Part shown: positions 1 to 64,000 of the stretch, one piece after another
How the letters are laid out: the number at the start of each line of letters is the position of its first letter
How positions within the stretch are numbered: position 1 is the first letter of the stretch
Assembly (NCBI GenBank): GCA_900315485.1
Contig: OMZI01000021.1
Span: 1 to 64,000 of the forward strand
Length of the DNA stretch: 64,000 bases
DNA from: an uncultured Eubacteriales bacterium
GTDB lineage: Bacteria > Bacillota > Clostridia > Peptostreptococcales > Anaerovoracaceae
Direction: 5' to 3'
Notes under the pieces: generated by a model
Told to the model about the DNA's origin: nothing
Seen by the model: the letters and a program-made list of their open reading frames with translations, nothing else
Database searches by the model: none
Translations under genes and position numbers: made by a program

Positions 1-32
1 TCACTACAAGTATAGCATATTTAACAAGAAAA

Positions 33-85
33 TAGTGAGAAACTTACAGAAAATTTCTCACTACTCTTAAGTTAATGACATTGTG
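33..85. mobile_element. Right-end scrap of an IS4-family element
   Basis: Positions 67-85 match the right terminal repeat of the complete IS4-family copy at 27791-29618 in 17 of 19 bases. A 10-bp hairpin (33-42 with 54-63) lies just inside it, as a hairpin does in the complete copy (29553-29585). The rest of the element would lie left of the window. It may be a full related IS or only a solo end. Confidence 0.5.
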
Positions 86-288
86 AAATTTCAACGTTTA
101 TAGCCTTTCGGGCATCCGCCGCACAACGCCGTAAAACGCCGCTGAACGCTGAAATAAAGGAGGAATTTCAGGGGGAGTCTCGTGCTACATGACGAGAAAC
201 GAAGTCCCTCATATTGGAGGAGAAATGCCATTATTTCGTCTTTAGATCCATCTTCGGTTTCCGTGATTGCGCGAGAGTCATCCCCTCT

Positions 289-1044
289 TTAGTTTATGTA
301 ACCCATTCGTTTTGAAATAGCGTTGGCTGTGGCAATCACGGCATCTCTGATCAGAGGGATTCTTTCATCGGAGAGTTCGTATATGTCACCGCTGACGCTG
401 ACGCATGCAACAGCTTCACCCTTGAAGTCGAATATCGGCGCGCCTATACATCGCCTGCCGATAAGATATTCCTCATTATCTATGGCCCAGCCGTCATGCC
501 GGACCTTACGCAGATGACGTTTGTACTCCGCTGGATCGGAGATCGTATTAGGGGTATATCTTTTGAGAGGGCTCTTGTACAAAAGCTCATCAAGTTCACG
601 TCCTGAGAGAGCTGCCAAAAGGCACTTTCCTATGGAAGATGTATAAGCAGGCACTCCGATGCCTTCCTCATCGCTTTTTCTGAGATTCTTCCGGTCCATA
701 AGCTCAATATATATGACTTTATCTTCAACGACCTTTCCAAGGTGGACCGTCAGTTTATATTCTGAATACAGGTCCGCCAGAAATGGCCGTGCTATAGTAT
801 GAAGCTCAAGATTTTCAATATAGTAGCCGGCGAGCTCTATTATTTTTGGGCCAAGAACATACCCCGCCGCGTCAGTTTTCTCCGCGTATTCTCTGTTGCA
901 TAGCGTCTGCATGAGTCTGAACACTGTTGTCTTGCTCAGCGAAGTCCTTGATGCCAGCTCAGTAAGACTGATAGGCGATCTTTCTTCAGCAAGTATTTCC
1001 ATAAGATCCAGGATCCTGTCAACGCTTCTTACATTATCTGCCAT
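289..1044 (-). CDS. IclR-family transcriptional regulator
   Basis: 251 residues, the usual IclR length. Residues about 7-68 form the winged helix (SLTELASRTSLSKTTVFRLM) and about 80-250 the effector-binding domain, with the typical SSIGKCLLA and GRRCIGAPIFD stretches. The start follows a purine-rich AAAGGGGATGG. It is divergent from the FIST/aldehyde dehydrogenase pair and shares the intergenic region that holds a dyad at 1095-1113, so it probably controls that pair and itself. The effector is unknown. Confidence 0.9.
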   Translation of the reverse strand: MADNVRSVDRILDLMEILAEERSPISLTELASRTSLSKTTVFRLMQTLCNREYAEKTDAAGYVLGPKIIELAGYYIENLELHTIARPFLADLYSEYKLTVHLGKVVEDKVIYIELMDRKNLRKSDEEGIGVPAYTSSIGKCLLAALSGRELDELLYKSPLKRYTPNTISDPAEYKRHLRKVRHDGWAIDNEEYLIGRRCIGAPIFDFKGEAVACVSVSGDIYELSDERIPLIRDAVIATANAISKRMGYIN

Positions 1045-1094
1045 AAGTCACCATCCCCTTTTGTTAACCATGTCTTTCGGATATCTTATCACAT

Positions 1095-1113
1095 TGTTCC
1101 ACTGCGCGGAACA
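1095..1113. promoter_or_regulatory. Candidate IclR operator
   Basis: TGTTCC and GGAACA flank a 7-base spacer in the 174-bp region between the divergent IclR and FIST genes. Size and placement suit an IclR-family dimer site. The octamer TTGTTAAC also occurs twice in this region (near 1062 and 1141). Confidence 0.5.
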
Positions 1114-1218
1114 CCCATTTCGTATAACGTAATACCCGCATTGTTAACAGTATCAGCAAACGGAATAATAGAAATGTAATACGTGTTCGGTTTCTTTGTT
1201 ACAGAAAGGAGAATCATT

Positions 1219-2376
1219 ATGTTCCGTCCAATTATTGCAACAAGTACAGATGCTGATGCTTCCAAGGCAGCAAAGGAAGTAGCTTCAGCTGCCAAGGTCA
1301 GTGATTTGAAAGCCGTATTTGCATATTGCAGCTGCGACTATGATGTAAAAGCGCTCATATCCGCTGTCAGTGATGAGCTTGGGGTTCCGGTATTCGGCAA
1401 TACATCGTTCACCGGCGTTATCACTGCAGACGGATTCTTTGGAGGAGATAAGCCGTTTGTCGGGATCATGGCGATAGCTGACCCGGATATGACCGTTGGA
1501 GTAGCCGCTCTTGAAAAAGACGGATGCAGCGTTGCAAGAGGCAAAGAACTTGCTGTTGCATGTAAGAAGGCTGCAGGCAAGGACTGTGCGCCTGACTATT
1601 TCTACATGGCCGCATCACCTGCAGAGGAGGAGTTCTATGTAAGAGGCATCACGGAAGAAATCGGCAGAGTTCCGTTTTTTGGCGGCAGCGCTGCAGACAA
1701 TTCCATAGAAGGTAAATGGGTCCTTTATGCAAATGGAAAGTTCTTCGCGGATGGATGCATAGCAGCATTCTTCTATGGCGGACCTAAGATGTGCAACCTC
1801 TTTACAGGTGCTTACAGAGAAACAGATGACTATGGGATCATAACAAAGATCGACGGCGACCGCAGACTTGTTGAGATCGACGGCATCCCTGCCGCAGAAA
1901 AGTATATGGCATGGACCGGCTGTGACAGAGAGGCTGTGACAGGAGGAAATCTGCTTGTGACCACTATCACTTCGCCGCTCGGAGTCAAGGACAGACTCGG
2001 ACGCCTGACCGCCATCCGTCATCCGATGAACGGAAACGAGGACGGTTCGTTCGATATCGGTGCGAACCTTGCTGAAAAGACAGTCGTCATCCGCATGGAG
2101 GCGAGCGTTGATGAACTTATCGATTCAACGGGCAATACTCTGAAGGCTCTCATAGAAAAGACACCGGGCAAGCCTCTGGCATTCCACCTTGTACACTGCG
2201 GTGGCCGCCGTGCAGGTATCGGTGACAGGATCGATGAAGTTGCTGTTCAGCTTAAGGAAGCAGCAGGCGGAGTTCCGTTCATTACAGAGTTCACTTTCGG
2301 TGAGTATGGATTCGAGAAGGACGACTGCAATACTACAGGCGGTCTGATGCTCTCATTCACGGCGTTTTATGAATAA
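1219..2376 (+). CDS. FIST-domain sensory protein
   Basis: About 385 residues with an N-terminal FIST domain (about 30-215) and a FIST_C domain (about 220-370). FIST proteins are predicted small-ligand, possibly amino-acid, sensors often linked to signalling. No transmitter, kinase or GGDEF domain is fused here and no signal peptide is seen, so it is probably a stand-alone cytoplasmic protein. The start chosen is the ATG at 1219 behind AAAGGAG; an upstream in-frame GTG at 1183 has no ribosome-binding site. The aldehyde dehydrogenase follows after 35 bp, so the two are likely co-transcribed. Function beyond the domain is unknown. Confidence 0.8.
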   Translation: MFRPIIATSTDADASKAAKEVASAAKVSDLKAVFAYCSCDYDVKALISAVSDELGVPVFGNTSFTGVITADGFFGGDKPFVGIMAIADPDMTVGVAALEKDGCSVARGKELAVACKKAAGKDCAPDYFYMAASPAEEEFYVRGITEEIGRVPFFGGSAADNSIEGKWVLYANGKFFADGCIAAFFYGGPKMCNLFTGAYRETDDYGIITKIDGDRRLVEIDGIPAAEKYMAWTGCDREAVTGGNLLVTTITSPLGVKDRLGRLTAIRHPMNGNEDGSFDIGANLAEKTVVIRMEASVDELIDSTGNTLKALIEKTPGKPLAFHLVHCGGRRAGIGDRIDEVAVQLKEAAGGVPFITEFTFGEYGFEKDDCNTTGGLMLSFTAFYE

Positions 2377-2411
2377 ATAACTCGGGCAATAGATATAAGG
2401 AGGAAACAGCC

Positions 2412-3845
2412 ATGAAAATGTTGATCGGCGGCAAGGCGGCAGATGCTGCAGACGGCAAGACTATAGACGTAATCAATCCGGCAACAGGTAAACTGGTAGA
2501 TACCATTCCGGCGGCTACAGCTGAAGACGTAGCGAAAGCAGTCGCATGCGCCAAGGAAGCTCAGAAAGAATGGGCAAAGGTCCCTGTATATGAGCGCGTC
2601 GAGGTCATGTATAAGTTCATTGAACTCGTTGAAAGAGACAAAGAGGATCTTGCCCGTACGCTTTCTGATGAGACAGGCAAGTGCATCACGGAGGCGCGAG
2701 CTGAGATAGGCAACATCCCTATCGCTTTCAAGGCATTCTCTGAAAGAGCAAAGCACTTTTACGGTCACACCATTCCGGAGGGAATGGAAGCGGGACAGGA
2801 CAAAAACATCCTGATCATCAGGAAAGAGCCTCTTGGAGTCGTTGCTGCGATAATCCCGTTCAACTTCCCTTGCGACCTGTTTGACCAGAAAGTAGCGCCG
2901 GCGCTTCTGACAGGAAACGCCTGCATCGTGAAGCCTTCGACTGATAATCCGCTCACTCTCTGCAAGCTTTCGCACCTCATGAATGAGGCGGGAGTCACAC
3001 CGGGCGCGATCGGGATCGTGACTGGACGCGGGCCTGTTGTCGGTACGGAGCTTTCAAAGAATCCGGACGTACATCTGGTTACTCTAACAGGTTCTACAGA
3101 AGTAGGTATCGAGACTGCCGGCTATTGCGCACAGAACCTCACACATGTGGCTCTTGAGCTCGGCGGAAACGACGCATTTATCGTTATGGATGATGCCGAT
3201 GTTGATCTGGCTACAGACGAGCTGATCTGGGGCCGCATGTACAACACCGGACAGGTGTGCTGCGCTTCAAAGAGATTCCTGGTACACAGATCACGCGTAG
3301 AGGAATTCACAGCCAAGGCCATTGAGAAGATCAGTAAGATCAACCGCGCTGATCCGGCTACGGACGAAGCAGAGATGGGCTGCCTTATCAGCGAGAAGGC
3401 GGCCATCAAGGTGGAAGAGCAGGTAAACAAAACAGTTGAACAGGGCGGAAAGATCCTGCTGGGCGGCAAGCGCAACGGCGCTTTCTATGACCCTACTGTC
3501 ATCGGTGACGTTCCTAAGAATGCAGACGTAGCGATAGATATGGAGATATTCGGACCTGTAGTTCCGATCATAGCTTTTGATACCGAAGAAGAGGCTGTTG
3601 AGATAGCAAACCGCTCTGTCTTCGGACTTTGCGGATGCGTGTTCACAAAGGATATGAAGAGAGCTGCGAGAATTGCCAACGCTCTGGAGTGCGGCGGTGC
3701 GGTCATCAATGGAGCCAGCTTCTTCAGGAGCTTCGAGATGCCGTTTGGAGGATACAAGCATTCAGGTATAGGCACGGAAGGAGTATTCAGCACATTTGAT
3801 GAAATGACACATACCAAGTCTATCGTACTGAAGAACGTGCTCTGA
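2412..3845 (+). CDS. NAD(P)-dependent aldehyde dehydrogenase
   Basis: 477 residues, typical of the ALDH superfamily. Visible motifs are the dinucleotide site TLTGSTEVG, the general-base region LELGGNDAF, the nucleophile loop NTGQVCCASKR and the C-terminal EMPFGGYKHSG. It oxidises an aldehyde to the acid and resembles succinate-semialdehyde or lactaldehyde dehydrogenases, but the substrate cannot be read from sequence. An AAGGAGG site precedes the start. It forms a likely operon with the FIST gene and ends in a clear terminator. Confidence 0.92.
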   Translation: MKMLIGGKAADAADGKTIDVINPATGKLVDTIPAATAEDVAKAVACAKEAQKEWAKVPVYERVEVMYKFIELVERDKEDLARTLSDETGKCITEARAEIGNIPIAFKAFSERAKHFYGHTIPEGMEAGQDKNILIIRKEPLGVVAAIIPFNFPCDLFDQKVAPALLTGNACIVKPSTDNPLTLCKLSHLMNEAGVTPGAIGIVTGRGPVVGTELSKNPDVHLVTLTGSTEVGIETAGYCAQNLTHVALELGGNDAFIVMDDADVDLATDELIWGRMYNTGQVCCASKRFLVHRSRVEEFTAKAIEKISKINRADPATDEAEMGCLISEKAAIKVEEQVNKTVEQGGKILLGGKRNGAFYDPTVIGDVPKNADVAIDMEIFGPVVPIIAFDTEEEAVEIANRSVFGLCGCVFTKDMKRAARIANALECGGAVINGASFFRSFEMPFGGYKHSGIGTEGVFSTFDEMTHTKSIVLKNVL

Positions 3846-3881
3846 TACATCTTTAATATAGTAATCCACTATACAATGAAG

Positions 3882-3920
3882 CTGCCTCAGGCTGCAATGC
3901 AGTCTGAAGGCAGTTTTTTC
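3882..3920 (+). terminator. Rho-independent terminator
   Basis: CTGCCT-CAG pairs with CTG-A-AGGCAG (one bulged A), followed by six T. It ends the FIST/aldehyde dehydrogenase transcript. Confidence 0.85.
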
Positions 3921-4519
3921 ACTTCTCGTTATATATCAAAATGAAACTAAAATGGATGGTGCAGCGTCCTCCTTTCTGCCAATAAATGGTTAACAATTGA
4001 TTGCACTTTGTAATCAGGGGCGTGAAAGCCAGTTACTGCAAGGGCTTCAAAACGGTCAAGTCGTTCGCCCCCCAAATAGTGAGAGATTAGCGAGATTCCT
4101 CTCTTCGGTTTTATGTGAATCGCAAAAGGATGCGATCAAGATCGCCCTCTATAGTATATAATCGTATATATAAAGAAAGAATTGATTGTTGATCATAGGT
4201 AATATTGAAGGACTAAGGTCTGCATTAATTACGGGTTTTGAGAAATCGCCCAAGAGGTGTGAGAGAAAATGAATGATCCTGCGTGATCCGCAGCATTTAT
4301 GAACGGGCCTTTCCCAAAGAAGCGCTATAAACGGAGTTTTTGGCAGATGAAGAATATTGGGTGATGCCACGAAAACAATCTTCAACTCTCGTTATACATC
4401 AAAACGAGACTAAATCGTATACAACGCATTTGCAACCCGTGGAGGAAAAAGAGGCATATTTAGGGGCTGATATTTTTTCTACAAGCTGTAGCCCGATGAT
4501 TGCAAGGGGTTGAAAATCG
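3921..4519. other. Gene-free stretch, probable element debris
   Basis: No supportable gene. It holds an imperfect direct repeat (3922-3951 and 4385-4414, 25 of 30 bases alike) about 460 bp apart. GTATACAA followed by a TTGCAA stretch lies before the first att core, a combination also seen before the second core near 8040. The stretch probably contains the right end of an older element. If the tRNA-Thr target gene had survived it should be at about 4465-4540, and no intact tRNA folds there. Confidence 0.45.
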
Positions 4520-4540
4520 CGAATCTCGCCATCAGCTCCA
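4520..4540 (+). repeat. att core 1 (tRNA-Thr 3' end)
   Basis: CGAATCTCGCCATCAGCTCCA matches the T-loop, acceptor, discriminator U and CCA end expected of a Bacillota tRNA-Thr. Two related copies lie at 8141 and 23041, all on the same strand. It is the left boundary of element A. Confidence 0.7.
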
Positions 4541-4545
4541 CGAAG

Positions 4546-4576
4546 TAAGACCAGCTATAAAGTTGGTCTTATTTTT
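4546..4576 (+). terminator. Terminator after att core 1
   Basis: TAAGACCA pairs with TGGTCTTA, then TTTTT. Each att core is followed within 10 bp by a different terminator, as expected when each incoming element brings its own tRNA-gene terminator. Confidence 0.75.
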
Positions 4577-4719
4577 ATGAGTTCACTAACGCAATGCCCA
4601 ATATGTTCTACATGATGGACATTGCGATAACATTGCAAATGCCGTAATGTTATCGTAATGTTATTGCAATGTTCCGTAATGTTTGATACCATCTTTTCAA
4701 ATAGCACGGAGGTGTCGAA

Positions 4720-6110
4720 ATGCACATTAATGAACTGTACTCTGATGTAATAGCTGAAGATCTGAATTATGAGTATAAAGCTGTTTTGAATCCTGATAAT
4801 CCTGTCAAATGGGCTAAAACAATAGTCGGATATGCAAATGGCACAGGCGGAGTGATGTTTGTCGGGGTCTCAAACAGCGGAGAGGCTTTTGGTCTAAGTC
4901 TTGATGAAATTGATAAAGCGAAGAACTTGATAGCGTTGATCAATGATCGACACATTTTTCCGCACGCAAGAGTTCAATATATGATGCGTAGGTGGACGTT
5001 GATGCTGAAAAATTTGTTTTAGCCGTAAAGGTTCTGCAAGCTGATTCAATAGTCAGATATCGCGAGGGTGATTTCAACGAAACGGTGTATACAAAGGGTG
5101 ATGGATACACTGCCGCGGCCACACCGGAGGAAATCATTGCTTTACATAAAAGGAAACATGGTATAGATAATGAAACGACCGATATCAAGTACGACGAGAG
5201 CAGTTGGAAAGAGTATGTCAAACTGTGCTGTGATTACAGATCAGATAGATCGGCTCCGACGATAAAGGAGTTGCAGAATGAGGAGATAGTATCAAAAGAT
5301 GGTTTTGTAAAATCCGGATTCAATATGTTTTCGGATGAATATGAAGGTGATGACTCGCTTATTTGCTGTCGCTTATGGAAGGACAAGCAGAAAACAGGAG
5401 TGGTCTTGGATCAGGGCAGATATAAGGGTTCTTTAGCAAGAGTTTTTCAAGATGCATTAAGTTTCACAGAAAGAAATACAAAGACGGGTTGGGAAAAGGT
5501 CGAGACAGGAGGCCGGAGTGAAATACGCGCTTATCCGAAAGAAGCAATACGTGAGGCCCTTGTAAACGCAATTGCCCATAGGGATTATTCAATTGCCGGT
5601 ACACAAATCGATATCGATATTTATTGCGACAGAATTGAGATTGTATCCCCGGGATCATGGTTGCTTCCGAGGAGCTATGAAGAGTATCCATTGGGATCCA
5701 TTCCATCAATCAGGAGAAATACTATCATAGCGGCATGCCTGGATGTAGCAAATCTTATGGAGCGCGGTGGAACAGGCTTTCAGACGATGATTGAGAGTTA
5801 TAAAGACAGCAAAGACAGCTTACAGCCGGTAGTCTCAATTTATCCTGGGTTTCTTAGTCTGTGCTTATATGACCGACTTTACAGTGAAGAGGAATCTGTA
5901 GTTGCAGAAACTGGCGTAACAGATAAAGAAAAGATAGTACAAGTATTAAAATCAGATGGACCAAAATCGGTAAAAGAGCTGCAATCATATACTAAATATA
6001 GCAGCAGGAGCCAGTTCCTGACAGAAGTGATCAATCCGCTGATTGAATCCGGAGTTATATTCAGAGACGGGAAACCCAAGTCGCCAACGGCTCTTATAAA
6101 ACTCAAATAA
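4720..6110 (+). pseudogene. AlbA_2-type ATP-binding protein, frameshifted
   Basis: Two overlapping reading frames (4720-5022 and 4992-6110) join into one protein of the AlbA_2 / divergent-AAA (Schlafen-like) plus RecG-like C-terminal family. The N-terminal part has NYEYKAVLNPDNPVKWAKTI and GTGGVMFVGVSNSG. The C-terminal part has IREALVNAIAHRDYS and the GGTGFQTMIE loop, then a winged helix (KSVKELQSYTK). The frame changes near 4990, where VDVDAEKFVLAV should continue the first frame. A single-base indel is the simplest cause. Such proteins are often regulators or defence-linked cargo of mobile elements. It lies inside element A. Confidence 0.75.
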
Positions 6111-6154
6111 TGCGTAGTGCGTAAATTATATAGAATGCGAGCAAGGTGATGCAC

Positions 6155-7927
6155 ATGGCTGACTATAGCAAAATAAAGTGGAAAGAATTATTTGCAGCAA
6201 GGATACTGAGCCGCGGATATGACTATTATCTGGAGGGAAACGTATGGAACCTCCACAGTAAAGACGGAGAAATTTCTGCAACTGTAGCAGGGACCGAAGA
6301 TTATTGTGTGACAATTACACTGTCTGACGGGAAAATCACAGATATGGTTTGTGACTGCCCATATGCTGCAGATGGCAATTATTGCAAGCATGAGGCAGCT
6401 GTGTTATATGCCTTGACCGATGAATCAGACGGCATAGAAGCGGGAGCCTGCGAGGAGCAAGAAATCGACGATGAGCACACGGATAACGGTCATGCCCAAA
6501 ATGATGAGCAGAATATAAAAACTTCCTGGCTCAGTAAGATTGAAGCTGAACGAGAAGAACTGAAGCAGTACCTTTCCTGTATGTCTGAAGATGAAATGCG
6601 GGATATGCTGTACCAGCTTGCGTGTAATGATGAATCTCTCAGAAACAGGATCGCGGCAATGTATTCGAATGAGATTGATGAGGAACTGATCCTGAAGATG
6701 AGAAAAATGGTAGACAATATAGAATATGAACACAGCGACAGATCTGGATTTATCGACTGGAGACATGCATCGGACTTTATTAGCGACCTGATCGAGTTCC
6801 TTTTCGACAATGTAAAGCCGCTGATTGACAGGGGGATGTTGGAAGAGGCTTTTGAGTTGACATGCTATGTGTTTCTCACTATCGGCAACGCTGAGATCGA
6901 TGATGATGGAGATATAGCTATCGGAGCCGGTGAGTGCTGTGAGTTCTGGAAGGAGATAGTACAAAAGGCATCAGATGTGCAGCAGGAGCGTATGTTTGAT
7001 TGGTTCAGCAGTCATATAGGTAATGGCAGTGTCTATGATTATATGGAGGACTATCTGGAAGACTTTCGCATGACCGGGTTCCACTCGAAACGGCTATTAA
7101 ACAGGCGGCTTGAAGAACTCGATGAGATCATCAGCAAAGAGGTGGAAGAATACAGGAATAACAGAGACAGCTGGATAACATATAGGCTCATCAAGAATCT
7201 CGACAATAGGATCGAGACTATGGTGGAGCTAGAGGTGCCACGAGCAGAAATGCTCTCTTACATGGAAAAATACACGTTTCTTCCGAAGATTCTTATCAGA
7301 TATGCTGAAGCTGTCTATGAAGCCCGCGACCCTGACTATGCTATTGGGCTACTTCAGAAAGGTAAGATAAGAGATGCAGACAACTCTTCTGCAGTCAGTG
7401 CTTACAGCCGCAAGCTGATAGAGTTCTACGCCTCGCAGGATATGAAGAGTGAGCTGATTGAAGAATTGTCATTTCAGGTGATGCACTGTTATCAGAAAGA
7501 ACTCAATTATATAAACCGATTAAAGGGAGTTATATCTGAAGAAAAATGGCAGATCATACGGGAAGACATTCTTGATTCGGAGTCATGCAGAACAGTCAGG
7601 CTAGATCTCATGCAAGAAGAAAAGCTATATGACAGGCTTATGAAAGAGATACTCGCGTCCGGGAGCATCAGTACGCTTGAACGATATGAGAAAGATCTCA
7701 GATCCGGGCATTCACGCGAGATAAGAGATATGTACGCAGAGTATGTCCGGGATGTGGTTGGGAACACATCTAACAGAAAACAGTATCGTTATCTGGTCGC
7801 TGACTTACGAAAAATACGTCGATATGATGGTGGTAAGGAACTGGCAGCATCTATAGCTGCATCATGGAAACAAGAGTATAAGCGACGCTCGGCGCTTATG
7901 GACGAGCTCAGGAAAGCAGGATTCTAA
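6155..7927 (+). CDS. SWIM zinc-finger protein
   Basis: About 590 residues. The N-terminal SWIM motif CDCPYAADGNYCKH (about residues 65-80) gives the C-x-C...C-x-H zinc ligands. The remainder is acidic and helical with repeat-like segments (VPRAEMLSYMEKYTFLPK) and no catalytic signature. The ATG at 6155 sits 8 bases after GCAAGG; two earlier in-frame starts (6146 GTG, 6149 ATG) are too close to that site. SWIM proteins bind nucleic acid or protein partners. Together with the frameshifted ATP-binding gene it makes up the cargo of element A. Confidence 0.8.
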   Translation: MADYSKIKWKELFAARILSRGYDYYLEGNVWNLHSKDGEISATVAGTEDYCVTITLSDGKITDMVCDCPYAADGNYCKHEAAVLYALTDESDGIEAGACEEQEIDDEHTDNGHAQNDEQNIKTSWLSKIEAEREELKQYLSCMSEDEMRDMLYQLACNDESLRNRIAAMYSNEIDEELILKMRKMVDNIEYEHSDRSGFIDWRHASDFISDLIEFLFDNVKPLIDRGMLEEAFELTCYVFLTIGNAEIDDDGDIAIGAGECCEFWKEIVQKASDVQQERMFDWFSSHIGNGSVYDYMEDYLEDFRMTGFHSKRLLNRRLEELDEIISKEVEEYRNNRDSWITYRLIKNLDNRIETMVELEVPRAEMLSYMEKYTFLPKILIRYAEAVYEARDPDYAIGLLQKGKIRDADNSSAVSAYSRKLIEFYASQDMKSELIEELSFQVMHCYQKELNYINRLKGVISEEKWQIIREDILDSESCRTVRLDLMQEEKLYDRLMKEILASGSISTLERYEKDLRSGHSREIRDMYAEYVRDVVGNTSNRKQYRYLVADLRKIRRYDGGKELAASIAASWKQEYKRRSALMDELRKAGF

Positions 7928-8140
7928 TGCAATAAAACCCATAAAATTATGGGATGAAATGCCAAATGCCGACAGCTTTGGTGGGCAGATACTGGTATTC
8001 TTACATAAACGAAGGTATTGTTGATAACATAACAATATTGTATACAATCATTTTTTGCAAATATGGGATTTTGCAAGAAACGAATGGGTTTTTCAGAAAT
8101 GAAGTCTCGTGAGGCTTGCAATTACTGAGATTCAGATTTA
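7928..8140. other. Right end of element A
   Basis: No gene. AT-rich sequence leading to att core 2, with GTATACAA and TTGCAA words also found left of att core 1. These are candidate recombinase or accessory binding sites. Confidence 0.4.
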
Positions 8141-8161
8141 CGAATCCCTCTATCAGCTCCA
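8141..8161 (+). repeat. att core 2 (tRNA-Thr 3' end)
   Basis: CGAATCCCTCTATCAGCTCCA is the boundary between elements A and B. It shares the ATCAGCTCCA end with cores 1 and 3 and lies 140 bp beyond the 3' end of the integrase gene, the usual position of an integrase-proximal att site. Confidence 0.75.
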
Positions 8162-8167
8162 GAAATT

Positions 8168-8193
8168 GGTCTCCGAAACCGGAGACCTTTTTT
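8168..8193 (+). terminator. Terminator after att core 2
   Basis: GGTCTCC and GGAGACC around GAAACC, followed by six T. Confidence 0.85.
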
Positions 8194-8255
8194 CGTGAAG
8201 CCGTTGATTTTACTGCGATACACGATTTTCATCATTGTGCACAGTTTCTTGTAAA

Positions 8256-8290
8256 TGTATCCAGGCGCATGGATACACCTGGATACACTT
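8256..8290. repeat. Candidate integrase arm-type sites, left end of B
   Basis: TGGATACA occurs twice in direct orientation 10 bp apart and once inverted (8256-8263). The same GGATACAC word occurs twice near the right end (22961, 22973) and once in remnant C (23259). Placement at both element ends suits arm-binding sites of a tyrosine recombinase. Confidence 0.5.
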
Positions 8291-8301
8291 GATTTTGTGT
8301 G

Positions 8302-9663
8302 TCAACTGGACAAAGCGTAAGTGATCTGAGTGAGCTTCTCATCATCTTCGCTTCTGTCAAAGCAGTAATTGTTAAGAGTAGTTCTTTCGTCAACATGCCC
8401 GGCAAGCTGCCTGGTTGTATTGATGCTTACACCATTGCTGATAAGGGTAGATGTGAAAGTCTTACGCTCTTTGTGCGGGCTGCGCTCGTCTATTCCGAGG
8501 TCCCGGCAGTATTTCTTGATCGCTTTTTCAATCGCATTGTAGGTGCTGATTGGCTTGTCATTAGGGCAGAAAATAAAGCCCTTGAGTTCCAGACCTTTTT
8601 CCTGGCGGTGATTTTTAATCTCCTCAATGACCTCTGCTGCAAGCGGAATGAGCGGGATCGTCCTGCTGCCATATGTTCCCTTGGTATGCTCTACGATTTC
8701 TCCTGTCGGGAAGCGGACCAGTCTGTTTACTGTCATACTGTTCCCTGTAATATCCTCAAACTTGAGAGCGGATATCTCACCAATACGCAGACCTGTATAG
8801 AACATGAAGATTATTGCCAGCGGTGTATACCACTGAACATAATTTTCATTCTTTCTGAATGCAGTCCATGCGCGGTCTACGACCATATTCTCTTCAGCCT
8901 TAGTAAAAACTTGCGTATGATCAGGTTTCTTGACTTCGGGAACAAGAACCCTTCGCCTGTTTACTTTAACATCCAGGAATAAGTTCTTGTTAATGATCTC
9001 GCTGTCTACTGCAAAATCCAGCAACTGCCTGATTATTGCAGAGAAGTTACCATACTGGTGAGCATTCATATTGTGCTTACGGATCATCGTATGAACCCAA
9101 GTGTCGAGCTCAAGCTTTGTAATGCTCTTAATCGGCTTCTTGACTATGGCATCATTTTCATAATATCTGCACCAATCATACTTGATGCGTATTACTGTAG
9201 TTTCACATACATGAAGACTCTTAAATTCGATCCATGCGGGGTATAAGGCTTCAAGTGTGCAGGCCTCTCTGACAAGATCCTTATCATGGGAAGTGTAGTA
9301 CTCACATATCAAATCAATCAGATCATCTCTTTTGGATTTGACTATGAGCTTACGACCTTCTTTTTTGCTTTCGTCGGGCAGGTGAGAACGCCATCTGCCA
9401 TCACTGCCTTGATAAATAGTGTATGGATGTTTTTCTAGGATTTTCTCCTTCCTGGACTTTCTCATATCGTTTTCGACGTCCCTCAGGTCGATAGTACCAT
9501 TTTGGGAGATATACGACAAGATTTCGTCCGGGGTAAAATGCATCTCAGGGAGATGCGTGTCGGTCGTGACAGCCGTGACAGTGTTAGCGGGAGTTGTCCT
9601 CCTTGCTGTCACAGCTGTCACAGCTGTCACAGATTTCAAAGGACAGTATTCTGCCATCAGCAT
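8302..9663 (-). CDS. int: Tyrosine recombinase (integrase) of element B
   Basis: 453 residues from the first ATG. An N-terminal arm-binding/SAM-like region is followed by a C-terminal catalytic domain with FYTGLRIGEIS (first Arg), SPHKERKTF (HxxR) and AGHVDERTTLNNY (His and tyrosine nucleophile). It integrates and excises the element at the tRNA-Thr core 140 bp away. The true start is uncertain: the first ATG overlaps the upstream ATPase gene by 80 bp, none of M1, M3 or M41 (9543) has a clear ribosome-binding site, and residues 11-35 are encoded by the short repeats at 9566-9630. Translational coupling to the ATPase is likely. Confidence 0.92.
   Translation of the reverse strand: MLMAEYCPLKSVTAVTAVTARRTTPANTVTAVTTDTHLPEMHFTPDEILSYISQNGTIDLRDVENDMRKSRKEKILEKHPYTIYQGSDGRWRSHLPDESKKEGRKLIVKSKRDDLIDLICEYYTSHDKDLVREACTLEALYPAWIEFKSLHVCETTVIRIKYDWCRYYENDAIVKKPIKSITKLELDTWVHTMIRKHNMNAHQYGNFSAIIRQLLDFAVDSEIINKNLFLDVKVNRRRVLVPEVKKPDHTQVFTKAEENMVVDRAWTAFRKNENYVQWYTPLAIIFMFYTGLRIGEISALKFEDITGNSMTVNRLVRFPTGEIVEHTKGTYGSRTIPLIPLAAEVIEEIKNHRQEKGLELKGFIFCPNDKPISTYNAIEKAIKKYCRDLGIDERSPHKERKTFTSTLISNGVSINTTRQLAGHVDERTTLNNYCFDRSEDDEKLTQITYALSS
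9566..9630. repeat. 9-bp iteron-like array
   Basis: Two GTGACAGY units (9566, 9575) face three GCTGTCAC units (9605, 9614, 9623), all at 9-bp steps, with a 22-bp gap between the groups. They lie where the ATPase gene ends and the integrase begins, and encode a C-D-S repeat in one product and T-A-V runs in the other. A protein-binding or origin role is inferred. Confidence 0.55.
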
Positions 9664-10603
9664 GTGTTCTGCTGTAGTCGTATACTATCCCTTCGTCCAG
9701 TAAGAGGCTGCCTTTATACTGATTGACATATTTTGTAATGACATTGGTGCCGACCGACTGATCACCAAGTTCATTAAGCAATTCAGTAGCTGAACCTCTC
9801 CAGGCTCTTCTCTCTTTGATGAAGTCTACAAGATTGTGTATGACTTCGGGTGTGTTCGCAGCAGCGATCTCTTCCTGCGTCCTGATGCTCACAAGCTCCC
9901 ATTTACAATCGCGGAACTCTATCTGCATCTCAACAGGCTGAATATCTCTGCCCTTTACATACAGTGTAGCCCTGTTACTGTACTCATTCTCTTTATCAAG
10001 GATGACCATGGTATCTACAGCACCATTGATCCCCTTGGTGCCGTTGAGCCTGTTGAAGATATTATGAGCATCACCTTGCTTCCTGAGATGGTGTACCAGG
10101 AATACTGAAAGCCCATGCTCTCTGGCAAAGTCTTTGAGCTTGGCAACATCTGAGTAATCATTAGCATAGCTCATGTCCTTGCCGTTGCTCCTGATGAGCT
10201 GCAAAGTGTCGATTATTATGAGCTTTATGTCCGGCATTTTCGCAAGGGCATCATTAAGCTGCTCAAGCAGATCAGAATCCAGTGTCCCGCTCTGTATACC
10301 GAGCATGACTCTGCCACGTCTGACCTCATTTGTGAGCTTGAAAGCCCTCTTCTGGATCCTTGCATAAGTATCTTCAAGGCTGAGATACAGGACATTTCCC
10401 TGATCAACGTGATGATCAAGGAAGTCCTGACCTGTAGCGATGCTTATTGCCAGCTGGAGCATCATCCAGCTCTTACCGGATTTCTCATCACCGGCAAGTA
10501 TGTTGACTCCGCTCGGGAAAATATCCTCTACAAGGAACGGTGTCTCATCAAGTGGTGTTAGCAGTAACTCCTGCAAGTCGATTAATTGTAGTGGTTTGAA
10601 CAT
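9584..10603 (-). CDS. RepA-like AAA_25 ATPase
   Basis: 339 residues with a RecA-fold core: Walker A GDEKSGKSW (about residues 35-43), Walker B LIIIDTLQL and the loop VHHLRKQGD. This is the hexameric helicase/replication ATPase type found on plasmids and integrative elements, where it supports replication or maintenance of the excised circle. The start has a clear GGAGGT site. The C-terminus is a C-D-S repeat encoded by the 9-bp array. It overlaps the integrase start by 80 bp and both are read leftward. Confidence 0.85.
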   Translation of the reverse strand: MFKPLQLIDLQELLLTPLDETPFLVEDIFPSGVNILAGDEKSGKSWMMLQLAISIATGQDFLDHHVDQGNVLYLSLEDTYARIQKRAFKLTNEVRRGRVMLGIQSGTLDSDLLEQLNDALAKMPDIKLIIIDTLQLIRSNGKDMSYANDYSDVAKLKDFAREHGLSVFLVHHLRKQGDAHNIFNRLNGTKGINGAVDTMVILDKENEYSNRATLYVKGRDIQPVEMQIEFRDCKWELVSIRTQEEIAAANTPEVIHNLVDFIKERRAWRGSATELLNELGDQSVGTNVITKYVNQYKGSLLLDEGIVYDYSRTHADGRILSFEICDSCDSCDSKEDNSR

Positions 10604-10631
10604 TGTTTAACCTCCATTATAATTTCCAATT

Positions 10632-10653
10632 AAAAAAGCTCCCTTTCGGGAGC
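10632..10653 (-). terminator. Terminator of the sigma-like gene
   Basis: On the minus strand GCTCCC-GAAA-GGGAGC is followed by six T. It separates the sigma-like gene from the ATPase/integrase pair. Confidence 0.85.
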
Positions 10654-10680
10654 GTGAGTGATAACGTATAAAGTTGTTTG

Positions 10681-11598
10681 CTAAGTCATTCGCTGAAAGC
10701 CGAAGCTGAGGCCTGAGTATTTCTCATATTGCCTTCCGATCTTGTTGATCCTCTTGAGAACAGCACTGTGTGTCTTGTATTCAAGCTTATCTGCTATCTC
10801 CTGCAGGGTATAGCCATCCTGCCTGAGCTGCAGTATATTTCTGTCCTTTTCGGAGAGTGTAGCCATGAATCTCTGTACATCTACGTTTTCTATGACCTCA
10901 TCTTCAAAATCACTGACAGGATCAGGGACTTCCCATCCATCATCGTCATAAACCTCCATCAAATGTTCCTTATATCCCTCAAGTGAGAACTCAGCTTTCT
11001 TGGATCTTGTGTGATACCACTTGCGGTAGAAGTCTATCTTTTGATTACTATCCCTGTAATCAAAGTCCTCGAAGCATCTGTACTCTTTTTCTGCATCAAG
11101 TATTGGCTGCAGATTATGCCTCTCCACAGCACTGGGAACTATTTTGCTCATATACAGGCTTACAGTCTCTTCTGGAACAAACCCAAAGTAGAGATCATCA
11201 TTCGGCTTGCTAAAAAGATCTTCAAAAGTCGGCAGCAGTTTCAGCCGGGTGAGTTCATCTATCCAGGTAGCAGCACTATGCGCGATCCTCCATGCAGGAG
11301 AGTCCCCTGAGAAGATTTCCATATACGGGATCTTCGGGCACAGATAGGGCCATGCCATATAGGCATAGCAATCCACGATGCAGAGCACGAAAAGATCGCT
11401 CTGCACCAATTTGAGAGCTTCCTCATTTATCATTAACTCATTGAAGTCGCGCGGGATAGAGCAGAGCTCACTGCCACACTTGCGGAGGAAGCATTCCGGA
11501 ATGAAATAGAAGGCAGGTATGAACTGTGCATTCCGAAATTCCAGAATGGTCCCTCCGGGGAATTGTATTTTGATCCTGTGCATGCCGGTTTCCTGCAT
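10681..11598 (-). CDS. Sigma-region-4-like HTH protein
   Basis: About 305 residues. The last 60 form a sigma-70 region 4-type helix-turn-helix (LSEKDRNILQLRQDGYTLQEIADKLEYKTHSAVLKRI). The N-terminal 240 residues are not recognised and have no other sigma region. The ATG at 11598 follows TGGAGG by 8 bases and is preferred over the more distal ATG at 11622. Similar proteins recur on clostridial mobilizable elements and probably regulate element genes or bind their DNA. Confidence 0.65.
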   Translation of the reverse strand: MQETGMHRIKIQFPGGTILEFRNAQFIPAFYFIPECFLRKCGSELCSIPRDFNELMINEEALKLVQSDLFVLCIVDCYAYMAWPYLCPKIPYMEIFSGDSPAWRIAHSAATWIDELTRLKLLPTFEDLFSKPNDDLYFGFVPEETVSLYMSKIVPSAVERHNLQPILDAEKEYRCFEDFDYRDSNQKIDFYRKWYHTRSKKAEFSLEGYKEHLMEVYDDDGWEVPDPVSDFEDEVIENVDVQRFMATLSEKDRNILQLRQDGYTLQEIADKLEYKTHSAVLKRINKIGRQYEKYSGLSFGFQRMT

Positions 11599-11760
11599 TT
11601 GATGACCTCCAAGAATCTCCAAGGAACATTTGTTTGATACAAGCTAATTATAAAAATCTCGTTGTCCCTTTTTTGACACTCTCAGAAACATTTTGCTTTG
11701 GTTAAAGTCGAATATTATTCATCAAACAGGTTACCCAGTGCCTTGTAAAGGTCCTTCGCC

Positions 11761-11937
11761 TCAACTCTCAGTCAGCGTCAGCCCCTTCAGCGCCGCACCA
11801 TTAGGAGACCAGGTCCTGATATCTATCTTGGGCTCAGCTCCATTCCACGACACAAGATTCAGTTCCTTCTTGTATCCTGTGTCAGGATCACCAATCACAG
11901 CTATCCTCTTGATTATTTCCATTGTTATTCCTGCCAT
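11761..11937 (-). CDS. YdbC/PC4-family ssDNA-binding protein, C-terminus frameshifted
   Basis: A 58-residue ORF with a strong GAAAGGAG site. YKKELNLVSWNGAEPKIDIRTW and the following GLTLT stretch are the hallmark of the YdbC/PC4 single-stranded-DNA-binding family. It stops early after LTLTES. One base out, the sequence continues VEAKDLYKALGNLFDE to a stop at 11715, the expected acidic tail, so a 1-nt insertion probably truncates it. The DNA-binding fold itself is complete. It lies between the relaxase and the sigma-like gene. Confidence 0.8.
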   Translation of the reverse strand: MAGITMEIIKRIAVIGDPDTGYKKELNLVSWNGAEPKIDIRTWSPNGAALKGLTLTES

Positions 11938-12016
11938 GTTAAAAATCTCCTTTCATAAAAAAAGCAGCTTGCGCAGCTGCAGATAGTAATAAGTATTGTG
12001 TTGTGAGTTTGTGTAT

Positions 12017-13288
12017 TCATCGCTCAATATCCCGTCCTTTCTTTGTGAGCTTTCGCACAGCACGCTGCTTCTCACGCTCAGCTATCTGTCTTTCTCTTTC
12101 GGCCTGTTCTCTTGCAGCTTTGTCTCTGAATAGATCCTTCAGCTTGTTAACGAATGCTGTGACCAGTTCAGGGAAATGCTCCATAGCATCCAGGAATGGT
12201 CTCGTCTTCTCGGTAAGATCTTCATACTTCTTACCGAGGTTCTCATACCGGGTGCTGTATCTCTCAAAACCTTCCCTGTAGTACTCCATTGTCCGTTGCA
12301 TGTCCCACAGCCTGTTCCTGCTAGTGAGGCCTTCCTTGGCAAGAGCAGTGAGCTCCTTGTAGTCTTCACCAGAAAGAACGACCTTGCCTGTGATGTTCTT
12401 CTTCCCAAGGCTGTCTATATCTTCATACCTTGTCTTCGCATCAAGTGCCGGCTCATACTGTAGCCTTGTCTGCTCAATACGATCTTCTATTTCGGACAGT
12501 CTCTTCTTGTCCTTCTCGATCTTGAACTGAAGAGTATCAAGATGCTCAGCGGTGCTGCCTTTCTCTCCGCGTTCAAATCCTGTGAAGCCATGACTGATCA
12601 TGTGCTCATACACTTCATCCTGCAGTATGCTGTAGGACTTTCTGTACTTTGGCTTGCCGTTGGCTCTCAGCACGATCTCACCATGTTCATCCGTCTCAGG
12701 AATATTCGATGCCCACTTCTTTGAGTGGCTCACCTGATGGATCACTTCTTTCACTGTGCCTCTCAGCTCAGGATCCTTGCACCTTTTGCTCCATTTCACA
12801 TCCTTATCCACGACAGGGATCACCATGGCGTGAAGGTGATAGTGGTACACATCTTTACCGAACCTCTCGCTTGCCTCTGTATTCAGCTCATCAGCATGCA
12901 TGACTGCGGAGACTATGTTGTCCGCTCCGAATTTCTTCTCTATGAAGTGATATGCTTCCTCATAGAACTTCTTCGCATACTCATAGCCTCCATGATCTTC
13001 AAAGTATGTCGTGTTGACATCGATGATGATCTCATCGAGCAGGGTAGCATCCTCACGGAGTCCTCTGGTGGAGATCACTCCCTCGGCCTCGAGCCTCCTG
13101 AAGATCTCGGTGTAGGTCTCATCACCCGGATCCTTGAAGTGGATGTTGTACCTGCTCATCTCAGTGATAACGTTCTCATTGCCGTAGCTCTGGTTCCTGC
13201 GCTCATTGTGCCTGTAGATCTTGTCAAGCCCCGAGGCTTTATACTGCACAACTCTCGCGCAGGACATGTCCGGCTTCTTTACTGCCAT
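12017..13288 (-). CDS. mobV: MobV-family relaxase (Mob/Pre)
   Basis: About 423 residues. The N-terminal relaxase domain has the Mob/Pre entry RVVQYKASGLDKIYRHNERRN and the metal-binding histidine cluster YHYHLHAMVIPV (about residues 148-160). The C-terminal half is coiled coil rich in Glu and Arg. It nicks oriT and pilots the strand into the recipient with a helper's conjugation machinery, so element B is mobilizable rather than self-transmissible. The ATG at 13288 has AAAGGAGG at proper spacing; the ATG at 13294 is too close to that site. A candidate oriT lies just upstream. Confidence 0.9.
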   Translation of the reverse strand: MAVKKPDMSCARVVQYKASGLDKIYRHNERRNQSYGNENVITEMSRYNIHFKDPGDETYTEIFRRLEAEGVISTRGLREDATLLDEIIIDVNTTYFEDHGGYEYAKKFYEEAYHFIEKKFGADNIVSAVMHADELNTEASERFGKDVYHYHLHAMVIPVVDKDVKWSKRCKDPELRGTVKEVIHQVSHSKKWASNIPETDEHGEIVLRANGKPKYRKSYSILQDEVYEHMISHGFTGFERGEKGSTAEHLDTLQFKIEKDKKRLSEIEDRIEQTRLQYEPALDAKTRYEDIDSLGKKNITGKVVLSGEDYKELTALAKEGLTSRNRLWDMQRTMEYYREGFERYSTRYENLGKKYEDLTEKTRPFLDAMEHFPELVTAFVNKLKDLFRDKAAREQAERERQIAEREKQRAVRKLTKKGRDIER

Positions 13289-13324
13289 ACGCATTCCTCC
13301 TTTCTGAAACTGCGGGGCGAAGCC

Positions 13325-13363
13325 GGTTACACAACATTCCTGCTGAATGTGTGTAACCCACTA
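13325..13363 (-). other. Candidate oriT with MobV nick motif
   Basis: An inverted repeat (13325-13339 with 13345-13358, one bulged A, 5-base loop) abuts, on the minus strand, TAGTGGG/TTA. This resembles the pMV158-type MobV nick site TAGTGTG/TTA. The predicted nick is between 13357 and 13356. It lies 37-75 bp upstream of the relaxase start, the usual arrangement. Confidence 0.65.
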
Positions 13364-13595
13364 TGACACTTTCAGCTTCGCTGCAAAGATGTCGTGGGCA
13401 AGGCTTTCCCCCCTTGACTCCCTGTGGAAACGAAAAAGAGGAGCGTCCACGGTGTAGCCACCTTAGTTACTCCTCTTCGCTCGCACGAATGCTCACGGAG
13501 ATCACGCCCTGACCAGACGATGATCTCATCTCGTTTCCGACGCCGCTTAAATAAAAACGGAGCCAGCGGCGGTGCTCCTGCGTGAAAAACTTTTC
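13364..13595. other. Leader between oriT and the small Cys-rich gene
   Basis: No convincing gene; an arginine-rich minus-strand frame crosses it but has no ribosome-binding site. GGGCAAGGCTTTCCCC and other short dyads near 13395-13420 could belong to the oriT region. Confidence 0.35.
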
Positions 13596-13772
13596 TCATT
13601 CTTTCTTCTTCCTCCTCTTGGAATTGTACTCGGGACATGAGATGATCACGGCACGGAAGCTCTGCTTACACTCGCGATCACAATTTCTGCAGAGCTCGTT
13701 GTAGCTGATCCTGCCATTCTCATCGAGATAGAAGTCCCATTCTTGCTTATCTTTCTTTGACATCCTTGGCAT
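13596..13772 (-). CDS. Small cysteine-rich mobile-element protein
   Basis: 58 residues from the ATG at 13772, 8 bases after GGAGG. NELCRNCDRECKQSFRAVIISCPEY supplies four cysteines in a zinc-ribbon-like layout, with a basic tail (NSKRRKKKE). Similar short proteins occur in clostridial mobilizable elements next to relaxase genes; no function is established. It is probably co-transcribed with the relaxase across the oriT. Confidence 0.7.
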   Translation of the reverse strand: MPRMSKKDKQEWDFYLDENGRISYNELCRNCDRECKQSFRAVIISCPEYNSKRRKKKE

Positions 13773-14296
13773 ATTTATCACCTCCGATCTTCATTACGAT
13801 GTCTTCATAAGGGAAATAACGACCAATATAAAACGTCCACCTGGCCGGGAGAAAATGTATGATCTCGGGGCGAAAATGGGCGTTTTTCCTCGCTATAACA
13901 TGATAAAAAATGATTAATGATATTTGGTACCTTGCATCAACTCAGAGGTTGCTTTCGGCGAGAGGGCACTCTTTAATATTTAACGACAATTCCACAGGTC
14001 AATTATTCCTCAAATTAATCAGCCTTTCAAAAGGAGTTATTGTAACCAGAATCAATCAACGTTCTGAAGAATTGCCTCTAATATATAACGACAAAGATAT
14101 ACGTATTATGTTCCATTTTTTCTATTACTGCTTTTGTAATTAATGTAATAGTAGTATCTATTTATCAACGACACTTATCCCTATATAAATTTTTCCTGAG
14201 CAAAGAAAAAATTCCCTTGTGAAAGTCCATAAAATGGCCCCGCAAAAGCTGTAGCTTAAGTTAGGACAAAGACTCTTAAGTTATTCTCTTGCATTA
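13773..14296. other. AT-rich gene-free stretch
   Basis: No gene is supported. A 77-codon plus-strand frame at 13910 has no ribosome-binding site and no recognisable domain. Base composition is much more AT-rich than the flanks. Confidence 0.4.
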
Positions 14297-14752
14297 TTAT
14301 TGATTTGGATTCCTTAGTACGTAGCAATCAAGTTTCTCATTCAATTTGTTTCTGATAATTCGAGCTTCCTGATAATAGTATATTATGCTCACAATGCAGA
14401 ATATCAGGCCAAAGCATAATTCTGCTACAGTAAATGACAACGCTATTCCGAGGCCATCACCGTCTGGCATACCACCGGAAATCGCAAAAGAAATCAGTAA
14501 GGACATTACGCAAATTGCTATTTGAACAATAAATCTGAAATGGATTTTTAGCCTATCTTCCTCATAAATCAGTGTAGATAGGCAGCATCCTATTCCTATA
14601 CATATTGCTCCAACAGCTAATCTTGTGTATTGGTGTGGCAATATAGAAAGTGAACTGTCAAGAATCGTGTCTATCGCAACCAATGTGAATGTGAACATAG
14701 CACATCCATATAAAACCCCATTTATTATTTTTTTCATTATTCTCATAATCAT
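14297..14752 (-). CDS. DUF3021 membrane protein
   Basis: 151 residues with four predicted membrane spans (about 10-32, 45-63, 72-92, 105-127) and a short charged tail. It is the usual partner encoded next to stand-alone LytTR regulators, 24 bp upstream here. An AAAGGAG precedes the start. The DUF3021 partner is thought to restrain the LytTR regulator at the membrane; that role is inferred from family context. Confidence 0.75.
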   Translation of the reverse strand: MIMRIMKKIINGVLYGCAMFTFTLVAIDTILDSSLSILPHQYTRLAVGAICIGIGCCLSTLIYEEDRLKIHFRFIVQIAICVMSLLISFAISGGMPDGDGLGIALSFTVAELCFGLIFCIVSIIYYYQEARIIRNKLNEKLDCYVLRNPNQ

Positions 14753-14776
14753 ATATACACAGCGCTCCTTTCTATT

Positions 14777-15214
14777 CTATAAACCAAGATATGCCTTCAG
14801 CTCCGGTAGATAGAGCCTCGATACATATTCTTTAGATCCATTTCTCATATGTAGAAGCATCATTCCGTTAAAAACCGCCTCCACACTTTCTATTTTTCTA
14901 ATATTTACTACGATAGATTTAGAAATACGCATGAAATCAGGTCCCAGGTCTTCCTCCAGTTCAAACAATCGCTTCCGACAGCTGAAATCGGCATTATTCG
15001 TATATATCCTGCACCATTTTTTGTCTGCATGAACCGCTACTATTTCATTCGGGTCAACTATCGTTATCCTGTCAAATTGATCTGTCCCGGTTATTACCCT
15101 GTCACTTTTTTCAATTATTGAAGCATACCTGGATATCTCATTCGTGATAGCACGAACATGAAATTCAACGTATTCCTCTGATAAAGCAGGATCGATCTGT
15201 ATATTAACTTTCAT
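14777..15214 (-). CDS. LytTR-type DNA-binding regulator
   Basis: 145 residues. The C-terminal 95 form a LytTR domain (IVAVHADKKWCRIYTN, FMRISKSIVVNIRKIESVEA, VSRLYLPELKAYLGL). There is no receiver domain, so it is a stand-alone LytTR protein paired with the following DUF3021 gene. Such pairs are usually autoregulatory. AAGGAG lies before the start. Confidence 0.85.
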   Translation of the reverse strand: MKVNIQIDPALSEEYVEFHVRAITNEISRYASIIEKSDRVITGTDQFDRITIVDPNEIVAVHADKKWCRIYTNNADFSCRKRLFELEEDLGPDFMRISKSIVVNIRKIESVEAVFNGMMLLHMRNGSKEYVSRLYLPELKAYLGL

Positions 15215-15543
15215 GATGCTGAAAGCTCCTTTCTAGTTTGATTTCTTTTTAGTAACCTGATTATTTAATATTTGGCTTGAGATAAATATACCTGACAACA
15301 CATGTCCTGTCTCACAATTTAAACCAAGTGGTATAAATAAAGGACTAAGCGTTGAAATTGTTCCGATAACTGCCAAAGTGAAATAGTTCTTATTGTAATC
15401 AATGCGTAATTACGCATAAAAACCTGCTAACAAAATTCAAGTGGTAATTTGAATTTGCTAGCAGGTTTCTCTTCTGCAATTGCCGCACTACAAAAAGGTT
15501 GGCTGCTTTGCCAACCTAATCGATACATACCATATTAACTCGT
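15215..15543. other. Promoter side of LytTR and structured 3' flank of IS110
   Basis: No gene. It holds the palindrome GCGTAATTACGC (about 15403-15414), a long hairpin at 15420-15468 followed by T on the minus strand, and a second hairpin GGTTGGC/GCCAACC near 15497-15516. The two hairpins lie directly downstream of the transposase and may be IS110 end structures. Confidence 0.45.
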
Positions 15544-16900
15544 TTAACGGCTATACACCTCCATCACTCGCGCATAGTAAATCCTAAGGAACTTGTTCAG
15601 TCCCGCCATTTTCGCCACCTTCCTGGGCTTGCCCTCAGCCTCTTTTTTCAGTATGAACTGGTATACCGCTCCGTCTTCAGGCATTGAATGCGATTTCAGC
15701 GAACGCATCACTTCATAGCCTGTCTTACGTATGGCAGAAGATCCTCGTTTGGAAATTTTTCGATTAGTACCGATGAATTGTCCGGATTGGTACGGAGGTG
15801 CGTCGATCCCGGCATAGGCAATCAGCGCTTTGCTGTTATGAAATCTTCTAACATCACCTATGTCCGCTATTAGCTTTGGCGCAAGCACATCACCGACTCC
15901 GCCCATAGAACGTACCACCGTGTATTCAGGTAATGTCTTGGCGATTTCCTGCATTCGTGCTAATATCGTGTTGAGAGTTTCATCGACTCTTCTCAGGACT
16001 TCAATGGCCTGGATTACCAGCATTTTGGTAGTTTGATCTGCTGGTAACGTAGGGATGCCTTCTTTTGCCATAGAATAGATCTTAGCGGCTTTATTCTGGT
16101 TCCGGTGGTATCCCTTTTTTGTTGCCCACGCAAGATAACTTTCGACAAATTGTCGCTCAGATTTCTTTCGTATGTTGTCATAATGCCAGTATTTCTCTAC
16201 GAAATCTGAAAGCTTGTCCTTACCATTATCCGAATCCCAGCTGTTGAACTCTTTTTTTATTCCAGGCATCGTATAATCCAGGATATGTGTCAGTTCCTGA
16301 AGTGATGCTACATGGATCCGCATATAATGACGATACTGTCTGCTTAATAGTGTCAGTTCCCTGTACTTATCCTCTGATCTGTCAAATTCCTTGAGTTCAT
16401 CCCAGTTGTCCAACCCATACTTAGCTATAGTCATTGAATCTGCTTTATCGGTCTTGACTCTCCTTAGCCCCTGCACTCTGTATTGTTTCATCTGGTATGG
16501 ATTGATCACTGCTGTGAATATGCCGTTGTCTTTCAGATATGTAAGAACAGGCAAATGATACACACCTGTGGCTTCCATAACGACTTTGACTTCATCATTC
16601 ATGCTTTTCATGAGTTTGACCAAGGTCTTCAGTTCAGAGTCAACATGAGTTATCTCCGTAGGACCGGCAACGATCTCACCGAAAGGCCTCATCAGGCAAA
16701 TTGTGCTTTTCCCTTTAGAAACATCGATTCCAACGCTTACCATAACGAACCTCCTTGAATTGATTTGCAGTTGCTTCCACCCGCACTTATTACAACTCAT
16801 TTTAGTCCGTTACACGGGAGCCTTTCCCAACCTGCTTAAACGAGCTCATATAACAAGGGGATGGCTGACAGTTTTTATGACGGATGCTGTGATCCAAAAA
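15420..16900 (-). mobile_element. IS110-family insertion sequence (ends approximate)
   Basis: It contains one transposase gene and structured flanks. IS110 elements lack ordinary terminal inverted repeats, so the ends cannot be fixed by eye. The left limit is set at the hairpin at 15420; the right limit is before 16911, where the AAA ATPase fragment begins. Confidence 0.6.
15544..16743 (-). CDS. IS110-family transposase (DEDD recombinase)
   Basis: 399 residues from the ATG at 16743, which follows AAGGAGG. The N-terminal RuvC-like DEDD domain begins VSVGIDVSKGKS and has VVMEATGVYH. The C-terminal Transposase_20 domain has SMGGVGDVLAPKLIADIGD and the serine-containing FIGTNRKISKRGSSAIRK. IS110 enzymes are guided by a bridge RNA encoded in the element's non-coding ends. 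The gene looks intact. Confidence 0.93.
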   Translation of the reverse strand: MVSVGIDVSKGKSTICLMRPFGEIVAGPTEITHVDSELKTLVKLMKSMNDEVKVVMEATGVYHLPVLTYLKDNGIFTAVINPYQMKQYRVQGLRRVKTDKADSMTIAKYGLDNWDELKEFDRSEDKYRELTLLSRQYRHYMRIHVASLQELTHILDYTMPGIKKEFNSWDSDNGKDKLSDFVEKYWHYDNIRKKSERQFVESYLAWATKKGYHRNQNKAAKIYSMAKEGIPTLPADQTTKMLVIQAIEVLRRVDETLNTILARMQEIAKTLPEYTVVRSMGGVGDVLAPKLIADIGDVRRFHNSKALIAYAGIDAPPYQSGQFIGTNRKISKRGSSAIRKTGYEVMRSLKSHSMPEDGAVYQFILKKEAEGKPRKVAKMAGLNKFLRIYYARVMEVYSR

Positions 16901-16910
16901 CTCACGTCGC

Positions 16911-17747
16911 CAGGATCATTTGAGCTGGGGCGAAAAGAATGCATTTTCTTTGGTAATGTTTATGTTCGATGCAGTAAACGATAATGCAGATCTCATCGTC
17001 TTAGATGATCCGATATCCTCATTCGATTCAAATAAGAAGTTTGCAGTTGTTCGTAGAATGTTCGACAACCATCAAGAAGTAACATTTCGAGATAAGACTG
17101 TTCTGATGCTTACTCATGATTTACAGCCGATAATCGATTATGTTCATGGTGGATTCTTTAAGAAGTATGGTTTGACGACAAAGGTTTCAGCAGAGTATCT
17201 GGAAAACGATAGAGGAGAAATAGTCGCGCACACAATTGAGACTTCTGATCTTCTTAATATTGTAAAATTGACAGAGAACTACGCACAGGACAACAATAGG
17301 CCTCTATATGTTCGTATTGTTAATGCTAGAAAACACATTGAACTGACAAAAGAAAACTATTCAGAGATGGAAAGCTACGACTTGTTGTCGAACCTTATTC
17401 ATGGTAGAGAAAAACCTAAAGATAAATCAAATCAGTTAATGTCCCAAGAATCAATAGAAAAGGGTCTGCTTGATCTAAAACCTTTGATAAGCGGATATGA
17501 TTCTTACGATAAGCTTCTACAAGAAATTAGCATAAAGTATCTTCTACAAGAACTTGATAATAACGATAATGTTTATTTCAAGATACTGGCAATTAGGCTT
17601 CTCTTTGAACGAGCTGTAGGATTTATGACAATGCTTAGAAGGGAACACCCAGAAGCCTGCAAGTTCCTGAATGAGACTAATCATATAGAGAACGATTATG
17701 TGTTTCAACTTGATCCTTTCTCAGATCACAGGAATGCGATGAATTGA
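16911..17747 (+). pseudogene. AAA_13-type ATPase, C-terminal fragment
   Basis: It opens in frame with QDHLSWGEKNAF, the ABC-type signature, then Walker B LIVLDDPISSFDS and the H-loop LMLTHDLQP. Walker A and the coiled-coil half are missing upstream, where IS110 sits. This is the RloC/PrrC-like AAA_13 class, often anti-phage. The missing middle of the same protein type lies downstream (17744-18673), in the wrong order. It is non-functional as found. Confidence 0.7.
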
Positions 17748-18673
17748 CAAATCAGATAAATGAGTTGCTCTCGGAATTGCAGAATTCCGTTTTTCAAGGA
17801 GAATCTATTAAAACCCTTGTGGAAACATTAGCCACATATACAAGGACGGTGAAATATTCAAATGCCGGAGTTACAAGACGCGGTGGTGTTGGAGAAGTCC
17901 TGAAAGGCGGTGGGGCTGGCTTTGAGAAATATCATGTTCTTGACAGATATAAGCCTTTTTATTCTTCAACAGCAGACAAAGTGACAAAATGGGCAAAATG
18001 GCGTACAGATGGCATTGCACAAATGAATGGTAATACATGTCCATTCTGTGCAATTGGCTTAGAAAAAGATACTATCGAGACAGAAAATAAAACGATAAAA
18101 ACTGTATTTAAGAAGTCTGCACTAGATGCTGCTGGGGAAATACTTAGTTTTTTAAAGGATTGCATAGAGAAGGGCTACATATCACCTGAATCTCAAGACA
18201 TTCTGAAAACATATATGGGAGATGAAACCAAAGAACAAGAATTGTTTTCTGAGTTAGGGCAGCTTGCAAAGGAGACAAATTATCTTCACGATAAGCTCCA
18301 ACGCATTATGGATTTTCGCCCGATGAATGTTACTAATGAGGAGATTCAAAAACTAGAAGATAGTCTCAAGCGAATGAAGATTGAGGAGCGTCAGATTTCA
18401 CAGTTCTATGCAACGGAAACCACAAAGACAATCTTAGATGATATCAATGGAAAAATCGAAACACTTTTGACGAACACGGGTAAATTAAAGGGGCTGTTCT
18501 TTAGGCATGCTGACAAGCTGAAGGAACTAATTGAAAAGCGTATGGGAGACATAAACAGCTTTTTCACACTTGCCGGCTTTCCTTATGAATTTGAAATTGT
18601 TGAGGATGGAGAAAAAAAGGCGAATACATATCTAAAGCCTGTAGGACAGTCAAAAGCTGTCGCTAATCCCCAG
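17744..18673 (+). pseudogene. AAA_13-type ATPase, middle (zinc-hook) fragment
   Basis: It starts at a TTG overlapping the previous fragment's stop. It carries NTCPFCAIGL, a zinc-hook C-x-x-C, with flanking coiled coil, and ends LKPVGQSKAVANPQ at 18673, exactly where the signature helix should follow. The preceding fragment starts Q-D-H-L-S-W at 16911, and both breakpoints share CCAG. So middle and C-terminal parts of one gene are present in swapped order. The N-terminal Walker A part is absent. Confidence 0.65.
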
Positions 18674-18751
18674 ACCAACTGTATCCCTTATTATATAAAA
18701 CAAGTGCAGCTGCAGAGATTACTCTCTGTCAACTACACTTTTATGGTACTA

Positions 18752-18791
18752 AATAATCGGCACTCAGGCTGTCACCTGTATGCCGATTATT
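18752..18791. terminator. Hairpin downstream of the MerR gene
   Basis: AATAATCGGCA pairs perfectly with TGCCGATTATT around an 18-base loop. It lies between the convergent ATPase fragment and MerR gene. T-tracts are weak. Confidence 0.55.
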
Positions 18792-18799
18792 CCTTTTCC

Positions 18800-20005
18800 T
18801 TATTTCACATCCTGAACCGTCACTACATAGCATCCGTCCGGTGGAGTCTCCGTTAAGACTTCCCCGAAGAAGAGCTCATTCATATCATCAGTAGCTTCAG
18901 GCCAATCTTTTTCATTCCTAAGGAACAATGCTATTGCTTCCTCCTCTCCCTCATACATAGCGAATTCTCCGTCAAAAATTTTAAGTTTTGTAGCTTCTTT
19001 TCTATATGTACTGTCGTTTATTTCGGTGGTATACTTCATTCCATTGGTGCCGGAAATAATGTGCAGCTCAATACCTGATGAAGGATCCCCTGTTATAAAC
19101 AGATAGCCTTCTTTAGCATTTGTTTCATGTCTGTCTAGTTCTGTCCACACCCCGTTTGACGATTGCTTCACCGACAGTTGAAGACAGCCTTTAGTATGAA
19201 ATTTGTAAAGTGATGACATTTTGTAAGCATCAACTACATCAGAATCGACTGCTGCAATTTGTGCCAGCTCTTCATCATTTGGTTTGAAAAATGTCATACC
19301 TGACTTGTTGAAATCAATGACATACTTAGCATTATAGCCTAAGCCTCCCCATACGCATAAACCGTTAAACATACCAAGTGCAATATAAAACAATATCACA
19401 GCTATTAGGACAATCTTTAGCTTTCCGCCCTTCTTGTATACAGATCCTATGGTGGCGTATTCGTCACCTTCTTTCTTGTTTGCTCTTATATCGGCCGGCA
19501 GAGGTTTGTCCGAATGATCTGAAAACTGCTTGTTCTGTATTACGGGAACTCCCGCAACCATCCCAAGTAGTGTTATAGCCAGGTTCAGCTGCCTGACACT
19601 TATTTCTTCTGCCTCAGCGTAGTGAGCGCCTTTCTGTTCATCCTCATATATATGTCTGAGATACTTTGGTGAATCGATGCTGGAAAAATCAGAAGCTTCA
19701 GCCTTAATCTTTCCACATAGTTCTATTGCAGAAGCAATCTCATCCTGACGGGTGCGAAGTTTATCTATGTTGTATGACAGGACATCGTGCAGCTCAGCTT
19801 TACCATCTATCAGGTCTCTTATCTCCGGAATACCCAGTCCCAGCTTACGCAGTACTATGATCTTCTGGAACAGCTGCACTTCTTCATCGCTGTATTCACG
19901 GTAGCCGTTATCCGTTCGCGGCGGAATCACAAGTCCCTGATCTTCATAGTATCTGATTGTTGCCTTTGAAACCCCCAGCAAGTCTTCAAGTTCATTTATC
20001 TTCAT
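18800..20005 (-). CDS. MerR-family regulator with a transmembrane C-terminal sensor
   Basis: 401 residues. MerR winged helix at 1-70 (INELEDLLGVSKATIRYYEDQGLV...GYREYSDEEV), coiled coil about 75-110, one membrane span about 205-225 (IVLIAVILFYIALGMFNGL), and a C-terminal domain of about 175 residues with no recognised family. Most MerR proteins are soluble and under 300 residues, so this is a membrane-anchored variant whose outer domain may sense envelope or extracellular signals. A dyad in a 19-bp promoter spacer upstream suggests autoregulation. Confidence 0.8.
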   Translation of the reverse strand: MKINELEDLLGVSKATIRYYEDQGLVIPPRTDNGYREYSDEEVQLFQKIIVLRKLGLGIPEIRDLIDGKAELHDVLSYNIDKLRTRQDEIASAIELCGKIKAEASDFSSIDSPKYLRHIYEDEQKGAHYAEAEEISVRQLNLAITLLGMVAGVPVIQNKQFSDHSDKPLPADIRANKKEGDEYATIGSVYKKGGKLKIVLIAVILFYIALGMFNGLCVWGGLGYNAKYVIDFNKSGMTFFKPNDEELAQIAAVDSDVVDAYKMSSLYKFHTKGCLQLSVKQSSNGVWTELDRHETNAKEGYLFITGDPSSGIELHIISGTNGMKYTTEINDSTYRKEATKLKIFDGEFAMYEGEEEAIALFLRNEKDWPEATDDMNELFFGEVLTETPPDGCYVVTVQDVK

Positions 20006-20028
20006 GGCTCTTCACCTCCTGTGTTTCC

Positions 20029-20059
20029 ATCGTAAACCGTGATGTAACATCATGGTCAA
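20029..20059 (-). promoter_or_regulatory. MerR-type promoter and operator
   Basis: On the minus strand -35 TTGACC and -10 TACGAT are separated by 19 bp. The spacer holds a dyad (20036-20056; TGATG-TTA-CATCA core flanked by ACC/GGT). A long spacer with a central dyad is the classic MerR-activated promoter layout. Confidence 0.65.
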
Positions 20060-20424
20060 GGCTTTTCTTCAAGTTTTATAATATTTTTCTGTTATCATTA
20101 TCTAACGCTATAAAAATAATGTTGATCCCCATACCTTGCGCCGATTGATAAGACTGTCATGAAAAAAATGGTATATATATTATCGGCAATTCTATAGACA
20201 CATTGTTCCTATTTGAAGCAATTCTTTCTGCTTTTCCAATGGCTGATTCGAAAGATATGTTCTTAATATTAACGACATTACAATAAATAAATTGTTCCAC
20301 ATGGCACTACAAAGACAAAAGCTGTTTGTGCCATTGTGAACATAGCAAACACACAAGAAAACGACTTCCAGTTCATTTAATCCGGAAGTCGTTTTTCCTG
20401 TTATTCAATTACAAATCCTCTTTA
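20060..20424. other. Intergenic stretch with a bidirectional terminator
   Basis: No gene. The hairpin at 20358-20395 (AAAACGACTTCC / GGAAGTCGTTTT) has T-tracts on both sides and ends the hypothetical gene to its right. The rest is AT-rich. Confidence 0.6.
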
Positions 20425-20742
20425 TCAGAAGCTTAAATCGATATCGTTCTGAATAATGTACCGTCCTTGAGTCTTAGTTATAAGAAGCTCAACAGCGTGA
20501 TGTATAAGGGCTTTGAGCTTATCCCTGGTCTGCTCATCTGGGCAACCAACATAACGAAACTCTCTGTCATTATCGATGAAGAAGGAATCGTAGAGGTCAC
20601 TTACTGCCATAAAGGCATTTGTAAGTTCTTCATCGTCTTCCAATTCTGGCGGATTATCGTTATCGATAATCTGGTCGTTTTCGTCATAAAGCCAGATGCA
20701 GTAGGTGTTATACTCTAACATTAATCGTATTTTTTTGTTCAT
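20425..20742 (-). CDS. Small acidic hypothetical protein
   Basis: 105 residues, acidic, beginning MNKKIRLMLEYNTYCIWLYDENDQIIDNDNPPEL... (first 20 residues considered). No family recognised. Its start overlaps the stop of the XRE regulator gene by 4 bases, so the two are translationally coupled. The overall look is that of small immunity or antitoxin-like proteins, but nothing proves this. Confidence 0.6.
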   Translation of the reverse strand: MNKKIRLMLEYNTYCIWLYDENDQIIDNDNPPELEDDEELTNAFMAVSDLYDSFFIDNDREFRYVGCPDEQTRDKLKALIHHAVELLITKTQGRYIIQNDIDLSF

Positions 20743-21569
20743 AACAGTTGTTGCTTATCGTTTTTTATTGTATCGATCAAGCGGTCGATACTCTTATCTA
20801 GATGTCTCCGACCAATTTGCTCAATTATACTCTTCACATCCAGAGGATACCATATCTCTGAATCGTCTTGTAATATTACTGTCGAAGAGGCATCTATGGT
20901 CACCCGTTCTAATACTGTTTTGAGGTGTGGGTGCATTTTAAATAAGAAATCTTCATATCCTTCAAAGGTCTCTCCCATTATTGGAGTTCCGACAATTTTC
21001 TTTGGCTCCTTGATACAAAGTGTATGAAGGGAGTTGAGGACGCCAATGTTTGAATACCTTATTTTTTTTGTCTCTCCAAATATTGTTTCTTTTGTATCGA
21101 TTTCAGTAAAAAGGTAATTGAGTATTTTCAGGTATTCCAATGCAAACTGTTTATTATAAGCTTGATGCATTTTAATATCTCCGTCATCTCCAACAACTAC
21201 ATTTCCTATAATCGATAAATCTGCCCCATTATTAGCATCTGTTTGCCATTTGTGGAGTTGCTTTACCGCAGCTTCAGATAAGCCTGTATACTCACAGACT
21301 TGTTTTATATCAAAGTTTTCATATGAATCTTTACCAATCAAATAATCTGAGCTGACATCGCATTTATGGCAAAGCGCTAAAAAGAAATCGAAATCGACAG
21401 AGGACTGCTTTCCATTTTCTATTTTGTTCATTTTCTTCTTGATATTCTCATCTTCCTTATCAGTATCAGGAAATAAGTATTTATAGAATTCAATCTGATT
21501 CATATGCTTCTTTTTCCTAATGGATCTGACCGTATTGCCGAACCTACGAGGGTGATTAATTAATTCCAT
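20739..21569 (-). CDS. XRE-family regulator with a large C-terminal domain
   Basis: 276 residues. Helix-turn-helix at about 8-75 (VRSIRKKKHMNQIEFYKYLF, ENGKQSSVDFDFFLALCHKC). The remaining 200 residues are unrecognised. It is divergent from the DUF4417 gene 105 bp away and coupled to a small acidic protein gene, so it may control the right-end cargo of element B. Confidence 0.75.
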   Translation of the reverse strand: MELINHPRRFGNTVRSIRKKKHMNQIEFYKYLFPDTDKEDENIKKKMNKIENGKQSSVDFDFFLALCHKCDVSSDYLIGKDSYENFDIKQVCEYTGLSEAAVKQLHKWQTDANNGADLSIIGNVVVGDDGDIKMHQAYNKQFALEYLKILNYLFTEIDTKETIFGETKKIRYSNIGVLNSLHTLCIKEPKKIVGTPIMGETFEGYEDFLFKMHPHLKTVLERVTIDASSTVILQDDSEIWYPLDVKSIIEQIGRRHLDKSIDRLIDTIKNDKQQLL

Positions 21570-21673
21570 TTTTTCAAAAACCTCTTTTCAAAATAGTAGT
21601 TTATTTGGGAATGTAATACTCATCATAACATAGCTATTATTTAACTAGCAAACATAAATAAAAAGGAGGCTTT

Positions 21674-22387
21674 ATGAGTAATTTTAAGAAAAAACATCCG
21701 GCCGGCGCATATGTAAGGGATGTACACCTGGCATATTTGATTAAAGGTGCTCGCAGAACTAAAGGTGAAGGATATCCGATTATTGAGGGATGGATGATAG
21801 CTAAACACCCCCCCGAGGATATATTTCAATGGGATAAACGCAATGAAGTAACTGATCCTGCAAATACAGCTATGTCCTTTTACTGCAATGATGTAGGGTT
21901 TACCCCTATTTTGAATAATCCTCAGAAGTATGTTGAAAAGCTGAAGAAGTACCAGTGCGTGATAGGTCTGGACGCGAGTCCTTATGATAATATGCCTCCG
22001 GTTGTTCAAAAAAGTCAGATATTCTGCAACCTAGCAGTAACATACTACTTTGGGACTCAGGGAATAAAGGTGGTGCCAAATGTTCGGCTTGGGTCAGAGG
22101 AAACGCTGGATTCGTTAGATGCATATCCTAAACATCATTTAATCGCAATAGGTACTAATGGATTCACATGGTCTTTGGCAAACAGAGTTATATTTAAGAA
22201 TCAGGTCGATCTTGTTGTCAAGGAACTGGCACCTTCGGGAATCTTGGTATATGGACCTGCAAGTGATTATATCTTCGAATATGCAAAGCAACAGGGTGTT
22301 CAAATTTATCAGTATGATTCATTCACAATGAAACGGAATATGCAGCGCAAAGTGCTGTCAAAGGAGCGTGATAAAGGTGAAAGGTAG
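21674..22387 (+). CDS. DUF4417-family protein
   Basis: 237 residues matching DUF4417: CVIGLDASPYDNMP, SQIFCNLAVTYYFGTQGIKVVPNVR, HHLIAIGTNG and LAPSGILVYGP. The family is common on phages and integrative elements and has no known activity. AAAGGAGG precedes the start. It overlaps the next gene by 20 bp, and the three right-end genes form one tight operon. Confidence 0.8.
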   Translation: MSNFKKKHPAGAYVRDVHLAYLIKGARRTKGEGYPIIEGWMIAKHPPEDIFQWDKRNEVTDPANTAMSFYCNDVGFTPILNNPQKYVEKLKKYQCVIGLDASPYDNMPPVVQKSQIFCNLAVTYYFGTQGIKVVPNVRLGSEETLDSLDAYPKHHLIAIGTNGFTWSLANRVIFKNQVDLVVKELAPSGILVYGPASDYIFEYAKQQGVQIYQYDSFTMKRNMQRKVLSKERDKGER

Positions 22388-22679
22388 CTACGACAGCTTT
22401 AATGGTGCAGGATCATCGGCTATAAAACAGGTTGATGAGATCAACAAGACAACTGACTCAAAAGTATCTATGACAGGAAAACCTAATTCTGTGACACAGA
22501 AGGTAAAAGATGGTAAAGTTGTAAGCGAAAGATATTATGATGAAGACGGGAACGCGTATCTTGATATCGATTATACTGATCACGGTAATCCTAAAACGCA
22601 CCCTACTGTGCCACATCAGCATCATATAGTAATGAAAGATGGGAAACCATACAGAGGAAAAGATGAAGAGGTAAAGTGA
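22368..22679 (+). CDS. Toxin-C-terminal-domain-like small protein
   Basis: About 100 residues, starting at GTG 22368 or GTG 22377 within the end of the DUF4417 gene. The C-terminal half (RYYDEDGNAYLDIDYTDHGN followed by PKTHPTVPHQHH) resembles the last domain of polymorphic toxins and phage head proteins, with a His-rich end that could be catalytic or metal binding. Here it is free-standing, without a delivery domain. The next gene overlaps its stop by one base and looks like the matching immunity protein. The toxin role is inferred. Confidence 0.6.
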   Translation: MIKVKGSYDSFNGAGSSAIKQVDEINKTTDSKVSMTGKPNSVTQKVKDGKVVSERYYDEDGNAYLDIDYTDHGNPKTHPTVPHQHHIVMKDGKPYRGKDEEVK

Positions 22680-22936
22680 TGAATTTAAAAGAATTAACAG
22701 AATACGTAGAGTGCGGACATGAAATAGAATTCTTATTTGATGGAAAGCAATACTCTATAACATATTGGTACCCAGACAATGACGAAAACAATAGGTGGAT
22801 TTCCTTCTGCGAATTCTATAAAGAAACAACAGAGGTGAAAACCGTGGAAGAATTGTGGAATAATGTATCAAGAGATGGTGTAACAGTAGGAGATATGTTG
22901 TCATCCATAGGTAACGAAAACATAGATATTTACTGA
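22679..22936 (+). CDS. Immunity-like small protein
   Basis: 85 residues, ATG overlapping the previous stop codon (TGATG). EIEFLFDGKQYSITYW and FCEFYKETTEVKTVEEL are typical of a small acidic family that recurs beside toxin-like genes in Bacillota. It ends about 105 bp before att core 3 and is the last gene of element B. An immunity function is inferred from size, acidity, coupling and position. Confidence 0.6.
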   Translation: MNLKELTEYVECGHEIEFLFDGKQYSITYWYPDNDENNRWISFCEFYKETTEVKTVEELWNNVSRDGVTVGDMLSSIGNENIDIY

Positions 22937-22960
22937 TAGAGTCTATGGAGTAGTGTGTTT

Positions 22961-22980
22961 GGATACACTTCTGGATACAC
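22961..22980. repeat. Candidate arm-type sites, right end of B
   Basis: GGATACAC at 22961 and 22973, 12 bp apart, matching the words at the left end (8256-8290). Confidence 0.5.
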
Positions 22981-23040
22981 TGTGTGAGGGACGCCTCTCC
23001 TTTCTTGAAATTTCAACGTTTCCGGAAATGCTTATTTATT

Positions 23041-23061
23041 CGACTCCCACTATCAGCTCCA
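23041..23061 (+). repeat. att core 3 (tRNA-Thr 3' end)
   Basis: CGACTCCCACTATCAGCTCCA is the right boundary of element B. The sequence upstream offers no partner for a T-stem, so it is only a tRNA 3'-end fragment. Confidence 0.75.
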
Positions 23062-23289
23062 CCTCAGTCCCAGAGTTTTCAATGGCTCTGGGATTTTTAT
23101 TATTTTGATTAAAACAGACAGACTCTCAAAAGAGTGCACATTAGGTGCACAAAGATGAAAAAATTCTTCTATAGTGTCGACATAGTGTCGAAAAAACATC
23201 ACTTGAAATCTTTCTGGTCGAGAAGAACCGATTTAGATGTTATATTTACGATTCCATGGGATACACTTGAATTTTTGTTAACTGGACAA
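23062..23289. mobile_element. Left-end remnant of a third related element (C)
   Basis: It mirrors the left end of element B: att core, terminator, a GTGCAC word, GGATACACTTGA, then TAACTGGACAA. Read on the minus strand the last piece is TTG TCC AGT TAA, i.e. L-S-S-stop, the same final codons as the intact integrase (ALSS-stop at 8302). Beyond 23289 the likeness ends, so the remainder of this element has been deleted. Confidence 0.6.
23068..23098 (+). terminator. Terminator after att core 3
   Basis: TCCCAGAG and CTCTGGGA around a 10-base loop, followed by TTTTT. Confidence 0.85.
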
Positions 23290-23322
23290 TATCTTAATAT
23301 TTAAATGAATTCGAAAAAAACT

Positions 23323-23348
23323 TGTAACAAATTCAGGCTTTCGGAGTC
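23323..23348 (+). promoter_or_regulatory. Candidate ECF-type promoter
   Basis: TGTAAC at 23323 and CGGAGTC at 23342 resemble the -35 and -10 boxes of ECF sigma promoters. Placement just upstream of the sigma gene suggests autoregulation. Confidence 0.4.
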
Positions 23349-23381
23349 TTATAAATAGAAGACTTGAACAGGAGAATGCTG

Positions 23382-23897
23382 ATGGACATTGAGAAGCTTT
23401 ATCGGGAATATTTCACACCGGTGTACCGATACGCTCTTTCATTGGTGCATGATCCTGAGCTGGCTGAAGAGATCACACAGGAGACTTTCTTCAGAGCACT
23501 GCGAAAGATCGATGACTACCGCGGTGAAGCATCTCTGAAAGTCTGGCTTTGCCAGATAGCAAAGAACCTTTGCTTTGATTCGGCAAAGCAGCAAGCGAAA
23601 ATGACACCGCTGATGATGCAAGGGGAAGATGATGCAGCGGGCTGCTATGAAATCCCTGCAGACAGAGAAAGCAGTCCCGAGGAGCAGCTTCTGAGAAAAC
23701 AGACGGTGATGAAGATCCATCGTATTCTGCACGATCTGAAAGAACCATACAAAGAAGTCTTCCAGCTCAGGACATTCGGAGATCTGAGCTATGCAGAGAT
23801 AGGCGAACTGTTCGGCAAGAGCGAGAGCTGGGCGAGAGTAACCTATTACCGTTCACGAATGATGATCAAGGAGGAACTCGATGAAGATTCATTGTAA
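23382..23897 (+). CDS. ECF RNA polymerase sigma factor
   Basis: 171 residues from the ATG at 23382, spaced 7 bases after AGGAG. Region 2 (LYREYFTPVYRYALSLVHDPELAEEITQET, here cited in part) and region 4 (FQLRTFGDLSYAEIGELFGK...WARVTYYRSR) are both present and no other sigma regions. Its 3' end overlaps the anti-sigma gene by 17 bp, the classic paired arrangement. The signal is unknown. Confidence 0.92.
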   Translation: MDIEKLYREYFTPVYRYALSLVHDPELAEEITQETFFRALRKIDDYRGEASLKVWLCQIAKNLCFDSAKQQAKMTPLMMQGEDDAAGCYEIPADRESSPEEQLLRKQTVMKIHRILHDLKEPYKEVFQLRTFGDLSYAEIGELFGKSESWARVTYYRSRMMIKEELDEDSL

Positions 23898-24630
23898 TAT
23901 AGCGAAAGACCTGATGCCGCTTTACATAGACGATGTGCTGTCAGAAGAGAGTAAAGAAGCAGTCGAAGAGCATCTGACAGGCTGCGAAGACTGCAGGGAT
24001 TACTACCGCAGGATGCGTGGTTCAGATCTGCCTGAATCGGAGTCAGAAGCTGAAGAAGTCCTTGGCAGACTTGATGAAGCCGAAAGACTTAAAAGGCTTA
24101 AGAAAAGTATGCTGTTCAAACGGATAATAACGATAGCAGCCACCGCAGCAGCTGTCGCCCTGATTATTTTGGCAGGAGATATACTCATTTTCCACTATCA
24201 GAGTTATATTCCATATGAGGAAACCGGGATCCGGATGACCGCGGAAGGAGAGATGTTTGCCGATAAGCCTTACTATAGTTATCGCGGGGAGTATTGGGGC
24301 AAAGACGGCGATGGGAACCGCATTGCTATATTCTTTCTGACCAGCAGTTACTATTCAAGGAACTGGGAAAAACAGCCGGATAATAATGTGCAGCATGTCA
24401 TGAGATTTCATGATGCTGAGGACGAGGACTCTGTAGATAAAGTATATTACCTTCCGGAAAAATATGTGAAAGAAAACAGGCTTGACGGGTTTTTCTGCAC
24501 AGACAATTCTATATTCGATAAAATTTACAGGCATAGCTCAGGTATGAGTGATGATCAAATGCAGAAGGAGATGAATAAGCTGATTTCGGAAATCGAAGAA
24601 GAAGCACCGCTTGTATGGTCTAAAGAGTGA
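23881..24630 (+). CDS. Membrane anti-sigma factor with a zinc-finger (ZAS) domain
   Basis: 249 residues. The N-terminal putative zinc finger has H31-x3-C35-x2-C38 (EEHLTGCEDC), one membrane span lies at about 79-101, and there is an outer domain of about 145 residues with no recognised family. It would hold the overlapping ECF sigma factor inactive until an envelope signal releases it. Confidence 0.88.
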   Translation: MKIHCNIAKDLMPLYIDDVLSEESKEAVEEHLTGCEDCRDYYRRMRGSDLPESESEAEEVLGRLDEAERLKRLKKSMLFKRIITIAATAAAVALIILAGDILIFHYQSYIPYEETGIRMTAEGEMFADKPYYSYRGEYWGKDGDGNRIAIFFLTSSYYSRNWEKQPDNNVQHVMRFHDAEDEDSVDKVYYLPEKYVKENRLDGFFCTDNSIFDKIYRHSSGMSDDQMQKEMNKLISEIEEEAPLVWSKE

Positions 24631-24645
24631 CTAGTTAATTGAGAT

Positions 24646-24774
24646 CCAAAAGTCCAATCACTGTCTGGGAAATTGTCATGGAGCCACTACATTGAATTGC
24701 TGAAGCCTGCAGCGCTGAGACCGGGCGGAATTGCGGTTGAACTGACTTGCTTATGTTGCTATCATTGCAATTAG
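24646..24774 (+). pseudogene. DUF1016 (YhcG-like nuclease) N-terminal scrap
   Basis: A 42-codon open stretch without its own start reads PKVQSLSGKLSWSHYIELLK and then loses likeness. L-S-W-S-H-Y-x-E-L-L is the signature of the DUF1016/YhcG N-terminal domain (PD-(D/E)XK nuclease family). Only this motif survives. Confidence 0.55.
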
Positions 24775-24833
24775 AAATAGGGGCGCTCTTTTATTCTAAT
24801 GTTTGAATTTATGATGAATTAAGGAGGACTCTG

Positions 24834-25124
24834 ATGATAGTCAAAGATGTTGTAAACAATGTTGAAGTAGAACTTGACCGTGATGGACTGATCCAGAAGA
24901 TGAAGGACGGACGTCAGGTGGATCTCATTTTAAAAGAAAAGAAGACGGATGATATAGGCTACCTCACATGGGACATGGAGCAGTGGAGTACCGTTGACGG
25001 CAAGCGTTTTATCCGTACATATCAGCTTGAGGGCCGTGTACTGAGTGAATACACATCGCATAATATCCATGACCTCAAAGCATATTTCCTGCCTGATGAA
25101 GCAGAATCAGTGCAGCTCAGCTGA
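24834..25124 (+). CDS. Hypothetical protein
   Basis: 96 residues, no recognised family, no signal peptide or membrane span. AAGGAGG precedes the start, and a terminator follows within 25 bp, so it is a single-gene unit. Charged and beta-rich in appearance. Confidence 0.7.
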   Translation: MIVKDVVNNVEVELDRDGLIQKMKDGRQVDLILKEKKTDDIGYLTWDMEQWSTVDGKRFIRTYQLEGRVLSEYTSHNIHDLKAYFLPDEAESVQLS

Positions 25125-25144
25125 ATCATACTGACCGGACCCGG

Positions 25145-25176
25145 AAGGACCTTTGATTATACAAGGTCCTTTTTCT
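25145..25176 (+). terminator. Rho-independent terminator
   Basis: AAGGACCTT pairs with AAGGTCCTT, followed by TTTT. Confidence 0.85.
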
Positions 25177-25306
25177 AATGTGTTTCTAATAATTCTCTAA
25201 TTTGGTCTAAAGGACGCTTTCATTTTTCCGCCTTATCATATAACCATCAAAACAAAAGAGGGGACAAAAAGTCCCGTAAACTGATAGAATAAATAAGGAG
25301 GACAAA

Positions 25307-25894
25307 ATGGATAATTTCGAAAAGATCGAACAGCTCGTAAATAAGGCAGGATGCAGCTACGAGGACGCAAAGGCAGCTCTGGAAGGAAACGGATGGGACA
25401 TGATAGATGCCATCATCAGCCTCGAGAGAGACGGAAAGATCAAGAAGGAAAGCGCAGCATACACTGCAAAGCCGGCACAGGAAGCAGAGATCGTTTCTGA
25501 GGTAACTGTGGACAGCACAGGCAGCCGCTCAGGAAACAATGGTGATACCGGAAATGCCGGAAAGTCTGAGAAAGCTTCTAAGGAGAAGAAGGGACTCTGG
25601 GCAAGATTCAAGAGCATAATGAAAGACAACAGACTTGTCATCATCAAGAGCAACGGACAGCAGCTGGCTGATCTCCCGATCTGGATCCCGGTACTTGCAC
25701 TCATTTGCTTCTTCTGGGCAACACTGATCCTGGCAGTAATTGCGATGGTATTCGGATGCCGCTTCCACTTTGAGGGAGCAGATCTCGGAAAGATCAACAT
25801 CAACGATACAATGGACAAGGCGACAGATTATGCTGAAAAGGTCAAAAACGACCTGACAAAGAAGAGAAATGAAGGACAGAATTCTGATAATTGA
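25307..25894 (+). CDS. UBA-like / DUF4342 membrane protein
   Basis: 195 residues. Residues 1-45 form a UBA/TS-N-like three-helix domain (LVNKAGCSYEDAKAALEGNG). A low-complexity linker follows, then a DUF4342-type basic segment and one membrane span about 125-150. It overlaps the following response regulator by 26 bp and so belongs to that operon. The family often accompanies ArlRS-like systems in clostridia; its role is unknown. Confidence 0.75.
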   Translation: MDNFEKIEQLVNKAGCSYEDAKAALEGNGWDMIDAIISLERDGKIKKESAAYTAKPAQEAEIVSEVTVDSTGSRSGNNGDTGNAGKSEKASKEKKGLWARFKSIMKDNRLVIIKSNGQQLADLPIWIPVLALICFFWATLILAVIAMVFGCRFHFEGADLGKININDTMDKATDYAEKVKNDLTKKRNEGQNSDN

Positions 25895-26573
25895 AGATGA
25901 AGAGAAGATCGCCCGCTTCATAGAGCTTGAACTCCTCCATGAAGGTTACGAAGCAGTGAAATGCGGAGACGGCAGAACAGGACTGGAAATGGCTGAAAGC
26001 GGAGGCTTCAGCCTTGTTCTGCTTGATATAATGCTCCCTGAGCTGAACGGGATGGAAGTCCTCAGAAGACTCAGAAGGACCTCCGATGTTCCGGTGATCA
26101 TGCTTACCGCCAGAGACGCGGTAATGGACAAGGTCGCAGGACTTGATCAGGGCGCTGACGACTATATTACCAAGCCTTTTGCCATAGAGGAACTTCTGGC
26201 AAGGATAAGGCTCGCGCTGAGACGCAGCTCCCATCAGGCTCACGAAAACACTCAGGACACACCTGATGATCTCCTCAGATGCGGCGACCTGACACTGTCT
26301 CCGAGCCGCCACGAAGTGAAATATGCAGGGAAAGAGATAGAGCTGACAAGCAGGGAATTCGACCTCCTTAATACTTTGCTTGTCAATAAGAATATCGTGC
26401 TGTCCCGTGATACACTTCTGGGAACTGTCTGGGGATACGATTACATGGGAGAGACCAACGTGGTCGATGTATATGTAAGATACCTGCGGAGCAAAATCGA
26501 TGAGGTCTTCGGGATAAGCCTCATCCAGACGGTCCGCGGTGTAGGCTACGTGATAAGAGACGAAAATGGCTAA
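25869..26573 (+). CDS. OmpR-family response regulator (ArlR-like)
   Basis: 234 residues: receiver domain with acidic pocket EDEE and phospho-acceptor in LVLLDIMLP (about D53), then a winged-helix effector domain (LTSREFDLLNTLLVNKNIVLSRDTLL, GYDYMGETNVVDVYVRYLR in part). The start lies inside the DUF4342 gene. Its stop overlaps the start of the histidine kinase by 8 bp. Confidence 0.93.
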   Translation: MKDRILIIEDEEKIARFIELELLHEGYEAVKCGDGRTGLEMAESGGFSLVLLDIMLPELNGMEVLRRLRRTSDVPVIMLTARDAVMDKVAGLDQGADDYITKPFAIEELLARIRLALRRSSHQAHENTQDTPDDLLRCGDLTLSPSRHEVKYAGKEIELTSREFDLLNTLLVNKNIVLSRDTLLGTVWGYDYMGETNVVDVYVRYLRSKIDEVFGISLIQTVRGVGYVIRDENG

Positions 26574-27738
26574 AGATAAGAGACGCAGAGAAAAACCTGT
26601 AAGCACCGGATCAATAGCTTTCAGAATAGGCCTGAGTTCAGGCCTTAATCTGCTGCTCATTTTTATCGTGCTCGACGTGATCCTGTTCGGGATATTCGTG
26701 GTCCCCGGCATTTCAGAAGGATCCGGGCAAGTGGAGCTCATTTTCAATGACATCAATGCTTTCTATGAGTTCATCAGGGAATGGAAGATAGATATCATAC
26801 TTAGGACCGAGGGCATCATTGTGGTGCTGTGGGTCATCCTCGAGACTCTGAAGGTGCGGTCCAAGTTGAGACCGCTGCAGGAGTTCGCTGACGCGGCGCT
26901 CAGACTCAGCAATATGGATGGCGAGATTGAGCAGCGCTATCAGAAGCTGGAAAATGCCATAGATATGCTGAGTCCTGCGGAGGATGATCAGAAGCTCGCG
27001 ACAGGAGATGCCGAACTGGCGGGTCTGGAGACCGCTGTGAACAAACTCATGTCGCGCATGCGCGATTCCTACAGACAGCAGGCGCGGTTCGTTTCCGATG
27101 CCTCACATGAGCTGCGCACACCGATCGCTGTAATCAAAGGGTATGCAGACCTTCTTGACCGCTGGGGAAAGACAGACGAGAAGATCCTTGATGAATCGAT
27201 CCAGGCAATCAGGAGTGAAAGCGAAAACATGCAGCACCTTGTGGAACAGCTCCTGTTCCTCGCGCGCGGCGACAGCGGAAGGACAACTCTTAACATAACG
27301 GATTTTGACATCACTGAAGTGATGAAGGAAGTGTGCGAAGAGTCTGCAATGATAGATCAGAAACACACATACCTGTTTGAAGGAGAAGAGCCTGTTCCTT
27401 TCCGCGGAGATGCATCACTCATCAAGCAGGCGGCCAGGATCCTAATCGAGAATGCGTCAAAATACACTCCTGAAGGCGGGGAGATCAAGCTGAGAAGTCT
27501 TGTGTCGGACGGTCATCCGGCATTCTCCGTGCAGGACAGCGGCATCGGGATCAGTGAAAGCGACATACCGCATATATTTGACCGCTTCTACCGCGCAGAT
27601 GACTCGCGATCCAAACAGACCGGAGGAAGCGGCCTCGGCCTGGCGATCGCGAAGTGGATCGTGGAGCGCCACGGAGGGCGGTTCGAAGTAATTTCGCGCA
27701 AGGACATAGGCACAAGGATCACGGTGATCTTTTCCTGA
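26566..27738 (+). CDS. Sensor histidine kinase (ArlS-like)
   Basis: 390 residues. Membrane spans at about 23-45 and 84-98 enclose a short outer loop. The HisKA box is SDASHELRTPIAVIKGY (H about 181), the N box ILIENASKYT, and the G boxes DSGIGI and GGSGLGLAIAKW. It pairs with the overlapping regulator. The original terminator after it has been split by an IS4-family element. Confidence 0.93.
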   Translation: MAKDKRRREKPVSTGSIAFRIGLSSGLNLLLIFIVLDVILFGIFVVPGISEGSGQVELIFNDINAFYEFIREWKIDIILRTEGIIVVLWVILETLKVRSKLRPLQEFADAALRLSNMDGEIEQRYQKLENAIDMLSPAEDDQKLATGDAELAGLETAVNKLMSRMRDSYRQQARFVSDASHELRTPIAVIKGYADLLDRWGKTDEKILDESIQAIRSESENMQHLVEQLLFLARGDSGRTTLNITDFDITEVMKEVCEESAMIDQKHTYLFEGEEPVPFRGDASLIKQAARILIENASKYTPEGGEIKLRSLVSDGHPAFSVQDSGIGISESDIPHIFDRFYRADDSRSKQTGGSGLGLAIAKWIVERHGGRFEVISRKDIGTRITVIFS

Positions 27739-27770
27739 TACAGCAGTTAAAACCACATTCAAGTCATGCT

Positions 27771-27790
27771 AAAAAAGGACCGGCGAAATG
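27771..27790. terminator. Left half of an IS-split bidirectional terminator
   Basis: AAAAAAGGACCGG plus CGAAATG. The other half, CGAAATG then CCGGCCATTTT, lies at 29619-29634 beyond the IS. Joined, they give a GGACCGGC/GCCGGCC stem with a GAAAT loop and T-tracts on both strands. Confidence 0.7.
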
Positions 27791-29618
27791 CCCAATGTCA
27801 TTAAGTTAAGATGACACATGAGATACTCTCTCATCAGAAATGGTGAGGGGGTATTTTTTTTCGCATTGATGTGCGTCCGTTAGCTCGGGCCCCTCTTGTC
27901 ACACTCCCCAGCTTGGTGCGTAATATTCTTTTTATTTTTGCTTGACACAGCGACCGATTTGTGCGGCCGCTTTTATTGGCCATATATCAAATCCAATAAA
28001 AGCGGCCCTTTGATCAGAGGTAAGACACACGCATGAAAGGAGGTATCGAAAATGGATGCAGCATGTGTAAAACAGTCTCTGGTCAATCAAATCCAAAAGC
28101 TAGCAGAGCATCCGGAACTCTATTCTCAGAATCCGGGAAGAGATTTTACGAGGAACAGAAAGCTAACCTTTTGTACTTTGATCTCTTTTATCCTAAATAT
28201 GCATGGAGGATCGTTGACGAATGAGATAATAGACTACTTTTTTAAAGATGGAATAAGCGTCTCTTCTTCAGCAGTTGTACAGATGAGAAGCAAATTGAAA
28301 GCTGAGGTTTTTAGATCTTTGCTGCTTGGCTTTAATGAAGAAATTGAGAATTTGATCCTGCCTAAGGATGAGAATCATCTGCGCATTCTGGCTGTTGATG
28401 GTTCGGACATACAAATCCCATCGGATTCAAATGATGTAGATTCTTTCTTTCCCGGTGTAAATGGTCAAAAACCATATAACACAATCCACTTGAATGCACT
28501 TTATGACTTGCAACAAAGAATATATCTTGACGCATTGATCCAAAAAAATCGGAAGCAGAATGAACGCAAGGCGCTGGTGGAAATGGCTGAATCATCTAAT
28601 ATCGAGAAAGCTCTCATCATAGCAGATAGAGGTTACGAGTCATATAACGTTATGGCTCATATCCACGAGAGAGGATGGTTCTATCTAATTCGAATTAAGA
28701 ATGGAAGATTAGGAATCGCAGACGGTTTGGATCTGCCAGATACTGATGAATTTGACCTTGAGTTATCGATGAATATGACCCGCAGCTCTACCAAAGATGT
28801 GAAGAAATTATGCGAAGATAAAAATCATTACAGGTGGGTTCCGCAAACTGCAACCTTTGACTATCTCCCCAAACTGAATGGGGTTTATGGATCGAAACCG
28901 GTTTTCTACAATCTGCCGTTTAGAATCGTGCGGTTGCGTGTTTCTGCAGAATTGGTGGAAACCCTCGTTACGAATCTTCCATCGGAACAATATCCGCCAG
29001 ATAAATTAAAAACTCTGTACGCATTTCGTTGGGGAATAGAAACTTCATTTCGAAGCTTGAAATATACTGTAGGAATGCTGAACTTCAATTCAAAAAAAGC
29101 GGAATGCATTTTCCAGGAAGTGTTTGCATCGCTTGTCATATACAACTTTACCGAATGGGTCACTGCCCAGATAACCATTCGGGTCGGCAAGCGCAAGCAT
29201 ACGTACAAGGTCAATTTCACCGTTGCTGTACATATATGCAGGAAATTACTTATTGGAGAAATGCATCCGCCGGATGTTGAAGCATTGATTGCTAAATACA
29301 TAGTTCCGATTCGTCCCAATCGGAACTATGAACGCCGTCTGTCCAAACGAGGTAAAGTAACAGCAATCAATTTCACCTATAGGATAGCATAATAAAAACA
29401 TTGATACATGCTTAAAATGTAACGGCGCACATCCTGAGGTTGGGTTTCAGGCCTGAGCGAGCTTAAAGTGCGCCGTTCTGGAAGTTGAGATGGGATCCAA
29501 TCAGCAAATCCGTTTGATGTTCTTCAGCAGCTGGTTTTTTAAGATAAAGAAAAACTGGGAGTCGCAAATATTGCGATTCCCAGTTCATGCTTTCTGCCAT
29601 TAACTTAATGACATTGGG
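27791..29618 (+). mobile_element. IS4-family insertion sequence, complete
   Basis: 1828 bp bounded by perfect 19-bp inverted repeats CCCAATGTCATTAAGTTAA (27791-27809 and 29600-29618) and a 7-bp target duplication CGAAATG (27784-27790, 29619-29625). Inside the left end, a 15-bp stem (GGCCGCTTTTATTGG and its complement, about 27972-28003) lies between the end and the transposase and could block read-in transcription. Hairpins at 29421-29477 and 29553-29585 lie after the gene. Confidence 0.92.
28052..29392 (+). CDS. IS4-family transposase (DDE)
   Basis: 446 residues with a complete DDE domain: AVDGSD (about D114), IADRGYES (about D191) and YAFRWGIETSFRSLK (about E329). The last carries the Y-x2-R-x3-E-x6-K signature diagnostic of the IS4 family. 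AAAGGAGG precedes the start. No frameshift, so the element may be active. Confidence 0.95.
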   Translation: MDAACVKQSLVNQIQKLAEHPELYSQNPGRDFTRNRKLTFCTLISFILNMHGGSLTNEIIDYFFKDGISVSSSAVVQMRSKLKAEVFRSLLLGFNEEIENLILPKDENHLRILAVDGSDIQIPSDSNDVDSFFPGVNGQKPYNTIHLNALYDLQQRIYLDALIQKNRKQNERKALVEMAESSNIEKALIIADRGYESYNVMAHIHERGWFYLIRIKNGRLGIADGLDLPDTDEFDLELSMNMTRSSTKDVKKLCEDKNHYRWVPQTATFDYLPKLNGVYGSKPVFYNLPFRIVRLRVSAELVETLVTNLPSEQYPPDKLKTLYAFRWGIETSFRSLKYTVGMLNFNSKKAECIFQEVFASLVIYNFTEWVTAQITIRVGKRKHTYKVNFTVAVHICRKLLIGEMHPPDVEALIAKYIVPIRPNRNYERRLSKRGKVTAINFTYRIA

Positions 29619-29634
29619 CGAAATGCCGGCCATT

Positions 29635-29880
29635 TTAGTGCGTCCCGTTATGGAAGTCGTGGTTAAAAGAGTATGCGATTATCAGCACTAATGCTAAGAA
29701 GGCAGAATACCCTGTAAAGACTGCCATCCAGCTCCAGTGATCAAGCGTCCAAAGCTGAACTATGCTCCACAATCCCAGTCCGGCTGCTGCAGCTACTGAA
29801 GTGCAGATCAATATGATCATTCTGTATTTGTTTTTTTCACTCCATGGTTTCTTATCTATCCAGTCCCATAGCAATTTCAT
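29635..29880 (-). CDS. Small two-span membrane protein
   Basis: 81 residues with spans at about 22-41 and 51-71, charged N-terminus and His-containing C-terminus. No family recognised. AGGAGG lies before the start. The stop codon is 9 bp from the duplicated IS target, so the gene is intact but has lost its terminator to the IS4 insertion. Confidence 0.65.
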   Translation of the reverse strand: MKLLWDWIDKKPWSEKNKYRMIILICTSVAAAAGLGLWSIVQLWTLDHWSWMAVFTGYSAFLALVLIIAYSFNHDFHNGTH

Positions 29881-29946
29881 AACTGTGAGCCCTCCTTTTT
29901 ATGCCTATAGTGTATGGAAGCAAAGTAAAAGGGAAAAGCAGGTACT

Positions 29947-30027
29947 TGTAAAAAATGTGTAAAGAACTGGATTTTACATGCTTTTTACATTAGTCTGCGT
30001 TCCCGTTTTACATTCAGTCTGTATTAT
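29947..30027 (+). promoter_or_regulatory. Pho-box-like promoter region
   Basis: TTTTACAT occurs at 29972 and 29983 (11 bp apart) and at 30006. On the opposite strand TTTACA occurs twice, also 11 bp apart (29947-29963). A -10-like TATTAT lies at 30022. Direct TTTACA-type repeats at 11-bp spacing are how Gram-positive PhoP boxes are built. Confidence 0.55.
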
Positions 30028-30069
30028 GTAGCCGGATAATAAAGATGAAAGGAAAACGAGAAAAACGAA

Positions 30070-31869
30070 ATGAATATATTTAACATACTTACAATGATAG
30101 GAGGCCTCGCACTGTTTCTGTACGGCATGAGTGTCATGGGAGACGGACTGATGAGGTTCTCAGGCGGCAAGCTTGAAAGAATACTTGAAAAGCTAACAGA
30201 CAAGCGTATAAAGGGTTTGCTGCTGGGCATAGCAGTAACTGCGGCGATCCAGTCGTCTTCCGCTACGACGGTAATGGTTGTCGGATTTGTAAACTCCGGG
30301 ATCATGAAGCTCAGCCAGGCGGTCGGCGTGATCATGGGAGCCAACATCGGTACTACGGTCACATCATGGATACTGTCGCTGACAGGCATTCAGAGCGACA
30401 GCATGCTTCTGAGCCTTCTCAAGCCGAGTGCTTTTTCACCTGTCGTTGCAGCGATCGGCATATACATGTATATGAAGGGAAAGGACGGCAGCAAGGGAAA
30501 GAATATCGGCATGATCCTGCTTGGCTTTGCTGTCCTGATGTTCGGCATGGAGACAATGAGCGGAGCTGTGGCACCTCTCAGTGAAAGTCCTGCCTTCGTA
30601 AATATCCTGACCCTGTTCTCCAATCCGCTCTTTGGAATCGCTGCAGGAGCGATCGTCACAGCAGCTATCCAGAGTTCATCGGCATCCGTCGGAATACTGC
30701 AGGCTCTGTGCATCTCAGGCGCTATCAACTACTCATCTGCAATTCCGATCATAATGGGCCAGAACATCGGTACCTGCGTCACAGCGCTTCTGTCATCGAT
30801 GGGAGCGGGAACCAATGCCAGAAGAGCATCGTTCATACACCTGTACTTCAACCTGATAGGCACTATAGTGTTCACGACACTTTTCTATGTGGCTCATGGC
30901 TTCCTGGATCTGTCATTTGTGAATCAGCCGGCTACCGCGGCAGGAATAGCCCTGATACACAGCGTGTTCAATATATGCTGCACAGCAATGCTGTTCCCGT
31001 TCGGAGACAAGCTGGTCAAGCTCGCGATCAGAACCGTACCGGAGACTGAGGCTACTGAGGCTGAAATCAAGGCTAACAGAGCATCCGAGATGGGACTTGA
31101 TGAGAGATTTCTTGAGAGACCGTCCTTTGCGATCCAGAGGTGCAAAGCAGCCGCCAATGAGATGGCGGATAAGGCAAGCGATGCATTTATGCTTGCGATG
31201 GACGTCCTGAAAAAGTACGATAAAGAAAAGGCCGAAGCGGTCATCAGACTCGAGCAGGAATGCGATGAGTATGAGGACATCATAGGCACATATCTGGTAA
31301 AACTGTCGGGCCGTGATCTGTCGAGGGAAGACGGACAGCTGATGTCGCTGGTGCTCCATGCTATCAATGACTACGAGCGCATATCCGATCACGCGATCAA
31401 CGTGGTGGAGGCTGCACAGGAGATGCAGAGCAAAGGAATCAGCATGACATCATACGGAAGTCTGGAGCTCGATGCATTCGGTAAAGCGATCAGGGATATA
31501 CTCATGATAACGGATGAGGCGTTTATCGCATCTGACCGGAATAAAGCCAGACAGATCGAACCTCTTGAAGAGGTGGTAGATAATCTCAGTGCCGAGATGC
31601 GTCAGAGACATATCGACCGTCTCCGCAAAGGCCTGTGCTCAATGGAAGCAGGCATTATACTGGAAGACATTCTGATATACTTTGAGAGAGTCTCTGATCA
31701 CTGCTCCAATATCGCACTTTGCCTCATAGAGATAGGAGAGGATTCGTTCGGCCGTCATGAATACGCCAGCGAAAGAACAAAGGGCAGTGACCCTGAATTC
31801 CAGAGCACTTATACCAGAATGAGAAACAGGTATACACTGCCTAAGATACAGGAAGGAATGGTCGGATAA
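30070..31869 (+). CDS. Na/Pi-cotransporter family protein with PhoU-like tail
   Basis: 599 residues. The membrane half (about 1-310) has the duplicated PNaS motif: QSSSATTVMVVGFVNSG and QSSSASVGILQALC. The C-terminal half (about 350-560) is helical and PhoU-like (HAINDYERISDHAINVVE, ILIYFERVSDHCSNIALC). It is predicted to move phosphate with sodium. A Pho-box-like promoter precedes it, and the stop overlaps the PhoB-like regulator start, so transport and signalling genes form one operon. A paralogue lies at 50048. Confidence 0.9.
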   Translation: MNIFNILTMIGGLALFLYGMSVMGDGLMRFSGGKLERILEKLTDKRIKGLLLGIAVTAAIQSSSATTVMVVGFVNSGIMKLSQAVGVIMGANIGTTVTSWILSLTGIQSDSMLLSLLKPSAFSPVVAAIGIYMYMKGKDGSKGKNIGMILLGFAVLMFGMETMSGAVAPLSESPAFVNILTLFSNPLFGIAAGAIVTAAIQSSSASVGILQALCISGAINYSSAIPIIMGQNIGTCVTALLSSMGAGTNARRASFIHLYFNLIGTIVFTTLFYVAHGFLDLSFVNQPATAAGIALIHSVFNICCTAMLFPFGDKLVKLAIRTVPETEATEAEIKANRASEMGLDERFLERPSFAIQRCKAAANEMADKASDAFMLAMDVLKKYDKEKAEAVIRLEQECDEYEDIIGTYLVKLSGRDLSREDGQLMSLVLHAINDYERISDHAINVVEAAQEMQSKGISMTSYGSLELDAFGKAIRDILMITDEAFIASDRNKARQIEPLEEVVDNLSAEMRQRHIDRLRKGLCSMEAGIILEDILIYFERVSDHCSNIALCLIEIGEDSFGRHEYASERTKGSDPEFQSTYTRMRNRYTLPKIQEGMVG

Positions 31870-32552
31870 TGGCACTTATCTATATCGTAGAAGATGATCC
31901 GGGAATACGCGAAATCGAAGAGATGGCTCTGAGGAACAGTAATTATACTGTCGAAGCCTTCGAAAAAGCCGCGGAATTATATGCTGCGCTTGAAAGCGGG
32001 CAGCCCGATCTGCTTCTTCTCGATGTGATGCTTCCCGACGAGGACGGATACAGCATACTTCGCAGAATCAGGAATGACAGCAGACTGAAGAATCTGCCGG
32101 TCATAATGATCACCGCAAGGAATACGGAGATGGATCTCCTGAAGGGGTTCGATTACGGAGCGGATGACTACGTCATGAAGCCGTTCTCTGTCATGGAACT
32201 GCTGTCGCGTATCCGTGCTCTTCTGAGGCGTACGATGAGCGATGAATCTCAGATCATAACTGCAGGCGATATATGTCTCGATCATGAAAGGCATACGGTA
32301 ACCGCAGCCGGGACTCTGATCGAGCTTACATTCAAGGAATATGAGCTACTGAGATACCTGCTGATCAATCTGAATATCGTGCTGACAAGAGAATCGATAA
32401 TGCAGAATGTATGGGGGACAGACTTCGAAGGCGAGTCCAGAACGCTGGATATGCATATCAGGTCGCTGCGGCGCAAGCTGGGGGAGAGCGGCAGATATAT
32501 AAGGACTGTCCGGAATGTAGGATATGTCCTGGACGGGACAGAGAGGGAATAG
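31869..32552 (+). CDS. phoB: OmpR/PhoB-family response regulator
   Basis: 227 residues: receiver (VEDDPG, LLLLDVMLPDEDGY with about D53, MITARN) and winged-helix domain (LTFKEYELLRYLLINLNIVL, VWGTDFEGESRTLDMHIRSL). It is coupled to the Na/Pi transporter gene upstream and the kinase downstream. The PhoB role is inferred from this neighbourhood and the Pho boxes. Confidence 0.88.
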   Translation: MALIYIVEDDPGIREIEEMALRNSNYTVEAFEKAAELYAALESGQPDLLLLDVMLPDEDGYSILRRIRNDSRLKNLPVIMITARNTEMDLLKGFDYGADDYVMKPFSVMELLSRIRALLRRTMSDESQIITAGDICLDHERHTVTAAGTLIELTFKEYELLRYLLINLNIVLTRESIMQNVWGTDFEGESRTLDMHIRSLRRKLGESGRYIRTVRNVGYVLDGTERE

Positions 32553-32553
32553 C

Positions 32554-33915
32554 GTGGAACAGAAGATAAATATAAGACTTTCATTCATCGCACTGCTGGC
32601 AGTCGTTTTCGTAACGGCTGCCAATCTTCTGGTTTTCTATAATCTTTTCCGTACACAGATAACCAGCGATCTGAAGATGAATGCGCGGCTTCTTATGGAA
32701 ACAGAGATTTTCCAGAGAGAGTACGATTCGCTCGGCAATGATCCGGAAAAACTCAGCAGCTCAACACTGAATAAACTGAAAACCGGTGATGTGAGGCTCA
32801 CATGGATAGCGGAGGACGGCACTGTTCTCTTTGATAACGATGCCGGCGCATCGGGCCTGGCAAATCATCTGGACAGACCTGAGATACAGGAGGCGATGGC
32901 TTCAGGGGAAGGTGAGAGCATCAGGTCCTCACAGACACTGGGAATGGATACATATTACTATGCGCTCAGGCTGGAGAACGGGACCGTTCTCAGGGTATCG
33001 ACACAGGCTCACGCGATCGCAGGAGTGTTCTTCAGATCCCTTCCTATCGTAGCGGTCGTAGCGCTCCTGATCTTCGGCATCTGCATCGTTCTCGGGCATG
33101 CTTTGTCACGGCAGATAATCCAGCCTATAGAGAAGATGGCTGAGGAAATCGATAAGCCGACGAGCGAACCGCCGTATAAGGAGCTCGAGCCTTTTGCAGA
33201 GAAGATCAGGTCTCAGCATGAGAACCTCCTCGAGGCCGTAAAGACCCGGCAGGATTTTACGGCAAACGTTTCGCACGAACTCAAGACTCCGCTGACTGCC
33301 ATCTCCGGATATGCAGAGCTCATCGAAAACGGACTGGCGGATCCTGAATCCGAGAAGCATATCGCGCAGCAGATAAGGGCAAATTCAGACAGACTGCTGC
33401 AGCTTATCAACGACACCATCCAGCTGTCCAGGCTCGATCACGGTGAGACAGGCAGCAGCAAAGAAGAAATCGACCTGTACGAGGCAGCCGCGGAATGCTG
33501 CAGGAACCTGAAGGTCAGCGCAGAGAAGAACAACATACTCCTGACATGTGACGGCAGGTCTGCAGTCATCAGGGGAGATGAGGAGCAGATCAAAGAACTG
33601 ATCGAGAACCTGGTGCAGAACGGGATCCGCTACAACAATGCTGGCGGATACGTCAGGGTAAGTGTCAGACGTGAAGACGGGCACGCAGTTCTCACTGTCA
33701 GGGATAACGGCATAGGCATAGCGAAGGAAAAGCAGAGCCGCGTATTTGAAAGGTTCTACAGAGTGGACAAGAGCAGATCCCGCAGCAGCGGAGGAACGGG
33801 GCTCGGGTTGGCGCTGGTAAAACATATCGCAGAGATCCACAACGCGGACATTGAAATGAACAGTGCACCGGGAGTAGGGACCGAAATAAGTGTATGGTTT
33901 CCGGAAAAAATATAG
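32554..33915 (+). CDS. phoR: Sensor histidine kinase (PhoR-like)
   Basis: About 453 residues from GTG 32554, which follows GAGAGGG and sits one base after the regulator's stop; an ATG at 32524 inside the regulator gene is the alternative. Two membrane spans (about 8-30 and 160-182) flank an outer domain. HisKA box ANVSHELKTPLTAISGY (H about 241), N box LVQNGIRYNN and G boxes DNGIGI and GGTGLGLALVKH are intact. It is the partner of the PhoB-like regulator. Confidence 0.88.
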   Translation: MEQKINIRLSFIALLAVVFVTAANLLVFYNLFRTQITSDLKMNARLLMETEIFQREYDSLGNDPEKLSSSTLNKLKTGDVRLTWIAEDGTVLFDNDAGASGLANHLDRPEIQEAMASGEGESIRSSQTLGMDTYYYALRLENGTVLRVSTQAHAIAGVFFRSLPIVAVVALLIFGICIVLGHALSRQIIQPIEKMAEEIDKPTSEPPYKELEPFAEKIRSQHENLLEAVKTRQDFTANVSHELKTPLTAISGYAELIENGLADPESEKHIAQQIRANSDRLLQLINDTIQLSRLDHGETGSSKEEIDLYEAAAECCRNLKVSAEKNNILLTCDGRSAVIRGDEEQIKELIENLVQNGIRYNNAGGYVRVSVRREDGHAVLTVRDNGIGIAKEKQSRVFERFYRVDKSRSRSSGGTGLGLALVKHIAEIHNADIEMNSAPGVGTEISVWFPEKI

Positions 33916-33929
33916 ATGATGCAAGCAAA

Positions 33930-33959
33930 GATCTTCAGGAAAAACCCTGAAGGTCTTTT
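33930..33959 (+). terminator. Terminator of the Na/Pi-phoBR operon
   Basis: GATCTTCAGG and CCTGAAGGTC around AAAAAC, then TTTT. Confidence 0.8.
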
Positions 33960-34154
33960 CATTTTGCTTCCCCTCGATTTCATGTATACCCATATTGACC
34001 GGTTATCTGGCCGTTGCCTAATTATACTTGAAGTTCTGCGGCAGGGACAGCTTTTATTTTTGAGGTTATGCCTTTTGTATAGTGATTACGGATGGCACGG
34101 CTTCTCTGCAGGTGATACAATCAACAGGACATTGAAAATAAAGGATGGCAGATT

Positions 34155-36656
34155 ATGCAGGATAAGATAATGATCCGCGGTGCAAGAGTGCACAATCTCA
34201 AGAATATCGATGTGGACATTCCGCTTGGAGAGATAGTAGGAATAGCAGGCGTATCCGGCTCGGGTAAGTCCTCACTCGCTCTTGGCGTACTGTATGCAGA
34301 GGGCTCGAGGCGTTATCTTGAGTCGCTCTCTACATACACAAGGCGCCGTATGACACAGGCGGCCAAGGCGGATGTCGACGAGGTAAGATACGTGCCTGCA
34401 GCGCTGGCTCTTCATCAGAGACCGGGAGCAGGCGGGATAAGGTCGACCTTCGGGACGGGAACAGAGCTTCTTAACAGCCTCCGTCTCATGTACTCAAGAC
34501 TTGCGAATCACCGCTGCCCTAATGGGCACTATCTGAAGCCGACTCTGGCAGTAGCTGCTGAGCAGGAGCTGGTATGCCCTGAGTGCGGTGAGCACTTCTA
34601 CGCACCGGGAGCAGAGGAACTCGCCTTCAACAGCCAGGGTGCATGCAAGTGCTGCGGCGGAACAGGTACCGTAAGGACTGTAGACCGTTCAACGCTGGTT
34701 CCGGACGAGAACCTGACTATAGACGACGGCGCTGTAGCTCCGTGGAACTCTCTGATGTGGTCCCTGATGACCGATGTGTGCAGAGAGATGGGCGTCAGGA
34801 CGGACGTGCCTTTCCGCGAGCTTACTGACGAAGAGAAAGAAATCGTGTATGACGGACCGATGGTCAAGAAGCACATCTTTTACAGACCTAAGAAGGCGAC
34901 CACTGCTACCGCAGGCGAGATGGATTTTACATATTACTCTGCGACAGCAACCGTTCTCAACGCACTGAACAAGGTCAAGGATGAGAAGGGGATGAAGCGG
35001 GTCGAGAAGTTTCTCAAGGAAGAGACCTGTCCTGAATGCGGAGGCACAAGGCTGTCCGGTGCAGCAAGAGCACCGCTGCTCCGCGGGATATCCCTTGCGG
35101 ATGCGTGCAAAATGACATTGGGAGAGCTGACCGTGTGGGTCGACGGCGTGCCGGCGTCACTGCCTGATGAGATGAGACCGATGGCAGAGAGCATATGCGA
35201 GTCATTCCGTACGGTGGCAAAGAGGCTTATGGACCTCGGACTGTCGTATCTCTCGCTCGACCGTGCAAGTTCTACACTGTCGACCGGCGAGAGGCAGAGG
35301 ATGCAGCTTGCCCGCGCTGTAAGAAACCGTACAACAGGCGTCCTCTATGTTCTGGACGAGCCTTCAATAGGACTTCATCCTTCGAACATAACAGGACTCA
35401 ACGGAGTGATGCACGACCTGGTCGATGACGGCAACTCGGTCATCCTGGTCGACCACGATACACAGATTCTGAGAGAGTCAGACTGGCTTATTGAGCTGGG
35501 ACCGGAGGCAGGTGCTGCCGGCGGCACAGTGATCGCAGAAGGAACGATCAAAGACATAGAGAATAACAGCGAATCAAGGATAGGCGGGTTCCTTTCAGGC
35601 AGGGATTCGGTAAGGCTCAGAGAAGCTGTCCCTGAAGACAGACTCTTTGAAGAGGGGACCATTCACCTTGAGACCGGAGAGATACATACGGTTAAGCCGC
35701 TGGATATCCGGATACCTAAGGGCAGGCTCACCGTGGTCACGGGAGTGTCCGGTTCGGGCAAAACGACAATGGTGCTTGAGAGTCTGGTGCCTGGACTTGA
35801 TGCTAAGACCAGGGGAAAGAAGCTGCCTGAACACGTCAGAAGCATCTGTGCGCCGGGCATAGAGCACGTCAAGCTCATAGACGCTTCTCCGATCGGGATC
35901 AACATACGCTCGACCGTTGCGACATACGCGAACGTGCATGACGAGCTCCGCAAGATATATGCAAGGACGGCGGATGCCAGGGAGAAGGGGTACAAGGCGG
36001 GCGCTTTCTCATACAACACAGGAGACCTCAGATGCTCTGTATGCGACGGAACAGGAAGTATCAGCCTTGATGTGCAGTTCCTGTCGGACGTGGACATAGC
36101 CTGTCCGGAGTGCAGGGGCTCGAGGTATTCGAAGGAAGCGTACCGCATCAGACATTTCAACAAGGACGGAGAAGCTCTGTCGCTTCCTGAGCTGATGGCG
36201 ATGGATATAAATACAGCGATAGGTTTCTGCAGGAACATGAAGAATGTTTATCCAAAACTGGAAGTTCTGAAAAGCCTCGGACTCGGATATCTGACACTTG
36301 GCGAGGAGACGCCGAGCCTGTCAGGCGGAGAGGCGCAGAGGCTCAAGCTTGCGAGCGAGATGGGCCACCTGCAGACGGATTCCGTCTTCGTCTTCGATGA
36401 GCCTACGATAGGACTGCATCCCCTGGATGTACAGACTTTGCTCGGAGTTTTTTCGACACTCATAGACAACGGCGCCACGGTAGTCGTCATCGAGCATGAC
36501 CTCGATGTCATCAGAAATGCCGACTACATCATCGACATGGGACCCGGCGGCGGACTTGAGGGCGGCAGGGTCGTAGCCAGCGGCACACCTGCTGAGATCA
36601 GAGCCTCAGAGGAGAGCATAACAGGAAAGTTCATGGTATACTTTAACAGTAAATGA
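34155..36656 (+). CDS. UvrA-like ABC ATPase (UvrA paralogue)
   Basis: 833 residues, about 100 shorter than housekeeping UvrA. Two ABC modules with Walker A GVSGSGKSSLA (about 33) and GVSGSGKTTMV (about 530), signatures STGERQRMQLA and LSGGEAQRLKLA, Walker B VLDEPSIGLHP and VFDEPTIGLHP. Zinc-binding clusters CPECGEHF...CKCCGGTG, CPECGGTRL and CSVCDGTG...CPECRGSRY. The missing length and monocistronic setting without uvrB fit a UvrA2-type paralogue, a class linked to DNA-damaging antibiotics and intercalators. That role is inferred. Confidence 0.88.
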   Translation: MQDKIMIRGARVHNLKNIDVDIPLGEIVGIAGVSGSGKSSLALGVLYAEGSRRYLESLSTYTRRRMTQAAKADVDEVRYVPAALALHQRPGAGGIRSTFGTGTELLNSLRLMYSRLANHRCPNGHYLKPTLAVAAEQELVCPECGEHFYAPGAEELAFNSQGACKCCGGTGTVRTVDRSTLVPDENLTIDDGAVAPWNSLMWSLMTDVCREMGVRTDVPFRELTDEEKEIVYDGPMVKKHIFYRPKKATTATAGEMDFTYYSATATVLNALNKVKDEKGMKRVEKFLKEETCPECGGTRLSGAARAPLLRGISLADACKMTLGELTVWVDGVPASLPDEMRPMAESICESFRTVAKRLMDLGLSYLSLDRASSTLSTGERQRMQLARAVRNRTTGVLYVLDEPSIGLHPSNITGLNGVMHDLVDDGNSVILVDHDTQILRESDWLIELGPEAGAAGGTVIAEGTIKDIENNSESRIGGFLSGRDSVRLREAVPEDRLFEEGTIHLETGEIHTVKPLDIRIPKGRLTVVTGVSGSGKTTMVLESLVPGLDAKTRGKKLPEHVRSICAPGIEHVKLIDASPIGINIRSTVATYANVHDELRKIYARTADAREKGYKAGAFSYNTGDLRCSVCDGTGSISLDVQFLSDVDIACPECRGSRYSKEAYRIRHFNKDGEALSLPELMAMDINTAIGFCRNMKNVYPKLEVLKSLGLGYLTLGEETPSLSGGEAQRLKLASEMGHLQTDSVFVFDEPTIGLHPLDVQTLLGVFSTLIDNGATVVVIEHDLDVIRNADYIIDMGPGGGLEGGRVVASGTPAEIRASEESITGKFMVYFNSK

Positions 36657-36713
36657 GGGGAAGCACGCTGTCACCAAGGCAGCTCTGATTCATAATAATA
36701 AGGGGGAAGAAGG

Positions 36714-37250
36714 ATGTATATAAGTGACATCATGACTACTGCACCGGAGGACGAGAGAGGTGCGCTTGAGACCAGGGTATATCAGGAGCTTGAGAAGCTG
36801 AACATCAGCTATGAGAGAGTCGACAATGATTCAGTCGAATCGATGGATGAGTGCGTCGAGATTTCTGACAAGCTCGGTGCTGAGATAAGAAAGACCATCG
36901 TGTGCTGCAACAGGCAGAAGACGGATTTCTATCTCGTGATACTGCCGGCTAACAAGAGGTTCGATTCCAAGCTCTTCGCTGCGATGATGAGGACCGCGAG
37001 AGTCTCGTTTGCATCTGCTGAAGACATGGAGAACCTGATCGGCCTGACTCCGGGTGAGGCTTCGGTAATGGGTATACTCAACGACCCGGAGGGCAAAGTC
37101 CAGGTCGTCATAGACAAGGCTGTTGCCGATGCTGAGTGGTTTGCCTGCAATCCGGGAGCAAATACTACGCACATCAGATTTAAGACTAAGCAGCTGATCA
37201 ACAACTTCCTCCCTGCAGAGGGACACAAGCCTGAGATCATCATGCTGTAG
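36714..37250 (+). CDS. YbaK/ProX-type aminoacyl-tRNA deacylase
   Basis: 178 residues of the YbaK/EbsC/ProX superfamily: KTIVCCNRQKTDFYLVILPANKR in part, LIGLTPGEASVMGI and CNPGANTTHIRFKTKQLI. These enzymes hydrolyse mischarged tRNA in trans. The subfamily looks closest to ProXp/PrdX, acting on Ala-tRNA(Pro), because of the G-x-x-P-G-E-A-S loop. It starts behind AAGGGGGAAGAAGG and ends in a bidirectional terminator. Confidence 0.82.
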   Translation: MYISDIMTTAPEDERGALETRVYQELEKLNISYERVDNDSVESMDECVEISDKLGAEIRKTIVCCNRQKTDFYLVILPANKRFDSKLFAAMMRTARVSFASAEDMENLIGLTPGEASVMGILNDPEGKVQVVIDKAVADAEWFACNPGANTTHIRFKTKQLINNFLPAEGHKPEIIML

Positions 37251-37308
37251 CAGCATATCCGAAGGATGACAGCAGTCTGCAGATGGGCAGGCTGGTTAAA
37301 ACCAAAGA

Positions 37309-37352
37309 AAAACGCTCTGTGAAGTTCGCAATGAACTTTCACAGAGCGTTTT
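37309..37352. terminator. Bidirectional terminator
   Basis: AAAACGCTCTGTGAA-GTTC and its complement around GCAAT give a long stem with A/T tracts on both sides, between convergent genes. Confidence 0.85.
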
Positions 37353-37393
37353 CCAATATTGTGCGTGACTGCGATGTGTGACCTGTGATTGTG

Positions 37394-37672
37394 TTATGCA
37401 GCTTTGCGTACTGCAGATGCAGCGCTGACTCTGACGTATCCCTCTGTCAGGAGCTCGTTGATGCTCTTAGGCTGTGCCATGATGCCGAGAACTTCTTCAG
37501 TCTCTGTATCGATCCAGCACTCGATCCTGTTCCACTCTGTCTCGAGAATGATTCCTGCGAGGATGTCTTCGGATGCGATGATGTATACGTTGTAATTCTC
37601 GTTATCTCTGATCCCTGCCTCTGCTGCTGCCTTAGCGATAACTGCTGCGTTTACTGTATTGATAGTCTTCAT
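37394..37672 (-). CDS. Hypothetical small protein
   Basis: 92 residues, alpha/beta-looking, with no recognised family. ECWIDTETEEVLGIMAQ is the most distinctive stretch. AAGGAGG precedes the start. Convergent with the deacylase gene and divergent from the third two-component system. Confidence 0.65.
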   Translation of the reverse strand: MKTINTVNAAVIAKAAAEAGIRDNENYNVYIIASEDILAGIILETEWNRIECWIDTETEEVLGIMAQPKSINELLTEGYVRVSAASAVRKAA

Positions 37673-37933
37673 TGTTGTTTCCTCCTTATTTATATGAATG
37701 ATGTTTTTAGCTGTGTAAAGTTTTCTATCTGCTGCCGGCTGCCTTCCTGCGTCCGGCCGTTTTCCTTAGCTGATGTCTGTAGTATAGGGGGCAAAATTAA
37801 GAAAATTATTAGAAATTCTAAGAATTATAAAATTTTCGAAAAGACCCTAATTGAATTCTTATAAATGTCTGCTACCATATTTTTAGTACAGTAAAGAGGG
37901 GCGCCGGTGCAGCCGGCTGAGACGGAGGAGATA

Positions 37934-38605
37934 ATGAGGATCCTTGTAGTAGAAGACGAGAAGAACATGAACCGCCTCATAAGCGAGGCGATGGAGGATG
38001 AGAAATACAGCGTCGACAGCTGTTTTGACGGAGCGGAGGCTCTCGACTATGCACTGGCAGCCGATTACGACGTGATCATACTCGACGTGAATCTGCCTAA
38101 AATGGATGGATTCACTGTGGTGGAGAAACTGAGGGACAGAGGGTGCGCATCACCTGTGCTGTTCCTGACGGCGCGCGACAGCGTTATGGACAAGGTGACA
38201 GGGCTGAATGCCGGCGGGGACTATTATCTGACCAAGCCGTTCAGCTTTGATGAGCTGCGCGCCGTGGTCAAGGTAATGGCCAGGAAATATACAGGCAATA
38301 AGACAAACGAGTACAGCGTAGGAGACCTCGTCGTGGACACTGACTCGCGCACGGTGACACGCGGCGGAGAGCCGGTAGACCTCACCAGCAAAGAATTCGC
38401 TTTGCTCGAATACATGATAAGAAACAAAGGCGTCGTGCTCTCGCGCGAGATGATCGAGAACAACCTGTGGAACTACGACTACGAGGGAGGCACCAACGTA
38501 GTGGATGTCTACATCGGTTATCTGAGACGCAAAATTGACAAAGGGCACGATACCAGGCTGATACACACCGTATGGGGTACCGGCTGGGTGCTGAGAGAGG
38601 AGTAG
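37934..38605 (+). CDS. OmpR-family response regulator
   Basis: About 223 residues from ATG 37934, which follows CGGAGGA. Receiver VVEDEKNMN and VIILDVNLPKMDG (about D51). Its phosphorylation-switch region reads LNAGGDYYLTKPF, with Gly-Gly-Asp in place of the common Gly-Ala-Asp-Asp. Winged helix LTSKEFALLEYMIRNKGVVL and NLWNYDYEGGTNVVDVYIGY. The kinase follows 3 bp later. CusR/CopR-like in overall type; the signal is unknown. Confidence 0.92.
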   Translation: MRILVVEDEKNMNRLISEAMEDEKYSVDSCFDGAEALDYALAADYDVIILDVNLPKMDGFTVVEKLRDRGCASPVLFLTARDSVMDKVTGLNAGGDYYLTKPFSFDELRAVVKVMARKYTGNKTNEYSVGDLVVDTDSRTVTRGGEPVDLTSKEFALLEYMIRNKGVVLSREMIENNLWNYDYEGGTNVVDVYIGYLRRKIDKGHDTRLIHTVWGTGWVLREE

Positions 38606-38608
38606 GAT

Positions 38609-39949
38609 ATGTCTGCAAAGCTTAGACTGGCCCTGTGGGTCACTTCCATGGTGCTGCTGGTATCTGTCATGGTCCTCGTTTTCGTCCTGGTCATAAACAG
38701 GCACTCTCTGCCTGAGGACCCGGCGGCGTATCTGGTGGACGTTGTCATTGACAATGCCAACGACGTTGAGTATGACAGAGGCAAATTCGAGTGGAATGAA
38801 ATGTCAGTATATAAGAGAGGTGTTTACTGCTCGTTCTACAATACGAACGGCGATCTGCTGCTCTCTGCGGATAAGGAAGATATGGATTTCTCAGGAGAGC
38901 CGTTTATAGCCAATAAGATAAGGACGGTGCGTTCCGGTGATAAGGAATTCTATCTCTACGATTATTATGTGGACATGGAAGTCTCCGGCCTGTGGATAAG
39001 AGGAGTTGTCCTGACCGACAGCCATCAGGGAATCACAGATATAATACTGAGACTTACCATAGTAATCCTTCCGGTCATACTCATCGTTACATTCCTCGGC
39101 GCACTCTGGATATCCTCGAGGACATTCAGGCCGATCGAGAAGATCGTCGCAACGGCCAACTCCATCAACGACGCGGATGACCTGACAGACAGGATCGCAC
39201 TGAAGAAGGGACCTAAGGAGATGAAGCAGCTGGCGGGAGCATTCGACAGGATGTTTGAGAGGCTCGAAAAAGTCTTCGACGCCGAGCGGCAGTTCACATC
39301 CGATGCATCGCATGAACTCAGAACCCCGACGGCGATCATTCTCGCGGAGTGCGACAGGGCAAAACGCAAGGCTGAGACTCCGGAAGATTACCGCGAGTCG
39401 ATAGACAATATAAGCGAGCAGGGCAAGCGTATGTCAGCGCTTATCGACGAACTGCTCGGGATCACGAGACTGCAGCAGGGAACTGAGAGATATCCGCTGA
39501 GCAAGGGAGACCTCAGTGAATTTGTGACGCTGTCATGTGAGGAGTTCGTGCCGGCGGATGACCGCGGCATCCGTATGGAGACTGAGATCGAGCCGGGGAT
39601 AGAGTGCAGCTTCAATGCATCTCTCATGTCCCGCGTCATATACAATCTCCTGCAGAATGCGTACAAGTACGGCAGGGACAACGGGTATGTAAGGCTGTCC
39701 CTTGTCAAAGAGAACAATGATGCTGTGATCAGAGTAAAAGATAACGGCATAGGAATAAAGAAGGAAGATCTGGACAAGATATGGCAGAGGTTCTGGCAGG
39801 CTGACAGTTCCCGCGGATCTGAAGGAGGCAACGGCCTGGGCCTGGCGATGGTGAAAGAGATAGCTGAGCTGCACGGAGGATCAGTAACTGCGGAAAGCAC
39901 GGAAGGACGCGGCAGCGAGTTCATCTTCAGGATTCCGGCGGTGTCATGA
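38609..39949 (+). CDS. Sensor histidine kinase with HAMP domain
   Basis: 446 residues. Spans at about 10-32 and 150-172 enclose an outer domain of about 115 residues. HAMP about 173-225, HisKA box SDASHELRTPTAIILAE (H about 234), N box LLQNAYKYG, G boxes DNGIGI and GGNGLGLAMVKE. Pairs with the regulator just upstream. Confidence 0.92.
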   Translation: MSAKLRLALWVTSMVLLVSVMVLVFVLVINRHSLPEDPAAYLVDVVIDNANDVEYDRGKFEWNEMSVYKRGVYCSFYNTNGDLLLSADKEDMDFSGEPFIANKIRTVRSGDKEFYLYDYYVDMEVSGLWIRGVVLTDSHQGITDIILRLTIVILPVILIVTFLGALWISSRTFRPIEKIVATANSINDADDLTDRIALKKGPKEMKQLAGAFDRMFERLEKVFDAERQFTSDASHELRTPTAIILAECDRAKRKAETPEDYRESIDNISEQGKRMSALIDELLGITRLQQGTERYPLSKGDLSEFVTLSCEEFVPADDRGIRMETEIEPGIECSFNASLMSRVIYNLLQNAYKYGRDNGYVRLSLVKENNDAVIRVKDNGIGIKKEDLDKIWQRFWQADSSRGSEGGNGLGLAMVKEIAELHGGSVTAESTEGRGSEFIFRIPAVS

Positions 39950-40117
39950 CAGCAGGCTAAACCAGGAGTAGACCGCCTGATGAAAATGACCAATGTACAA
40001 TAAACAATAAAATGGTGTAAAATTTACCCTATATTACTTTTCTGAGGGGCAATTTCGAATCGTCACAAAGGAACCGGGACAGCCGCTTGAAAACGGCTGC
40101 CTGCAGGAGGAACCATT

Positions 40118-41350
40118 ATGAAGATCACGATTGTCGGAGGGGGGAATATAGGGACGCAGTTCGCTGTTCACAGTGCTGAAAAGGGCCATGAGGTGTGGAT
40201 GTTCACCTCCAATCCCGCCCGGTTCCGCAAGCACATATCTGTAGTTGATCATGACGGAAACGCCATTCACGAGGGAGACATATGCTGGGCAACCAACGAC
40301 CCGCATGAGGCTTTTCACGACGCGGACATGATCATGATCACCATGCCGCCTACGATGATGATCCCGCTGGCGGAGATCATCTATGAACATACCGGTGCTA
40401 ACACCCTGATAGGTTTCGTTCCGGGAAACGGAGGCTTTGAGTTTGCATTCAGAAAGTGCATAGACAGAGGCAATACTTTCTTCGGCATCGACAGAGTCCC
40501 TGCAATTGCAAGGCTGACAGAGAGGGGAAAGACTGTCTGCTGCTCGGGATACAAGGACAGGCTGTATATAGCAGCGCTTCCTGCTGAGAAGACTGAAGAA
40601 TGCAGCCTGATCATAGAGAACATATATGAGATACCGTGCGTCAGGCTGCCGGGGTTCATGGCGCTGACGCTGACGCCGTCCAACCCGATACTTCATACTG
40701 CAAGGCTCTATTCAATCTTCAAGGACTATAAGCCCGGCGTGACATACGATAACATCCCGCTCTTCTATGAGGAATGGGATGACGAGTCATCAGAGCTCCT
40801 GCTGGCATGTGACGATGAAATACAGGAGATATGCAGGGCGCTTCCGGACTTCGGACTCGAATATGTGATCTCTGAGCGTGAATTCTATAAAGCAGATACA
40901 CCGGAGGAGATGACAAAGGCTATCTGCACTGAAGAATCACTTCTCGGCCTGACTACACCTTCTGTTAAAGCGGAGCCTGTTGCAGCCAGAAGCAGAGGCC
41001 TCGACGGATTCAGGTCACGGAGACGCCAGCGGAGGGCCGCCCTTGAAATTCATGCTGACAAACGAAGCAGATGGAGGGCAATAGCACAGAGACGGCACGA
41101 GGAATACCTCAGCCGCACGACAGGACGGGATGCCTTTATTCCTGACCTGCACTCAAGATATTTCACAGCCGATTTCCCGTATGGACTGATGGTCATAAAG
41201 CAGATAGGAGATATTGCCGGGGTCAGCATGCCGAACATAGACATGCTGCTTGACTGGTACGACAGCATAGCTATCATCAATGATAAGCTGATGCTCGCGG
41301 ATTACGGCATCACGGACATGGAAAGCCTGAAAGAATTCTATCTTCAATAG
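40118..41350 (+). CDS. Opine/nopaline-dehydrogenase-like NAD(P) protein with an Arg-rich insert
   Basis: 410 residues. The N-terminal Rossmann fold starts IVGGGNIGTQFAVHSAEKGH. The C-terminal octopine/nopaline dehydrogenase-type domain has the metal/substrate stretch TLTPSNPILHTARLYSIFKD and FIPDLHSRYFTADFPYGL. The family makes or breaks secondary-amine opines from an amino acid and a keto acid. Between SVK and FIPDLHSRYF lies an extra stretch of about 55 residues (coded 40970-41125) with 15 arginines that the family does not normally have. AGGAGG precedes the start. Next to it is an aldehyde dehydrogenase, separated by a terminator. Confidence 0.75.
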   Translation: MKITIVGGGNIGTQFAVHSAEKGHEVWMFTSNPARFRKHISVVDHDGNAIHEGDICWATNDPHEAFHDADMIMITMPPTMMIPLAEIIYEHTGANTLIGFVPGNGGFEFAFRKCIDRGNTFFGIDRVPAIARLTERGKTVCCSGYKDRLYIAALPAEKTEECSLIIENIYEIPCVRLPGFMALTLTPSNPILHTARLYSIFKDYKPGVTYDNIPLFYEEWDDESSELLLACDDEIQEICRALPDFGLEYVISEREFYKADTPEEMTKAICTEESLLGLTTPSVKAEPVAARSRGLDGFRSRRRQRRAALEIHADKRSRWRAIAQRRHEEYLSRTTGRDAFIPDLHSRYFTADFPYGLMVIKQIGDIAGVSMPNIDMLLDWYDSIAIINDKLMLADYGITDMESLKEFYLQ

Positions 41351-41359
41351 CTTGAACTG

Positions 41360-41385
41360 AAGGACTGCTGTTGCGGTCCTTTTTA
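41360..41385 (+). terminator. Rho-independent terminator
   Basis: AAGGACTGC and GCGGTCCTT around TGTT, then TTTT. Confidence 0.8.
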
Positions 41386-41506
41386 CATTCCGCGCAAGCC
41401 AGAAGGCCGGCAGTATGGTAAAATCTGAGTGTAATCAGTAAATAAGTAATCAGTAATAAGAGATCAGTTATCAGCTGAACAACATATGCTTAGAGGAGTG
41501 ATTATC

Positions 41507-42934
41507 ATGGCTAACGGAAAATGGGATCAGAATAAAGTGCATCAGATGGTGCTCGATCAGAGAGCATTCTTTCAGACGGGAAAGACGCTGGATGTAAGCT
41601 GGAGGATAGAGCAGCTCAAGGCACTCAGAGGTGCAGTAAAGTCGCACGAGGCGCAGATACTGAGAGCGCTGAATGAGGACCTCGGCAGGCATCCGGTGGA
41701 AGGTTACTTCTGCGATGTCGGGACAGTCATCCTTGAGATCAATGAGATGATCAGCGGTCTCAGAAAATGGGCCCGTCCTGAACTCCACTACAGCGGACCT
41801 CTGTGCTTCCCGAGTGTGAAGACCAAGGTATACAAGATGCCTTACGGAGTGAGTCTTATCATCAGCCCGTTCAACTTCCCGTTCACGCTTTCACTCGGAG
41901 TGCTGGCTGCAAGCATCGCAGGCGGAAATACAGCCGTGATCAAGGCGAGCTCCAAGTCCGTAAGCTGCACCAGAGTTCTGAAGGAACTCATTAAGGACAC
42001 ATTCCCTGAGAACTACATAACCGTAGTTGACGGCGGACACGATGTAGCTGACATGTGCCTGGACGAGAGGTTCGACAAGATCTTCTACACAGGGTCGCCT
42101 AAAGTGGCAAAGCACGTAATGGAGAGAGCGTCTGTCAACCTTACTCCAGTAGCTCTCGAGCTCGGCGGAGAGACCGGCAACTGGTGCATCATCAGAAAGG
42201 ATGCCGACCTTAAGGATGCAGCGCGCAAGATCGCTTTCTTCAAGATATGCAACAGCGGACAGGTGTGCATCAACATTAATCAGGTGGCAGTTGCTGAAGA
42301 GGTTGCAGACGAATTCCTTGAATGCCTCAAGGCGGAGATAGTCAGGCAGGTCGGAGAGCATCCGTGTATGAATCCTGAGTATCCGTGCCTCATTACAGAT
42401 GCAGCATATAAGAAATGCGCTGATGAAGCAGATAGATACAGAGATCGTATCGTATTCGGCGGCATGGGAGACCAGGCTGCCCGCAAGTATGACACGACTG
42501 TCATCTATCCGGTGGGCATCGATGAGGAGATAGTCACGCATGAGCTCTTCTGTCCGCTCCTTCCGGTAGTCCCGTATAAGGACGCAGACATAGATAAAGT
42601 GCTCGAGGTCATAGCATCGAGAGAACACGGGCTGGCGTTGTATATATTTACGAGTGACGTAAGATGGGCAGACAAAGTCATGAGAACACAGCAGTACGGA
42701 GGAGGCTGCGTCAATGAGGTGTGCATACACATGATGGTCAAGGGTGTACCGTTCAACGGCACAGGACACTCGGGCATGGGAGCTTATCACGGAGAGTGGG
42801 GCTTCAGAGAGTTCACCCATCCGCAGACAGTTCTCTTCGGACAGACTAAATTCAATCTGCCGCTGAGAGTGCATCCGTACAGCGGAGCTGCAAATGCATA
42901 TAAGGACAAAGTCATAAGGATATTCGAGAGATAG
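41507..42934 (+). CDS. Aldehyde dehydrogenase, ALDH3-like
   Basis: 475 residues from ATG 41507 behind GAGGAG. Motifs: SPFNFPFTLSLGVLAASIAGGN (part), TGSPKVAKHVM, LELGGETGNWCIIRKDADL (part), nucleophile loop NSGQVCININQ, and C-terminal FNGTGHSGMGAYHGEWGF. The short N-terminus and G-x-Y-H-G-x-x-F ending resemble class-3 (fatty/aromatic) aldehyde dehydrogenases. It differs clearly from the ALDH at 2412. Gene scraps follow it. Confidence 0.9.
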   Translation: MANGKWDQNKVHQMVLDQRAFFQTGKTLDVSWRIEQLKALRGAVKSHEAQILRALNEDLGRHPVEGYFCDVGTVILEINEMISGLRKWARPELHYSGPLCFPSVKTKVYKMPYGVSLIISPFNFPFTLSLGVLAASIAGGNTAVIKASSKSVSCTRVLKELIKDTFPENYITVVDGGHDVADMCLDERFDKIFYTGSPKVAKHVMERASVNLTPVALELGGETGNWCIIRKDADLKDAARKIAFFKICNSGQVCININQVAVAEEVADEFLECLKAEIVRQVGEHPCMNPEYPCLITDAAYKKCADEADRYRDRIVFGGMGDQAARKYDTTVIYPVGIDEEIVTHELFCPLLPVVPYKDADIDKVLEVIASREHGLALYIFTSDVRWADKVMRTQQYGGGCVNEVCIHMMVKGVPFNGTGHSGMGAYHGEWGFREFTHPQTVLFGQTKFNLPLRVHPYSGAANAYKDKVIRIFER

Positions 42935-42960
42935 AGTGCCCTGAAGTGCCGGGAGCAGCG

Positions 42961-43032
42961 ATGGCCTTTGCCCTGTACCTGTACGGAACGAACATAGTCG
43001 GACCGGTCAATAAGCTACTGTGCTGTTCTTGA
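42961..43032 (+). pseudogene. EamA/DMT-transporter scrap
   Basis: MAFALYLYGTNIVGPVN resembles the late helix of EamA/DMT exporters (A-L-Y-L-Y-G-x-x-x-x-G-P-V). The frame then runs into LysR sequence and stops. Only about 17 codons survive. Confidence 0.45.
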
Positions 43033-43309
43033 AAAACAGCTGAGAGGCAGGGGCGTTGAGTTCAGGCCGGCCATGGAGATCGGCTCCGTGGGAGCGATCG
43101 TAAACATGCTCCTCAGAGGCTTTGGCGTCTCATTCCTGCCGGAATTCGCAGTTTCAAAATATCTGCAGACAGGGGAACTGGCCAGGCTGGACACGGAAGA
43201 TATTGACATTGAGCTGTATTCGTATTTAATATACAGCAGAGACAGGTGGCTCAATCCTGTTATGAAGGAGTTCATACGGATCGCCGGAGAGAGTCAGAAG
43301 GAAAGGTGA
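42998..43309 (+). pseudogene. LysR-type regulator, C-terminal scrap
   Basis: About 100 codons without a DNA-binding domain or start: SISYCAVLEKQLRGRGVEFR then IGSVGAIVNMLLRGFGVSFL and PEFAVSKYLQTGEL. This is the end of a LysR substrate-binding domain. A deletion has fused it to the EamA scrap near 43005. LysR and EamA genes are often neighbours, which explains the fusion. Confidence 0.65.
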
Positions 43310-43311
43310 TC

Positions 43312-43974
43312 ATGCGCAACCTCTGGTACGAAAGCACGATGCACAGACAGATAAGGGACAAGCGCTCTGACAGAAAGCGCCGCATTGGTAAGGACATTGA
43401 CCGTTACGGCAAAGATGTCCTTGCTTCGGATGAGCTGAAGCAGGCTTTTGAGCAGACACACCACACCTGGTCGACCGTCGGTGAGCATACTCTCAGAGTC
43501 GCAGCCTCGAGCGTGATGATCAGCTACGCTTTGCGCAAGCTGAATATCAAGGTCAACATACCTGCCGTAATAATCGGTGCACTCTGCCATGACCTCGGCA
43601 TACTCGGAAGAGATACCAAGTTCGAGAACAATAAGGAATGCAGCAGGGAGCATCCGGGCGAGTCGGTAAAGGTCGCAAGAGAGCTGATCCCTGATCTGAC
43701 CGAGCACTCTGCAGATATCATCGAGCGCCACATGTGGCCGGCGGGACAGAGCAAAGCGCCGAATTCCCTTGAAGGTGTTATCGTCTCTGCTGCGGACAAG
43801 TACTCCGCAGTCAAGGATATAGTCAAGGGAAGCGATGTTAAGCACACCGGTGTGAAGAATGTCGCCCATGATCAGGCGGCGTGGCTTAGAGAGCAGAGCC
43901 GCACGCAGACAGAGAAGGTCCGTGAATTCAGCCGCGAGCTGCAGGAAAAAGTCAGAGATCAGATAAATAAGTAG
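43312..43974 (+). CDS. HD-domain phosphohydrolase
   Basis: About 220 residues from ATG 43312 behind AAGGAAAGGTG. The HD metal-binding residues are H in TVGEHTLRVA, HD in LCHDLGILG, and the later H and D in ERHMWPAG and SAADKYSA. It resembles the general HDIG hydrolase type acting on nucleotides or phosphorylated metabolites. The substrate is unknown. The C-terminal 40 residues are charged and helical. Confidence 0.82.
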   Translation: MRNLWYESTMHRQIRDKRSDRKRRIGKDIDRYGKDVLASDELKQAFEQTHHTWSTVGEHTLRVAASSVMISYALRKLNIKVNIPAVIIGALCHDLGILGRDTKFENNKECSREHPGESVKVARELIPDLTEHSADIIERHMWPAGQSKAPNSLEGVIVSAADKYSAVKDIVKGSDVKHTGVKNVAHDQAAWLREQSRTQTEKVREFSRELQEKVRDQINK

Positions 43975-43986
43975 AAGTATATAGCT

Positions 43987-44105
43987 CCGGATGTATCCGG
44001 GTATGAAATAATATATGCGCGTTGCCGCCGGGTAACAGACAGATAATGCATCTGCCTCCATGTCGTTAGGCCATAGAAGACATGGAAGCCGGTGCATATT
44101 TTTTA
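43987..44105 (+). promoter_or_regulatory. Structured leader with attenuator-like terminator
   Basis: Hairpins CCGGA-TGTA-TCCGG (43987-44000) and GTTGCC-gccg-GGTAAC (44021-44036) precede a two-part stem (ATGCA/TGCAT outside CCATGTC/GACATGG; 44046-44097) that runs into six T immediately before the AGGAGG of the SMR scrap. A terminator placed directly against a ribosome-binding site is typical of a riboswitch or attenuator. SMR/Gdx genes are commonly under guanidine riboswitches, but no known class could be matched by eye. It may instead simply terminate the HD gene. Confidence 0.4.
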
Positions 44106-44118
44106 GGAGGAAAATGAT

Positions 44119-44223
44119 ATGGAATGGATAATGCTGCTGTTCAAAGAGAGTATGAGCCTTGCGCAGGCAGGCTGCGTGCTTATGATCGCAGGCGGGATCA
44201 TCGGGCTTAAGCTGCTTGCGTGA
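44119..44223 (+). pseudogene. SMR-type transporter, internally deleted remnant
   Basis: A 34-codon ORF with strong AGGAGG: MEWIM then LLFKESMSLAQAGCVLMIAG and GIIGLKLLA. The end matches the last helix of small multidrug resistance proteins of the SugE/Gdx type, while the first residues resemble an SMR start. About 70 residues between are missing. It could still be translated as a one-helix peptide. Confidence 0.5.
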
Positions 44224-44487
44224 GGGGGAGTTTTTGTGATTGGTGTGCATTTTTTGAAATAACCTCAAAAAATGTACACCAAAACCAGAAGAGTATCAGC
44301 AAAATATCATTAAAATGAACAACAAAACAAAAAAGTCCTTCGGAGGTATGCCATGTCACATCGAAAAGAACTGCGGCATGATGATATAATAATGATGTAA
44401 TCAACCGGAGATGATGCTGAGATAGTGTCAACTGATCTATTGAAACAGCGATAGGCATACGCCGTATGCTGAACGAGGAGGCAAATA
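44224..44487. other. Intergenic stretch with a long hairpin
   Basis: No gene. The hairpin at 44240-44282 has 18-base arms (TTGGTGTGCATTTTTTGA and a near-perfect complement). It could be a terminator or the trace of a small palindromic element. The last 30 bp hold the ribosome-binding site of the D-aminoacylase gene. Confidence 0.5.
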
Positions 44488-46071
44488 ATGAAGACGTTGT
44501 TTAAAGGCGGAACTATCTATGACGGAACCGGCGCAAGGCCGTATACCGGCGATGTGCTTATCGAGGACGACAGGATACTGAAGGTCGGAAAGAACCTCAG
44601 GAGCAAGGCGGACAAGGTCATCGACCTTAAGGGCAAGCAGATATGCCCGGGCCTTATAGACGCTCATTCACACAATGATTTCTTCTATGACTATGAGGAT
44701 GCGGAGAAGTACTATAAGCCTTTCATCGAGCAGGGAATCACGACACAGATAACAGGCAACTGCAGCTTCTCTCCGTTCGGCATCGATCCGGACACACCGT
44801 TCAGGGACAAGGTCGGCGGCGGTCTCTTCGACGCCAAGGCGCCGTGCAGCTTTGCTGAATTCAAGAAGCGCGCGGAAGGCAACCTGTTTGTGAACATGGT
44901 CCCGCTGATCGGACAGGGCTCGGTCCGTGCAGGAATGACAGGATATGATCCGGCGCCGTATACACCGGAGCAGATCGAGAAGGAGCTCGCACATGTGCGT
45001 GAGGCCATGGAGGGCGGCGCATTCGGAGGCTCGCTCGGGTTCATGTATGAGCCTGACCGCTATGCACAGAAGGATGAGATATATGCTTTTGCCCGTGAGA
45101 TAGCGAAGTATGACGGTATTGTCACCATCCATCCGAGGGCATGCTCCATCGTAAGTGCGGATTATCCACTGATCACCAGGAAGTCCCACCTCGAAATGGG
45201 ACTCGACGAGGCAGTCGAGATCATGCACGAGACGGGCTGCAGGATGGAATACAGCCACCTCATCTTCACCGGTCAGAGGAGCTGGAAGCTTCTCGACAAG
45301 ATGCTCACTACATTCTACCGTGAGCGCATGAAGGGCAACCCGATCGCGTTCGACAACTATGCGTTCCACTACGGAGCATCGGTAATCACGGTCGTTTTCC
45401 CTGAGTGGTATGCACAGCTCAGCAAGGAGGAGGCGGCAAAGCCTGCCAACAGAAAGAAGCTCGAGATGACGATACTCATGTACCGCAAGGTGCTCGGCAT
45501 CGACTGGGACGACATGGTAGTTGCATATATTTCTGATGAACATCCTGAATATGAGGGCAAAACGATCCCGCAGTGCGCTGCTGAAGAGGGCCTCGATAAT
45601 CTCGACATGTACCTCAAGCTCGTAGACCTGTCTGACAGAGCAGGCAGCATCTACCTCGGCAAGTACTACAATGCGGATATCGTACGCCGCCTGATGAACG
45701 ATGAACTCTCCGTATTCATGACTGATGCGTGGGTAGAGGAGAAGGGCCTTCAGAACATAGCTGCATTCCAGACCTTCCCGCAGTTCTTCCTGCTGGCTAT
45801 GAAGGATGGGATCCCTATCCAGAAGGTTGTCCGCAAGATGACCGGTCTCACTGCTGACCGCTACCAGATCCCTGAGAGAGGATACCTGAAGCCGGGATAT
45901 AAGGCAGACATCACTGTCATCGACCTCGACCACATGAAGGTCAATGAGGACAAGCCTGACTTCAGACCTGAGGGTATCGAGTACGTATACGTAAACGGTC
46001 AGCCTGTACTGGAAGAAGGAAAGTACGTAGGAGGAAAGTCCGGAGAAGTAGTGCTTAAGCCTAAGAAGTAA
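44488..46071 (+). CDS. N-acyl-D-amino-acid deacylase (D-aminoacylase family)
   Basis: 527 residues of the amidohydrolase superfamily. The metal-binding H-x-H is DAHSHND (H60, H62), with later ligands in IHPRACS and SHLIFTGQR, and the D-aminoacylase ending PGYKADITVIDLDH. It hydrolyses N-acyl-D-amino acids to D-amino acids and the acid. AGGAGG precedes the start. A shared terminator separates it from the convergent TrpB gene. Confidence 0.85.
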   Translation: MKTLFKGGTIYDGTGARPYTGDVLIEDDRILKVGKNLRSKADKVIDLKGKQICPGLIDAHSHNDFFYDYEDAEKYYKPFIEQGITTQITGNCSFSPFGIDPDTPFRDKVGGGLFDAKAPCSFAEFKKRAEGNLFVNMVPLIGQGSVRAGMTGYDPAPYTPEQIEKELAHVREAMEGGAFGGSLGFMYEPDRYAQKDEIYAFAREIAKYDGIVTIHPRACSIVSADYPLITRKSHLEMGLDEAVEIMHETGCRMEYSHLIFTGQRSWKLLDKMLTTFYRERMKGNPIAFDNYAFHYGASVITVVFPEWYAQLSKEEAAKPANRKKLEMTILMYRKVLGIDWDDMVVAYISDEHPEYEGKTIPQCAAEEGLDNLDMYLKLVDLSDRAGSIYLGKYYNADIVRRLMNDELSVFMTDAWVEEKGLQNIAAFQTFPQFFLLAMKDGIPIQKVVRKMTGLTADRYQIPERGYLKPGYKADITVIDLDHMKVNEDKPDFRPEGIEYVYVNGQPVLEEGKYVGGKSGEVVLKPKK

Positions 46072-46130
46072 ACAGAGGAACAGGCAGATGCCGTAAGGTG
46101 ATGCCTTAATAATGAATAAAATATGAATAA

Positions 46131-46187
46131 ACGGAAAGCATCTGCTCCCTCCTGCGATGGCAGTGAGAAGGGCAGATGCTTTTCCGT
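46131..46187. terminator. Bidirectional terminator
   Basis: ACGGAAAGCATCTGC pairs with GCAGATGCTTTTCCGT around a 26-base loop, between convergent genes. Confidence 0.75.
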
Positions 46188-46221
46188 GTATCAGAAAGGT
46201 AATTACTCTGGATTATGTATA

Positions 46222-47589
46222 TTATTCTTCAGGCTGCGGCGGAACGAATGCGAGTCCCTTTGCCAGGTCTTCATCGGTAGGGATGTAGTCAGTCATCGTA
46301 CCGTCGTTGAACTGCTGATAAGCCAGCAGGTCGAAGTATCCTGTTCCGGAGAGGCCAAAGAGGATGACTTTTTCTTCACCTGATTCCTTGCACTTCAGGG
46401 CCTCATCTATAGTTGCCTTGATGGCATGGCTGCTTTCAGGAGCAGGCAGGATGCCTTCTGCGCGGGCAAATACTTCAGCTGCTTCGAACACCTCGGTCTG
46501 CTCATAGGCGACAGCTTCCATCAGTCCCTGATCGTACAGCTCTGAAAGGATAGTGCTCATTCCGTGGAATCTCAGACCGCCTGCGTGTATAGGCGAAGGC
46601 ATGAAGCCGTTTCCGAGGGTGTACATCTTTGCGAGCGGGCATACTTTGCCGGTGTCGCAGAAGTCGTACAGGTATTTTCCTCTTGTAAAGCTCGGACAGG
46701 ATGCAGGCTCAGCTCCGATGATTCTGTAATCCTTCTCGCCTCTGAGCTTCTCTCCCATAAATGGTGCGATCAGACCGCCGAGATTGGATCCGCCGCCTGT
46801 ACATCCGATGATTATGTCAGGGGTGACGCCGAGCTTCTCAAGAGCCTTGTGGGCTTCGAGTCCGATCACGCTCTGGTGAAGAAGCACCTGATTCAGCACG
46901 CTTCCGAGGACGTATCTGTAACCTTCTCTTGTAACTGCGGCTTCAACGGCTTCCGAGATGGCGCAGCCAAGGCTTCCACCTGTTCCCGGGAACTCTGCGA
47001 GGATCTTCTTTCCTACTTCAGTTGTATCCGAAGGGGATGCTGTTACCTCGGCGCCGTATGTTCTCATTACCTCACGGCGGAAAGGCTTCTGCTCGTATGA
47101 AGTCTTGACCATGAATACCTTGCAGTCGAGGCCGAAATATGCGCACGCCATCGACAGAGCTGTTCCCCACTGTCCTGCGCCTGTTTCGGTTGTCACGCCC
47201 TTGAGTCCCTGCTTCTTAGCATAGTATGCCTGCGCAGCGGCTGAGTTGAGCTTGTGACTTCCGGAAGTGTTGTTTCCCTCGAACTTGAAATAGATCTTAG
47301 CAGGTGTTCCGAGCACCTTCTCCAGATTGTAAGCACGGACCAGCGGCGACGGTCTGAAGGTCTTGTAGTAATCTCTAATTTCTTCAGGAATCTCAAAGAA
47401 TCTTGTATCGTTGTCGAGTTCCTGCTTTACAAGTTCTGAACAGAATACACCTTCCAGCTCTTCAGCTGTCATAGGCTGCATTGTTCCCGGATTGAGCAGC
47501 GGAGCAGGTTTCTTCTCCATGTCTGCTCTCAGGTTGTAGTAATGTGTAGGGAGTTCTTCCTCTGTCAGATAGGTGCGGTAATTTTCCAT
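46222..47589 (-). CDS. trpB: TrpB-like (TrpB2) tryptophan synthase beta chain
   Basis: 455 residues, longer than TrpB1 and typical of the TrpB2 class. PLP lysine in NNTSGSHKLNSA (K113), then TETGAGQWGTALSMACAYFG, the phosphate-binding GCTGGGSNLGG and GLSGTGYFD. TrpB2 makes tryptophan from indole and serine, or salvages indole. No trpA or other trp gene is nearby. It is preceded by a T-box leader with a UGG specifier, so it is induced when tRNA-Trp is uncharged, which supports the substrate assignment. Confidence 0.9.
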   Translation of the reverse strand: MENYRTYLTEEELPTHYYNLRADMEKKPAPLLNPGTMQPMTAEELEGVFCSELVKQELDNDTRFFEIPEEIRDYYKTFRPSPLVRAYNLEKVLGTPAKIYFKFEGNNTSGSHKLNSAAAQAYYAKKQGLKGVTTETGAGQWGTALSMACAYFGLDCKVFMVKTSYEQKPFRREVMRTYGAEVTASPSDTTEVGKKILAEFPGTGGSLGCAISEAVEAAVTREGYRYVLGSVLNQVLLHQSVIGLEAHKALEKLGVTPDIIIGCTGGGSNLGGLIAPFMGEKLRGEKDYRIIGAEPASCPSFTRGKYLYDFCDTGKVCPLAKMYTLGNGFMPSPIHAGGLRFHGMSTILSELYDQGLMEAVAYEQTEVFEAAEVFARAEGILPAPESSHAIKATIDEALKCKESGEEKVILFGLSGTGYFDLLAYQQFNDGTMTDYIPTDEDLAKGLAFVPPQPEE

Positions 47590-47600
47590 TGCTGTAGTTC

Positions 47601-47962
47601 TCCTTTCATGAATCGGTTTACTGCCCGGAAAGGAGACTTTCTATAAAAAATACTCCTGTCCCGGCAAAATAGTTTTGCTGGGACAAGAGTATGTCATATC
47701 AAATCAACATAAATTTATCTCTTGCGGTGCCACCCGGCTTGACAGAGTCGCCTCTGCCCACTCACTGCGTACCAACATACGCATCATTTGTTAACGAAGT
47801 TTTCTCTCCGTCTCCCATACTGACCTGCGTCCCTTTCCTGTCGCCCTCAGGAGTCCATTCAGCTCCGCCTCCGCATGCTGCCCTCTCACCGCCGGCAGCT
47901 CGCTCATATGCAAGCATCGAAGCCTACTCACTCTCCATCTCTGGTTTGTTCAGTATTAAGTT
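47601..47962 (-). promoter_or_regulatory. T-box leader, tRNA-Trp specific
   Basis: On the minus strand the T-box GGGTGGCACCGCAAG lies at 47735-47721. The specifier is UGG (47857-47855), followed by A, in CTGAA-UGG-ACTCC near the end of Stem I. A terminator (47692-47650, long stem ending in six T) competes with the antiterminator. TrpB starts 60 bp after it. UGG is the tryptophan codon. Confidence 0.9.
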
Positions 47963-47969
47963 GATACAT

Positions 47970-47998
47970 ACATTAGCATCGGAAAGAGGGGCTGTCAA
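47970..47998 (-). promoter_or_regulatory. Promoter of the T-box/trpB unit
   Basis: TTGACA (47998-47993), 17-bp spacer, TAATGT (47975-47970) on the minus strand. Confidence 0.65.
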
Positions 47999-48000
47999 TA

Positions 48001-48272
48001 CAATTTGGGCAAGTTTTTGCACAAATACACAAATATCCGCCGGAAAGAGGCAAAAAAGAGGACGGTATTTGGCAAAAACCACAAACAGGTTCCGGCAGAC
48101 GGAATATGGCGAGATGTAGGAAGATTAGGGGCCGAGGTAAGATGATTGCAATATGTGCAGAAATACAGAGCGGCTTATGATATGATTAACCCGTCTTGAA
48201 ACGATTTGCACTGCGGGCACGAACCGGCTGAATGCGGTGAGCCTGCAGATCATACAGAGAAGGGAAACGGAA
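48001..48272. other. Upstream region of galT
   Basis: No gene. AT-rich, with no clear regulatory motif. The ribosome-binding site GAAGGGA is at its end. Confidence 0.4.
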
Positions 48273-49754
48273 ATGAACGCAGTAAAAGCACTTACCGGTT
48301 ATGCATTGTCCAGAGGACTGATCGAAGAATGCGAATGCATCTGGGCGATGAACACGATCATCGATGTTCTCGGAGCTGATGACGTACCGGAAATAGAAGT
48401 TCCTGACGATGCAGAGCTCAGCGTCATCCTCGATGCACTGACGGATTTTGCATATGAGAACGGCACTCTGAAGGAGAACTCAGTTGTCTACAGAGACCTC
48501 TTCGATACAGAGATCATGGGCAGGCTCACACCGAGGCCGGCACAGGTAATAAGTGAGTTCGGGGCAAAATACGCTGAGAGTCCTGAGACTGCTACTGAGT
48601 GGTACTATGAGTTCAGTCAGGATACCAACTATATAAGAAGAGACCGCATCCGCAAGGATGTGAAGTGGGTCGCTCCGACAGAGTACGGCGACCTCGATAT
48701 AACGATCAACCTGTCCAAGCCGGAGAAGGACCCGAAGGCTATAGCTGCTGCCCGCAACATGCCTGCATCCGTCTATCCGAGATGCCAGCTGTGCGCTGAA
48801 AATGAGGGCTACGCAGGCAGAGTCAATCACCCTGCAAGACAGAACCACAGGATAGTTCCTATCACGATCAACGGATCGGACTGGTTCCTTCAGTATTCGC
48901 CTTACGTTTACTACAACGAGCACTGCATCTGTTTCAACCGTGAGCATACACCGATGAAGATAGACCGCGCGTGCTTCTCCAAGTTGCTCGACTTTGTCCG
49001 CCAGTTCCCGCACTACTTCGTAGGCTCGAACGCTGACCTGCCGATCGTAGGCGGATCCATTCTTGCGCATGATCACTTCCAGGGAGGACACTATACTTTT
49101 GCGATGGCAAAAGCGCCTGTTGAGACACCGTTCGTGTTCAGCGGCTACGAAGATGTTGAGGCCGGGATCGTAAAGTGGCCGATGTCTGTCGTAAGGATCA
49201 GCTCGGAAGACCCTGAAAGACTTATAGACCTGGCAGATAAGGTCCTCGGAAAGTGGAGAGCATACACCGATGAAGAGGCCTTCATCTACGCTGAGACAGA
49301 CGGGACTCCGCACAACACGATCACACCGATCGCAAGAAGACGCGGTGACAAGTATGAGCTCGACCTGGTGCTCAGAAACAACATCACGACGGAAGAGCAT
49401 CCGCTCGGCGTATATCACCCACACGCAGAGCTCCATCACATCAAGAAGGAGAACATCGGCCTCATCGAGGTAATGGGACTGGCTGTGCTGCCGGCAAGGC
49501 TTAAGGACGAGCTGAGGGCTGTCGCTGACTGTCTTGCAGCCGGCGGAGACCTCAGAGCTGATGAGATGACAGCCAAGCACGCTGACTGGGCTGAGGAGTT
49601 CAGCGGCAGATACGAAATAACTGCAGACAATGCTCTGGATATCGTGCAGAAGGAGACCGGAATCGTATTCTCGAAGGTCCTTGAGCACGCCGGCGTATAT
49701 AAGAGGGATGAAGCCGGAAGAGAGGCTTTCCTGAGATTCCTGCAGACTGTTTAG
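48273..49754 (+). CDS. galT: UDP-glucose--hexose-1-phosphate uridylyltransferase, class II
   Basis: 493 residues from ATG 48273 behind GAAGGGA. This is the longer Bacillota-type GalT. Motifs: YPRCQLCAENEGYAGR, the nucleotide-binding INGSDWFLQYSPY, and the active-site histidines in GGSILAHDHFQGGHY. It moves UMP between glucose-1-P and galactose-1-P in the Leloir pathway. No galK or galE lies nearby; the next gene has its own riboswitch-controlled leader. Confidence 0.93.
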   Translation: MNAVKALTGYALSRGLIEECECIWAMNTIIDVLGADDVPEIEVPDDAELSVILDALTDFAYENGTLKENSVVYRDLFDTEIMGRLTPRPAQVISEFGAKYAESPETATEWYYEFSQDTNYIRRDRIRKDVKWVAPTEYGDLDITINLSKPEKDPKAIAAARNMPASVYPRCQLCAENEGYAGRVNHPARQNHRIVPITINGSDWFLQYSPYVYYNEHCICFNREHTPMKIDRACFSKLLDFVRQFPHYFVGSNADLPIVGGSILAHDHFQGGHYTFAMAKAPVETPFVFSGYEDVEAGIVKWPMSVVRISSEDPERLIDLADKVLGKWRAYTDEEAFIYAETDGTPHNTITPIARRRGDKYELDLVLRNNITTEEHPLGVYHPHAELHHIKKENIGLIEVMGLAVLPARLKDELRAVADCLAAGGDLRADEMTAKHADWAEEFSGRYEITADNALDIVQKETGIVFSKVLEHAGVYKRDEAGREAFLRFLQTV

Positions 49755-49849
49755 GATGTGCTAAAAACACTGAATTGTACTGAAAAATATGTCAGACAAT
49801 ATCAACGAACTGCTTGACATCACTGGTTGTATATGATTAAGTTGTAAAC

Positions 49850-49977
49850 GACCAAATAGGGAGTAGCTGGCGCAGAAATGCGTGACATATTTCGTCAATA
49901 CGGGAAAGATACCCCGGAATATGTTCGAAGTAGCGAGACTTTTGCCGTCGTTTTGCGGTGAAAGTCTCTTTTTATAA
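49850..49977 (+). promoter_or_regulatory. yybP-ykoY manganese riboswitch with terminator
   Basis: Conserved blocks of the Mn2+ riboswitch are present in order: GGGAGTAGC (49859-49867), TTCGTCAATACGG (49891-49903), a CCCCGG stretch, and AGTAGCGAGACTTTTGCC (about 49929-49946). The 3' block leads into the terminator GAGACTTT/AAAGTCTC plus TTTTT (49935-49975). The next gene, 70 bp downstream on the same strand, is a Na/Pi-cotransporter family protein. High Mn2+ should favour read-through. Confidence 0.83.
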
Positions 49978-50047
49978 ACAGCGCCTGTCCGGTGCGTATG
50001 CCGGGATCGAAGGCTGCAGAAAGGTATAAAAAGGGTTTAAGTAATAT

Positions 50048-51805
50048 ATGGATTTTACTAACATTATTTCGCTTCTCGGCGGAGTAGCGTGCTTCCTCTT
50101 CGGAATGTCCGTAATGGGAGACTCGCTCAAGAAAGTAGCCGGAAGCAAGATGGAGATGGTCCTGTACAAACTGGCAGGCAACCCTGTCAAGGGTATCCTG
50201 CTCGGAACAGGAGTAACAGCAGTTATCCAGTCTTCATCTGCGACATCTGTCATGGTCGTCGGCTTCGTCAACTCGGGGATGATGAAAGTCCGTCAGGCCA
50301 TAGGCGTCGTTCTCGGAGCCATCCTCGGTACGAGTATCACCGGATGGATCCTCGCACTGAACAGCATCGGCGGCGGATCGAGCGTAGCATCCTACTTCAG
50401 CACTGAAGTGCTTACAGGAGTTGTGGCTCTCTTCGGTATCATTCTGTGGATGTTCGCCAAGAAGACTTCCTCCAAGAATGTAGGCGGGATCATGATGGGC
50501 TTTGCGGTCCTGATGTATGGAATGAGCATGATGTCAGGCTCTATCGCACCTCTGAGAGAGGATCCGAAATTTATCGATATGCTGACAAGCTTTTCCAACC
50601 CTATCCTGGGTGTTCTTGTAGGTCTTCTGATCACTGCAGTGATCCAGAGCGCAAGTGCTGCTGTAGGTATTCTTCAGGCACTTGCCATGACCGGAGCTGT
50701 ACAGTTCGACATGGCGTTTCCGATCCTGATGGGTATCGGAATCGGTGCATCTGTACCGGTAATGCTCAGTGCTCTCGGAGCCAGCACCAACGGCAAGAGA
50801 ACAGCGTTTGTATATCTCATCATAGATGTACTCGGTGCAGTAATAGTCGGATCGCTTTTCTATATTCTTAATGCGATAATCGGATTCAGCTTCATGCACC
50901 AGACAATGACGATGGTTGCGATCGCTCTTACCAACACTCTCTACAGGCTGGCTGTCGTGATAATTCTTGCACCTGCTATCGGACTGCTCGAAAAGATCGT
51001 TATCGCAATATTTCCGGAGAGCGAGGAGGCGGCTGCCGAGCAGGCAGACATGGACAGACTCGAGTCCAGATTCCTTAACCACCCTGCACTGGCTATCGCT
51101 CAGAGCAGAACCGTAATCGACTCAATGGCTGAGAAGACGCTCGAGAGCGTTAAAGAGGCTCTGGCCATCAGACAGGAATTCAGCAAGACAGGTCTCAAGA
51201 GAGTACTCGAACTTGAAGGCGTGATCGACAGATATGAAGACAAGCTGGGAACATATATTTTCAAGATCACTTCAGCAAACCTCGATGATGAACAGTCAAG
51301 AGACGTCAACAAGTATCTCAGAGTACTTTCGGATTTTGAGAGAATGTCCGACCACGCGAGAAATATCGGCGAAGCGGTTCAGGAGATCCAGGACAAGAAG
51401 GTCAATTTCTCTGCAATGGCTGATAAGGAGCTCCGTGTTCTTGAAAACGCGATCGGTGATATCACAGATATGACTATCAAGGCGTTTATCAACAATGACA
51501 GAACTCTGGCTTTGAGAATAGAGCCGCTTGAAGAGGTAGTCGATGACCTCTGTGACGAAATCAAGGCTAACCACATAGAGAGAGTCAGCCGTCAGGAATG
51601 TACTCTTGAGAACGGATTTGTATTCAACGATCTTCTGACTGACTACGAGAGAATCTCAGATCACTGCAGCAATATCGCCGTGGATATTATCGAATCCGGT
51701 CCGGAAGGTATCAAGCTTCATGAGTATCACATGAAGCACGATTACAGATCGGATGAGGAATTCCAGAAGTACTTCAGTGAGTACAAGGAGAAATATTCAT
51801 TCTAG
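50048..51805 (+). CDS. Na/Pi-cotransporter family protein, Mn-riboswitch linked
   Basis: 585 residues, same architecture as the protein at 30070: duplicated QSSSATSVMVVGFVNSG and QSASAAVGILQALAM in the membrane half, then a PhoU-like helical half (YLRVLSDFERMSDHARNIGE, DLLTDYERISDHCSNIAVDI). The second repeat has QSAS where the paralogue has QSSS. It is preceded by a Mn2+ riboswitch, not Pho boxes, and has no phoBR partners. Family knowledge says phosphate transport; the control suggests a link to manganese, possibly export or Mn-phosphate balance. That is inference. Confidence 0.88.
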   Translation: MDFTNIISLLGGVACFLFGMSVMGDSLKKVAGSKMEMVLYKLAGNPVKGILLGTGVTAVIQSSSATSVMVVGFVNSGMMKVRQAIGVVLGAILGTSITGWILALNSIGGGSSVASYFSTEVLTGVVALFGIILWMFAKKTSSKNVGGIMMGFAVLMYGMSMMSGSIAPLREDPKFIDMLTSFSNPILGVLVGLLITAVIQSASAAVGILQALAMTGAVQFDMAFPILMGIGIGASVPVMLSALGASTNGKRTAFVYLIIDVLGAVIVGSLFYILNAIIGFSFMHQTMTMVAIALTNTLYRLAVVIILAPAIGLLEKIVIAIFPESEEAAAEQADMDRLESRFLNHPALAIAQSRTVIDSMAEKTLESVKEALAIRQEFSKTGLKRVLELEGVIDRYEDKLGTYIFKITSANLDDEQSRDVNKYLRVLSDFERMSDHARNIGEAVQEIQDKKVNFSAMADKELRVLENAIGDITDMTIKAFINNDRTLALRIEPLEEVVDDLCDEIKANHIERVSRQECTLENGFVFNDLLTDYERISDHCSNIAVDIIESGPEGIKLHEYHMKHDYRSDEEFQKYFSEYKEKYSF

Positions 51806-51816
51806 ATAATATAGCG

Positions 51817-51981
51817 GCCTGTATATATATCCTTCAGGCTATAATTCTCGAAGAGCTTTTCGCATCATTTTTGCATCCTTACGGGTTGCCCGCTCTTCTG
51901 CGAACCAGTCACAAGGGGAACCGCTTGCGGTGGATTCCTTATGACAGATAGCCTTCCGGATATATATACAGGCTACTTTTT
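51817..51981 (+). ncRNA. Three-way-junction RNA or elaborate terminator
   Basis: A 16-bp perfect stem (51817-51832 with 51958-51973), a 3x3 internal loop, and a further 7 bp (51836-51842 with 51948-51954) close a 105-base apex. The apex holds two arms: GAAGAGC/GCTCTTC (51850-51898) containing CGGG-ttg-CCCG, and GTCACAAGG/CCTTATGAC (51908-51945) capped by CCG-CTTG-CGG. TTTTT follows the stem. No known class is recognised. It may be a small RNA, the leader of ftsH, or the terminator of the gene before. Confidence 0.55.
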
Positions 51982-52149
51982 ATTAAGAAGATTATGTGTA
52001 TATTGGCCCGTGACGATTGAAGAGTGTGGAACCGGGTGCTATCATTCATCTGTATCAGACAGCTGACTATGAGCCGGGGCACAATTCAGCCCTGTGTTTT
52101 TCAGTAATAGGACAACTAGATAATAAATGTATAAGAGAGGAAATACTTT

Positions 52150-53967
52150 ATGAACGAGGTTAACAGACCGCGGAAACCGCTGCTTATCTTCTATATAGCA
52201 GTTCTCCTTATCCTGTTCATGTGGAACTCCATGATCGCCCCGATGGTGGCCGAACAGGAAATTAAGGAAGTTGACTACGGCACCTTCATGACCATGACCG
52301 AGAAACAGCAGGTCGGCAAGGTGCAGATAGAGAGCAACAAGATACTTTTCACAAACAAGGACGGCTCTAAGACGTACAAGACCGGAGTGATGAATGACCC
52401 GGATCTCGTCAACAGACTCCACGCATCCGGAGCGGAGTTCACCAGCGAGATCGTTGAGGAGATGTCGCCTGCGGCAAGCTTCTTCCTGAACTGGATACTG
52501 CCGATCATCATTTTCGTTGTGCTCGGTCAGTATCTGAGCAGAAGGATGATGGACAAGGCAGGCGGCGGCCCTGGATCGATGATGTTCAACCTGGGCAAGA
52601 GCAATGCCAAGGTGTATGTAAAATCATCTGACGGAATCAAATTCAGCGATGTCGAGGGTGTCGATGAGGCAGAGGAAAACCTGCAGGAGATCGTAGACTA
52701 CCTCCACAACCCGGAGAAGTACCGTGAGATCGGAGCTTCGATGCCTAAGGGCGTACTGCTCGTTGGCCCTCCGGGAACAGGTAAGACCATGCTCGCCAAG
52801 GCTGTAGCCGGCGAAGCTGATGTACCGTTCTTCTCGATGTCCGGCTCTGAGTTCGTTGAGATGTTCGTCGGCATGGGAGCATCCAAAGTACGTGACCTCT
52901 TCAGGCAGGCCAAGGAGAAAGCTCCGTGTATCGTATTCATAGATGAGATCGATGCTATCGGTCAGAAGAGAAACAGCGGAAATCTCGGCGGCAATGACGA
53001 GAGAGAACAGACTCTGAACCAGCTTCTGACTGAGATGGACGGATTCGAGGGCAACAGCGGCGTAATCATCCTCGCTGCGACCAACCGTCCGGAATCACTA
53101 GATCCTGCGCTCACAAGACCGGGACGTTTTGACAGAAGAGTACCTGTCGAGCTACCTGACCTGCAGGGAAGAGAAGCCATCCTCAAGGTTCATGCGAAGA
53201 ATGTCAAGGTCGAGAAGGATATCGACTACAGCGCTATCGCAAGAATGGCATCCGGCGCATCCGGAGCTGAGCTTGCCAATATAGTAAACGAGGCAGCTCT
53301 CAGAGCGGTCCGTGACGGACGTAAGGCTGCAAATCAGACAGACTTTGAGGAAAGTATCGAGGTAGTCATTGCGGGATACCAGAAGAAGAATGCGATCCTC
53401 ACAGATAAGGAGAAGAAAATAGTTGCTTATCACGAGATCGGTCACGCGCTGGTCGCTGCAAAGCAGACTAATTCAGCGCCGGTCCAGAAGATCACGATCA
53501 TCCCGCGTACTTCGGGAGCACTCGGCTATACTCTCCAGGTCGATGAGGGCAACCACTACCTCATGAACAAGGAAGAGCTCGAGAACAAGATAGCAACTCT
53601 TACCGGCGGCCGTGCTGCAGAGGAAGTTGCTTTCGGATCAGTGACAACAGGCGCTTCGAACGATATCGAGCAGGCGACCAAGCTGGCGAGAGCGATGATC
53701 ACCCGCTACGGAATGAGCGATGACTTTGACATGGTCGCTATGGAGACGGTTCAGAACCAGTATCTCGGCGGAGACACTTCGCTTGCGTGCTCGGCAGAGA
53801 CACAGGCTAAGATCGATGAGAAGGTCGTTGAACTTGTCAAGCAGCAGCATGAGAAGGCTGTACAGATCCTGACCGAGAACAGAGAGAAGCTCGACGAACT
53901 CGCAGCTCACCTGTATGAGAAGGAAACGATCACAGGCGAGGAGTTCATGAATATTCTCAACAGCTGA
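52150..53967 (+). CDS. ftsH: ATP-dependent zinc metalloprotease FtsH
   Basis: 605 residues. Spans at about 10-29 and 110-129, AAA domain with Walker A GPPGTGKT (about 205), Walker [35 protein letters not shown], and protease site YHEIGHALV (about 427) with the third ligand in the GGRAAEE region. It degrades membrane and short-lived regulatory proteins. AGAGAGG lies before the start, and a terminator follows. Confidence 0.95.
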
Positions 53968-53990
53968 TCAGAGACAGAGACTACACATAT

Positions 53991-54026
53991 GATGCCGACA
54001 CTCCTGACAGGCGGCCGGCATCTTTT
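53991..54026 (+). terminator. ftsH terminator
   Basis: GATGCCG pairs with CGGCATC, followed by TTTT. Confidence 0.75.
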
Positions 54027-54036
54027 CATTTGAAAG

Positions 54037-54880
54037 ATGACATTACAGATTATTTATACGATTCTTGAATATTTTCTCGTATTCTCATTCCTCGGCTGGT
54101 GCGTCGAGGTGGCATATCAGGCGGTGAGCAAGGGACTGGTTGTCAACAGAGGGTTCCTGAACGGCCCGGTCTGCCCGATATACGGATTTGGAGTGCTGGC
54201 GGTGTTTTTCCTGCTTCAGATAACAGGTGACGGAGAATTCTATGAGCAAAACGCTCTCAAGGTTTTCATCTTCGGAGTCGTCCTCGCGACGGCAGTTGAA
54301 CTGTTCGGCGGGTGGATCCTGGATAAGGCATTCCACGCGAGATGGTGGGACTATTCGGACAGGCCTTTCAATCTGAACGGATATATCTGCCTCTATTCCG
54401 CAGAATATAGGATGGGCGCTGATAGGAATCTTTTCAGTAACATACATCGCAGACTTTGCTGTTTCAGTCAGTGTAATGATAGGCCTCAACAAGCGCATGG
54501 CTGAAATCGATGAGATGCAGAGACGCATGCGTGTTGTCAGTAATGAGCTGAGCACGCAGATCGGTACCAGAACCCTTGAGACCAAGCAGCGCGTTGATGA
54601 AGCCAAAGTTCAGGCTTCGCTTGCGGAAGCTGAGGCAATAGAGCATATTTCAGCTGCCAGAACTGAAGCCAGAGAGGCGATCGAGACAAGCAAGGCTGAG
54701 ACTATCGCTCAGATGGCGGCATCACGTGCCGAACTTACGGCTAAGCGTAAAGCACTCGAAGAGCGCATACTCAGTAGCAGGCATTTCGGAGCGGGCAGAC
54801 TGCTGCGTGCTTTCCCGCAGATGAAGCACCATAAGTACGCAGAACTGCTAGAGGATATTTGCGGGAAGTTGAGGTATTAA
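54037..54880 (+). pseudogene. CmpB-type (putative ABC transporter type IV) membrane protein, frameshifted
   Basis: The first frame (54037 on) has the family's opening FLVFSFLGWCVEVAYQAV, NRGFLNGPVCPIYGFGV and GYICLYS, then shifts near 54395. The second frame continues IGWALIGIFSVTYIADFAVS and VSVMIGLNKRM, then a long coiled-coil tail (EARTEAREAI type, Glu/Ala-rich) to 54880. A single-base indel splits the gene; a sequencing error is possible. No ribosome-binding site supports independent translation of the second half. Confidence 0.75.
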
Positions 54881-54896
54881 AACGAATGAAAAGAAA

Positions 54897-55799
54897 TCAT
54901 TTATGATGTAGCGGGCGATGAAGCGTGGTAAAAGATGACTGTATCTGATCCAGGAACTTCTGCGCCAATGGCGTGAATGTCTGATACTTATTCCAGATGA
55001 GATACAGGTGCGTTTCAAGCTGCGGATCAAGCGGTCTGAATGTGAGTCCGCTGCCTTCAGAACAGTTAACGAGATTCCTGAAAGTCAGCAGGACACCGAG
55101 TCCTTCCAGCGCGAACATTGACCCGTTATAGGAAAGACGGGATGAACCTTCAAGGTTCAGTTCCGGGAACTTGTCACCGGCCCATTCCTTTATTTCGAAG
55201 TTCCAGCTCTGCTCGGATGCGAAGAGAGGCTGGCCTATGAGATCCTGCACTGTAACAGCAGACTTTGAGGCAAGTGCGTGACCGGACGGCATGACTGCGC
55301 CCCAGATATCCACTTCAGGAAATACAATATAATCATACTTAAGCTCGTCAGGGGGCTCGCAGATGACTGCGAAGTCAAGGAGGCCCTTGTCGAGCTTTTC
55401 TGTTACCTGCTCGGTGTCGCCGCTCGTCAAGTGGTAATTGATACCCGGATATACGGACTTCAGCCTGCCGAGCTCACGCGCCAGATACCTTATCTGATAC
55501 GACTCCGCCAGGCCGAGATAGAGGTCTCCTCCGGTGATGTCATCGAGTGAGATGAATTCCTGCTCAATCTTATCGGCCATGGCAACAAGGTCAGCGGCGC
55601 GGTCTCTGAGCAGCATACCCTCATCAGTCAGCTCGATGCTGAAGCTGTGCCTTGTGAAAAGCTTCTTGCCGAGCTCTTCCTCCAGAGCTTTGAGAGTCTT
55701 GGACAGAGTAGGCTGCGATAGGTGCAGCAGCTCTGCCGCCTTTGTCATATTCTCCTCTCTCGCGACTGCGAGGAAGTATCTTAAATGTCTTATTTCCAT
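54897..55799 (-). CDS. LysR-family transcriptional regulator
   Basis: About 300 residues from ATG 55799, which follows TTGGAG; a TTG at 55814 is the alternative. HTH at 1-60 (MEIRHLRYFLAVAREENMTK, LHLSQPTLSKTLKALEEELG) and a substrate-binding domain at about 90-295. Divergent from the small gene at 55952, with dyads between them. Confidence 0.92.
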   Translation of the reverse strand: MEIRHLRYFLAVAREENMTKAAELLHLSQPTLSKTLKALEEELGKKLFTRHSFSIELTDEGMLLRDRAADLVAMADKIEQEFISLDDITGGDLYLGLAESYQIRYLARELGRLKSVYPGINYHLTSGDTEQVTEKLDKGLLDFAVICEPPDELKYDYIVFPEVDIWGAVMPSGHALASKSAVTVQDLIGQPLFASEQSWNFEIKEWAGDKFPELNLEGSSRLSYNGSMFALEGLGVLLTFRNLVNCSEGSGLTFRPLDPQLETHLYLIWNKYQTFTPLAQKFLDQIQSSFTTLHRPLHHK

Positions 55800-55879
55800 A
55801 GCACTGATCTCCAATGAACGATACCGGTCGATTCCGGAAAAACCCTAGTAATTCAGATTACGAATAGCTTCTGCATGAC

Positions 55880-55905
55880 ATTCTATAAACGAATATCACA
55901 TATTC
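55880..55905. promoter_or_regulatory. Candidate LysR operator
   Basis: ATTC-TATAAAC-GAAT (a T-N11-A-type dyad) overlaps GAATAT-CAC-ATATTC, in the gap between the LysR gene and the divergent small gene. Confidence 0.45.
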
Positions 55906-55951
55906 TATTTTACCATTAGCGAATAACTTTGCAATGGCATAGTATATAGCC

Positions 55952-56200
55952 ATGAAAGATAAAGACATTGAAATGATCATCGCGAATATGATGGCTGCGG
56001 GGTGCAGCGATGCAGATGCTGGCAAGGTCAGGCGCATGCATGAGGCGGGGATGGATAATGAGATCATCCGGTGCCTCAGAAGCTGCAGGTGCACACTCCT
56101 CGACGAGCTGCACGATAAGCAGCGTAATGTGGACCGCATGGACAGCCTGATCCGTTCAGCCGTAAAGATGGCTTCGGAAGCGTCTGAGCAGCACGCATAG
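55952..56200 (+). CDS. Conserved small hypothetical protein
   Basis: 82 residues, helical. AAGCSDADAGKVRRMHEAG and IIRCLRSCRCTLLDELHDKQ are its distinctive parts. No known function. Its start lacks a strong ribosome-binding site. It precedes the hydrolase gene and lies opposite the LysR gene, so it may be a LysR target. Confidence 0.6.
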   Translation: MKDKDIEMIIANMMAAGCSDADAGKVRRMHEAGMDNEIIRCLRSCRCTLLDELHDKQRNVDRMDSLIRSAVKMASEASEQHA

Positions 56201-56257
56201 ATGATCGTTTTGCACGAAAGAAATCACTTAAGCACAATTGAAAAAGGAGAATCAGAG

Positions 56258-57256
56258 ATGATAAAGAAAGAAGAGCTCACACTCGTACAGGAATGGGACA
56301 AGACTTTTGCAAAGAGCGAGAAGGTCGACCACTGCAAGGTAACTTTCGTCAACCGCTACGGCATCACACTGGCGGCAGACATGTACGTGCCTAAGGATGC
56401 AGAGGGCAAAATGCCTGCGATCGCAGTTTGCGGTCCTTTCGGCGCAGTCAAGGAGCAGTGCTCCGGACTCTACGCCCAGACAATGGCTGAGAGAGGATTC
56501 ATCACTATCGCATTCGATCCTTCATTCACAGGCGAAAGCGGCGGAAATGTAAGATACATGGCATCTCCTGACATCAATACAGAGGACTTCATGGCTGCCG
56601 TAGATTTCCTGTCACTTTGCGACAAGGTAGATCCTGAGCGTATCGGCATCATCGGCATCTGCGGATGGGGCGGAATGGCCATCAACACTGCAGCGCTCGA
56701 CACAAGAGTCAAGGCTACAGTCGCATCAACAATGTATGACATGACCAGAGTCAACGCCAACGGATACTTTGACTCCGAGGACAGCGAAGAACAGAGATAC
56801 GAGAAGAGAAAAGCAATGTGTGCGCAGAGACTTGCTGACCTCAAGGCGGGCGAGTACACACTCGGCGGAGGCGTAGTTGATCCGCTGCCTGAAGATGCTC
56901 CATTCTTCGTAGCTGATTACTATGATTACTACAAGACTGACAGAGGCTATCACGCAAGATCACTCAACTCCAACGGCGGCTGGAATGTTATCGGATGTGA
57001 GTCATTCATGAACCAGCCGATCCTGAAGTACAGCAACGAGATCAGAAGCGCTGTCATGGTAATGCACGGTGACAAGGCTCACTCGTTCTACTTCGGTAAG
57101 GATGCTTACGAGAACATGATCAACGGTAACAAGTATACCGACAACAAGGAACTTCTCGTCATTCCGGGTGCCGTACACACAGACCTCTATGACGGCGGCA
57201 ATTATAATGCCATCCCGTTCGATAAGGTTCAGGCATTCTTTGAGAAATATCTGTAA
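56258..57256 (+). CDS. Alpha/beta hydrolase (dienelactone-hydrolase/YcjY-like)
   Basis: 332 residues from ATG 56258, spaced 8 bases after AAAAGGAG. N-terminal KVTFVNRYGITLAADMYVPK and oxyanion region AIAVCGPFGAVKEQ. The nucleophile elbow reads GIIGICGWGGMA, with Cys where most hydrolases have Ser. The acid/His end is LLVIPGAVHTDLYDGG. Cys is the likely nucleophile, as in dienelactone hydrolase. Substrate unknown. Confidence 0.82.
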   Translation: MIKKEELTLVQEWDKTFAKSEKVDHCKVTFVNRYGITLAADMYVPKDAEGKMPAIAVCGPFGAVKEQCSGLYAQTMAERGFITIAFDPSFTGESGGNVRYMASPDINTEDFMAAVDFLSLCDKVDPERIGIIGICGWGGMAINTAALDTRVKATVASTMYDMTRVNANGYFDSEDSEEQRYEKRKAMCAQRLADLKAGEYTLGGGVVDPLPEDAPFFVADYYDYYKTDRGYHARSLNSNGGWNVIGCESFMNQPILKYSNEIRSAVMVMHGDKAHSFYFGKDAYENMINGNKYTDNKELLVIPGAVHTDLYDGGNYNAIPFDKVQAFFEKYL

Positions 57257-57278
57257 AGACAGAAGACTGATAAATACT

Positions 57279-57317
57279 GAAAATTCCCGGAATTATAATA
57301 TCCCGGGAATTTTCGCA
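57279..57317. terminator. Rho-independent terminator
   Basis: GAAAATTCCCGG and CCGGGAATTTTC around a 12-base AT-rich loop. Confidence 0.75.
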
Positions 57318-57363
57318 ATATTATTACAACTAAAACGCTAATAAAACGTACAAAAGAGGGAAA

Positions 57364-57885
57364 ATGAAAATCACAGTATTAAACGGCAGCCCGCGTCCGC
57401 AGGGCAATACAGCAAAGATGACAGCAGCATTCAGAGAGGCAGCTGAAGCAGCAGGCCATACAGTGAAGGAATTCAACGTGTGCAAAATGAATATCCATGG
57501 ATGCCTGGCGTGCGAATACTGCCACGGCAAGGGCGAGGGCACCTGCGTACAGAAAGATGACATGCATCAGATATATGCAGAACTCAAGGACACAGAGATG
57601 CTCGTGCTTGCATCACCGATCTACTATCACGGGATCAGCGGGCAGCTGAAGTGCGCGATAGACAGATTCTATTCTGCGCTTTACCCTAAGGCACCTGAGT
57701 GTCTGAAGTATGTCTCCATGTTCCTGACATCAGGTGACAAGGACCAGTATACAGGAGCAAGATTCTCCTTCGACGGGGACTTCCTCGGATACCTCGGACT
57801 TGAGGACAAGGGATTCTTCACTGCGCCTAAAGAAGTGACGGAGGAAACTCTTGAGGCAATAAGGGAGATGGCGCGAAGCCTGTAA
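57364..57885 (+). CDS. NAD(P)H-dependent FMN reductase / flavodoxin-fold iron-sulfur protein
   Basis: 173 residues. The FMN phosphate loop is LNGSPRPQGNTAKM. CLACEYCHGKGEGTC gives four cysteines of the IsfD/NADPH-FMN reductase type, and ASPIYYHGISGQLKCAIDRF contacts the flavin. It carries electrons or reduces small acceptors. The lipoprotein gene starts 20 bp later. Confidence 0.85.
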   Translation: MKITVLNGSPRPQGNTAKMTAAFREAAEAAGHTVKEFNVCKMNIHGCLACEYCHGKGEGTCVQKDDMHQIYAELKDTEMLVLASPIYYHGISGQLKCAIDRFYSALYPKAPECLKYVSMFLTSGDKDQYTGARFSFDGDFLGYLGLEDKGFFTAPKEVTEETLEAIREMARSL

Positions 57886-57905
57886 CCGGTGAGCGGAGAA
57901 GAGCC

Positions 57906-58460
57906 ATGAAGAATAGATTGCTTACAACGATTCTGATAATGTCCCTTACGCTGATGATCAGCTGCCTGAGCGCATGCTCAGATAATGAGAAGACAGATGA
58001 GACTGCAGGCGGCGGGGCCGGGACAGAGACAGAAGAGATGACAGATGAAACAGAAAACGGGTCTGATAACGAAGATGCAGCCCCGGAAAAGAATGAAGAA
58101 GAGGTAATCAATATGACTATGAAGATCAACGACGAAATCGTAAATGTAACGTGGGAAAACAATGAGTCTGTGAAGGCTCTGATGAAGATGGCGGCTGAGG
58201 AGCCGGTCGTTGTGAACATGTCCATGTACGGCGGATTCGAGCAGGTCGGATCTCTTGGCACGACACTCCCGAGCAATGACCAGAATACCAAGACGAAGCC
58301 GGGTGACATAGTGCTGTATACAAGTGACAGCATAGTAGTTTTCTACGGAAACAACTCCTGGGCATACACGAGGCTTGGTCATATTGAAGACAAGAGCAAG
58401 GCAGAGCTGCAGGATCTGCTGAGCAGAGGCAATGTTGTGATCACTATCACTGCAGAATAG
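57906..58460 (+). CDS. Lipoprotein with a cyclophilin-like domain
   Basis: 184 residues. Signal peptide with lipobox LSAC (lipidated Cys24), an acidic low-complexity linker (about 25-70), then a cyclophilin-like fold domain (NMTMKINDEIVNVTWENN, KPGDIVLYTSDSIVVFYGNN). Members of this family occur with flavodoxins in gut anaerobes. It is anchored outside the membrane. Confidence 0.8.
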   Translation: MKNRLLTTILIMSLTLMISCLSACSDNEKTDETAGGGAGTETEEMTDETENGSDNEDAAPEKNEEEVINMTMKINDEIVNVTWENNESVKALMKMAAEEPVVVNMSMYGGFEQVGSLGTTLPSNDQNTKTKPGDIVLYTSDSIVVFYGNNSWAYTRLGHIEDKSKAELQDLLSRGNVVITITAE

Positions 58461-58469
58461 ATATTTATA

Positions 58470-58518
58470 TTGACACCGTGTCAGAATAAGCGTATAGTTG
58501 CATTGTGACATGGTGTCA
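58470..58518 (+). promoter_or_regulatory. TetR promoter with two operators
   Basis: Promoter TTGACA (58470-58475), 17-bp spacer, TATAGT (58493-58498). Operator 1, TGACACCGTGTCA (58471-58483), is a perfect dyad over the -35 box. Operator 2, TGACATGGTGTCA (58506-58518), lies at the transcript start. Their centres are 35 bp apart. Confidence 0.75.
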
Positions 58519-58538
58519 GAATGCATTTGGAGGTAATT

Positions 58539-59171
58539 ATGCCTAAGGGTTCAGCGGAATTAACAGCTGCGAGAAGAGAGGAAATAATGGATGCCTGCGA
58601 GTCTCTGTACCGCACGATGAATTTCAAGGATATCACCCTGAAGGAAATCGGCACGGTAACTTCTTTTACGCGCACATCCATATACAACTATTTCCACAGC
58701 AAGGAAGAGATATTCCTGGCTCTTTTTGAGAGGGAATACAGAGAATGGACTGAGGATCTTGAAAGGATCGCAGCTGCTCCGGTCACACATGCTCCGGATG
58801 AGCTCGCAGCAGAGATAGCGGACACGCTCAGCCGGCGTGAGCTCATGCTGAGGCTTCTGTCAGCAAACCTGTATGACCTTGAAGACAACAGCCGGATGGA
58901 GAGGCTTATCGAATTCAAACAGGCATACTTTGAATCCAGTGCAGCCATGGACAGGATCCTGGCGGCCGGTTACCCGTCCCTCAGTGACATAGACAGACGG
59001 CTGACCCTTCTGACACTTTTCGAATTCCTTCACGGGATATATCCGTATGCGCATGCAACGCCTAAACAGAAAGAAGCTATGGATGCAGTCGGCATCGCAT
59101 ACGAAGAATACACACTGAAAGAATTCGCATATGAAGGAATAAGGAGAATACTCAGGTCCGTAGAACGGTAA
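58539..59171 (+). CDS. TetR-family regulator
   Basis: 210 residues from ATG 58539 behind TTGGAGGT. HTH at about 12-58 (FKDITLKEIGTVTSFTRTSI, YNYFHSKEEIF) and a ligand-binding C-terminal domain. It is the first gene of a cluster of flavodoxins and an aldo/keto reductase and has two dyads in its promoter, so it probably represses itself and the redox genes behind it. Confidence 0.9.
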   Translation: MPKGSAELTAARREEIMDACESLYRTMNFKDITLKEIGTVTSFTRTSIYNYFHSKEEIFLALFEREYREWTEDLERIAAAPVTHAPDELAAEIADTLSRRELMLRLLSANLYDLEDNSRMERLIEFKQAYFESSAAMDRILAAGYPSLSDIDRRLTLLTLFEFLHGIYPYAHATPKQKEAMDAVGIAYEEYTLKEFAYEGIRRILRSVER

Positions 59172-59185
59172 AGGAGGCAAACAGA

Positions 59186-59662
59186 ATGGGCAAGAAACTC
59201 GTAGCATACTTCAGCGCAAGCGGAGTTACATCCAAAGTAGCAGCTAGGCTCGCATCTGCAGCAGGAGCGGATCTCTTTGAAATCAAGCCTGAGATTCCAT
59301 ATACAAGCGCAGATTTGAACTATATGAACAGAAACAGCAGAAGCTCTAAAGAGATGAACGACACATCCTCGAGGCCTGCTATCGCGAGCAAGGTTGAGAA
59401 CATGGCAGACTATGATGTCGTATTCATCGGATTCCCTGTATGGTGGTACAGAGAGCCTTCTATCATAGACACTTTCATGGAGTCATATGATTTTGCGGGC
59501 AAAATGATCGTACCTTTCTGCACATCGGGCGGAAGCGGACTCGGCCCTGCAGGTGACAACATGCTTGCACTCGCACCGGGAGCAAAGCTCGGTGCCGGCA
59601 AGAGATTTTCGTCGGGAGTATCTGAGAACGAGCTTGCAAAGTGGGCAGACAGCTTCAACTAG
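59186..59662 (+). CDS. Flavodoxin (cytoplasmic)
   Basis: 158 residues of the Flavodoxin_4 type: FMN loop FSASGVTSKVAARLA, VFIGFPVWWYREPSIIDTFM (part) and PFCTSGGSGLGP. It lacks a signal peptide. AAAGGAGG before the start, 14 bp after the TetR gene. A lipid-anchored homologue follows. Confidence 0.88.
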   Translation: MGKKLVAYFSASGVTSKVAARLASAAGADLFEIKPEIPYTSADLNYMNRNSRSSKEMNDTSSRPAIASKVENMADYDVVFIGFPVWWYREPSIIDTFMESYDFAGKMIVPFCTSGGSGLGPAGDNMLALAPGAKLGAGKRFSSGVSENELAKWADSFN

Positions 59663-59722
59663 GAAATTAGTTATCAGAACGGTATTGCAGTAAAAGCACA
59701 TATTGATACGAGGGGACTTAAG

Positions 59723-60415
59723 ATGATAAAGAAATATCTCGCGATCCTGATGATTGCAATGATGTCGATAACCGCTCTTGCAGGGTGCGGCAGTTCCGAA
59801 GAGGCAGCTCCTGAAGAGAACCAGACGGAAGCAGCAGAAGAGCAGGCAGAAGAAACAGGATCTGCAGCAGCTGACGGCAGTACGCTGGTTGCCTACTATA
59901 CAAGAATCGGCAACACTGACGGCGATTTCCCTGAGGGCGTGGACGCCGAGACAAGCGCCAGCATCCAGGTAACAGATGACGGTAAGAAGGGCAATGCCCA
60001 GATGATCGCAGAGTGGGTAGCAGATGAGACCGGCGGTGAGCTGTTTGCAATACAGTCGTCTGAGATCTATCCGGCAGACTACAATGCGACAGTGGACAAG
60101 GCCAGTGAGGATCAGAGCAAGAATATCCGCCCTGAGCTTACGACCAAGGTCGAAGAAATGGATAAGTACAGCACTGTAGTGCTCGTATATCCTAACTGGT
60201 GGGGAGACCTGCCTATGGCAGTATACTCATTCCTGGAAGAGTATGACCTCAGCGGCAAGAACGTGATCCTGTACTGCACACACGAGGGCAGCCGCTTCTC
60301 AGGCACAGTCGACACTATAAAGGAGCTGGAGCCGGATGCGACCGTAACTGAGGGGCTCTCGATCCGTGGAGGAGAAGTTGCTGATTCAGAAGCTGACGTA
60401 AGGGACAGCATATAG
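59723..60415 (+). CDS. Lipid-anchored flavodoxin
   Basis: 230 residues. Signal peptide and lipobox ALAGC (Cys22), an acidic linker (about 25-50), then a flavodoxin domain with AYYTRIGNTDGD, VLVYPNWWGDLPMAVYSFLE (part) and YCTHEGSRFSGT. Flavodoxins are normally cytoplasmic; this one would face outward, suggesting extracytoplasmic electron transfer. Its FMN loop lacks the usual S/T-x-T-G-x-T spacing (TRIGNTDGD). Confidence 0.85.
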   Translation: MIKKYLAILMIAMMSITALAGCGSSEEAAPEENQTEAAEEQAEETGSAAADGSTLVAYYTRIGNTDGDFPEGVDAETSASIQVTDDGKKGNAQMIAEWVADETGGELFAIQSSEIYPADYNATVDKASEDQSKNIRPELTTKVEEMDKYSTVVLVYPNWWGDLPMAVYSFLEEYDLSGKNVILYCTHEGSRFSGTVDTIKELEPDATVTEGLSIRGGEVADSEADVRDSI

Positions 60416-60466
60416 CATTTTGAGCTGATTATTATTGAACAGAAGAACAGAGAGGGGACATGACCT

Positions 60467-61612
60467 ATGAAGAATCTTGGATTCGGTATGATGAGACTGC
60501 CGGTAATCGGTGGCGATCCGACTAACTTTAACTATGAAGAGCTGAACAAAATGGTAGATGCTTTCCTCGAGGCAGGCTACAACTATTTTGACACAAGCTA
60601 TGTATATCACAACGGAAAGAGTGAAGAGGCCACAAGAAAGGCTCTGGTTGAGAGGCACCCGAGAGAGTCGTTCCGTGTAGCTACAAAGTTCCCTTCGTTC
60701 ATTCCGATGTCTGAGGAGGATGTTGAGAAGACCTTCGCTCAGCAGCTCGAGAATCTCGGCGTAGACTACATCGACTACTACCTGCTGCACAACCTCCAGA
60801 CTGTATGGTATGACGGCATTGAGGGAAAAGGCGACGGGCTTTTCCTGTCCGAGCATCTTTTCGACCATGCAAAGGGCTGGAAGGAGCAGGGCAAGATCAA
60901 GCATCTCGGCATCTCGTTCCATTCATCGCCGGCGCTGCTCGACAGAGTTCTGGACACTCATCCTGAGATCGAGTTCGTACAGATCGCGCTCAACCCTATC
61001 GACTGGGACAGCGACTGGGTCGCAGCCAAGGAGTGCTACGAGATAATCCGTAAGCACGGCAAAGAAGTCATCGTAATGGAAGCTGTAAAGGGCGGCGGAC
61101 TGGCAAAACTGCCGGTACCTGCAGAAGAAGTGCTCAAGGCAGTGTGCCCTGATAAGTCGATCGCATCATGGTCGATAAGATTCGCATCCCAGCTTGAAGG
61201 CGTTATCGCAGTTCTCTCCGGAATGTCGACACTTGAGCAGGTCATGGATAATACCAGGACAGCAAACGAAGCAGAAGCGTTCAGCGAGGAGGAGACAGCA
61301 GCACTCTGGAAGGCGATGGCAATTTACAGAGACTGCACACCGTTCCCGCCTGCAGAGCTCGAGAAGTACAGAGGCCTCACCTGGAACGGAGTGTCCGTAT
61401 ATTCCATTCTCCAGGCATACAGCATCTGCCTCGTACAGCCTGATCCGACCTGCATCGATGATAACAACTACTTCAAGAATAAACTGGCTGAGGTATCCCA
61501 CCTCGATATCCATGGTGAGCTTCCGCATCAGGAAGTCATCAGATCAGACGGCATGAATGCCACATATCTCGTGGATGAAGCAGTGGCATATCTGCAGCGC
61601 AATACTTTCTAG
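60467..61612 (+). CDS. Aldo/keto reductase
   Basis: 381 residues. The N-terminal barrel starts GFGMMRLPVIGG. Catalytic residues are D and Y in NYFDTSYVYHNGKSE, then VATKFPSF and the His in YYLLHNLQTV. C-terminal additions resemble the clostridial AKR group, but the usual C-x2-C-x3-C ferredoxin motif is missing (only CTPFPPAELEKYRGLTWNG). It is the last gene of the TetR/flavodoxin cluster and probably takes electrons from NAD(P)H. Confidence 0.88.
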   Translation: MKNLGFGMMRLPVIGGDPTNFNYEELNKMVDAFLEAGYNYFDTSYVYHNGKSEEATRKALVERHPRESFRVATKFPSFIPMSEEDVEKTFAQQLENLGVDYIDYYLLHNLQTVWYDGIEGKGDGLFLSEHLFDHAKGWKEQGKIKHLGISFHSSPALLDRVLDTHPEIEFVQIALNPIDWDSDWVAAKECYEIIRKHGKEVIVMEAVKGGGLAKLPVPAEEVLKAVCPDKSIASWSIRFASQLEGVIAVLSGMSTLEQVMDNTRTANEAEAFSEEETAALWKAMAIYRDCTPFPPAELEKYRGLTWNGVSVYSILQAYSICLVQPDPTCIDDNNYFKNKLAEVSHLDIHGELPHQEVIRSDGMNATYLVDEAVAYLQRNTF

Positions 61613-61643
61613 GTGAAAAGATCACTGGAGCAATGAATCTTAC

Positions 61644-61670
61644 AGAGACGGCTTATGCCGTCTCTTGTTT
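61644..61670 (+). terminator. Rho-independent terminator
   Basis: AGAGACGGC-TTAT-GCCGTCTCT followed by TGTTTT. Confidence 0.85.
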
Positions 61671-61795
61671 TGTAAGGAATATACTGCAATAGAAAAAACC
61701 GTTAATGACCCGCAGATTCATATATTAGACTTTGAGGTCCGCAGATTTTATCATTTGAATGTAATAATAATTGTCAGAGATAATAAGGAGATTAC

Positions 61796-62995
61796 GTGTT
61801 TAGGAAAATTCACTATTCATGGCTGATATGTTTCGGATGTGCTCTGCTCCTGTTCTGCACGGGCGGTCTTTGCTTTACCGGCTTTTCGGTATATCTGCCT
61901 TACATGAGAAGCATACTCAACTTTACCAATACTCAGGTGTCAGTGCTTCTTTTCGTAAGAAGTCTGCTGAGCGTTATCGGAATGACGTTCGTAAACAGAT
62001 TCCTGAAGAAGTATGAGATAAGAAGAGTCGTATCTGTTGCTCTGCTGATGGCGGCTGTCTCGTTCGTTATTTACGGCCTCAGCACGTCGTATGCCGGGTG
62101 CCTTGCAGCATCAGCTCTGTCCGGCGCTGCTTACGGATTCGGCAGCATGATACCTGTATCCATCCTGATCTCCAGATGGTTCAATGAGCACAGAGGTCTT
62201 GCTCTCGGAATCTGCATGGCGTCGACGGGCGTCTCGACGTTCATTGCCTCACCTGTAATAACATGGGCTGTCGATACATTCTCGCTCCGGACATCGTATC
62301 TTGCGGAGGCGGCTTTCGTTGCGGTCATGTGCATCCTGGTATGGACTTTGCTCAGAAGCATGCCGTCCTGCCTTGACCTCGAGCCGCTTGGATCCGGAGA
62401 AGAGACAGCTGTATCGTACGCGAGCAAAACCGCATCCGGAACACAGATCGCGATCATGACTGCAGGCTTCCTGATGCTCGGAATGGCTGCCAATAACGTG
62501 GCGAGCAATCTTTCGCTTCTGTATCAGTCGGTAGGTTTTGACAGTGACAGGATCGCAAGCGTTGTTGCTTTCTTCGGGATCAGCCTTGCTATCGGAAAAT
62601 GCGTCAGCGGCCTGGTGGTCGACAAGGTCGGGCCTTATAAATCATGTGGGATCCTGTTCATCATCTCCATTGCAGGCTGCGCTATGTGCTGCACTGCAGG
62701 GATCACAGGGCTCACTGTCGCCTCAACAGCTGTAATACTCATAGGTTTCGGGATGGCGGTCGCCTCCATCGCGCCTACTTCTTTTGCGCTGAGAGTAGCG
62801 ACTGAAGAAGACTATCCGGGGATCCTGTCGAAGTTCCAGACATCACACACTCTCGGAGGCCTGATTTTTACAACAATACCGGGAATAATAGCCGACAGAA
62901 CAGACAGCTACGTTATTTCCTATATTATAATGCTGGTGCTCATAACAGTATCATCCGTGATACTGCAGAGGCTGTATCACCGCATAGTATGCTGA
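61796..62995 (+). CDS. MFS transporter
   Basis: 399 residues starting at GTG behind AAGGAG. Twelve hydrophobic spans, with the loop sequence NRFLKKYEIRRV between spans 2 and 3 and SRWFNEHRGLALGICMASTG after span 4. This resembles the oxalate/formate or monocarboxylate antiporter branch. Substrate unknown. It is followed by a terminator, then an aldo/keto reductase. Confidence 0.88.
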   Translation: MFRKIHYSWLICFGCALLLFCTGGLCFTGFSVYLPYMRSILNFTNTQVSVLLFVRSLLSVIGMTFVNRFLKKYEIRRVVSVALLMAAVSFVIYGLSTSYAGCLAASALSGAAYGFGSMIPVSILISRWFNEHRGLALGICMASTGVSTFIASPVITWAVDTFSLRTSYLAEAAFVAVMCILVWTLLRSMPSCLDLEPLGSGEETAVSYASKTASGTQIAIMTAGFLMLGMAANNVASNLSLLYQSVGFDSDRIASVVAFFGISLAIGKCVSGLVVDKVGPYKSCGILFIISIAGCAMCCTAGITGLTVASTAVILIGFGMAVASIAPTSFALRVATEEDYPGILSKFQTSHTLGGLIFTTIPGIIADRTDSYVISYIIMLVLITVSSVILQRLYHRIVC

Positions 62996-63025
62996 TATAC
63001 CGACATAATACATATCCTCTTTTTC

Positions 63026-63059
63026 AAAGGCTGTATCCGGATGTGATGCGGCCTTTTTT
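63026..63059 (+). terminator. Rho-independent terminator
   Basis: AAAGGC pairs with GCCTTT around an 19-base insert, with TTTTTT. Confidence 0.6.
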
Positions 63060-63179
63060 CACCGGTACAGATTTATATATAAATGATGGAAATGATATTG
63101 TATAATATGACACATAGCATTAAAGACGTTCACTGATCTGCAGATGTGTTATCTGCATGCAGAAAGAGGGAGAATATAT

Positions 63180-64000
63180 ATGAAAGATCTGGTACTCGGT
63201 TCAACCGGAATCAAAACACCGAAGAATGCATTCGGCGCGCTGCCGATCCAGCGTGTCAGCATGGATGAAGCTGTAAAGATCCTGCGCAAAGCGTATGAAG
63301 GCGGCATGACATATTTCGATACAGCCCGTGCATACAGTGACAGTGAGGAGAAACTCGGCAACGCATTCAAAGGAATGCGTGACAAGGTATTTATTGCAAC
63401 CAAGACTGCAGGCAAAACCGGCGATGACGTCAGAAAGGATCTCGACACATCACTTAAGATGCTGCAGACAGACTATATCGATGTGTACCAGCTGCATCAG
63501 ATCGCTCAGGTATACAGGCCGGATGACGGAACGGGGGTATATGAAGCTCTTGAGGAAGCTAAGAAGGCAGGCAAAATAAGGCATTTCGGAGTCACGGCAC
63601 ATCTTCTGCATGTTGCAACTGAGGCCGCCGAGTCAGGACTGTATGAGACGATGCAGTATCCGTTCAGCTATCTCTCAATGGATAAGGAGTTCGATCTGGT
63701 AAAGCTCTGCGCTGAGAAAAACATGGGCTATATAGCCATGAAATCCCTTGCCGGAGGCCTCATAACAGACTCGCGTGTTGCAATGGCTTTCATGAATCAG
63801 CAGGAACACGTACTTCCTATCTGGGGCATCCAGAAGGAAAGCGAGCTTGATGAGTGGCTGTCATACATGCATAAGGATCCTGAGATGGATGACGAGGCGC
63901 GTGCTGTTATCGCCAGAGACAGAGAGGAACTGTCCGGGGAGTTCTGCAGAGGCTGCGCATACTGTGTACCGACATGTCCTCAGCACATCACTATAAACCA
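63180..64000 (+). CDS. Fe-S aldo/keto reductase, truncated by the window end
   Basis: 273 complete codons, no stop before 64000. GSTGIKTPKNAFGALPIQRV, catalytic TYFDTARAYSDSEEKLG, VFIATKTAGKTG and the His in VYQLHQIAQV identify the aldo/keto reductase fold. Near the cut the 4Fe-4S motif CRGCAYCVPTCP begins, as in the ferredoxin-coupled group. AGAGGGAG precedes the ATG. It was found by direct reading; its end lies outside. Confidence 0.88.
   Translation, partial: MKDLVLGSTGIKTPKNAFGALPIQRVSMDEAVKILRKAYEGGMTYFDTARAYSDSEEKLGNAFKGMRDKVFIATKTAGKTGDDVRKDLDTSLKMLQTDYIDVYQLHQIAQVYRPDDGTGVYEALEEAKKAGKIRHFGVTAHLLHVATEAAESGLYETMQYPFSYLSMDKEFDLVKLCAEKNMGYIAMKSLAGGLITDSRVAMAFMNQQEHVLPIWGIQKESELDEWLSYMHKDPEMDDEARAVIARDREELSGEFCRGCAYCVPTCPQHITIN

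Follow-up and report, generated by a model that had tools for sequence, protein, structure and literature searches.

A compact manganese riboswitch without helix P4 probably controls the transcription of a gene for a Na+-coupled phosphate transporter, switching it on when Mn2+ is high and serving manganese defence; from comparison of sequences we give this reading a probability of about 0.7. The DNA analysed, called the window hereafter, is a stretch of 64,000 nucleotides from an uncultured bacterium of the Anaerovoracaceae, and the leader, its likely promoter box, its terminator and the gene behind it all lie on the forward strand. We infer that Mn2+ is the ligand and ON the sign of the switch and, with less assurance, that phosphate remains the cargo of the protein and that its role lies in manganese defence. 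An earlier note on this DNA had proposed a manganese riboswitch of the yybP-ykoY type in front of a gene of the Na/Pi cotransporter family (PNaS), whose protein it thought might export or buffer manganese or fit phosphate flux to Mn2+. The Mn2+-type riboswitch is supported by the L1/L3 core, by the overlap between P1 and the terminator and by the export-gene contexts of the leader, whereas the textbook yybP-ykoY form is not, as P4 is absent and the Rfam model RF00080 fails.

The gene at 50048..51805 encodes a PNaS protein of 585 amino acids with a C-terminal PhoU domain (PF02690, 3.4e-54; PF01895, 5.7e-26). The Na_Pi_cotrans and PhoU matches reach 183 and 91 bits, with two stretches of each, the NF037997 (Na/Pi symporter) cut-off is exceeded, and both Pfam and NCBIfam place the protein in the family. 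It is similar to SLC34A2a (9z60) and PhoU (1xwm) and carries the QSSS-type repeats QSSSATSVMV and QSASAAVGIL. The best named match is a protein from an uncultured Clostridia MAG that is 98% identical over its whole length, and the close relatives come mostly from goat, sheep and rumen MAGs, several of them labelled Mogibacterium sp., a member of the Anaerovoracaceae within the Peptostreptococcales. The neighbours are genes for a hexose-1-phosphate uridylyltransferase (48237-49754) and for FtsH (52150-53967). In the gap between the PNaS gene and ftsH, at 51816-51973, the arms GGCCTGTATATATATCC and GGATATATATACAGGC stand around some 125 bases, and pieces of 36-47 bases from this stretch are repeated, with 85-89% identity, at three further sites in the genome; this is possibly a small dispersed repeat or a structured RNA.

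The aptamer occupies 49854..49943. It scores 106 and 88 bits with two covariance models described below (R1 and R2), values that are partly high by construction since the window is a seed of R1 and is also in the R2 alignment, and its structure is backed by covariation in 99 leaders. The conserved blocks of the yybP-ykoY type were found in order and at the positions previously assigned to them, i.e. GGGAGTAGC at 49859-49867, CGTCAATACG at 49893-49902, CCGG at 49914-49917 and AGCGAGAC, the closing strand of P1, at 49932-49939; helix P4, however, is absent. The 5' strand of P1.1, the loop L1 and P1.2 together span 49855..49867, with the partner strand at 49933-49943, and L1 itself reads GGAGUA (49860-49865). 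In the leader alignment 92.7% of the P1.1 cells and 100% of the P1.2 cells are paired, and P1.2 exchanges G-C for A-U and C-G for U-A. Helix P2 (49870..49883) is paired in 98.5% of cells, with changes on both sides in 3 of its 4 pairs. Helix P3 (49884..49925), likewise supported by covariation, encloses the internal loop L3 (GUCAAUACG .. CC), and its lower part shows both-side changes in all 10 pairs and is paired in 94.4% of cells.

The loop L3 reads GUCAAUACG at 49894-49902. According to the available part of one structural study (PMC6754395), the Xanthomonas oryzae aptamer is a four-way junction in which L1 and L3 dock and an invariant adenosine reads Mn2+, the discriminator being A41 in Lactococcus lactis and A48 in X. 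oryzae. When the L3 letters are aligned, the matching adenosine in the window is at 49897, and the CA of L3 is present in all 160 aligned leaders. The window leader thus holds the metal-binding L1/L3 core of the manganese riboswitch, with GGAGTA and GTCAATACG both in place.

The comparative models were started from the pattern GGAGTAGC-N10-40-CGTCAATNCG, which occurs once in the window's genome and in 10 of 99 genomes, all of one genus. The ten leaders found in this way precede a PNaS gene of the window's type (5), a PNaS gene of a second type (1) or a P-type ATPase gene (4), and they served, the window among them, as the seeds of R1. This model detected 113 leaders in 98 of 296 genomes of the family (29 of 92 genera). 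We fetched 110 of these at once and the remaining 3 later, and 99 of the 110 entered the covariation alignment. Both-side changes occur in 20 of 23 pairs (17.3 in shuffles), and double-change cells number 543, compared to 148 in shuffles and 54-103 when the partners are slid; fitting the alignment to the structure favours covariation, but the margin is large nonetheless. In the ten seed leaders by themselves the covariation is weak. With the second model, R2, 167 of the 297 genomes searched in the order gave leaders at E<=0.001, and the window's genome, a 2.5 Mb draft that is 85.6% complete, has a single one. For the survey of targets we chose, from longer lists, an order set of 60 leaders (19 from this family, 41 from others) and a phylum set of 88. 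Some named loci are near-copies of one another: L025, L026, L037 and the window correspond to L260, L259, L295 and L258, the genomes being identical or almost so and present in two collections. That the leader is more than a chance resemblance is borne out by its helices, which covary, and by the ten pattern genomes, in each of which it precedes either a PNaS or a P-type ATPase gene.

The standard Rfam model does not see this RNA. RF00080 has no match at its gathering score in the window, and none at E<=10 either in 49760-50060 or across the whole genome; the earlier note had named the lack of a significant covariance-model hit as grounds for abandoning its reading. We attribute this to the compact form of the leader, i.e. 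the lack of helix P4: only CGAAGTA (7 bases, 49926-49932) joins P3 to P1.2, so that the junction is three-way, unlike the four-way junction of the X. oryzae crystal structure as given in the available part of the report (PMC6754395). The corresponding stretch is shorter than 14 bases, too short for P4, in 147 of the 160 aligned leaders and longer in 13, proportions to be read knowing that R1 and R2 were built from P4-less RNAs and are biased towards such RNAs. The model is insensitive in this group as a whole, since none of 29 tested leader loci of relatives and none of 60 relatives exceeded its cut-off, and Rfam's manganese model therefore overlooks such leaders here. Across 398 genomes of the phylum, RF00080 was over its cut-off in 8 and at E<=0.001 in 62 (6 candidates scored per genome), and R2 found leaders in 125 at E<=0.0001 (11 candidates scored per genome). 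We rejected the conclusion that there is no riboswitch, since core, terminator and gene contexts are all conserved despite the missing match. A match of the window leader to rnk_leader (Rfam, E<=10) was discarded as well, being sub-threshold and without recurrence in the relatives. In all, the leader is like yybP-ykoY (RF00080) in its L1 GGAGUA, its 3' AGNGAGAC, the L3 with the Mn2+-sensing CA, the helices P1, P2 and P3, the intrinsic terminator that overlaps P1 and, in relatives, the Mn2+ export genes as targets; it is unlike it in lacking P4, in having a Na/Pi transporter as the target in the window and in giving no RF00080 match at E<=10.

It is instructive to compare the leader with SSRC10 (RF02617, 'Streptococcus sRNA 10'), whose printed consensus has the same P4-less order of blocks, although it is filed as an sRNA. 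On the window this model gives 17.3 bits, below its cut-off of 56, and in 7 of 9 relatives it ranks first among the Rfam families that stay under their thresholds. One leader, L335 (L335:1501-1606), which is sense to a P-type ATPase gene, matches it with 67.8 bits. In the available text of the original description (PMC3675131), SSRC10 is an sRNA of Streptococcus pyogenes flanked by a hypothetical gene and, on the same strand as that gene, a 'putative calcium transporter'. We therefore take SSRC10 to be, probably, a P4-less manganese-type riboswitch ahead of a calcium-type P-type ATPase; against this counts that the same text, in which it is detected with a 3' probe, puts it on the complementary strand, where a leader of that gene would not lie (PMC3675131).

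The expression platform is an intrinsic terminator at 49935..49973, with a stem of 14 pairs (49935-49968) and a T run (49969-49973). It is one terminator-like site where 0.4 are expected in shuffles. As the earlier note had it, the terminator is fused to the aptamer: the 3' strand of P1.1 forms part of its 5' arm, so that the terminator competes with the closing helix P1. In all 24 leader-PNaS loci the terminator starts no more than 12 bases before the aptamer's end, whereas after shuffling a terminator of any kind appears in 5 of 24, and the same overlap is seen in 68 of 79 ATPase, 19 of 23 MntP and 17 of 20 CaCA leaders. The T run ends 74 bases before the start codon of the PNaS gene (the script used for the gaps given below makes it 76); the distance noted before was 70 bp, on the same strand.

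Upstream, conservation points to TTGACA at 49814..49819, 40 bases before the aptamer, as a likely -35 box followed by a weak -10. Within 60 bases upstream, 21 of the 24 leader-PNaS loci have TTGAC at a distance of 35-42 bases from the aptamer (1.6 in shuffles), so that transcription should start at the leader, even though the strict pattern TTGACA-N15-19-TATRAT was not found in the window. A consensus scan, which also missed the likely upstream promoter, showed no promoter-like site between the terminator and the PNaS gene. The terminator is 23-41 bases from the start codon in 12 of the 24 loci, too few for a promoter, and 53-153 bases in 9; in the other 3 the start codon picked by our script lies inside the terminator. 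As far as the sequences tell, the terminator overlap together with the upstream promoter box is the architecture of an ON switch that works by antitermination. At low Mn2+ the leader would fold the terminator (49935-49968) and transcription would stop before the PNaS gene. At high Mn2+ the ion would bridge L1 and L3 and P1 would close; the closed P1 would take its 3' strand from the terminator, and the PNaS gene would be read.

The genes behind the leader link it to metal export. The 170 leaders of the family and order precede genes for P-type ATPases (79), PNaS (24), MntP (23), CaCA (20), CitMHS (5), TerC (5), OadB (5) and UPF0016 (3), assigned mostly by BLAST grouping with one or two members per group checked with Pfam; the remainder are two other genes (L120, L190), a CaCA-like fragment (L162) and three cases in which no reading frame was found. 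Families of the Mn2+/Ca2+ export type (P-type ATPase, MntP, CaCA, TerC, UPF0016) account for 130 of the 170. The association with Mn2+ export genes (MntP, UPF0016/GDT1, TerC, CaCA, P-type ATPase) thus holds in the relatives and not for the window's own target. The 88 leaders of the phylum set precede genes for ATPases (23), CaCA (20), MntP (11), UPF0016 (9), OadB (6) and TerC (5), and 14 have targets without a match to the first set, among which six look TerC/YkoY-like and four LemA-like by eye. Several rarer placements may be recorded here. OadB, the beta subunit of Na+-pumping decarboxylases, stands behind the leader in 11 loci of several families, one of them checked with Pfam (L153, L154, L176, L182 and L187 in the order set; L379, L381, L393, L398, L401 and L404 in the phylum set). 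CitMHS-family transporters follow the leader in L044, L056, L077, L101 and L204, the one in L101 with a weak likeness to the magnetosome protein MamN (79 bits, cut-off 500). The four LemA-like cases are L356, L357, L397 and L416, and L120 and L190 carry the leader before an SPFH/HflK-like protein and a YtvI-like membrane protein.

Whether PNaS genes of relatives carry the same leader was a question raised by the earlier note, and they do: the 24 of 170 leaders above are all from four genera of the window's family (g1 16, g48 5, g12 2, g70 1), and the window's genus has 45 leaders in 36 of its 47 genomes, of which 31 stand directly before PNaS, in 31 genomes. Seen from the side of the genes, 31 of the 91 PNaS genes of the genus have the leader directly before them and 60 do not. 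No PNaS target was found among the 41 leaders from other families of the order (2 of them without target identification) or among the 88 of the phylum (4 without), so that the pairing may go back to a small number of recruitments.

Within the family the pairing has been made or broken more than once. Among 76 named PNaS loci R2 found 37 strong leaders, 35 of them immediately before the gene and those of L270 and L289 some 1.9 kb upstream of it; the leader of L297 is cut by the contig end, that of L267 looks decayed, six loci have too little upstream DNA to judge, and the others have no leader. In two other genomes of the genus (G019:C6, G032:C10) a single leader precedes two consecutive, different PNaS genes, as if it drove both, an arrangement that may explain the distance at L270 and L289. 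On the PNaS tree, from which 10 fragment loci (with a leader in L317, L321 and L323) and the too short L314 had been left out, the clade of the window's type has 57 rows, 17 without a leader and 40 with one, the latter counting the cut L297, the decayed L267 and four near-copies. The leader label is clustered on the tree (14 changes, 23.2 in shuffles), and well-supported branches force at least 9 changes, which means repeated gain or loss of the leader. A separate PNaS group with full support, made up of L046 and L050, also carries leaders, and L045 is by sequence a third type, though its branch is very long and its placement unsure. Two PNaS lineages or more therefore carry the leader, and the four genera concerned all belong to one family. 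Named MAGs with the leader bear mixed and unchecked labels (Erysipelotrichaceae L299, Oscillospiraceae L291, Eubacterium L316). In L299 a SAM riboswitch (56.4 bits, L299:5085-5171) lies downstream of the leader-bearing PNaS gene.

What the protein carries is a separate matter. The signature motifs of phosphate transporters are intact and much alike in PNaS proteins with and without the leader, and no leader-specific changes were found in these motifs when the two were compared, which favours phosphate rather than manganese as the predicted cargo. The window has a second PNaS-PhoU gene (30070-31869) without a leader, and a third PNaS gene of the genome is on contig C8. Upstream of the second, at 29973-29989, there are TTTACA repeats 11 bases apart, which we take to resemble PhoP/PhoB boxes. 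In the named loci such repeats precede 8 of 31 non-leader PNaS genes, above the 1.25 expected by chance; for leader PNaS genes the figure is 2 of 39, which matches the expected 2.05. One kind of pump may thus be wired in two ways, to phosphate starvation in some cases and to manganese in others. Seven of the eight repeat-bearing genes without a leader are outside the clade of the window's type or absent from the tree; L300 is inside it.

Published relatives act in both directions. In the available parts of two sources YjbB, a PNaS protein, is said to promote phosphate export (PMC11389368, PMC13170248), NptA imports phosphate, its Staphylococcus aureus form having a C-terminal PhoU-like domain as the window protein does (PMC13170248), and PitA imports metal:phosphate complexes (PMC11389368). 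NptA and YjbB belong to the same transporter family as the window protein by published description, and a Mn2+ riboswitch is not mentioned for either in the available part of PMC13170248.

For the PNaS proteins under the leader we prefer metal-free phosphate import to the export of either phosphate or manganese. Since PitA takes up metal:phosphate complexes, a Na+-coupled route would deliver phosphate without manganese, and PNaS could supply it when metal:phosphate uptake of the Pit type would add Mn2+; alternatively, the supply might be needed because Mn2+ ties up the phosphate of the cell. A protein of the YjbB kind, which at high Mn2+ would let phosphate out, perhaps together with Mn2+, so that less manganese is trapped or co-imported, is the strongest competitor, if a rather unlikely one. 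Sister genomes do put export-type families under the same leader, and the roles of leader and non-leader PNaS may differ, given how the phosphate-box-like repeats are distributed between them. The leaderless, repeat-bearing PNaS genes, however, i.e. the second one of the window and L300 within the leader's own clade, count for import over export.

Less probable again is that PNaS itself exports Mn2+ or a manganese-phosphate complex. It keeps company under this RNA with MntP, UPF0016, TerC, CaCA and P-type ATPases, and the one leader of the window's genome, 85.6% complete, is before PNaS, while the genome's one PF00690 P-type ATPase is on contig C27, where no leader was found. But the close likeness of the phosphate-transporter motifs with and without the leader does not favour it, and eight genomes have both a leader-PNaS and a leader-P-type ATPase, so that PNaS does not simply replace the ATPase exporter. 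It is improbable that the P4-less leader senses a different ligand such as Na+, to which PNaS, CaCA, CitMHS and OadB could all be linked: OadB does follow 5 of the 60 leaders chosen from the order and 6 of the 88 chosen from the phylum, and CitMHS follows 5 of 170, but among the aligned leaders this P4-less RNA also stands before MntP 24 times and before UPF0016 3 times, and the discriminator CA, with the adenosine described as reading Mn2+ in the available part of PMC6754395, is in 160 of 160 leaders. The leader might also resemble a riboswitch by accident, or be a dead remnant that leaves the PNaS gene uncontrolled, and the missing RF00080 match and the decayed leader of L267 could be cited for this; such a reading is next to impossible to reconcile with sequence conservation, covariation, terminator and promoter box over dozens of genomes.

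We found no published link of yybP-ykoY with a cotransporter, or of yybP with PhoU, in the open-licence literature. The nearest parallel is that of fluoride riboswitches, also ion-sensing and also found before phosphate transporters, where the available text reads them as a defence against the ion; the ligand and the RNA are different, and the placement before phosphate transporters is described there as occasional (PMC9971707). The PNaS-PhoU protein under the leader might, as we tentatively suggest at somewhat less than even odds, form a new arm of manganese homeostasis that either moves Mn2+ or manganese-phosphate out or switches the cell from metal-coupled to metal-free phosphate uptake. 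If PNaS does move Mn2+ or manganese-phosphate out, it would be a new manganese efflux family. As the leader and PNaS are paired in 31 of the 47 genomes of the genus and in three further genera, and in more than one transporter lineage, the link between manganese and phosphate would be directly testable.
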